Of a DNA stretch of 25,791 nucleotides, positions 1 to 25,791 are shown piece by piece (the stretch's first letter is position 1; every line of letters begins with the position of its first letter). This stretch comes from a virus, in IMG/VR virus record IMGVR_UViG_3300047195_000458, positions 1 through 25,791 of that record; one strand, 5' to 3'. A program made the translations under genes and the position numbers. The notes below the pieces were generated by a model. That model ran no database searches and was not told the DNA's origin. It saw only the letters and a list, made by a program, of their open reading frames with translations.

Positions 1-120
1 CTCAGTCTGGGACTCAGTCAGGGACTCAGTCTGGGACTCAGTCAGGGACTCAGTCAGGGACTCAGTCGGGGGCTCAGTCAGGGACTCAGTCGGGGGCTCA
101 GTCAGGGACTCAGTCGGGGG
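1..120 (+). repeat. 12-bp tandem repeat, ten copies
   Basis: Ten consecutive copies of a 12-bp unit (CTCAGTCTGGGA and variants with AGGGA or GGGGG). They vary almost only at the base after CTCAGTC (T, A or G) and in the last A/G. The array lies in frame in the gene ending at 337 and codes for a four-residue repeat Ser-Val-(Trp/Arg/Gly)-(Asp/Gly). It continues beyond the left edge, so total copy number is unknown. Copies 6, 8 and 10 share the GGGGG variant, giving a 24-bp higher-order period at the right end. Confidence 0.97.
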
Positions 121-337
121 CTATATAGGTTCATTCTTCAATCTAAAAAGAGAACAGTGGAAATATACAGAGAAGATAGAAACAACTGGTTATCCTTTCC
201 AATCTGGTGTTGATCTGTGGAATCTGGGTCTAGTTCCTTCTTTTGATGGCAAGACCTGGCGTCTCCATGCAGGAAAAAAAGCAAAGATCGTCTTTGAAAT
301 AACAAAAGACGACCTCATGAAAATCAAGGAGAAATAA
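2..337 (+). CDS. SVxD-repeat protein, 3' part
   Basis: Reading frame 2 is open from the left edge to TAA at 335-337. It starts with ten SVRD/SVWD/SVGG tetrapeptides and passes without a break into a globular tail containing YIGSFF, DLWNLGLVPSF and DGKTWRLH. From memory, unstudied phage, bacterial and archaeal proteins share this plan of SVxD repeats followed by a SSFF-type segment and a conserved VPSFDGKTWRLH-like segment; no biochemical role is known to me. The variable codon is TGG, AGG or GGG, so repeat drift swaps Trp, Arg and Gly. The start lies outside the window. An alternative frame of the repeat reads QSGT/QSGA with silent changes but stops at 126-128, whereas this frame runs on into a credible protein, so I prefer it. 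Confidence 0.75.
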   Translation, partial: SVWDSVRDSVWDSVRDSVRDSVGGSVRDSVGGSVRDSVGGYIGSFFNLKREQWKYTEKIETTGYPFQSGVDLWNLGLVPSFDGKTWRLHAGKKAKIVFEITKDDLMKIKEK

Positions 338-341
338 AATC

Positions 342-455
342 ATGGTTGAATGGCTTTTTTTTGTTATCGGCGGGATCATCGGCTGGTGGACTGGACTGCT
401 TGTTGAAACTTATATTTCACATAAGGAGATCAAAACATGGAAGAAAATGAACTGA
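342..455 (+). CDS. 37-aa single-span membrane protein
   Basis: A short ORF starting four bases after the previous stop, with AAGGAG at 326-331 as ribosome binding site. The protein starts MVEWLFFVIGGIIGWWTGLL, a clear hydrophobic span at residues 3-21, then a charged tail ending in WKKMN. Its end overlaps the next gene (start 437) by 19 bases in another frame. Small one-span proteins of this kind are common in virus genomes; the role is unknown. Confidence 0.5.
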   Translation: MVEWLFFVIGGIIGWWTGLLVETYISHKEIKTWKKMN

Positions 456-709
456 TACTTACTATAACGCAGGTCACACGCAAGCCCGCGCACCCGTGGG
501 TCAACCAGTTCAACATCACACTGCACAACAGCCTAGATAACACAGACACGTTCACAAACAACAACAGCGAAGACATACCTGGCTACCTGGAACGGTCAGA
601 ACGTGAACTTTATCTTGATTCTATAAGGAAACTCATCTATAATAATATTCGTGATAGTAAATGGGATGAAAAAATGAAGACAAAAGTTGTCTTTGAAAAG
701 GAGGAATAA
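437..709 (+). CDS. Hypothetical protein, 90 aa
   Basis: ATG preceded by AAGGAG at 423-428, a good binding site. The 90-aa soluble protein has an N-terminal beta-like stretch (LILTITQVTR), an Asn/Thr-rich middle and a charged helical C-terminus. No membrane span, metal motif or catalytic motif is visible and I do not recognise the family. It ends three bases before the next start (713), whose ribosome site lies in its last codons, so the two are probably translated together. Confidence 0.6.
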   Translation: MEENELILTITQVTRKPAHPWVNQFNITLHNSLDNTDTFTNNNSEDIPGYLERSERELYLDSIRKLIYNNIRDSKWDEKMKTKVVFEKEE

Positions 710-712
710 AAA

Positions 713-1054
713 ATGATTGAGAAAGAATATTATCAATATCTGAACCAGATATGGTCAGAATGTCTCACTGCAGCGGCAAACGATAAAGAACAGGCTGGTG
801 AGTTTTTTGACAAAGCAGCAAGTCCCTATCATTACTGGAAAGAATCACAATTACTGAAGCCAGGAGAACAACCCAGGGAAGAATTACTCACCGATAAACA
901 AAGAGGAGCTATCGATAATTTCCTTAATTCACATGAGGAACTCTGTGATGAACTAGAAACTAAATATGGTCATACTGGGAAACCAGAGGAATTAACAAAG
1001 GCTAAAGCACGGGTTATTCTTGATGATTGGATTCATAGATTCATAAAAAAATAA
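713..1054 (+). CDS. Hypothetical protein with helical C-terminal module, 113 aa
   Basis: ATG preceded by a strong GGAGG site (AAAAGGAGGAATAAAAA). The N-terminal half is acidic and helical (EYYQYLNQIWSE). The C-terminal half, about residues 60-110, reads LTDKQRGAIDNFL ... KPEELTKAKARVILDDW. It resembles the small T-x-x-Q ... LTKxEAxxLI module at the C-termini of many phage single-strand-binding and recombination-associated proteins. That likeness is from memory and is weak. The gene precedes the integrase in the same direction with an 18-base gap. Confidence 0.6.
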   Translation: MIEKEYYQYLNQIWSECLTAAANDKEQAGEFFDKAASPYHYWKESQLLKPGEQPREELLTDKQRGAIDNFLNSHEELCDELETKYGHTGKPEELTKAKARVILDDWIHRFIKK

Positions 1055-1072
1055 ATTCGGAAGTTTGGTAAG

Positions 1073-2371
1073 GTGGTCTTAGAGGAGATGGACAACACGA
1101 CACAAACAACATCAGAGACCGGGATGGGATGCACACCTCCACGTAATCAGAATAATTATATATACCAGATAACATATTTTCCGCCGTTAAATGGGGGTGA
1201 ACAAGAAAATAAGCCAACATTAAATGGTGGAAATATGAATAATCTACTGCAGAGGTACCATGATTATCTCTGCGGGGAACACAGCAGAAAAAACACTATC
1301 GATAACAAACTCACAGCCATGCGAATACTACTCCGACAAACCAGGGGAGATATCAACAGCGAATCCATCCAACAGTTCAAGACCTGGGCAAACCAACATT
1401 ACAGTCACAATAGTAGGAACAACCGGATAAACGCCTGGAACCAATGTCTGCGCTGGATCGGACATCCTGAACTACAGATGAAACATATCGGTTTCATCGA
1501 GACGAATCAATACGCACTCAATGAAGAGGAAATCGACCTGCTTATTCATGCATCAATGAATAATCCTTTGGAACATCTAATATTACTTTGTCTCTTTGAT
1601 GGCGCACTCAGACCATCTGAGATAATAAACATACAACTAGACCTGCGTGATGGTAACAAACTCTATCTTGATGACACCAAGACGGGGGATAAACGAATAA
1701 TATTGTCGCCAGCATTACAACAATCATGGGAAAACTACCAAAGAATAAGACCACAACCACAACCGGGAAACGAACAATACCTAATCCTGAAGGACCATTA
1801 CAAACAACAAGGAACGAAATACAATAGCACAGACCCACTCATAGACCTTATACAAAAACTGGGGGAAGCTGCGGGATTAATCAAAGAAATCACGCCGTAC
1901 ACGATCCGCAGGACCAGTGCGACACTCCGGCAGAACAAATACAGCAAATACTACATGGGCGACGATAAACTCGTACAGATGCTTTTCCGACATAAAGATA
2001 TCAAGACGACAAAACGTTATGACCGGACCACAGACACCGACATAGAACGATACTTTGATGACCTGAGTAAACAGGATAAATCAATAGAAACCGATGTAAA
2101 CAGGCAGACGCGAGACATAAATCTTATTTATTCTCCGCAGGATTTAATACTCTACCAAGAGGATGATAATACTAGTTTATCGTTCTCCTATTCTTTAATA
2201 TCTGACTCTTTTTTTATCCGTAACTCAAACAACCAAAGGGCTGGGGGTGATGACAGTCTTTTAACCGTTTTTTCTTTCCTCCTTAAATATACCCCCCATT
2301 TCTCTGTCCCCCCCGAATCCCCTTGGTTATTCAAATTAGAATCAATCTTTAATGGAGATGAAATAAAATGA
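1073..2371 (+). CDS. int: Tyrosine recombinase (integrase)
   Basis: Site-specific recombinase expected to integrate or excise the element. Numbered from the GTG start, the N-terminal core-binding-like domain spans about residues 55-150 and the catalytic domain about 155-330. Catalytic residues visible: Arg180 (GALRPSE), Lys203 (DDTKTGDK), box II Tyr276-x-x-Arg279 where His-x-x-Arg is usual, His307 (FRHKDIKTT) and nucleophile Tyr316 (KRYDRTT). Arg, Lys, Arg, His and Tyr are kept; only the first box II His is replaced. About 116 residues follow the Tyr, far more than the usual 15-30, and this tail is Ser/Phe-rich with poly-C and poly-T runs in its DNA. The start is uncertain: GTG 1073 has a weak site, ATG 1088 sits right against GAGGAG, and ATG 1235 (GGTGG just upstream) would begin exactly at the DNA-binding domain. 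Confidence 0.9.
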   Translation: MVLEEMDNTTQTTSETGMGCTPPRNQNNYIYQITYFPPLNGGEQENKPTLNGGNMNNLLQRYHDYLCGEHSRKNTIDNKLTAMRILLRQTRGDINSESIQQFKTWANQHYSHNSRNNRINAWNQCLRWIGHPELQMKHIGFIETNQYALNEEEIDLLIHASMNNPLEHLILLCLFDGALRPSEIINIQLDLRDGNKLYLDDTKTGDKRIILSPALQQSWENYQRIRPQPQPGNEQYLILKDHYKQQGTKYNSTDPLIDLIQKLGEAAGLIKEITPYTIRRTSATLRQNKYSKYYMGDDKLVQMLFRHKDIKTTKRYDRTTDTDIERYFDDLSKQDKSIETDVNRQTRDINLIYSPQDLILYQEDDNTSLSFSYSLISDSFFIRNSNNQRAGGDDSLLTVFSFLLKYTPHFSVPPESPWLFKLESIFNGDEIK

Positions 2372-2382
2372 GTGAAAGTCAA

Positions 2383-2398
2383 AGGGTTGCAAAACCCT
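2383..2398 (+). terminator. Hairpin after integrase, possible terminator
   Basis: Perfect six-base stem AGGGTT / AACCCT around a GCAA loop, starting 12 bases after the integrase stop and followed by a C-rich tract with a few T residues. It lacks the T-run of a classical intrinsic terminator, so it may be an RNA-stabilising or recombination-related structure instead. Confidence 0.3.
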
Positions 2399-2444
2399 CC
2401 CCCCCTCTAACAACCTAGTAATAGAAAATAGGGAGAGACAAACC

Positions 2445-2645
2445 ATGACACTAATTAAATGCACCAACTGCGGGAAACAATGTAAAACCAAGAGGATAAG
2501 ATTAGAACGCGGCGAAGTCAACCCACAGACGTTCAGATGTCAACACTGCAACCAACGCGGACACCACATCGTCGCCCACCCGGACCTCAGCATGCAGCGT
2601 AAACTCAAAGAATACGCAGTCCTAAAGGAGACGCTGAACCTATGA
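2445..2645 (+). CDS. Small zinc-ribbon protein, 66 aa
   Basis: ATG preceded by GGGAGAG. The N-terminal part has CTNCGKQC and the middle has CQHC, giving two Cys-x2-Cys knuckles about 22 residues apart, the pattern of a treble-clef or zinc-ribbon fold. The tail HIVAHPDLSMQRKLKEY is basic and helical. Such proteins usually bind nucleic acid or act as small transcription adaptors, but nothing here fixes a target. It stands between the integrase and the transposon-like unit and is the first of several tiny Cys-rich proteins in this window. Confidence 0.65.
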   Translation: MTLIKCTNCGKQCKTKRIRLERGEVNPQTFRCQHCNQRGHHIVAHPDLSMQRKLKEYAVLKETLNL

Positions 2646-2669
2646 TAAATGACATCCTCCCAAACAAGT

Positions 2670-2683
2670 CCGACTAAAGTCGG
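2670..2683 (+). repeat. Left-end hairpin of IS605-like unit
   Basis: CCGAC-TAAA-GTCGG, a perfect five-base stem with a TAAA loop, flanked by GACATCCTCCC on the left and GGGTATCCC on the right. The layout matches the subterminal hairpins recognised by TnpA in this IS family. Confidence 0.55.
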
Positions 2684-2694
2684 GGGTATCCCAT

Positions 2695-2793
2695 ATGACT
2701 AAGAAATGTCCACATCCAGAATGTAAACCCTGTTATGAACGGTCAGAAAACCATGTCTATTTCTGCCCTCATTACAGACAATGTAGGAGTTGA
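2695..2793 (+). CDS. 32-aa Cys-rich miniprotein
   Basis: Short ORF starting MTKKCPHPECKPC and ending with CPHYRQCRS. It holds Cys at 5, 10, 13, 24 and 30 plus His at 7 and 26, enough for one zinc site. It lies wholly inside the IS-like unit between the left hairpin and the transposase leader. No clear ribosome site precedes the ATG. It may be a leader peptide, a host gene remnant or chance. Confidence 0.3.
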   Translation: MTKKCPHPECKPCYERSENHVYFCPHYRQCRS

Positions 2794-2890
2794 TGTAACA
2801 TGTCAGAACGCAAAGCATCTATCTTAAAATTATCGGTTCTTCACCGAGTAATATTAAGTGATGCTTTGCTGAAGCATCTGTCATGTTACA
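2794..2890 (+). promoter_or_regulatory. Long imperfect palindrome over the tnpA start
   Basis: Nested inverted repeats share nearly one centre: TGTAACATG (2794-2802) with CATGTTACA (2882-2890), GCAAAGCATC (2810-2819) with GATGCTTTGC (2860-2869), and TCGGT (2833-2837) with ACCGA (2843-2847). The outer arm contains the tnpA ATG at 2883. In RNA this would fold into a long stem hiding the start. Hairpins that block tnpA translation are known in IS200; here this is inferred. In DNA it could also be a TnpA target structure. Confidence 0.6.
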
Positions 2891-3440
2891 CAAATATCCG
2901 CACTTCAATCCAACAAAGCACAAAGTGGACGTTAAGATTGCTGTCGTCAGAAGCGGTTTTCACTGCAAACACAACATCAACTATCACTTGGTATGGATTC
3001 CAAAGTATAGGAAAACCGTTCTCACAGGAGATGTAAAAGTGGTATTGGAGAACATCATACGTGGTCAATGCAAAGACCTGGGACTCGATTGTCTTGCATT
3101 GGAGATAATGCCCGACCATTTGCATCTGTTTGTTGGTGCGAAGCCTACGCATCGTCCCTGTGACATCGTGCATCAACTGAAAGGCAACACAAGTATTCAG
3201 TTGCGTAGAGTGTTCCCTGAATTAAAATACTTAGGTTATCAACAGCATTACAAGCGGTTTCCAAGTCTCTGGGCAAGAGGTTACTACTGTGGTTCCGCAG
3301 GTCATGTGAGCCAAGAAGCGGTAGCTCGATATATTGCTGAACAGCAAGGCAAGAAGAACGTCTTTGAATATTCTATTTTCGGTAACAAAGACGTAAAAAT
3401 TGGTGACTTCACGCAAAGTAAACTGGAGGGATTTAATTGA
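2883..3440 (+). CDS. tnpA: IS200/IS605 family transposase TnpA (HUH, Y1)
   Basis: Single-strand DNA transposase that cuts and joins the subterminal hairpin ends through a 5'-phosphotyrosine link. Visible motifs: the family core NYHLVWIPKYRKTVL (33-47), the metal-binding HUH triad His79-Leu-His81 in MPDHLHLFV, LWARGYYCGS (129-138) and the nucleophile helix with Tyr150 and Gln154 (VARYIAEQQ). At 185 aa it exceeds the usual 135-155, with about 25 extra N-terminal residues and a C-terminal tail of about 30. All catalytic residues are present, so it may be active. The start lies inside the long palindrome. Its TGA overlaps the TTG start of the radical-SAM gene. Confidence 0.93.
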   Translation: MLHKYPHFNPTKHKVDVKIAVVRSGFHCKHNINYHLVWIPKYRKTVLTGDVKVVLENIIRGQCKDLGLDCLALEIMPDHLHLFVGAKPTHRPCDIVHQLKGNTSIQLRRVFPELKYLGYQQHYKRFPSLWARGYYCGSAGHVSQEAVARYIAEQQGKKNVFEYSIFGNKDVKIGDFTQSKLEGFN

Positions 3441-4282
3441 ACATCGGTTTGATTCAAGTTGACGGAAAATTACCAAATATTGCTCTGATGAAGTTATCAA
3501 AATACCACAAAGAAAAAGGAGATAAAGTAACTCTCATCGATCTTAGCACATTGGATATTGATAGATGGTATGGGTCAAAAATATTCATGGGTGGATCAGG
3601 CTACGATCTTAAAGAAAAATTACCAAAGGAAATCGAAGAATTGTCACCAGATTACGATCTATACAAAACAGATTATTCTATTGGTTTTACAAGTAGGGGC
3701 TGTATCCGTAATTGTGGTTTTTGTATTGTCCGAGAAAAGGAAGGTAATTTTACAGAAGAAGATATGAATTTTATTAAACATACAAAAGTAATTCTTTTTG
3801 ATAATAATTTCCTTGCATCAGGTAAATGTATTGAAAAACTAAATTATTTCATTGAGAACAAAATTAAAGTGTGTTTTAATCAGGGTTTAGATATTAGATT
3901 GGTAACGAAAGAAATTGCAGATGTTCTTAAAAATGTAAAATATTACGATCTGAAATTCAATAGAAGACGATTGTATTTTGCATGGGACGACCTATCATAT
4001 GAAAAATATGTTGTCGATGGTATCAACACTCTTGTTAAAAGTGGTATCAGATCAGAGCATTTAATGTTCTATGTTCTGTGTGGATTTAATACTACATTTG
4101 AACAGGATTTTTATAGGTTTAAAGTGTTGAACGATTTAGGTTGTCTTCCTTTTGTAATGCTCTACAACAATACACGAGATGTTAAATTAAGATATTTTTC
4201 AAGGTGGGTAAACAAACGATATTACAAGGTTTGTACGTTTGAAGAATATCTTAAACAAAAAACAAAAAAGGAGTTGATGTAA
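3437..4282 (+). CDS. Radical-SAM protein, phage-associated type
   Basis: 281-aa enzyme with the [4Fe-4S] motif Cys89-x3-Cys93-x2-Cys96 (RGCIRNCGFC). The N-terminal part (NIGLIQVDG, then PNIALMKLSKYH and GGSGYDLKEKLP) looks like a shortened cobalamin-binding-like Rossmann half. Later segments include NQGLDIRL and FAWDD. From memory this matches a radical-SAM family common in phages and gut-type metagenomes whose substrate is unknown. The start is TTG at 3437 with GGAGGG just upstream, inside the end of tnpA and overlapping its stop by three bases. The gene is visibly more AT-rich than tnpA. It fills the position of TnpB in an IS605 element and stops just before the right-end hairpin, so it may be transposon cargo. 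Confidence 0.85.
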   Translation: MNIGLIQVDGKLPNIALMKLSKYHKEKGDKVTLIDLSTLDIDRWYGSKIFMGGSGYDLKEKLPKEIEELSPDYDLYKTDYSIGFTSRGCIRNCGFCIVREKEGNFTEEDMNFIKHTKVILFDNNFLASGKCIEKLNYFIENKIKVCFNQGLDIRLVTKEIADVLKNVKYYDLKFNRRRLYFAWDDLSYEKYVVDGINTLVKSGIRSEHLMFYVLCGFNTTFEQDFYRFKVLNDLGCLPFVMLYNNTRDVKLRYFSRWVNKRYYKVCTFEEYLKQKTKKELM

Positions 4283-4312
4283 ACGAATGGACGAAACGAA
4301 AAACCAATTCAT

Positions 4313-4332
4313 CCCAATGATAAATCATTGGG
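4313..4332 (+). repeat. Right-end hairpin of IS605-like unit
   Basis: CCCAATGA-TAAA-TCATTGGG, a perfect eight-base stem, followed by TATTCTTGG. Same TAAA loop and same orientation as the hairpin at 2670-2683. It begins 31 bases after the radical-SAM stop and could also act as a terminator for that transcript, although no T-run follows. Confidence 0.6.
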
Positions 4333-4373
4333 TATTCTTGGACGGTATTATAAAAATAAAAGGAGAAAATAAA

Positions 4374-4739
4374 ATGAATAAAGCACAAAAAAATTTTAAA
4401 GAAGCAGAAGACACAAACGGTTCATATCGATGGATCGTAGACCCAGAACCAAAATTAAACGATGGAGACAACGAAGAAGTCATTAAACTCAAACCAGGAG
4501 AAACAATCATGGGAGAACTCATAGATGTCATGGAGAGCAAAAAATGGGAGGGACTGCACATCTACAAAATAGAACGAGATAACGAAAAAACCGCTGTCAT
4601 ACTCGGGACAACAATGTTAAACAGATTACTGAAAAACAAGAAGATTGGTGACTTCATAAAAATAGAACGATGCGAAGATCAACCAACAACCAAAGGATCA
4701 CCCCTGCAAGTATACAAGACATATAGTTTGGAGAGTTAA
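4374..4739 (+). CDS. Probable OB-fold protein of the replication block, 121 aa
   Basis: The start is ATG 4374, chosen for the AAAGGAG site at 4359-4364 and because the longer frame from 4287 would translate the IS hairpin. After a linker (YRWIVDPEPKLNDGD) the core reads LKPGETIMGELIDV ... HIYKIERD ... AVILGTTMLNRLL ... IGDFIKIERCE ... VYKTYSL. Five beta segments with a GTTxLxxLL helix are typical of small phage OB-fold proteins, probably single-strand DNA binders or primase/helicase partners. Assignment is by pattern only. It leads the replication block, 35 bases upstream of the nuclease gene; that gap contains an AT palindrome at 4740-4753. Confidence 0.6.
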   Translation: MNKAQKNFKEAEDTNGSYRWIVDPEPKLNDGDNEEVIKLKPGETIMGELIDVMESKKWEGLHIYKIERDNEKTAVILGTTMLNRLLKNKKIGDFIKIERCEDQPTTKGSPLQVYKTYSLES

Positions 4740-4774
4740 AAAAAATATTTTTTACCTCTGGATGGGATTGCACA

Positions 4775-5266
4775 ATGAATGAAAAAAACAATAATGATGA
4801 ATTAAAAACACCAAAACACGATGAAATGTGTCTATGGGTAAATAAAAATATACGAAAAATATTCGGGGAAATTTACGGAGAAAAATATGAACCATTTCAA
4901 AATCTGACATTATCTTGGGAAGAACCATTATACAATGGAACTTATTTGGCAGGTGTTGTTGATTTTAAATATCACGTTGAAGGATATAGTGATTCAAGCG
5001 GTTTTTCAACTCACGGTTATATAGAAGTAAAACCTAAAATTCTTTCTGTCGGGGAGGTAATGCGACAATTAAAAATATATAAATCGCATAAAATAAAATG
5101 CGAAGGAAATTGTAATAGTTGTTTTCCAGGTACATGGATAGAACCTGAAATTATTCTCATAACAGGAACACCTGATTTTAAAGAACTTTTTGAATCACAA
5201 GGAATCATTTATTTTTTTGTTACCGACCAAATGCTTTGCACCCAAGGGGCAGACGAATGGATGTAA
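4775..5266 (+). CDS. PD-(D/E)XK nuclease-like protein, possible metal cluster
   Basis: 163 aa. The nuclease core is visible: Asp63 (LAGVVDFKY), Glu84-Val-Lys86 (GYIEVKP) and Gln98-x3-Tyr102 (RQLKIYK), the order seen in RecB/Cas4-type nucleases. One Cys (Cys19) lies before the core and three (Cys109, Cys113, Cys116; KCEGNCNSC) follow it. That 1+3 layout recalls the iron-sulfur staple of Cas4 and AddB, though the spacing differs, so zinc is equally possible. Likely role: end processing in viral replication or recombination. It stands between the OB-fold-like protein and the primase-helicase. ATG 4775 has only a loose GGATGGG site. The last codons overlap the next small ORF. Confidence 0.7.
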   Translation: MNEKNNNDELKTPKHDEMCLWVNKNIRKIFGEIYGEKYEPFQNLTLSWEEPLYNGTYLAGVVDFKYHVEGYSDSSGFSTHGYIEVKPKILSVGEVMRQLKIYKSHKIKCEGNCNSCFPGTWIEPEIILITGTPDFKELFESQGIIYFFVTDQMLCTQGADEWM

Positions 5267-5394
5267 TATTTTCAGATTGCATTTATTATTCAGAAACAAT
5301 CCTCGAACAACCAGTTTGCCTCCTTGGATATAATTTAGACAAAAAAATGCGATGCACAACAGATGGAACAATATGCGGGGATTATAATTTATAG
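5257..5394 (+). CDS. 45-aa four-Cys miniprotein
   Basis: ATG at 5257 overlaps the nuclease stop by ten bases, and its TAG at 5392 lies at the ribosome site of the primase gene (start 5403), so it sits exactly in the gap between them. The protein (start MDVIFSDCIYYSE) has Cys at 8, 21, 33 and 40, the last two in MRCTTDGTIC. The even Cys spacing and tight fit suggest a real small metal-binding protein, possibly a partner of a replication protein. No family recognised. Confidence 0.5.
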   Translation: MDVIFSDCIYYSETILEQPVCLLGYNLDKKMRCTTDGTICGDYNL

Positions 5395-5402
5395 GAGAAA
5401 CA

Positions 5403-7625
5403 ATGAATACAATCGAGGAATATGTATGGTTCTATTACAATAAAGGATTCAGCATATTACCTGCGAAATCAACAGACCCCCCAAGCGTAGATAATAAAAA
5501 ACCGAATCTATCAACCTGGGAAAAATACATCACACAAAAACCAACCAAAGAAGAAATACAAAAATGGCTTGATAAAGGATTATTCAAAAACATCGCTCTT
5601 GTATGCGGACATGTATCAGGAGACATCGTTGCGATAGATATTGATGACCCTAAAATCGTTCCTGATCTAGAACTTAATCTTGATAAACTCATAGAAGAAC
5701 ATGGTATATGGGTACAAGCAACAGGAAAAGAAGGACGATACCATCTTATCTGTAAAAATGACAAAGACCCAGGAGATACACAAAAAGATGCATTAGTACA
5801 CCTCGAATACAGGGCAAACGGGGTATACATCATTATTTGCCCTAGCGTACATCCCACAGGGAAACTCTACCATTTTTTAAACTATGAAAAACCCGAGGAA
5901 TTACCAGAATTAAAACCCTGGGACGTGAAAATTGTTTTCAACGATATGATAAAACGATTATATAAAAAACGAGGAATAAACCAAAAACAAAAAACAACAG
6001 AAATAAAAGAAACAGACCCAACATGCCTACAAAACGTATACAAAGGAGGACTCACAGAAGGACAAAGAAATGATACCGCTTTCTCCCTAGCAAATTGGTA
6101 CAAAACAGTACGAAAAAACAATCCAACAGAAATCCGGATAATGATGCATAACTGGAACAAAAGAAATAAACCACCTCTTGAGGTAAAAGAACTCAACAAC
6201 ATCATAACATCTGCATTGAAATCAGAAAAAACAACAGGATGCAACCGATGGAAACAACTCGGATTCTGCACGATAGAAAACCCATCTGCATGCCGATTCA
6301 TAAAACCATCAAAAAACGAAAAAACATTAATAGAAGAAACAACAAAAATAATCATTGAAGATACTCTTTATGAACAGGTTTATGATCCTATCACATTTGA
6401 GACAAGTTTTGTTTATCTCGACGAAGGAACAATCCATTATATAACAGAAATAGAACACAACGGTATAAAATTCATACCAATAAACGACAGAAAAGCAATC
6501 GAAATGGGAGCGATATTCTTCCCAGACAAACCACTTGAATATGGAACATTACAAGACCTCATAAATGAAATAAACCAATTCATTTTCAAATACATGGACA
6601 TCTCTGACCTTTTCAGGATGTTCAGCACATGGTATATTATTTTTTCTTGGGTAACTGATGAAATTAACACCGTGCCATATCTAAGAGTAGTCTCCGATTT
6701 TGGGACAGGAAAATCAAGATTCCTCCAAACAGTAGGAAAACTCTGTTATAAACCCATGATACTTGCCGGAGCGACAACCGTCGCTAGCATGTTCCGAAGT
6801 ATAGAACGATGGAAAGGAACACTCATCCTGGAAGAATATACACCGAAAGAATCAGGGGAAGAAGAAGATGAGACAAAAATATTAAACTGTGGTTTTGAGA
6901 GAGGCATACCAGTCACACGATGCAATAAAGACAAAGGAACACTAGAATATTTTGATTGTTTCGGACCCAAAATAATCAGTAGCAGACATGAGTTCAAAGA
7001 TCAAGCACTCAATAGCAGATGTCTCACAGAGATATTAAAAGAAACCAATAGAACAGATATACCCATACTTCTTCCCCTGGATTTTTATAAAAACCAACAG
7101 GATATAAGAAACAAACTATTAATGTTCAGATTACAACACTGGAAAGATGTTGACCCAGAAAAAATACAAAACATAAAATTTCCAGATATATCAAAACGAT
7201 TGAAACAAGCGTTTAGTTCATTCGTTGCTTTATTTGCCCATGATGAAGTCGCACTCTCATTATTTATGGATTATGTTAAATTATACAACCAGAAAATGAT
7301 AGATGAACAATCACAAAGTTTTGATGGATTGATAATAAACGCTTATTTTGAATTAAAAAAAGATGGTTGCACCTTTGTGACATCTCAATTGCTTTCAGAA
7401 CAAATGATGACAAAAGGAATTAAAGACAAAGAAGGCAACCCGATAGCAACCCGATCCATAGGAAGGCACCTAAAGACATTAGGACTTGAGACAAAACCCA
7501 AAAAAATAGATGATAAAACCTATCGAGTATTAATAGAAGACCAAAATCTTCTTGAAGCATTAAAAAAGAAATATGTTTTTAATGAAATAGTTGAAGGTGA
7601 AGATGCACAGAAAAAAATTATCTAA
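5403..7625 (+). CDS. Prim-pol / helicase replication protein
   Basis: 740 aa with three parts. (1) Bifunctional DNA primase/polymerase domain, about 1-185: Asp79-x-Asp81 (VAIDIDDP), His114 (GRYHLI), Glu135-Tyr-Arg137 and CPSVHPTGKLYHF (146-158). (2) A linker domain of primase C-terminal type (GLTEGQRNDTAF, 216-227), then Cys280, Cys289 and Cys297 (LGFCTIENPSAC), a probable metal knuckle. (3) An ATPase domain: P-loop SDFGTGKS (431-438), Walker B LILEE (474-478), probable Arg finger Arg539 (ALNSRC). The last 100 residues look like a winged helix (ATRSIGRHLKTLGL). It should prime and unwind at the viral origin, and the repeat-rich segment just downstream is a natural origin candidate. Start ATG is preceded by TAGGAGAAACA. 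Its coding strand is strongly A-rich. Confidence 0.93.
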   Translation: MNTIEEYVWFYYNKGFSILPAKSTDPPSVDNKKPNLSTWEKYITQKPTKEEIQKWLDKGLFKNIALVCGHVSGDIVAIDIDDPKIVPDLELNLDKLIEEHGIWVQATGKEGRYHLICKNDKDPGDTQKDALVHLEYRANGVYIIICPSVHPTGKLYHFLNYEKPEELPELKPWDVKIVFNDMIKRLYKKRGINQKQKTTEIKETDPTCLQNVYKGGLTEGQRNDTAFSLANWYKTVRKNNPTEIRIMMHNWNKRNKPPLEVKELNNIITSALKSEKTTGCNRWKQLGFCTIENPSACRFIKPSKNEKTLIEETTKIIIEDTLYEQVYDPITFETSFVYLDEGTIHYITEIEHNGIKFIPINDRKAIEMGAIFFPDKPLEYGTLQDLINEINQFIFKYMDISDLFRMFSTWYIIFSWVTDEINTVPYLRVVSDFGTGKSRFLQTVGKLCYKPMILAGATTVASMFRSIERWKGTLILEEYTPKESGEEEDETKILNCGFERGIPVTRCNKDKGTLEYFDCFGPKIISSRHEFKDQALNSRCLTEILKETNRTDIPILLPLDFYKNQQDIRNKLLMFRLQHWKDVDPEKIQNIKFPDISKRLKQAFSSFVALFAHDEVALSLFMDYVKLYNQKMIDEQSQSFDGLIINAYFELKKDGCTFVTSQLLSEQMMTKGIKDKEGNPIATRSIGRHLKTLGLETKPKKIDDKTYRVLIEDQNLLEALKKKYVFNEIVEGEDAQKKII

Positions 7626-7835
7626 AAAAGTTACATTATACCAAAATGTATGTAATATATTAACATGGGTTACGTTTAACGTTAGTTACATTATATATGA
7701 AGATTGCCGTTTTTTATATATATATGGAGAAGATGCTTTTTCTGGTCAGTCTGAAAATTTATCCAACGTAACTTTTAGGTGCCTTTCCCATAATAACGTA
7801 ACTAACGTAACATGTAACTTTGAGGCGATGGTTCA
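7626..7835. other. GTTAC/GTAAC repeat region, candidate replication origin
   Basis: About 210 bases right after the primase-helicase. GTTAC occurs at 7630, 7670 and 7685; its complement GTAAC at 7768, 7798, 7807 and 7814. GTTACATTATA is repeated exactly at 7630-7640 and 7685-7695, and AACGTTAGTTAC faces GTAACTAACGT. The two clusters point at each other across an AT-rich core (7710-7725, TTTTTATATATATATG). Opposed iterons around an AT-rich core next to the initiator are typical of plasmid and virus origins. Coding-strand skew also changes here, from A/C excess to T/G excess. An 82-codon ORF crosses the region but looks spurious. Confidence 0.45.
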
Positions 7836-7979
7836 ATGAGAGTTGATTATTCCTCTATTCAATCAATGGTTAAACGCGGTGAAACCCTGTTTCCTATGGC
7901 GTGTTTTGGCGCGGTTAAGCGTGATTGGGATGGTATCGGGGAGTATCTTATGACGCTAAAGGAGTGGGATCAGCAATGA
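7836..7979 (+). CDS. Hypothetical small protein, 47 aa
   Basis: ATG 7836, TGA 7977-7979, overlapping the next start (7976) by four bases (ATGA). The product starts MRVDYSSIQSMVKRGETL and ends LKEWDQQ. The end carries a TAAAGGAGTGGGAT sequence that serves as ribosome site for the next gene and recurs at the end of that gene. No recognisable family. Start not supported by a clear ribosome site. Confidence 0.45.
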   Translation: MRVDYSSIQSMVKRGETLFPMACFGAVKRDWDGIGEYLMTLKEWDQQ

Positions 7980-8335
7980 GGCGTTGTCGTGTGTACGTCG
8001 CAGGTCCATATAGTGCAGACAATGTCTTGGATGTATTGAGACATATTGGAACAGGGTTACGTGTCTGCGAAGAATTATTCCGGCGTGGGTTCGCACCATT
8101 TTGCCCTTGGGCTGACCATCAGTATGAATTTTATCATAATCATACTAAGGAGGATTATTATGAATCGTCTATTGCATGGTTAGACGCGGCTGATGTAATT
8201 TATGTTCATGCCTTACGTCCTGGAAGTGTTGGAACTGCAAAGGAGATTGAGTTAGCAAAAGAACTGCATATTCCTGTTTTTTTTGATATTGCTTCTTTAG
8301 AAATATGGAAGTTAAAGGAGTGGGATGGAAAATGA
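7976..8335 (+). CDS. Nucleoside 2-deoxyribosyltransferase-like protein
   Basis: 119 aa from ATG 7976, chosen because it overlaps the previous stop (ATGA) and has AAAGGAG ten bases upstream; the open frame reaches back to 7925. The fold markers are VYVAGPYS near the N-terminus, WADHQY in the middle and VYVHALRPGSVGTAKEIELA near residues 80-98, in which Glu of the GTxxE motif is the usual catalytic residue. These fit the DUF4406/deoxyribosyltransferase group. Family enzymes move or cleave base-deoxyribose bonds in nucleotide salvage; phage members are thought to tune nucleotide pools or modified bases. The activity is inferred. Confidence 0.72.
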   Translation: MRRCRVYVAGPYSADNVLDVLRHIGTGLRVCEELFRRGFAPFCPWADHQYEFYHNHTKEDYYESSIAWLDAADVIYVHALRPGSVGTAKEIELAKELHIPVFFDIASLEIWKLKEWDGK

Positions 8336-8655
8336 AAATAATAATAGATGAACCTCGCAGTGAGGAAATAAAAATAGTATTGAAACTGCCGACGAACACA
8401 CCATTGAAATACAGACATATCGCTAAAAAAATCGATTCAGATATCACAATGAGTGAATCTGATACTTTGGATATAACCTATTGTTTTCGTATTGATTATT
8501 TTGGGAAAACCGCAGAACGTTTTCAGAATATCTTATTGCTCGCTGAGAAAGGGTATCTTGTTTCTGCTGATCTGAATGTTTTGGATCATAAAATTTGTCT
8601 TATTCAGGAGATCATCAGGAAAATCGATGGGATGAATAAAGATGGAAGTAACTAA
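8332..8655 (+). CDS. Hypothetical protein, 107 aa
   Basis: ATG 8332 overlaps the upstream TGA and follows AAAGGAGTGGGATGGAA; the longer frame from 8305 is unlikely. The product starts MKIIIDEPRSEEIKIVLKLP, then has helical and strand segments (TYCFRIDYFGKTAERFQNILLLAEKGYLV). No metal, membrane or catalytic motif and no family recognised. It overlaps the next gene by 14 bases, continuing a chain of coupled genes. Confidence 0.6.
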   Translation: MKIIIDEPRSEEIKIVLKLPTNTPLKYRHIAKKIDSDITMSESDTLDITYCFRIDYFGKTAERFQNILLLAEKGYLVSADLNVLDHKICLIQEIIRKIDGMNKDGSN

Positions 8656-9400
8656 GAAACGTATTGATATCAAGCGAGGTGTCGCGCTTTGGGATTTGCA
8701 CTATCCTGATGTCGACTGGAAGAGTTTTAAGATCGCCTGTGATTTCACGGTTGATTTCAAACCAGATTTCTTCATCCTTGGCGGTGACCAACTCGACCTG
8801 AATTGTATCAGTTATTATAACCATGATAAACCGTTATTGGTAGAAGGGCAACGACTAAAGAAGGAGTATAAAGGGTTCCAGGAGCGGGTTCTCAATACAT
8901 TCAATAAGATATTGGGTGAGGATTGTAAACGGTACTGGTTTATCGGCAACCATGAATACCGTGCACAGAGAGTATGCGAGTCAGATCCCCAATGGCAGGG
9001 GATGATAGAACCTGAGAACCATCTGGACCTCAGCAAATATACCACTATTGATTTCAATGAGGTTCTCACACTCGGTCATATGAATTTTATTCATGGGATT
9101 TATTATAATAAATATAGTGCATTCAAGCATCTTTCAGAGTATGAGGGTAACATTTTCTACGGTCATACGCATAGTAGTCAGGTTCATACGAAGACATCGC
9201 AGGTGAAACATCTGCCGAAACAAGGTGTGAACATTGGTTGTTTGTGTAATAAGAATCCTTTTTATAAGCGGAACCGTCCGAATGATTGGATTCATCAGTT
9301 CATGTTTTTTTATCTTATGGGTGATGGTAGTTTTCATTATTATGTTCCTACTATTATTCAGGGTCATTGTGTGATTAATGATAGGGTGTATCGAGTATGA
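8642..9400 (+). CDS. Metallophosphoesterase
   Basis: 252-aa calcineurin-like phosphoesterase. All metal motifs are present: Asp18-x-His20 (LWDLHYPD), GGD at 47-49 (ILGGDQLDLN), GNHE at 102-105, His151 (NFIHG) and GHTH at 174-177. These bind two metals and hydrolyse phosphate mono- or diesters. The large insert between GGD and GNHE resembles phage-borne members of unknown target. DNA ends, nucleotides or cyclic nucleotide signals are all possible substrates; the sequence does not decide. It lies in the chain of overlapping genes with the deoxyribosyltransferase-like protein. Start ATG with GGGATGA upstream. Confidence 0.85.
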   Translation: MEVTKKRIDIKRGVALWDLHYPDVDWKSFKIACDFTVDFKPDFFILGGDQLDLNCISYYNHDKPLLVEGQRLKKEYKGFQERVLNTFNKILGEDCKRYWFIGNHEYRAQRVCESDPQWQGMIEPENHLDLSKYTTIDFNEVLTLGHMNFIHGIYYNKYSAFKHLSEYEGNIFYGHTHSSQVHTKTSQVKHLPKQGVNIGCLCNKNPFYKRNRPNDWIHQFMFFYLMGDGSFHYYVPTIIQGHCVINDRVYRV

Positions 9401-9501
9401 GCATAGCGAATATTGAGAAGGCGATGTTGCCTCCGACTGATTTGGGTGTGATTAGGTTGAGTATTAGACCGTTTTCGAGGGATATACATGTCAGCATCTG
9501 A
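9397..9501 (+). CDS. Short ORF, 34 aa
   Basis: ATG overlaps the metallophosphoesterase stop (ATGA) after AGGGTG, and the ORF runs to TGA 9499-9501, overlapping the next gene by 14 bases. The product starts MSIANIEKAMLPPTDL and contains SIRPFSRDIHV. It may be a real miniprotein or the stub of a longer gene cut by a frameshift. Confidence 0.35.
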   Translation: MSIANIEKAMLPPTDLGVIRLSIRPFSRDIHVSI

Positions 9502-9727
9502 AACTGAGGAAATAAAAACAATGAAACGAGTTATTATTACTATTGAGATATCAACTCTGACTGCTGAAGAAAAAGCAGTAGATGAGATATTTGCTTCTCT
9601 TAATGTTGATTTTCCTAACCATAATGCTACTTTTTTAGATATCACTATGGCTTTATTTGAGTTGGAGAAGGCTAAAGAACATTTGTTGAAAGCAGGGAGT
9701 GTTATGGAAACAAAGGTGTTTAGATGA
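9488..9727 (+). CDS. Hypothetical protein, 79 aa
   Basis: Two starts are possible: ATG 9488 (GAGGGATATAC upstream) or ATG 9521 (GAGGAAATAAAAACA upstream), the latter giving MKRVIITIEISTL. The C-terminal half is helical (ALFELEKAKEHLLKAG). Unknown family, no membrane span. A 94-base gap with two TTTAAA-like boxes follows before the next gene. Confidence 0.5.
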   Translation: MSASETEEIKTMKRVIITIEISTLTAEEKAVDEIFASLNVDFPNHNATFLDITMALFELEKAKEHLLKAGSVMETKVFR

Positions 9728-9821
9728 TTCCTTTACAATCCTTGATGTTTTGTAGAAACCGAAAGGAAACATTTAAAGGATTCAACACATTTAAATTACA
9801 AGGAGTAAAGGAGAAGAAAGA

Positions 9822-10049
9822 ATGAAAAAAAAAACAAGAGAAAAGATAGTATGGGTTGGCGTATATATTTTCGGTGGTTTCATTGCGTTAGCAATGCTTA
9901 CAAACGTACGAGATAAGGTTTATGGAACGAACACTGCTTTCTGGTTTAATGTTGCTGGTTGGTGTCTTGTTCCAATGTTTTTTGTTTTTTGTGTATTTTC
10001 TTTGCGTAAGATTACAGGTAAATCATATAAAGAATTATTGGAGAAATAG
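9822..10049 (+). CDS. Two-span membrane protein, 75 aa
   Basis: ATG after AAGGAGTAAAGGAGAAGAAAG, a doubled ribosome site. Hydrophobic spans at about residues 9-27 (VWVGVYIFGGFIALAML) and 39-60 (AFWFNVAGWCLVPMFFVF), a positively charged N-terminus and a basic C-terminal tail. The 30 bases upstream hold ATTTAAA and ATTTAAAT boxes (about 9770 and 9790) that could be archaeal TATA elements. Role unknown; a holin-like or exclusion role is possible but not shown. Confidence 0.55.
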   Translation: MKKKTREKIVWVGVYIFGGFIALAMLTNVRDKVYGTNTAFWFNVAGWCLVPMFFVFCVFSLRKITGKSYKELLEK

Positions 10050-10094
10050 ATGAAAAAACCTTTCGATACTGAATCATCAGAGGGAAAACCATGA
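10050..10094 (+). CDS. 14-codon ORF between coupled genes
   Basis: ATG directly after the membrane-protein stop, product MKKPFDTESSEGKP, ending in an ATGA overlap with the ORF at 10091. It may only carry ribosomes to the next start. Weak support as a functional gene. Confidence 0.2.
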   Translation: MKKPFDTESSEGKP

Positions 10095-10213
10095 AAGATG
10101 ATGATATTGTAAACATCGTTGGTTGTCTTGTATTCGATAGTGAATGGCATTTCATAGGGACGGTTGATACAAACAAATTATCTTTCATAAATAAATTATC
10201 ATTGGAGAAGTGA
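10091..10213 (+). CDS. Hypothetical small protein, 40 aa
   Basis: ATG preceded by GAGGGAAAACC. The product starts MKDDDIVNIVGCLVFDSEW and has a beta-rich look (FIGTVDTNKLSFI). Its 3' end carries the TTGGAGAAG used by the MazG-like gene seven bases on. No family recognised. Confidence 0.4.
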   Translation: MKDDDIVNIVGCLVFDSEWHFIGTVDTNKLSFINKLSLEK

Positions 10214-10219
10214 ATAAAA

Positions 10220-10507
10220 ATGGGTGATGTAAGATATATGGAAACAGAAACCGCACTTGATGAGTTCGTGATGAAGATGCGGAATGTTCTCGATGAGAAC
10301 GAAGAAAGAAAAGGCAATAGTTGGGCATATTGTGACCTGCAATTTCTTTTAGATAAACTTGATGAGGAAATCAAAGAGTTTAAAGACGAACCCAAGCCTC
10401 TTGCGAAGGCTGAGGAACTTGCTGATGTTGCGAATATCTGTATGATGCTTTATCATCGGTATGTTGATATTTGGGCTGAAAAAGCATCTAAAATCTTGTC
10501 ATCATAA
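10220..10507 (+). CDS. MazG-like nucleotide pyrophosphohydrolase
   Basis: 95 aa, all helical. The metal site pattern is visible: Glu49-Glu50-x2-Glu53 (LDEEIKEF), then Glu66-x2-Asp69 and Asn72 (EELADVAN). This EExxE...ExxD signature binds magnesium in MazG-type enzymes, which cut (d)NTPs to the monophosphate and pyrophosphate. Phage members may lower ppGpp or remove unwanted dNTPs. With the deoxyribosyltransferase-like gene it suggests control of the nucleotide pool. ATG preceded by TTGGAGAAG. Confidence 0.75.
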   Translation: MGDVRYMETETALDEFVMKMRNVLDENEERKGNSWAYCDLQFLLDKLDEEIKEFKDEPKPLAKAEELADVANICMMLYHRYVDIWAEKASKILSS

Positions 10508-10525
10508 ATTACAAGGAGAGAAACG

Positions 10526-10672
10526 ATGAAAATACTTCATGTGAGAATAACTGATTGGGATTTAGAAATGATAACAAATGGTGGTCAGATAGACCGTATT
10601 ATTGATAATGTTTTTTTGAAGGTCTACCGTAGCAATCATAAAGAAAAATTAAAACATTCTGTTGAGGAATAG
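10526..10672 (+). CDS. Hypothetical protein, 48 aa
   Basis: ATG after a good site (AAGGAGAGAAACG). The product starts MKILHVRITDWDLEMI and has a DNVFLKVYRS strand and a Lys/Glu tail. It stops one base before the next start (10674), whose ribosome site (TTGAGGAA) lies in its last codons. Unknown function. Confidence 0.5.
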   Translation: MKILHVRITDWDLEMITNGGQIDRIIDNVFLKVYRSNHKEKLKHSVEE

Positions 10673-10673
10673 T

Positions 10674-10943
10674 ATGAAGAAAGATGATGAAAAGTTGTTT
10701 TGGGTGTGGCATCAGGATAAAATATCGTTGGAGAAGGGATTTAAACGTGATTCTCCAAGTCAACCTGAATATAACGGTCAGTTATGGTGGTTTCCATCAT
10801 TAGGTTGGACATTGTGGAAAGAAACGCATTGTTTTGATTCAAAAAGAGAAGCGGTTGATTATGCTCAAAAGGACGTTATGAAACGTATTACAGTATTGCA
10901 GAAGTTGTTGATTATTCTTGAAAACCATTCTCTTGAGGGATAA
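10674..10943 (+). CDS. Hypothetical Trp-rich protein, 89 aa
   Basis: The start ATG 10674 is chosen for GAGG eight bases upstream, rather than TTG 10662. The product starts MKKDDEKLFWVWHQDKI and has many aromatic residues (QLWWFPSLGWTLWKETHCF), then a helical tail. No known motif. It ends one base before the next start. Confidence 0.5.
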   Translation: MKKDDEKLFWVWHQDKISLEKGFKRDSPSQPEYNGQLWWFPSLGWTLWKETHCFDSKREAVDYAQKDVMKRITVLQKLLIILENHSLEG

Positions 10944-10944
10944 G

Positions 10945-11199
10945 ATGAAACCACCAGTGAAATTTATTTGGAGAGGCATCCATCATTCTTATCTCGGTGT
11001 ATGGTTCATCGGTTTCGGCGTATTCTTTCTCCATATGAATGTGAACAATAGTCTCAACCTTGCTAACTATATCTATGAATCCTTTATCATTATTGGTGTA
11101 TACTTGGTTGCTGATGACCTTTTAGAGCATCTATGGACTGAAGACACACCAATGAGACGATTATGGAACTGGATGTTTTCTCATAAGAGTTGGTGGTAG
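10945..11199 (+). CDS. Two-span membrane protein, 84 aa
   Basis: The start ATG 10945 has GAGGGA upstream; an earlier in-frame ATG (10918) lies inside the previous gene. Hydrophobic stretches at about 15-31 (SYLGVWFIGFGVFFLH) and 43-58 (YIYESFIIIGVYLVAD), then a Trp-rich end. Second small two-span protein in this block. Role unknown. Confidence 0.5.
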   Translation: MKPPVKFIWRGIHHSYLGVWFIGFGVFFLHMNVNNSLNLANYIYESFIIIGVYLVADDLLEHLWTEDTPMRRLWNWMFSHKSWW

Positions 11200-11201
11200 A
11201 G

Positions 11202-11333
11202 ATGGAAAAAAATCGTTTATGCCAGGGTGGTTGTGGTAAATTTGTTTATGGTAAACAATGCGCGGAGTGTAATAGAAAAGGGAGGAAACATAACCTCTCA
11301 AGTCTTTATAACAGGAGAAATAAAAAAAGGTGA
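11202..11333 (+). CDS. 43-aa zinc-binding miniprotein
   Basis: The product starts MEKNRLCQGGCGKFVYGKQC and continues AECNRKGRK, so Cys7, Cys11, Cys20 and Cys23 form a four-Cys site, followed by a strongly basic tail. This fits a small nucleic-acid-binding zinc knuckle. Its TGA overlaps the GTG start of the PIG-L gene by four bases (GTGA), and it carries that gene's AGGAGA site. Confidence 0.5.
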   Translation: MEKNRLCQGGCGKFVYGKQCAECNRKGRKHNLSSLYNRRNKKR

Positions 11334-12013
11334 ATAAGAACAAAATGACGATATTAATAATAGCAAGCCATCCAGATGATGAAGTTCTTGGTGCTGGAGC
11401 TACAATCGCAAAACTAACTAAAAAGGGTGATGATGTTTATCTATTGATCCTCGGTGAGGGTGTCACAAGCCGTGAGGGATGGACACAGCAGGAACTTGAC
11501 AGCCTGCATGAATGCATCGATAAGGCGAATAGCAAGATAGGGATATCAGAGGATCACATCATTGTTGAATCGTTCCCTGATAACAGGTTTGATACCGTGG
11601 CGTTATTGGATATCGTGAAAGCAGTCTCAAAAGTAAAGGATGTCGTCAAGCCTGATGTCATGTATACTCATAGCCCATATTGTCTGAACATCGACCATCA
11701 GCGTACCTATGAGGCGGTGGTGACAGCAACCCGACCTATGACCGATGAGACGGTGAAGCAGATATTCAGTTTTGAGATACCATCTAGTACAGAATGGCGT
11801 TTTCATCCCAGCAGGTTCACCCCTAATGTTTTTGTGGATGTGAAAGAAACCATCAGGTTGAAACTCGATGCATTGAATGAATACAAATCTGAGATGCGGG
11901 AGTATCCTCATCCAAGGTCTTTGTATGGTGTGTATGAGAATGCTCAACAGTGGGGGAAGAAAGTTGGTGTCCCATTTGCAGAGGTATTTGAATGTGTACG
12001 AATGGTAAGGTAA
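11330..12013 (+). CDS. PIG-L family deacetylase
   Basis: 227-aa zinc-dependent deacetylase of the LmbE/PIG-L type. Signature SHPDDEVLGAGAT (13-25) gives the His14, Asp16 and Asp17 region, and His114 with Asp122-His123 (YTHSPYCLNIDHQ) completes the metal site. Family enzymes remove the acetyl group from N-acetylglucosamine-type substrates. GTG start at 11330 is overlapped by the previous stop; ATG 11345 is an alternative. The downstream formyltransferase-like gene overlaps by 22 bases, so the two are probably translated together and may replace N-acetyl by N-formyl on an amino sugar. Confidence 0.88.
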   Translation: MNKNKMTILIIASHPDDEVLGAGATIAKLTKKGDDVYLLILGEGVTSREGWTQQELDSLHECIDKANSKIGISEDHIIVESFPDNRFDTVALLDIVKAVSKVKDVVKPDVMYTHSPYCLNIDHQRTYEAVVTATRPMTDETVKQIFSFEIPSSTEWRFHPSRFTPNVFVDVKETIRLKLDALNEYKSEMREYPHPRSLYGVYENAQQWGKKVGVPFAEVFECVRMVR

Positions 12014-12417
12014 AACTATTTTTTCCATATTATTCTTGGAAGATACCAAAAGAAACACATGAGAGATATGAATGCATCGCATTCCATATGACTGATCTCC
12101 CGTTTGGTCGCGGTGGTTCTCCATTGCAGAACCTTATCCTCCGAGGATTCACAGAGACAGTCATCACAGCTTTCCGAGTCACAGATGAATGGGATGCTGG
12201 TCCAATCTATCTGAAGCGTCCCTTGAGCCTGGATGGGACTGCGCAGGAGATATTTGACAGGGCGAGCAAAATCATTTATAATGACATGATTCCATTTATT
12301 CTGATGAACGATATTATCCCTACTCCACAGGAGGGTGAAGTGGTATTGTTCCATAGGATTAAGAGGAGTGAGTTTCCTGAGCCTGCGAGGATGTGGCAGG
12401 CATGGGGTTATAAATAA
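11992..12417 (+). CDS. Formyltransferase-like protein, short form
   Basis: 141 aa. It contains FHMTDLPFGRGGSPLQNLI (about 31-49), the counterpart of HxSLLPxxRG in formyltransferases, and ITAFRVTDEWDAGPIYLK (about 58-75) with the catalytic Asp of DxGxI, then LDGTAQEIFDRA. The usual Asn before the His is not present. Most formyltransferases carry a longer N-terminal Rossmann part; here the start (ATG 11992, GAGG eight bases upstream, inside the deacetylase gene) leaves only about 30 residues before the His. The gene is therefore a truncated or minimal variant. Pairs of PIG-L and this type of formyltransferase are known from bacteria and archaea, supporting an amino-sugar pathway. The substrate is inferred. 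Confidence 0.7.
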   Translation: MCTNGKVKLFFPYYSWKIPKETHERYECIAFHMTDLPFGRGGSPLQNLILRGFTETVITAFRVTDEWDAGPIYLKRPLSLDGTAQEIFDRASKIIYNDMIPFILMNDIIPTPQEGEVVLFHRIKRSEFPEPARMWQAWGYK

Positions 12418-12453
12418 TGATATATATTTTGAAAAAACTGGGGATGATATAAG

Positions 12454-12810
12454 ATGGGTTGGTGCAACTATATAATGATAGATGCTTGGGAAATGAGAAT
12501 AGAGTTAAGTAGAAACATACAGGAAAACGATGTAGAAGAAATACAAGAACAACTCATGAAGATACAAACCATATGTAAAGATTTATCTGAAGACGCGTTT
12601 GAGGAGAAACAGAAGGATTTAACCATCAAACAATTCGCTGATTATCTAAGTCTCGCACATTCAGCGTATTTGTTGAATGTCTACGGGGATTGTTATCTGA
12701 AGGATTACATGTTTCTTTTATGGCTGCAGGAACGTAATATAAAATACAGGGTTATCAGTGAGTTTGACTTGGATAAGGATAGGGGGAAAAACTATATTTC
12801 AATTACTTAG
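12454..12810 (+). CDS. Hypothetical helical protein, 118 aa
   Basis: ATG 12454 after GGGGATGATATAAG. The product is largely helical (VEEIQEQLMKIQTICKDLSEDAF, LTIKQFADYLSLAHSAYLL) with a short beta end (KYRVISEFDL). No metal or membrane motif. It is followed by 51 bases carrying the duplicated promoter-like element, so it is probably the last gene of its transcript. Confidence 0.6.
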   Translation: MGWCNYIMIDAWEMRIELSRNIQENDVEEIQEQLMKIQTICKDLSEDAFEEKQKDLTIKQFADYLSLAHSAYLLNVYGDCYLKDYMFLLWLQERNIKYRVISEFDLDKDRGKNYISIT

Positions 12811-12821
12811 GCATCTTTTCT

Positions 12822-12845
12822 CTTATTTAAATGTTACCTATATAA
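12822..12845 (+). promoter_or_regulatory. Promoter-like element, copy 1
   Basis: A 24-bp segment beginning CTTATTTAAATGTTACC and ending TATATAA, identical to 14037-14060. It contains two archaeal TATA-like boxes, TTTAAAT at 12826 and CTATATAA at 12838. The TTTAAAT box would place the transcript start near 12854, eight bases before the ATG at 12862. Confidence 0.55.
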
Positions 12846-12861
12846 TGGAGATGAAAAAGAT

Positions 12862-13203
12862 ATGTTAGGACAAAAGAAATATAGAATCTATAGGCAAGGG
12901 GATATACTTTTGGTTGGTATAAAAAATATACCCACTGATGCACAGAAAAAAAACAATATCATAGCATATGGGGAGAAAACGGGGCATATCCATGATTTTA
13001 AGGATTTGGAGAACGTCCAGGTTTTCCAGAAAGATGGGCGACAATATACTCATGTTGACATCGATGAGACGCTTCTGACACATAATGAACATGAGGCGGT
13101 AAGAGTCCCGCAGGGTGATTACATGGTGATACGTCAGAACGAGTATGATTATTTTGCTGAACGGGAAAAGAAAGAAAGACGGATGAGGCAAGTAAGTGAT
13201 TAG
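12862..13203 (+). CDS. Conserved QGDILL protein, partner of DUF6745-like gene
   Basis: 113 aa. Segments YRIYRQGDILLVGI (7-20), IIAYGEKTGHIHDF (33-46), LTHNEHEAVRVPQGDYMVIRQ and YDYFAER match, from memory, a small conserved family (RQGDVLL ... AYGEATGHSH ... THEEHAPI.LP.G.Y.VRQREY) that usually stands next to a DUF6745 gene, as here. Its function is unknown. The repeated His residues (GHIHDF, LTHNEHE) could bind a metal. Start ATG at promoter distance from the 24-bp element; GGAG lies 12 bases upstream. Confidence 0.65.
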   Translation: MLGQKKYRIYRQGDILLVGIKNIPTDAQKKNNIIAYGEKTGHIHDFKDLENVQVFQKDGRQYTHVDIDETLLTHNEHEAVRVPQGDYMVIRQNEYDYFAEREKKERRMRQVSD

Positions 13204-13206
13204 AGT

Positions 13207-13818
13207 ATGACCGACGATGGTTATCTTGATTGGAATATATATGGGAAGAAAAAAATGGAGGAACGACCTAGTGGTTTGATTCCTTTTTATTCAATCGGCG
13301 ATATCAATCCTGCTATGTTCCAATCATATGCTACAGTTTATATGCCTCGCATTATTCGTGAGTTTGATGTCAAATTTAAGGAAGATGAATTTCATAGGAC
13401 TGTGATATCAGTTAAAGGTGTTAATTTCAGTTTTGATGAGTTTGATAAATATTTCAATAAACATGATTTCAAAGTAGAGGATGTTTTCAGTCTTTATAAC
13501 ACTGAACAGCGACGTGTTCTTATTGAAGGTCTTGGGTGGGATAACCTTATTGATAAACTTAAACCACGAGTCATTGATACTCAGTTTGATGTTAGTAAAA
13601 TAGATGGGAAGCCGATATGTAATCAACTCCTGGAGTTCGATATCAACATTAATGGCGAAACAGAGGCGGTGCGTTATGTGAAGGTGGAGGATCATACAAC
13701 CCATAAAATCACTTGTTTGGGTGTACCACGAATAAAGGATACCGATACTTGTCTTAAAGCGGTTGCTTTTACGTTTGGTCTTAAACCTAATGATTATAAA
13801 CCTCTATGGGAATCTTAA
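13207..13818 (+). CDS. DUF6745-like protein, 203 aa
   Basis: Follows the QGDILL protein by three bases. The C-terminal half has TEQRRVLIEGLGWDNLIDKL, then RYVKVEDHTTHKITCLGVP and TCLKAVAFTFGLKPNDYKPL. These fit, from memory, the C-terminal signature of DUF6745 proteins (REV.LE..G.E.YL ... L.V...DG..K.Y.L.VPP ... EAVAWTF....EY.P). Bacterial members are longer; this is a short form with about 100 N-terminal residues not clearly matched. Biochemical role unknown; the pair travels together, which suggests a joint function. Confidence 0.55.
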   Translation: MTDDGYLDWNIYGKKKMEERPSGLIPFYSIGDINPAMFQSYATVYMPRIIREFDVKFKEDEFHRTVISVKGVNFSFDEFDKYFNKHDFKVEDVFSLYNTEQRRVLIEGLGWDNLIDKLKPRVIDTQFDVSKIDGKPICNQLLEFDININGETEAVRYVKVEDHTTHKITCLGVPRIKDTDTCLKAVAFTFGLKPNDYKPLWES

Positions 13819-13844
13819 CTATATAAAAAGGAGATAAAAAAGAA

Positions 13845-14009
13845 ATGAAGAAAGTAAGTTGTGATAAATGCGGGAAGTCAATACCTGAAAACGAAGAATG
13901 GAACATATGGATTTATTCAATAACAGGCAAACAAATGCATTCAGAATCAAAAGATTACTGCACTGGATGTATTGATAAGATTAAGAAAGCGATTGAATCA
14001 GTGAGGTAA
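13845..14009 (+). CDS. 54-aa zinc-binding protein
   Basis: ATG after AAAAGGAGATAAAAAAGA. Cys6-x2-Cys9 (SCDKCGKSI) and Cys39-x2-Cys42 (YCTGCIDK) make a four-Cys zinc ribbon around a 29-residue beta segment (EEWNIWIYSIT). A compact treble clef of a type often found in phage and archaeal small proteins. Role unknown. Confidence 0.65.
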   Translation: MKKVSCDKCGKSIPENEEWNIWIYSITGKQMHSESKDYCTGCIDKIKKAIESVR

Positions 14010-14036
14010 TTATGAAAAAATATTGCCATATCCAGA

Positions 14037-14060
14037 CTTATTTAAATGTTACCTATATAA
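14037..14060 (+). promoter_or_regulatory. Promoter-like element, copy 2
   Basis: Exact 24-bp copy of 12822-12845. TTTAAAT at 14041 and CTATATAA at 14053 are archaeal TATA-like boxes. A transcript start near 14069 would leave a leader of about 28 bases that includes AAAGGAGAAAGG before the ATG at 14097. Confidence 0.6.
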
Positions 14061-14096
14061 AAGAAAATAGGAATAATTAAAAAAGGAGAAAGGGAT

Positions 14097-14645
14097 ATGA
14101 AGAAACAAAAGAATTATCTCGATAGATTAGAAGAAATAAATAAAGACTATGGTAAACGGACTGTTTTTGAATCTATTGATAAACCTATACGAAATCTTGT
14201 TTATCATATGAATCGCATAGGATTGAAGACACGTTTTTCATGCTGTGGTTTCCCTTATTTAAACGAGGAAGAACCAAAGTCACATTATAAGGGTGCTTAT
14301 GTCATGTTTTATACGCCAAACCCTGAGCAATACCAGATATTTTTTGATTTCATGAATACGGCTCGTATGCTTGGTTGGACTACTTTTTTACTTAATCCAA
14401 ATGAATGGAGTATACGGAAAAGGCGTGATTTACCAGAAGATTATTATAAACCAGATGAAATTGAATACGCAATACATGATTATGAAGGTATAGCAATTGC
14501 TATACAATCATTAGAATTTTATATTAAAAAACTTCCAACAGCAAATAAAGACTTTAGTATTATTGATGGTAATAAAGAAGTTAAAGAATTTTCTGAATAT
14601 TGGCAAATCGAACCAAAACAAGATAAAAAATTTCATGTGGAATAA
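14097..14645 (+). CDS. Hypothetical protein, 182 aa
   Basis: ATG preceded by AAAGGAGAAAGGGAT. Residues 30-55 (PIRNLVYHMNRIGLKTRFSC, then CGFPY) form a helix-strand with a Ser-Cys-Cys-Gly turn, followed by AYVMFYTP and FFDFMNTARMLGWTTFLL. An SC(C/S)G turn after a short helix and strand occurs in several small phage protein families and in TYW3-like proteins; the likeness is too weak to name a function. Controlled by promoter copy 2. Confidence 0.6.
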   Translation: MKKQKNYLDRLEEINKDYGKRTVFESIDKPIRNLVYHMNRIGLKTRFSCCGFPYLNEEEPKSHYKGAYVMFYTPNPEQYQIFFDFMNTARMLGWTTFLLNPNEWSIRKRRDLPEDYYKPDEIEYAIHDYEGIAIAIQSLEFYIKKLPTANKDFSIIDGNKEVKEFSEYWQIEPKQDKKFHVE

Positions 14646-14692
14646 ACAATAAATCTGGTTTTCACTAGAACAGGGGATGGTGATGCACAACT

Positions 14693-14896
14693 ATGCCTTA
14701 CAAAGATAAAGAGAAACAGAAACGATATCTGAAACAGTATCATAAGATACACCGGAAAATCTATCATGAGAAACTCGGGACGACAGACTTTGAGCCAATG
14801 ATGAACCGTAAATCAGATGGTGAACCTGACTGGAAAAAAGAACTACAGGATATCATGGATGAATTTAAACTACTACGTTTAAAAAGAAAACTTTAA
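14693..14896 (+). CDS. Small basic protein, 67 aa
   Basis: The product starts MPYKDKEKQKRYLKQYHKIH, a Lys/Tyr/His-rich segment like that at the N-termini of many small phage HNH-type or DNA-binding proteins. No HNH catalytic motif is present in the rest (LQDIMDEFKLLRLKRKL), so I leave it as a probable nucleic-acid-binding protein. GGTGATG upstream of the start is a modest ribosome site. Confidence 0.5.
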   Translation: MPYKDKEKQKRYLKQYHKIHRKIYHEKLGTTDFEPMMNRKSDGEPDWKKELQDIMDEFKLLRLKRKL

Positions 14897-15003
14897 ATAG
14901 TTATTAATTAAGGTTTTACCCTTATTTTGGTAATACAGTTAAATACAAGGTGCGCCGAAGCTAGAGGCGGGATTCGTGCATTATCAGGGAGGGGGATGGC
15001 ACA
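14897..15003 (+). other. Noncoding stretch with GC-rich segment
   Basis: An AT-rich part with TTTAAATA at 14893-14900 and TTAAATA at about 14939 is followed by a clearly GC-richer piece (14949-15000). That piece can pair CGCC with GGCG around GAAGCTAGA, and more distantly GTGC with GCAC. In an AT-rich archaeal genome a GC-rich island behind TATA-like boxes could be a small structured RNA or a leader. No tRNA fold is seen. Confidence 0.25.
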
Positions 15004-15150
15004 TTGACTTTAAACGATACTATGAGTGATGATAAAGAGGATTACATAGAGGAACACCCAACATCTATCAACAAGAGACTTAACCGCTTATCTGTCAAGA
15101 AGATAAAATCATTAGGTAAACATTGGGAAGAGATGTATGGGGAGCCGTAA
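15004..15150 (+). CDS. Hypothetical small protein, 48 aa
   Basis: TTG 15004 is set eight bases after an AGGGAGGGGG site; ATG 15022 in the same frame gives 42 aa starting MSDDKEDYIEEHP. The product is charged and helical (INKRLNRLSVKKIKSLGKHWEEM). No family recognised. It is the only likely gene in the 14.9-15.36 kb gap. Confidence 0.45.
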   Translation: MTLNDTMSDDKEDYIEEHPTSINKRLNRLSVKKIKSLGKHWEEMYGEP

Positions 15151-15363
15151 CCATGCCTGCACTAAAGTTATTTGATATTATCGCGGATACTCACATATCC
15201 GGTTTCATTTGATCGCACGCATGGCGGTACATCCCCACATTCTCATTCATGTACACCACGGTAAACAATATTTCAGTTAAAACAAGAATCCTTTAAATAC
15301 TATTCTTATCTAAACGGAAACTAGAAGTTGAAACACATATAAAAGAATCAATTAAAACTTACC
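15151..15363 (+). other. Noncoding region before late genes
   Basis: 213 bases with no convincing gene. A 19-codon ORF (15153-15212, MPALKLFDIIADTHISGFI) lacks a ribosome site. Small inverted repeats are present: GGATA / TATCC at 15185-15200 and GTACAT / ATGTAC at about 15228-15255. The right part is AT-rich and holds the late promoter boxes. Confidence 0.5.
15291..15344 (+). promoter_or_regulatory. Late-region promoter boxes, one apparently leaderless
   Basis: Two TATA-like boxes: CTTTAAATA at 15291-15299 and CATATAAAA at 15336-15344. The second is centred about 23 bases before the ATG at 15364. No ribosome site precedes that ATG, so a leaderless archaeal transcript fits well. The first box would give a leader of about 43 bases. 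Confidence 0.55.
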
Positions 15364-15789
15364 ATGTGCTTTAAAACAAAAATGTTACTAACACCACCAA
15401 AAAACCTGGTGGACATCACAGGAGTCGACATCCAAAGACTACTTGTAACAGCATTTTCCAAGGCGAACATCTTCATAAGCGACAGCACCTACAAGACAAC
15501 CAGTATAGATGAATTAATGCGATTCCTTAAAGATGATAAGACCAACGAGTACAGATATGTATCTGATTATTACGACTGTGATGACTTCAGTTATCGTCTC
15601 ATGGGCAGCATCCATTGTGTCGACTGGGGTGCGTTGCCCTTTGGTATAGTCTGGCTTAGTAAACCCTCCGGTAATCATGCGATGAACATCTTCATCGATA
15701 ACGAACATAATATATTTTTAATAGAACCACAAAACGATACTTTTTTTATTTGTCCATCAGACTGGGTTCCATATCTCATAATAATATGA
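15364..15789 (+). CDS. Cys/His peptidase- or transglutaminase-like protein
   Basis: 141 aa. The pattern YYDCDDFSYRLMG (69-81), then GIVWLSKPSGNHAMNIFID (94-112) and IEPQNDTFF (120-128) places Cys72, His105 and Glu121 in the order of papain/transglutaminase-like folds; the DCDDF and NHxxN motifs are familiar from phage and environmental proteins of that type. Possible roles are capsid maturation, cell-wall or pseudomurein attack, or protein crosslinking; the sequence does not decide. First gene of the late block, with a TATA box at leaderless distance and no ribosome site. No signal peptide. Confidence 0.5.
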   Translation: MCFKTKMLLTPPKNLVDITGVDIQRLLVTAFSKANIFISDSTYKTTSIDELMRFLKDDKTNEYRYVSDYYDCDDFSYRLMGSIHCVDWGALPFGIVWLSKPSGNHAMNIFIDNEHNIFLIEPQNDTFFICPSDWVPYLIII

Positions 15790-15920
15790 AACTAATAGAC
15801 CGTATCCTAAAAAAAAGACTACCAAGCCCCTGTGACTCATGTTTCTACCAATGGTACTTCAACAATGGGAGAATAAGCCAAGATGAGGAAAAGAAGCAAC
15901 CCACCCAAACCCCGATCTGA
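15786..15920 (+). CDS. Hypothetical small protein, 44 aa
   Basis: ATG overlaps the previous stop (ATGA). The product starts MKLIDRILKKRLPSPCDSC and contains CDSCFYQWYF, a single Cys-x2-Cys, then a polar tail. It overlaps the next small gene by 38 bases in another frame, so one of the two may be spurious, though both start near plausible signals. Confidence 0.35.
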   Translation: MKLIDRILKKRLPSPCDSCFYQWYFNNGRISQDEEKKQPTQTPI

Positions 15921-16023
15921 AACAGTAGCAGGACGCGACAACCGACATATCCGTGCTAAGATAAACGAGGCGCGGAAAGAACAATATATCTTGGATAGGC
16001 AACGGGAGCATCTCAATGAGTGA
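15883..16023 (+). CDS. Basic 46-aa protein before terS
   Basis: ATG 15883; the product starts MRKRSNPPKPRSETVAGRDN and continues with a long charged helix (AKINEARKEQYILDRQREHL). It ends in an eight-base overlap with the small terminase gene and carries that gene's GGGAG site. It may bind DNA in packaging; this is inferred from charge and place only. Confidence 0.45.
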   Translation: MRKRSNPPKPRSETVAGRDNRHIRAKINEARKEQYILDRQREHLNE

Positions 16024-16456
16024 CACTAAACTCACGCCGGAGATAACAGAAATCATCTGCCAATATATCGAAAAAGGAAACAGTATAGAAACAGCAGCCC
16101 AGGCAGTAGGAATATGCCGTAAAACATTTTATAACTGGTTAGACCGAGGGGAAAAAGAAGAACCAGAATTTATACAATTTACACATAACATAAAAAAGGC
16201 TCGTGCAAAATCAGAGATGCGTCATGTTGAGGTCATAGAAGATGCAATGGATAAAAGCTGGCAGGCTGCAGCATGGTGGCTGGAACGAAGAAACAGGGAC
16301 AAATGGGGACAACACACTGAACAGAAAATAGAACACACAGGTAAGATAGACTCGAACATAACTTATGAATATAAGGTAATAGAAAATGCAGTTACCAGCC
16401 CCTCGCCCGTTACTCCCAAAACAACAGGAAGTAATGGAAGCGACGAAACAATATAG
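16016..16456 (+). CDS. terS: Terminase small subunit
   Basis: 146 aa. The N-terminal helix-turn-helix (24-42, IETAAQAVGICRKTFYNWL) should recognise the packaging site; the middle is helical (oligomerisation) and AAWWLERRNRDKWG matches the conserved end of phage TerS proteins with this HTH type. The C-terminal tail is Thr/Ser/Pro-rich. Its last 71 bases overlap the large subunit gene, an unusually long overlap that ties their translation together. ATG with GGGAGCATCTCA upstream. Confidence 0.85.
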   Translation: MSDTKLTPEITEIICQYIEKGNSIETAAQAVGICRKTFYNWLDRGEKEEPEFIQFTHNIKKARAKSEMRHVEVIEDAMDKSWQAAAWWLERRNRDKWGQHTEQKIEHTGKIDSNITYEYKVIENAVTSPSPVTPKTTGSNGSDETI

Positions 16457-17651
16457 ATACGTCCTGTATAGTGGCGCATATCGAGCTGGTAAGACTCTCT
16501 TACTCGCTCATGTCGTCATCCTTAACTGTCTGAAATACCCAGAGAGCGTCTGGGCAGTCGTATCAGAGACATACCCACGACTGCGGGATAGTGTCATCAA
16601 GACCTTCATGGAAGAAATACAATTGTTTGAACAACTGCATAAAGAACATAACCAGGATTCATTCATTAAGAATATTAACACGACATATCATGAGATAATG
16701 TTTCAGAATGGCTCTGAGATATTATTCCGCAGTTGTGACAAGGACCGTAATTTCGCATCTATGAATCTCTCTGGTTTCGCTATAGACGAGCCAGTGGATG
16801 TATCTGAATCTGTGTTTCTCATGCTTCAATCACGACTCTCAAATAAGAGTACAAAACATCACCTCGGTATATTGGCGACAAACCCGGGTGGTTTTGACTC
16901 ATGGGTGTATAAGTATTTCTTTGAGCGTAAACTACCAGGGTATTACACGGTTGAGACAAGCACATATGATAACGTACTGTTACCACAGCAAGAACAATAT
17001 ATAACTGACTGTGAGAACAGTTTTGATGCTGATTATGCACGTCGTTATCTGCAGGGTTGTTGGGGGAGTTTCGAGGGATTGATCTATAAAGACTTCAGCA
17101 AGGAAAAGCATGTTGGTGACTATAGACAGTCACCTTTATCAAGTCATATCGCTGGCTATGATGACGGATACCGAAACCCAGCTTGTCTATTAATTGGCGG
17201 TGTTGACTCAGATAACAGACTCTATGTGTTACATGAGTTCTATAAATCAGATTTCACCACCGATGAAATCTCAAATACCATTAAACCACTCTACACGCAA
17301 TACGACCTCAGAAAAATATTCTGCGACCCCAGCGGTCTGAACGCGATAGAAACATTTAAACGCAACGGGATGCGAGCCATCGATGCAGACAACAAGAAAC
17401 AAGGACAACTCGGAGGCATCAGCAAACTAAAATCTTTATTCAAACAAGACATGATATATATCGATTCATCCTGCGTTAATCTAATCAAACAACTGCAATC
17501 CTATCGTTATGAGAAAGACAAAGCAAGTGGGAACTACACTGAAGAGCCAGTCAAGAAAGACGACCATGCAGTAGACGCACTCAGGTACATGGTATCCGAG
17601 TACGACCCGTTTAAAAGATTCACACTAGGTGTCGCCTTTGATTGGACCTAA
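16386..17651 (+). CDS. terL: Terminase large subunit
   Basis: 421-aa packaging motor. ATPase: P-loop SGAYRAGKT (29-37), Walker B Asp134-Glu135 (GFAIDEP), coupling motif ILATNP (162-167). Nuclease (RNase H fold): Asp259 (AGYDDGYRNPA), Asp314 (FCDPSG) and Asp397 (DDHAVDALRY). All motor and nuclease residues are present. The start ATG 16386 gives a normal N-terminus (LLPKQQEVMEA before the P-loop). It cuts concatemers and pumps DNA through the portal encoded just downstream. Confidence 0.96.
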   Translation: MQLPAPRPLLPKQQEVMEATKQYRYVLYSGAYRAGKTLLLAHVVILNCLKYPESVWAVVSETYPRLRDSVIKTFMEEIQLFEQLHKEHNQDSFIKNINTTYHEIMFQNGSEILFRSCDKDRNFASMNLSGFAIDEPVDVSESVFLMLQSRLSNKSTKHHLGILATNPGGFDSWVYKYFFERKLPGYYTVETSTYDNVLLPQQEQYITDCENSFDADYARRYLQGCWGSFEGLIYKDFSKEKHVGDYRQSPLSSHIAGYDDGYRNPACLLIGGVDSDNRLYVLHEFYKSDFTTDEISNTIKPLYTQYDLRKIFCDPSGLNAIETFKRNGMRAIDADNKKQGQLGGISKLKSLFKQDMIYIDSSCVNLIKQLQSYRYEKDKASGNYTEEPVKKDDHAVDALRYMVSEYDPFKRFTLGVAFDWT

Positions 17652-17655
17652 CGAG

Positions 17656-17787
17656 ATGAACGAATTATTAAACAAGATGACCGATGTGAAAGAATATAAC
17701 ATGTTCAGGTTCATGAACAGCATCTTCGGGCATTACACGATGACGATGGGACACGGCATCGAAGTACAAAACAAAATATTAAACTAA
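17656..17787 (+). CDS. Hypothetical small protein, 43 aa
   Basis: ATG four bases after the terL stop. The product starts MNELLNKMTDVKEYNMF and is Met-rich (seven Met), ending GHGIEVQNKILN. It fills the gap between terL and portal. No motif; possibly real given the close packing. Confidence 0.4.
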   Translation: MNELLNKMTDVKEYNMFRFMNSIFGHYTMTMGHGIEVQNKILN

Positions 17788-17807
17788 AAAAGGAGAAATG
17801 TAAGGGG

Positions 17808-19268
17808 ATGGGATTATTTGATTTCGTACGGGACTTCCAGGTCTACCGTAAAACCAAGAACGAGCCAGAATCCAAGGTCAAAACACCAGGGCCAGCATGG
17901 AAAGGCATAGAGATACAACAAGCTGACTCTGGTGACCTCACTAAAAGCGACCTTGGTGAAACCTTCGCGAAAGAGGCGTTCATACAGAAAGGATGCTGGA
18001 AAAAAAACAAAGACCTCATCGGCAGCGGCTGGCATATCGTACATAAAGACCCAGAGAAAGAACCAGATGAGATCGACATCAAGATCATAGAGGATTTCAA
18101 CCAAAAGACAAACATCAAGGATAAACTCATTCTCTCAGGCGTCAGCGCAGACGTATACGGCGACGGATTCATAGAGAAAATATACTCAGAGTCAAAAGAC
18201 AGCACATGTGAAGATAATGTGCAGAACGACCAAGGAGAATCCATCTATCCACTGGTTGACCTGAAGATTCTTGACGGGGAGTTCATCTCTAATTTTGAGA
18301 AAAAAAAGTATTCAAGGAATGAACAAAAATATTACATATTGAAAACAAAAGGAGACACCCTGTATTTTCATCCATCCCGTCTTATCCATGTTGCTGAACG
18401 GCGTTACCCTGGCAAGATATTCGGGATCAGCAGACTCTACATAGGACGCAATATTATTAATAGTAAGATTATCGCTGACCGTGATTTCGGGACGTTCATC
18501 GAATGGGCAGGCAGCGGCGTGTTTGATAACACGGTTACTGGAGCAAACGAGAACATCATCAAAGAACTTGCACTCAGATACAAGAGTCGCAAGAAGATAT
18601 TTATGCATGATGAGAACGAGACATGGCAGGTCTTGAATCCGACTATCTTCAACCCTGAGCCTTTTGCACAGTTTTTCTACATCAACATCGCAGCGTTGTT
18701 CGACATGCCTTGGTACGTCCTTGCGGGAGTATCACCAGGTCAACTCACTGGTTCTGAGATAGGCATGGCTGATTATACCAAAACACTTAGTAATCTACGG
18801 GAGACAGTTTATTCTTATTATTTGACGACGATTTATACTGAGCTGTTACGTGGGCAAGGTCGCAGTTTCGATGAATACCAGGTCGAGTGGAACCCTGATT
18901 ATGTGGATGAAACAAGTGAAGCAACCATCCTCAAACTACGATCTGATGCAGCAGCAGTTCTCTACAACATCAACAGCATCGATGAGGAAGAAGTACGACT
19001 TATCGCTCAGAACGGCATCGTAGACAAAGACGGCAACAGTGTCCTTAAAAAAGAACTACCGACCATCGACAACCAGCCGTCTATAGTGATACAGCCAGGG
19101 TCAATACCAGAAGAACCGATAGTACCACCCCCTAAGAAAGAAGAGGGTTGGATGACCGCAGATGAGAAACTGCAATATGAGAAAGAGAAACTCATTGGTG
19201 AAATCGAACTTATCAAGCAGGATGAGAGGCTGAAAAATGCGTCCAAAAACAAGAACAAAAAAAATTAA
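17808..19268 (+). CDS. Portal protein
   Basis: 486 aa. Position between terL and the MuF-like gene, length and segments such as AKEAFIQKGCWKKNKDLIGSG, DVYGDGFIE, HPSRLIHVAERRYPG, AGVSPGQLTGSEIGMADYTK and LRETVYSYYL fit DUF1073-like phage portals (the clip, stem and wing region around SGSExG). It forms the dodecameric gate for DNA. The C-terminal 60 residues are charged and coiled-coil-like (DEKLQYEKEKLIGEIELIKQ) after a Pro-rich linker. ATG after AAAGGAGAAATGTAAGGGG. Confidence 0.87.
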   Translation: MGLFDFVRDFQVYRKTKNEPESKVKTPGPAWKGIEIQQADSGDLTKSDLGETFAKEAFIQKGCWKKNKDLIGSGWHIVHKDPEKEPDEIDIKIIEDFNQKTNIKDKLILSGVSADVYGDGFIEKIYSESKDSTCEDNVQNDQGESIYPLVDLKILDGEFISNFEKKKYSRNEQKYYILKTKGDTLYFHPSRLIHVAERRYPGKIFGISRLYIGRNIINSKIIADRDFGTFIEWAGSGVFDNTVTGANENIIKELALRYKSRKKIFMHDENETWQVLNPTIFNPEPFAQFFYINIAALFDMPWYVLAGVSPGQLTGSEIGMADYTKTLSNLRETVYSYYLTTIYTELLRGQGRSFDEYQVEWNPDYVDETSEATILKLRSDAAAVLYNINSIDEEEVRLIAQNGIVDKDGNSVLKKELPTIDNQPSIVIQPGSIPEEPIVPPPKKEEGWMTADEKLQYEKEKLIGEIELIKQDERLKNASKNKNKKN

Positions 19269-19362
19269 TGCAATCTGGTCGATACAAGGTTCTTGGGTTG
19301 TATCAAAAACAGATGATTCAATATCATATTCTTGTAACAATGAATGGATAAAACATGGTTAG
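19237..19362 (+). CDS. 41-aa protein overlapping portal end
   Basis: ATG 19237 lies inside the portal 3' end with GAGAGG eight bases upstream, and TAG 19360-19362 overlaps the MuF-like start. The product starts MRPKTRTKKINAIWSIQGSW and continues with VVSKTDDSISYSC, a beta-rich, plausible small domain. This frame spans the whole gap between the two head genes, favouring a real gene over chance. Confidence 0.45.
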   Translation: MRPKTRTKKINAIWSIQGSWVVSKTDDSISYSCNNEWIKHG

Positions 19363-20116
19363 AAACAGCCTACGACTCCCTAAGACACGTTTCCGTGATG
19401 CGACCCATACTACCATGTTGCAGAACACATATTATAAACGGCTTGTAGGATTGTTTGATAAGTTCCAGGAGAAAATACAGCCGCATATGGTTAATATATT
19501 AGACAATAGTGAAGGATTAGGTTTTGTTCAATCCTTTAATGGTAAGATAACCACTGTCGCCAACAGCACCATCATAGTAGGCTCTCCTGAGATAGTTTAT
19601 GATAATATCAGACAGGCTTATATTAAAGGGAAGAAAGCAGCATCAGAGAACCCACGATTGCGGATGAACAGCATCATCATACCCTACCAGCTCAATAGGT
19701 TAGATCAACGGGTAGTGGAGGATTTAAAAACACGTAATCTCGGGGAAGTAACTAAACTCACAGATGATATGAGGGCAGCGATGCTTAGGACACTCACAGA
19801 TGGAGTCCGGTTGCAACAAAGCACAGAAGACATCGTACGGGTTATTAACCAACAAATACCAGATATAACACGTCCAAGGGCTAAAACAATAGCACGGACA
19901 GAGATAAGCTATAGTTACAACAGTGCGGTCAGTAGGAGTTATCAGAGTATCGGCATCGATAAATGGCAATGGCTTAGTGCAATGGGTGACACTGTCTGCC
20001 CTGAATGCGCGAGTCTGCATGGTCAAGTATTTGATTTCAGCGACCCGGAACCCCCGTTGCATCCGAATTGTTTCTGCACGATTTATCCCGTGGTGGATAA
20101 GGAGTTCAAACCATGA
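19355..20116 (+). CDS. MuF-like minor head protein
   Basis: 253 aa, of the SPP1 gp7 / Mu gpF family, which binds the portal and enters the head. The diagnostic C-terminal domain is complete: AKTIARTEISYSYNSA (about 178-193), then DKWQWLSAMGDTVCPECASL (about 204-223), HGQVFDF and HPNCFCTIYPV. Cys in CPEC and the His/Cys of HPNCFC form the usual metal-like cluster. No toxin domain is fused at the C-terminus. ATG overlaps the preceding small ORF. Confidence 0.88.
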   Translation: MVRNSLRLPKTRFRDATHTTMLQNTYYKRLVGLFDKFQEKIQPHMVNILDNSEGLGFVQSFNGKITTVANSTIIVGSPEIVYDNIRQAYIKGKKAASENPRLRMNSIIIPYQLNRLDQRVVEDLKTRNLGEVTKLTDDMRAAMLRTLTDGVRLQQSTEDIVRVINQQIPDITRPRAKTIARTEISYSYNSAVSRSYQSIGIDKWQWLSAMGDTVCPECASLHGQVFDFSDPEPPLHPNCFCTIYPVVDKEFKP

Positions 20117-20226
20117 AAACAACAATAACTTTCTGTGATTTTTTCTTTATGATTCAACCTGATGATATCCCCGATATCCCGAATCGTCCTTGGGAACCAC
20201 CGGATGATGATGAGGATAAAAAATGA
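20113..20226 (+). CDS. Acidic 37-aa protein
   Basis: ATGA overlap with the MuF-like stop and again with the next gene (20223). The product starts MKTTITFCDFFFMIQPDDIP and ends with a Pro/Asp-rich tail (EPPDDDEDKK). Overlapping at both ends, it is probably translated, at least for coupling. Function unknown. Confidence 0.45.
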   Translation: MKTTITFCDFFFMIQPDDIPDIPNRPWEPPDDDEDKK

Positions 20227-20618
20227 ATCTGCATGTCGAGATGCAAGGTATTTCCAATTTGCAACAGGAACTAAGTGGAATCGTAACAACAAACAAGATA
20301 GAACATGTCCTAGAGTTGGGTGCGGTCATCATCGAGGCAGAAGCGAAACGATACTGTCCCATCAAGACGGGTAGACTACAATTAAGTATCACACATCATA
20401 AACAAGGACCACTTACACAGGAGATAGTCGCAAGTGCACCCTACGCTGATGCGGTAGAGTACGGCACATATAAAATGATATCTGGAACTCCTGAGAACCC
20501 ACTTATCTATACATCATCATCAGGTAAATACCCTAGTTATAGACCATTTCTACGTAGTGCAGCATACGATAACTTCGACCGCGTCATTACTTTATTTGAA
20601 AAAGAGATGAACCAATGA
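20223..20618 (+). CDS. HK97 gp10-like protein
   Basis: 131 aa. The conserved core is CPIKTGRLQLSI (about 45-56), then SAPYADAVEYGT (about 71-82) and SYRPFLRSAA. This is the pattern of HK97 gp10-type neck/tail-completion proteins (PVDTGxLRxS ... YAxyvEyGT ... p.PflrpA). It should act at the head-tail joint. Its place before the capsid gene, rather than after it, is less common. ATG overlaps the previous stop. Confidence 0.8.
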   Translation: MNLHVEMQGISNLQQELSGIVTTNKIEHVLELGAVIIEAEAKRYCPIKTGRLQLSITHHKQGPLTQEIVASAPYADAVEYGTYKMISGTPENPLIYTSSSGKYPSYRPFLRSAAYDNFDRVITLFEKEMNQ

Positions 20619-20791
20619 ACGATGAGATAATCTCTGATTGTGGAAAAAACTTCATCTGCCATTGTGGTGCACATATGATGAAGATAATGGATACTTTCCT
20701 TTGTCCCTGTTGCGAACAGTCTCAGATAGAAGACCTGAACTGGTGCAAACAACATATAGAAATGAGGATAAAAGAGGGAAAAAAACCATGA
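20615..20791 (+). CDS. 58-aa Cys-rich zinc-binding protein
   Basis: ATGA overlap with the previous gene. The product (start MNDEIISDCGKNFICHCG) has Cys9, Cys15, Cys17, Cys30, Cys32, Cys33 and Cys44, including CHC and CPCC knuckles, consistent with a zinc ribbon. It ends in an ATGA overlap with the next start at 20788. Role unknown. Confidence 0.5.
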   Translation: MNDEIISDCGKNFICHCGAHMMKIMDTFLCPCCEQSQIEDLNWCKQHIEMRIKEGKKP

Positions 20792-20946
20792 AAACCTATT
20801 TATGTGGACGACCAAACGCATGTTGCCCAACTGTCGAACTACTCCCCGATGGAACAGTCGAGATAGAGGATGACGATGGTGACACCGTGCATATGACAAA
20901 GGCACAATATGAGATATTACGCACAACAAAAGTAGATGGACTGTAA
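20788..20946 (+). CDS. 52-aa conserved small protein
   Basis: The start ATG 20788 overlaps the previous stop; the frame is open back to 20638 but that part shadows the zinc protein. The product starts MKTYLCGRPNACCPTVELLP, then DGTVEIEDDDGDTVHMTKAQ and YEILR. The CCPxVEL ... DGxVxIxDDxG ... MTxxQ pattern is known to me from small phage-linked proteins without function. Confidence 0.6.
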   Translation: MKTYLCGRPNACCPTVELLPDGTVEIEDDDGDTVHMTKAQYEILRTTKVDGL

Positions 20947-20950
20947 CCTT

Positions 20951-21508
20951 ATGGCAGACGAAACACCAAATGAAATAAAACCAATCGTAGAGGCTCTTGA
21001 TGCGAACCAGGCACAGATAATGGAGATGCACAAAGAACAGAACAACCTCTATGGAACAATCAGGGTGCAGGAAGAACAGACCAAACAACAGATAAACAGC
21101 ATCAAAGAACTCATCCATAAAATGAAAAAAGGTCAAAGGGGGGAGAAAGGCGGAGTCAAGGTTAGAAACATTAGCGTCCCCTGGGGGATGGGTCAAGTAA
21201 GGAATCTCTCCGATGCTGATTACGATGAATATATCCAGACCTACCTGAAACAACTAGAAATCGAGGAGAATAAACTCAAGGCTCTTGTAGGGCAACGACA
21301 GCATCGTGGTGATGAGGTAGGAGAAAACAGGTTGAAGATACTCCGGATGTTCTGGTACATGCTCGTGAAACAACATGGTTTCAAAGATGATGAACTCTAC
21401 GAGCACTGCAGAAACTATATGGATGCGACCATAAAACCATCATCTTTTCTGAGAACAGAGAAAGATGTTAATGATACCATAAAGAAAGCACAGGAAATAA
21501 AAACATGA
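20951..21508 (+). CDS. Hypothetical coiled-coil protein of head block, 186 aa
   Basis: ATG 20951 (MADETPNEIKPIVEALDANQ) is preferred to ATG 20936, which lies inside the previous gene; neither has a clear ribosome site. Residues 15-60 form a Gln/Glu-rich coiled coil, then a basic Gly-rich turn (KKGQRGEKGGVKV), then helical repeats rich in Arg/Tyr. No family recognised. The place between gp10-like and capsid genes suggests a virion or assembly role. Confidence 0.6.
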   Translation: MADETPNEIKPIVEALDANQAQIMEMHKEQNNLYGTIRVQEEQTKQQINSIKELIHKMKKGQRGEKGGVKVRNISVPWGMGQVRNLSDADYDEYIQTYLKQLEIEENKLKALVGQRQHRGDEVGENRLKILRMFWYMLVKQHGFKDDELYEHCRNYMDATIKPSSFLRTEKDVNDTIKKAQEIKT

Positions 21509-22086
21509 GCGACATCTTCAGTGTCGATAGTGCGAAATGGAAAGTACGCATAGCGATGCATTTCCTGGAAAAAGAACTAACAAAGATAGCAGAAGAACAC
21601 GGCATGTACATCCCAAAGGGTAAAAGCGTCATGGATATGGTGCATGACGACCTGCGCACATGCCCTAACAGGGGTGTAAAGAAGATATATAAAAAGATTA
21701 TAGAGGCAGGCTCTCATATGAAGGAACATTATCAGACTGCAACGATAATCGACCTTGTGCCGTTTGCTCTCTGGGTGTCATATCATGATACCGCGTATCG
21801 TGACCCGATGTTCTGGGTGATGAACGATATAATCAATGACCCTGAATTTAAGAATGATATCAAGGAATATGTGAAACCACCCTCTGAGTGGTACTGTCCG
21901 ACATGGCATGATGTTAAAAAGAACAGTAAAGAACTTCAAGCATCTGGTGAACTCACGAAATTCCAGCTTAGTCCAGATGAGATGATATTTGTCCCAGAAC
22001 AGACCGAAGCTATGAAAAGCGAACTATTAAAGTTACAGAGGGAGATGCAGAAACAACTCAGATTAAAAGATAGGAGTGAATTATAA
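21505..22086 (+). CDS. Hypothetical protein of head block, 193 aa
   Basis: ATGA overlap with the previous gene. The product starts MSDIFSVDSAKWKVRIAMHF, contains IAEEHGMYIPKG, IIDLVPFALWVSYHDTAYRD and WYCPTWHDV, and ends with a charged coiled coil (MKSELLKLQREMQKQLRLKD). No known motif. Last gene before the hairpin/promoter region at 22.1 kb. Confidence 0.6.
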   Translation: MSDIFSVDSAKWKVRIAMHFLEKELTKIAEEHGMYIPKGKSVMDMVHDDLRTCPNRGVKKIYKKIIEAGSHMKEHYQTATIIDLVPFALWVSYHDTAYRDPMFWVMNDIINDPEFKNDIKEYVKPPSEWYCPTWHDVKKNSKELQASGELTKFQLSPDEMIFVPEQTEAMKSELLKLQREMQKQLRLKDRSEL

Positions 22087-22099
22087 TTTATTTATCTAT

Positions 22100-22118
22100 A
22101 GTCTCATTATAAGAGACT
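22100..22118 (+). terminator. Weak terminator hairpin before capsid unit
   Basis: AGTCTC (22100-22105) pairs with GAGACT (22113-22118) around an ATTATAA loop, followed by a TTTTA run. It lies 14 bases after the stop at 22086 and would end the packaging/portal transcript. Confidence 0.5.
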
Positions 22119-22148
22119 TTTATAAAAAAAAAGATATTTTAAAAGGGA
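22116..22148 (+). promoter_or_regulatory. TATA-like box for capsid unit
   Basis: CTTTTATAAAAA at about 22117-22128 is an archaeal TATA-like box. A transcript start near 22148 would leave a short leader with GAGG (22154-22157) six bases before the ATG at 22164. Confidence 0.4.
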
Positions 22149-22163
22149 GGAAAGAGGATTACT

Positions 22164-23279
22164 ATGCCAGAGAAAAAACCTGGTGAATCAAAAGATGATT
22201 ACATCAGCAGATGCATTGCCTACTGCATAAAAAACGAGGGACTTACCCAAGAACAGGCAGCAGGTAAATGTTACGGAATGTGGAAAGAACAACATAATCA
22301 ACATGATTATCAGGCGTTAAGGTCACCAAGACCAGTGAAAGGAGAATCCATCGATAAGTTCATGGAACGATGTAAACCACTGGTCGGAGGACTTGGTTAT
22401 TCTCCACAGATGCAGGATTACTGTTGTCTCGTAAGTTGGGATTGCTGGATGAATGATGAGGAGCCTCCGTTGTTACCACCTGGGGATCAAGGAGGGGACG
22501 GGCAGGTACGCGATGGTAAACCAGAATATCCTTGGCCTAAGATACCACTTGGACCGACATCGGATGAAGGACGCATAAGCCAGAGTGATGACCGTAGAAT
22601 ACGACAACTCTACATGTTTGACATGGACTGCGACCATGCCATCGCATTCATCGATGATAAAACAATAGAACTTAAAGATAAGGATACCGATCCTAATAAA
22701 TTCAATGCCGTCGCGATAAAAGGCGATTGTTTCTATAAAGGAAAGTTCCTGAGCTTCGCAGAGATAGAAAAAGCACATAAGACGATGGACGGGGCGTACC
22801 ATGACATCAACCACTGGGGAACGTCATACCCTATAGATGGACATCCGAACATAGAGTACATCATAGGATACCAGAAGAATACGGTGATAGACCCGATTCA
22901 TAAGACAATGAAGACAGACATTATCGTGAACCCAGACGCGCCACATTATAAGGCATGGAAGAACTTCGTCGACATCAACAAACAGACAGGACGCAGACCA
23001 AACGTGTCTGTGAGCTTCTGGGCTGACAACAAGACCATCAAAGCACGTGACCTTCCCATGGGCACAAACTACAACATGGAAGGCTATAAAGAAGATAGCG
23101 ATGTGCCCGTACTCACAAACCTTAGTTTCCAGGCACTTAGCACCGTGTTCAAGGGTGCATGTGACGATAAACAAGGCTGCGGAATAGGATTAAATGATAC
23201 AATTGTATCAAAAAACAATGATAGAGAAAAACTTGAACTAATGATTGAGATTGAAAAAAACAAGATAGGAGGAAAATAA
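22164..23279 (+). CDS. Capsid maturation protease-like protein with duplicated N-terminal motif
   Basis: 371 aa. Two related N-terminal motifs occur: GESKDDYISRC ... AAGKCYGMW (7-40) and GESIDKFMERC ... QDYCCLVSWDCW (60-95), the GES-x2-F-x-RC ... C-x2-W module known in phage capsid proteins. A Pro/Gly linker follows. The domain at 180-340 (AIKGDCFYKGKFLSF, AYHDINHWGT, IIVNPDAPHYKAW, RRPNVSVSFWAD, NLSFQALSTVF) fits a prohead protease core, with His213 or His217 and Ser282 or Ser284 as likely catalytic residues. It should trim scaffold and capsid in the immature head. About a dozen Cys, unusual for the family. It precedes the scaffold and capsid genes. Confidence 0.7.
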   Translation: MPEKKPGESKDDYISRCIAYCIKNEGLTQEQAAGKCYGMWKEQHNQHDYQALRSPRPVKGESIDKFMERCKPLVGGLGYSPQMQDYCCLVSWDCWMNDEEPPLLPPGDQGGDGQVRDGKPEYPWPKIPLGPTSDEGRISQSDDRRIRQLYMFDMDCDHAIAFIDDKTIELKDKDTDPNKFNAVAIKGDCFYKGKFLSFAEIEKAHKTMDGAYHDINHWGTSYPIDGHPNIEYIIGYQKNTVIDPIHKTMKTDIIVNPDAPHYKAWKNFVDINKQTGRRPNVSVSFWADNKTIKARDLPMGTNYNMEGYKEDSDVPVLTNLSFQALSTVFKGACDDKQGCGIGLNDTIVSKNNDREKLELMIEIEKNKIGGK

Positions 23280-23281
23280 CA

Positions 23282-23632
23282 ATGGATAAAACAATTGAGG
23301 AGCTGAAAGCTGAACTCGAGGCGTATCAAAAACGCAGCATCGAGAAAGCTATTTCAGAAGAGAAAGAGAAAGAGGCGATACGGTTAACGGCGGAGAAAGC
23401 CAAGGAGAAAGAGGCACTTGAGTTGGAGTTCATGAAGAAACACAACATCGGCGCACAATCCAAGGCGAACACCGACGGATCGCAACAGGCGACAAACCTC
23501 ACTGGAGACAGCCGAGGATGGAACGATTTCGCTGACCATTTCACCAAACGGGCGCAAGCACAGGGACTTGACATCAAAGGACGGAACTATGAAGAGATAC
23601 TTCAAAACATACAGAACAAACGGAGGCTGTAA
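23282..23632 (+). CDS. Scaffold-like protein, 116 aa
   Basis: ATG two bases after the protease stop, with AGGAGGAAAATAAC upstream. The N-terminal 52 residues are a highly charged coiled coil (start MDKTIEELKAELEAYQKRSI), then a Gly/Ser/Asn-rich hinge and a basic C-terminal helix. Shape, length and place between protease and capsid gene are those of a capsid scaffold. No catalytic motif. Confidence 0.7.
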   Translation: MDKTIEELKAELEAYQKRSIEKAISEEKEKEAIRLTAEKAKEKEALELEFMKKHNIGAQSKANTDGSQQATNLTGDSRGWNDFADHFTKRAQAQGLDIKGRNYEEILQNIQNKRRL

Positions 23633-23635
23633 ACC

Positions 23636-24556
23636 ATGAGTTTCGACGAAATGAGAAGTAAAGAGGAATACTTTGGTGGCGCGACAGCGATACCAGCTAT
23701 CCCACGGGATAATTTTGCTAACATGATACTTGAGGCAGCGGTCTGCCATTCACAACTTGAGGGCGTAGTCCCAATGATGAGTTTTGATGTGAACGCTGGA
23801 CAAGGCGGTGTCGTACAAGTACCGATGATTGCTGCACGAACTGCACAAGGACCATTCACCACAGATTGTCATTGTCTGTTGGCTGCATCATCTGTCATCA
23901 CTAAAGCGACAGTAACCATCCGTGCATGGGGTGACTATGAGCTCATGTGTGAATTTCCATTATGGAAAGCAACCACAGGAGTCAAAGAATCCATCATCAA
24001 TGAGATGGGAAAAGGTATTGCTAATAAACTTGACCAATGGGTATGGTTCAGCCTTTGTACAGCAGGTGCACGGTTCGTAGGACGACGTTTAGCAACAGCA
24101 GTCGCATGTACTAGTACAGCGACGTTCACAAGCGCATGTTGCAACTACAGGTATGACATCTACAACAGCATCGTCAGTCTGAAGGCTCAGATGGAGGGTG
24201 CTTGTTTAGAACCCGATTACCTTATCCTTAACCCGACTGTGGGCGCATGGTTCAAGAAAGCATGGGCGTTAGCAGTCCCTGAGCTTGTTACTATCGGCGC
24301 AGACGGTAAACTACAGAACGTAGCAGGTCTGAAGGTCATTGAGACTGGCGTCGGTACTGCATGTAATGGTACTGCTGGTTCGACCATGGCGATCATCATC
24401 GACAGCAAACGTGCTCTTGCGGAGGCATGGGGTAAACGTCCGACCTGGGAGGAAGTACGTGACCCGCATTGTGATGATTACCAAGAGGTCGTATGGCTCT
24501 ACTGGGGTATCAACCGGATTGACGCAAACGCTATCTCTCACATCGTGAACCCGTAG
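23636..24556 (+). CDS. Major capsid protein, HK97-fold type
   Basis: 306 aa, ATG after CGGAGGCTGTAAACC. Place (after protease and scaffold), length and segments such as LEGVVPMMSFDVNAG, VQVPMIAAR, ATVTIRAWGDYELMCEF, KGIANKLDQWVWFSLCTAG, PDYLILNPTVGAWFKKAW and IIDSKRALAEAWG fit HK97-like capsid proteins: an N-arm, P-domain, and A-domain with a core strand/helix pattern. It has no long N-terminal delta domain; the scaffold is separate. Eleven Cys in 306 residues is notable (AVCHS, DCHC, SACC and others). A terminator begins at its stop codon. Confidence 0.85.
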   Translation: MSFDEMRSKEEYFGGATAIPAIPRDNFANMILEAAVCHSQLEGVVPMMSFDVNAGQGGVVQVPMIAARTAQGPFTTDCHCLLAASSVITKATVTIRAWGDYELMCEFPLWKATTGVKESIINEMGKGIANKLDQWVWFSLCTAGARFVGRRLATAVACTSTATFTSACCNYRYDIYNSIVSLKAQMEGACLEPDYLILNPTVGAWFKKAWALAVPELVTIGADGKLQNVAGLKVIETGVGTACNGTAGSTMAIIIDSKRALAEAWGKRPTWEEVRDPHCDDYQEVVWLYWGINRIDANAISHIVNP

Positions 24557-24594
24557 GTAAGAATCGTTCTTACCTCTTCTTTTTCTTTTTTTTT
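24556..24594 (+). terminator. Strong terminator after capsid gene
   Basis: Perfect eight-base stem GGTAAGAA / TTCTTACC (24556-24563 and 24567-24574) with a three-base loop TCG, followed by a pyrimidine tract rich in T runs. It starts at the last base of the capsid stop codon. This is the clearest terminator in the window and closes the capsid unit. Confidence 0.88.
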
Positions 24595-24597
24595 CTT

Positions 24598-24714
24598 ATG
24601 CGGACTTTCCGTAACAAAAAAACAAGACAAATACAATATGTTAGCGAGGGTGCTGTATCGACTTTGAAGGCACTTGAGTTTAATGATGATTATGAGGAGT
24701 TTTTTATATTATGA
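24598..24714 (+). CDS. 38-aa protein after terminator
   Basis: ATG 24598 lies directly behind the T-tract with no ribosome site. The product starts MRTFRNKKTRQIQYVSEG and has STLKALEFNDDYEEFFIL. Its TGA overlaps the next start by four bases (ATGA), and its end carries the GAGGAG used by that gene. It may be real with an unusual start or may simply lead into the next gene. Confidence 0.4.
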   Translation: MRTFRNKKTRQIQYVSEGAVSTLKALEFNDDYEEFFIL

Positions 24715-25791
24715 ATAATTTATTTATATTGCTATTAATTCTTCTTATCGCAGGGGTTGTCTCTGCATTGATAATATTGTATCGTGAGAAATGGTTTAAG
24801 AACAATAAACAGAAGATTACCGCAGTTGTCCTCGCAAGCATCCTTTTGGGGTCTGGTGCGGTTATCATCATGAACGAACCACCTGCATCATCTGTAGTGA
24901 ATAACGCTGGTACTGGTGTTCATGCCCCGTATGCTTCTGGCACTATCTGGTGGGGTTCTTGTTTAAAGGCGACAGCAGCAGATGATGTGTTCGCTGTATG
25001 TAATCATACAGCCTCAACAACTTCCATGTATCTTCGTACATACAACTATAATTTTGCTGCCACTATTGCTGCAACAGATACGATTACTGGTATAAGGGTT
25101 GCCATCAATAGAAAAGCAAATGCTAATTTTGCTATAATAGATGCGGTGGTAAAATTATGCAATGGAGCAAACACTACTGTTGGAAATAATTATGCAGATT
25201 TAGTAACAACTTGGACGACAACAGAAACCGCAATAAAATACGGTGGTAGCAATTGTACTGATTTATGGGGTGCTGGTCTTACTACTGCTGACATACGTGA
25301 TTCTGATTTTGGTGTGTATCTTGCAACAAGTTGTGGTTCAACTGGTAGAATCGCTTCTGTCGATAATATCAGTATCACAGTGTATTATACTACTATATGG
25401 TCGAACACAATTCCCACATTTAGTAACCCTAGTCCTGCAAGTAGTGCTACTGGTCGTATCCCTCTTTGTGCGACTAACATCACTGTCTCCGATGCTAACA
25501 CAAATCAGACAATAACAGTGAACTTCTGGAACAACAAGACAGGTACTTGGGTGAATTGTCATACAGCGAACACATCAACTGGTTCAGCATCATATGTTTT
25601 TAAGGATATTAGTGCAGCATATGCAACAAACTATAATGCGAAGTACTGGTGGAAGGTGACTGCGAACGATGGATTAGCGAACACAAGCGTTATCTATAAT
25701 TTCTCGACACTTGTTGATACAACACCACCGTTTGTTAGAATCAATTATGCTGGAAATCTGAGCGATGAAGGAGGACCATATTACAGACCAC
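24711..25791 (+). CDS. Membrane-anchored glycoprotein-like adhesin, 5' part
   Basis: Open from ATG 24711 (GAGGAG about ten bases upstream) to the right edge, 360 codons so far. Two hydrophobic spans start the protein: residues 3-22 (NLFILLLILLIAGVVSALII) and about 37-54 (TAVVLASILLGSGAVIIM), with a basic loop between. The rest looks extracellular. Domain 1, about 75-225, is Thr/Ala-rich and beta-rich (GTIWWGSCLKA ... DSDFGVYLAT ... VDNISITVYY), like a jelly-roll domain. Domain 2, about 230-330, is Ig/fibronectin-like (PTFSNPSPAS ... VNFWNNKTGTW ... KYWWKVTANDGLANTS). I count about ten Asn-x-Ser/Thr sequons, in keeping with archaeal N-glycosylation. Likely virion or host-surface attachment protein; a tail-associated role is possible. 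T-rich composition unlike the capsid genes. Confidence 0.7.
   Translation, partial: MNNLFILLLILLIAGVVSALIILYREKWFKNNKQKITAVVLASILLGSGAVIIMNEPPASSVVNNAGTGVHAPYASGTIWWGSCLKATAADDVFAVCNHTASTTSMYLRTYNYNFAATIAATDTITGIRVAINRKANANFAIIDAVVKLCNGANTTVGNNYADLVTTWTTTETAIKYGGSNCTDLWGAGLTTADIRDSDFGVYLATSCGSTGRIASVDNISITVYYTTIWSNTIPTFSNPSPASSATGRIPLCATNITVSDANTNQTITVNFWNNKTGTWVNCHTANTSTGSASYVFKDISAAYATNYNAKYWWKVTANDGLANTSVIYNFSTLVDTTPPFVRINYAGNLSDEGGPYYRP

Follow-up and report, generated by a model that had tools for sequence, protein, structure and literature searches.

A radical-SAM gene between IS200/IS605-type ends in a probably archaeal virus: a putative cargo-carrying transposon

The window, i.e. the whole stretch of DNA analysed here, is a viral contig of 25,791 bases that encodes a tyrosine integrase, primase, terminase, portal and head genes. 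It contains one copy of an element in which a tnpA gene and a radical-SAM gene are flanked by a left end and a right end of the IS200/IS605 type. The features of the element are as follows (positions in the window; strand; description).

2649-2652, plus strand: putative target and left cleavage motif ATGA, retained in the left flank; among near-identical ends at unrelated sites, identity starts at ATGA
2653-2691, plus strand: left end, comprising CATCCTCCC, an 8-nt 5' bulge, the hairpin CCGAC-TAAA-GTCGG (2670-2683), GGG and TATCC; recurs in 36 left ends
2695-2793, plus strand: mini-ORF of 32 codons between the left end and tnpA, Cys/His-rich (zinc-ribbon-like) by its sequence
2794-2890, plus strand: long hairpin over the tnpA start codon (z -7.4 as RNA), with a counterpart in L021
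2883-3440, plus strand: tnpA, Y1 HUH transposase of 185 aa, H79-L-H81 and Y150 intact (PF01797, E 9e-34; alignment; clade support 100/100)
3437-4282, plus strand: passenger, radical-SAM protein of 281 aa with the cluster motif CIRNCGFC, overlapping the tnpA stop (phrog_9298, E 3e-65; 59% identity to the L162 copy)
4304-4341, plus strand: right end, comprising the outer stem CCAA/TTGG, TTCAT, the hairpin CCCAATGA-TAAA-TCATTGGG (4313-4332) and TATTC (sequence; covariation in 30 copies)
4349-4353, plus strand: putative right cleavage site TATAA, the final bases of the element; TATRA lies 12 nt past TATYC in 39 of 48 copies, and 11 nt past it in the window

The original prediction had described the right hairpin as matching the left one in loop, flank and orientation, and the sequence agrees: both have a TAAA loop, lie in one orientation and are followed by GGG and TATYC. 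It had also stated that nothing separates tnpA from the radical-SAM gene, and the window sequence between the two genes indeed contains neither an end nor a third hairpin of the TAAA type. The radical-SAM gene stops at 4280-4282, and the right hairpin begins 30 bases further on. We refined the limits of the unit to 2653-4353, following the ATGA at 2649-2652, because IS608 and ISDra2 keep the target in the left flank (PMC5934647, PMC8612924); both cleavage sites are putative. The insertion site is intergenic, the right site is TATAA, and the predicted junction of an empty site is ATGA directly followed by AAATAAAAGGAG.

When folded singly, the window hairpins gave z-scores of +0.09 (left) and -2.0 (right), thus no support for the left hairpin from single-locus folding; weak by folding alone, they become significant by comparison with relatives, in which the left-end combination of AAATGACATNCTC and a TAAA hairpin recurs. 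No RNA match was obtained for the unit in an Rfam scan. Scans of viral contigs with the radical-SAM protein and with the window primase found no relatives, and a close relative of the window virus was absent from the collections scanned; hence these scans gave no empty site for this unit.

The window TnpA belongs to PF01797 (Y1_Tnp) and to NCBIfam transpos_IS200 (NF033573); the residues D78-H79-L80-H81 and Y150 are present, and H79, H81 and Y150 are invariant in an alignment of the three close TnpAs. The unit thus combines a Y1 HUH transposase that has its catalytic residues with subterminal hairpins of the same orientation at both ends (putatively recognized by TnpA), as in IS200/IS605 elements. 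The second gene of IS605 (tnpA plus tnpB) is missing, and the sole gene between tnpA and the right end is the radical-SAM gene. The stop of tnpA (TGA, 3438-3440) overlaps the start of the radical-SAM gene (TTG, 3437-3439), and a GGAGG sits within the 3' end of tnpA, both as predicted; translation of the radical-SAM gene would be coupled, from this ribosome site, to that of tnpA. Passengers overlap or closely trail the stop of tnpA, whose 3' end contains a ribosome site in most of the units collected here, and many passenger frames extend into the right end, where they stop inside it or shortly past it.

A hairpin that covers the start of tnpA is known in IS200. Its counterpart at 2794-2890 is a probable translation attenuator; L021 has a hairpin at the tnpA start or ribosome site as well (z -6.1), and other hairpin forms lie over the tnpA ribosome site in L007, L008, L018 and L019. 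The mini-ORF at 2695-2793 could, from its sequence, be a second passenger. An exact 14-nt direct repeat, AGGAGTTGATGTAA, was noticed at 2785-2798 (before the tnpA hairpin) and at 4269-4282 (end of the radical-SAM gene), which may represent two ribosome sites or a scar of capture.

The passenger is annotated 'radical SAM domain protein' in phrog_9298 and has the CxxxCxxC motif as CIRNCGFC. Proteins of phrog_9298 are found in Bacteroides phages, in Methanomassiliicoccales viruses and in others, and tnpA was annotated beside the gene in none of the five loci inspected; phrog_9298 is a common viral accessory gene to which no substrate is assigned. Related viruses with the radical-SAM gene at this locus and no tnpA, which would have spoken against a transposon, did not turn up; such phages have the gene at loci unrelated to this one, as would follow from the capture of a common viral accessory gene. 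A structural model of the protein (pLDDT 66) matched best the methylthiotransferase MtaB, and AprD4 ranked lower; the TM-score was low and the resemblance is at fold level only. The fold search yielded little beyond the radical-SAM fold. That the protein modifies nucleic acid is a guess.

For the TnpA tree, 52 rows were used, and L105 was omitted from the conclusions on account of a wrong-frame reading; further units were gathered by TnpA-profile searches and by right-end pattern searches. The 26 correctly read rows of the window type form one clade (support 100/100). The non-viral rows of this clade are mostly Woesearchaeota MAGs, plus Thermoplasmatota, Bathyarchaeota and two bacterial bins, and the viruses that contain the elements are therefore probably archaeal. 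The closest TnpAs in the first scan of viral contigs were those of L007 and L008 (62% and 66% identical to the window, respectively). The left end reads AAATGACATCCTC in both the window and L007 and AAATGACATACTC in L008, and a hairpin accompanies it in all three. A C5 DNA methyltransferase gene and then the right end come after tnpA in L007; in L008, the contig ends overlap, and tnpA runs on at the other end (L008/L017) into a PAPS-reductase gene, followed by the right end. Between the same ends, these three related TnpAs thus have passengers that are unrelated to one another. At least ten more clade units likewise have a gene that is bounded by tnpA on one side and by a same-type right end on the other. 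Contents of clade units are given below.

L018, L098, L099: tnpA, DNA methyltransferase, right end (PHROGs)
L100: tnpA, PAPS-reductase-like passenger, right end (phrog_424)
L101: tnpA, nuclease-like passenger, right end (phrog_984)
L103: tnpA, small ORFs, right end
L105: tnpA, N6_N4 methyltransferase, three small ORFs, right end
L106: tnpA, passenger of no assigned family, right end
L031 (MAG contig): frameshifted C5-methyltransferase-like gene
L034 (MAG contig): DUF2229 and BadF-type gene
L036: small ORFs left of tnpA; right end immediately after tnpA
L020, L021: tnpA only; right end 43-49 bases past tnpA

Cargo is less certain for the Woesearchaeota MAG copies, because their right ends lie 0.8-4 kb past tnpA. 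Left ends were not recognized in part of the units: those of L099 and of L101/L103 differ, and L100 and L106 start at contig ends. Next to the sister TnpAs L009, L012, L013, L048, L049 and L107, the following ORF begins like TnpB (read by eye); together with the varied genes of the clade units, this supports the proposal that a passenger enzyme has taken the place of TnpB. The TnpAs of L099 and L100 are 95% identical over 180 aa, and their passengers are unrelated except for a tail encoded by the right end; the DNA identity fades in the final codons of tnpA and returns at the conserved right ends. A passenger swap between these two units would, given the 95% identity, be recent.

Several observations were made on further units. 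Among the cellular members, L025 with L196, and L035 (MAG contigs), seem to have restriction-type genes in the interval from tnpA to a distant right end; the one in L035 is a type IIG restriction enzyme encoded on the opposite strand. In L046, a reverse-transcriptase gene (PF00078; 5816-6961) is flanked by a broken tnpA and a right end. In L036 (1200-1250) and L105 (3820-3870), GGTATATAAAGG lies immediately within the left end and resembles an archaeal promoter, and these two units have a similar small DNA-binding-like ORF ahead of tnpA.

For the majority of right-end copies, a tnpA is lacking within a distance of 3.5 kb. Of the 20 contigs with such copies, many of them fragments, 17 have no TnpA match whatsoever, and a full tnpA was absent from all scanned contigs (again many fragments) with tnpA-less cassettes. 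In L162, the left end is followed by a 28-codon frame ending in ECSEELKGQLKIGDFYG and a stop, a radical-SAM gene and the right end; the end of this frame is a TnpA tail (cf. ECPEELKGQLKLGDFFG in L036) and overlaps the radical-SAM start. Roughly 30-46 tnpA codons are left ahead of a methyltransferase gene in L141, L142 and L151, and the passenger follows directly after the left end in L127, L135, L153, L166 and the second L008 unit. On a plain reading of these sequences, tnpA would have been deleted inside units that already held their passenger.

The left-end cores of L135 and L162 are identical, and the right ends of L135, L162 and L166 are near-identical; this identity starts and stops at the putative limits of the element. 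The passengers inside these matching ends are a phrog_799 methyltransferase (L135), the radical-SAM protein (L162) and a C5 methyltransferase (L166). Among the cassette and passenger proteins scanned, a non-random sample, there were 14 DNA methyltransferases, two PAPS-reductase-like proteins with weak matches to SspD/BrxP, and two radical-SAM proteins. The recurrence of the tnpA and radical-SAM pair between the same ends, which had been proposed as a check, was found in part: relatives with these ends hold tnpA with varied passengers, and one of them (L162) holds the radical-SAM gene, but without a full tnpA. The empty sites also sought were not found; flank comparison among the loci compared gave no clean one (L131 and L136 differ beyond the cassette), and no strain-level presence or absence of a unit was seen.

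On the contig of L134 and L148 (L191), right-end-like sites occur three times and the left ends are of a variant type (ATAACACCTTCCC); the contig possibly represents several cassettes in one virus. In L131, L135 and L153, the frame of the upstream gene extends into the left end and terminates within it (with tails NDILP... or HDILP...); all three frames are apparently closed by this end.

The right ends share a general form: about 4-7 pairs make up the outer stem, which is followed by TTC(C/A)T, by an inner stem whose loop is mostly T(A/G)AA, and by TAT(C/T)C. Covariation of this double stem is strong: in 30 distinct copies, standard pairs fill 83.8% of the pair cells (56.5% in shuffles), and double changes occur in 123 cells, whereas shuffles gave 44.6 +/- 5.3 and slid controls no more than 33. 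The pattern occurs in 27 of 28 virus contigs, most of which had been picked by this pattern, and a reversed control gave 0. By a rough estimate, several of the 45 right-end pattern matches could be chance, and our claims are therefore limited to copies in which TATRA accompanies the stem and a loop of the T(A/G)AA type. The matches in L124/L155/L157, L123/L133 and L168-L172 look unrelated and were rejected.

The sub-motifs of the right end covary with the cleavage site: TTCAT/TATTC goes with ATAA in 7 of 7 copies and TTCCT/TATCC with ATGA in 39 of 41 (Fisher p 5e-7, with kinship ignored), and L018 and L166 break the rule. IS608 recognizes its cleavage site through a guide located 5' of the hairpin, together with triplets that involve the hairpin's 3' flank (PMC5934647), and the same logic likely applies to the right ends here. 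On the left, ATGA lies at the same position in most of the 36 ends listed and ATAA in the rest; most copies have ATGA followed at once by CAT at the left end, and TATRA downstream of the right hairpin at a spacing of 12 nt.

Right ends usually close in an ATGA that is the start codon of the next gene. The ATG of the right end opens a frame of at least 40 codons in 29 of 38 copies, compared with 413 of 1284 control TATGA sites (p 5e-8), and a Shine-Dalgarno sequence is present at 15 of 36 left flanks (against 22%; a modest enrichment). In L141 and L162, GGAGG directly precedes the left-flank ATGA and the gene past the right end starts with ATGA; to judge by these junctions, a start codon was apparently interrupted by the element and then restored.

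With a probability of roughly 0.86, positions 2653-4353 would constitute a single transposon of a cargo-carrying IS200/IS605 branch in viruses linked to archaea (through their probable hosts). The reading draws on the ends, the exchange of passengers, the tnpA-less and remnant forms, the right-end structure, the TATRA spacing and the start-codon junctions, all of which are read from sequence. TnpA would bind the left and right hairpins and excise and insert the unit as single-stranded DNA ('peel and paste'), and the radical-SAM passenger would fill the slot held by TnpB in the sister elements. Insertion would occur 3' of ATGA, in most viral copies a start codon; as the right end again closes in ATGA, the next gene would keep a start of its own. 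The stretch from tnpA to the right end would be where passengers are swapped, and tnpA appears to be frequently lost, leaving one-gene cassettes that are probably mobilized in trans and whose passengers may benefit the virus. The variety of passengers, the cassettes without tnpA and the start-codon target go beyond what had been predicted.

Three other explanations were weighed. Firstly, the units might be immobile relics, the radical-SAM gene having been captured once via a distant right end, with no movement today. Several tnpA copies are broken or cut down to tails, and the window holds one copy only; yet the window TnpA is intact in its HUH and Tyr residues and the L099/L100 swap is recent, which makes this unlikely, and even a relic would be an element of this kind, though inactive. 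Secondly, a tnpA-only insertion of the IS200 type might lie upstream of a resident radical-SAM gene, the right hairpin being a solo palindrome (PATE) or a terminator. IS200-type elements hold just tnpA, L020 and L021 are such clade members, and non-coding PATEs are common in haloarchaea (PMC3119063). This explanation lacks a right end where it needs one in the window, and at the clade loci with a right end, this end is downstream of tnpA in the same orientation, with differing genes between; near-identical ends also enclose the radical-SAM cassette L162 and other genes, so that we rate it very unlikely. Finally, a domesticated tnpA and radical-SAM operon, with TnpA as a single-strand nuclease for replication or defence and the hairpins as RNA regulatory elements, would accord with the translational coupling, with known domesticated Y1 proteins (TnpAREP; PMC8266576) and with the RNA-level interpretation of IS605 stem-loops next to Borrelia genes (PMC2775950), but is hardly credible given that the tnpA partner varies among relatives, that the ends have regularly spaced TATRA and enclose cassettes without tnpA, and that the radical-SAM family occurs in phages without an adjoining tnpA.

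The cargo-carrying transposon shares with IS608, ISDra2 and IS200 the Y1 HUH TnpA with a Y---Q tail, the hairpin over the tnpA start, subterminal hairpins in one orientation and a short left-flank target without duplication; it differs from them in the unrelated, exchangeable enzyme genes in place of TnpB, in the target ATGA, often a start codon, and in the outer covarying stem of the right end. In L152, an IscB gene with HEARO RNA, as in ISC elements, is closed off by a right end of this type, whereas the window unit has no IscB gene and no HEARO match (Rfam). Since the right-end type is shared with this IscB unit, the ends belong to a known family, and the cargo is the new part; the original prediction had listed an origin of the two ends from unrelated IS elements as an objection, and both are of one kind. 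IS200/IS605 elements are described as holding only genes for transposition and regulation (PMC8612924), and the literature searched, with incomplete coverage, gave no precedent for gene-bearing cassettes of this kind. PATEs are non-autonomous core-deletion products with IS605-type ends, at times with a 3' remnant (PMC3119063, PMC7290912); the non-autonomous derivatives here likewise keep IS605-type ends, but unlike non-coding PATEs retain one intact passenger gene, and the window unit encodes TnpA and the radical-SAM protein. IS605 stem-loops at lipoprotein genes of Borrelia plasmids are, similarly, hairpins beside genes without a transposase; they are presented as retained or RNA-level elements, and left-gene-right units with varied genes, as found here, are not described in the abstract of that study (PMC2775950).

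A wider reading, which could as easily fail as hold, is that of a mobile gene-cassette system of archaea-linked viruses, in which one-gene units with IS200/IS605 ends, carrying mainly DNA-modifying enzymes, would be moved by TnpA in trans via single-stranded DNA and inserted at ATGA start codons, sparing the start of the neighbouring gene. Integron gene cassettes are exchangeable single-gene units with structured single-strand recombination sites that are served by a tyrosine recombinase. The analogy extends to the exchangeable single genes and the structured single-strand sites; enzyme and target are different, and an array platform was not seen here. IS200/IS605 elements have been held to be minimal, with a transposase and often an RNA-guided nuclease only; exchangeable enzyme genes in place of the nuclease would mark TnpB and IscB as replaceable cargo. 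With other DNA-modifying genes carried by related elements, the unit points to a so far undescribed route of gene trading among viruses, and insertion of single strands at start codons, hardly harmful to the operon, would give a concrete route for the gain of viral accessory genes, e.g. methyltransferases.

Elsewhere in the window, a PIG-L deacetylase gene is followed by a formyltransferase-like ORF (11330-12417), possibly a sugar-modifying pair, and coding repeats (frames LSQGLSRG and SAAWSAES) were observed in two viral contigs, i.e. in the window (1-213) and in L007 (7600-7950).
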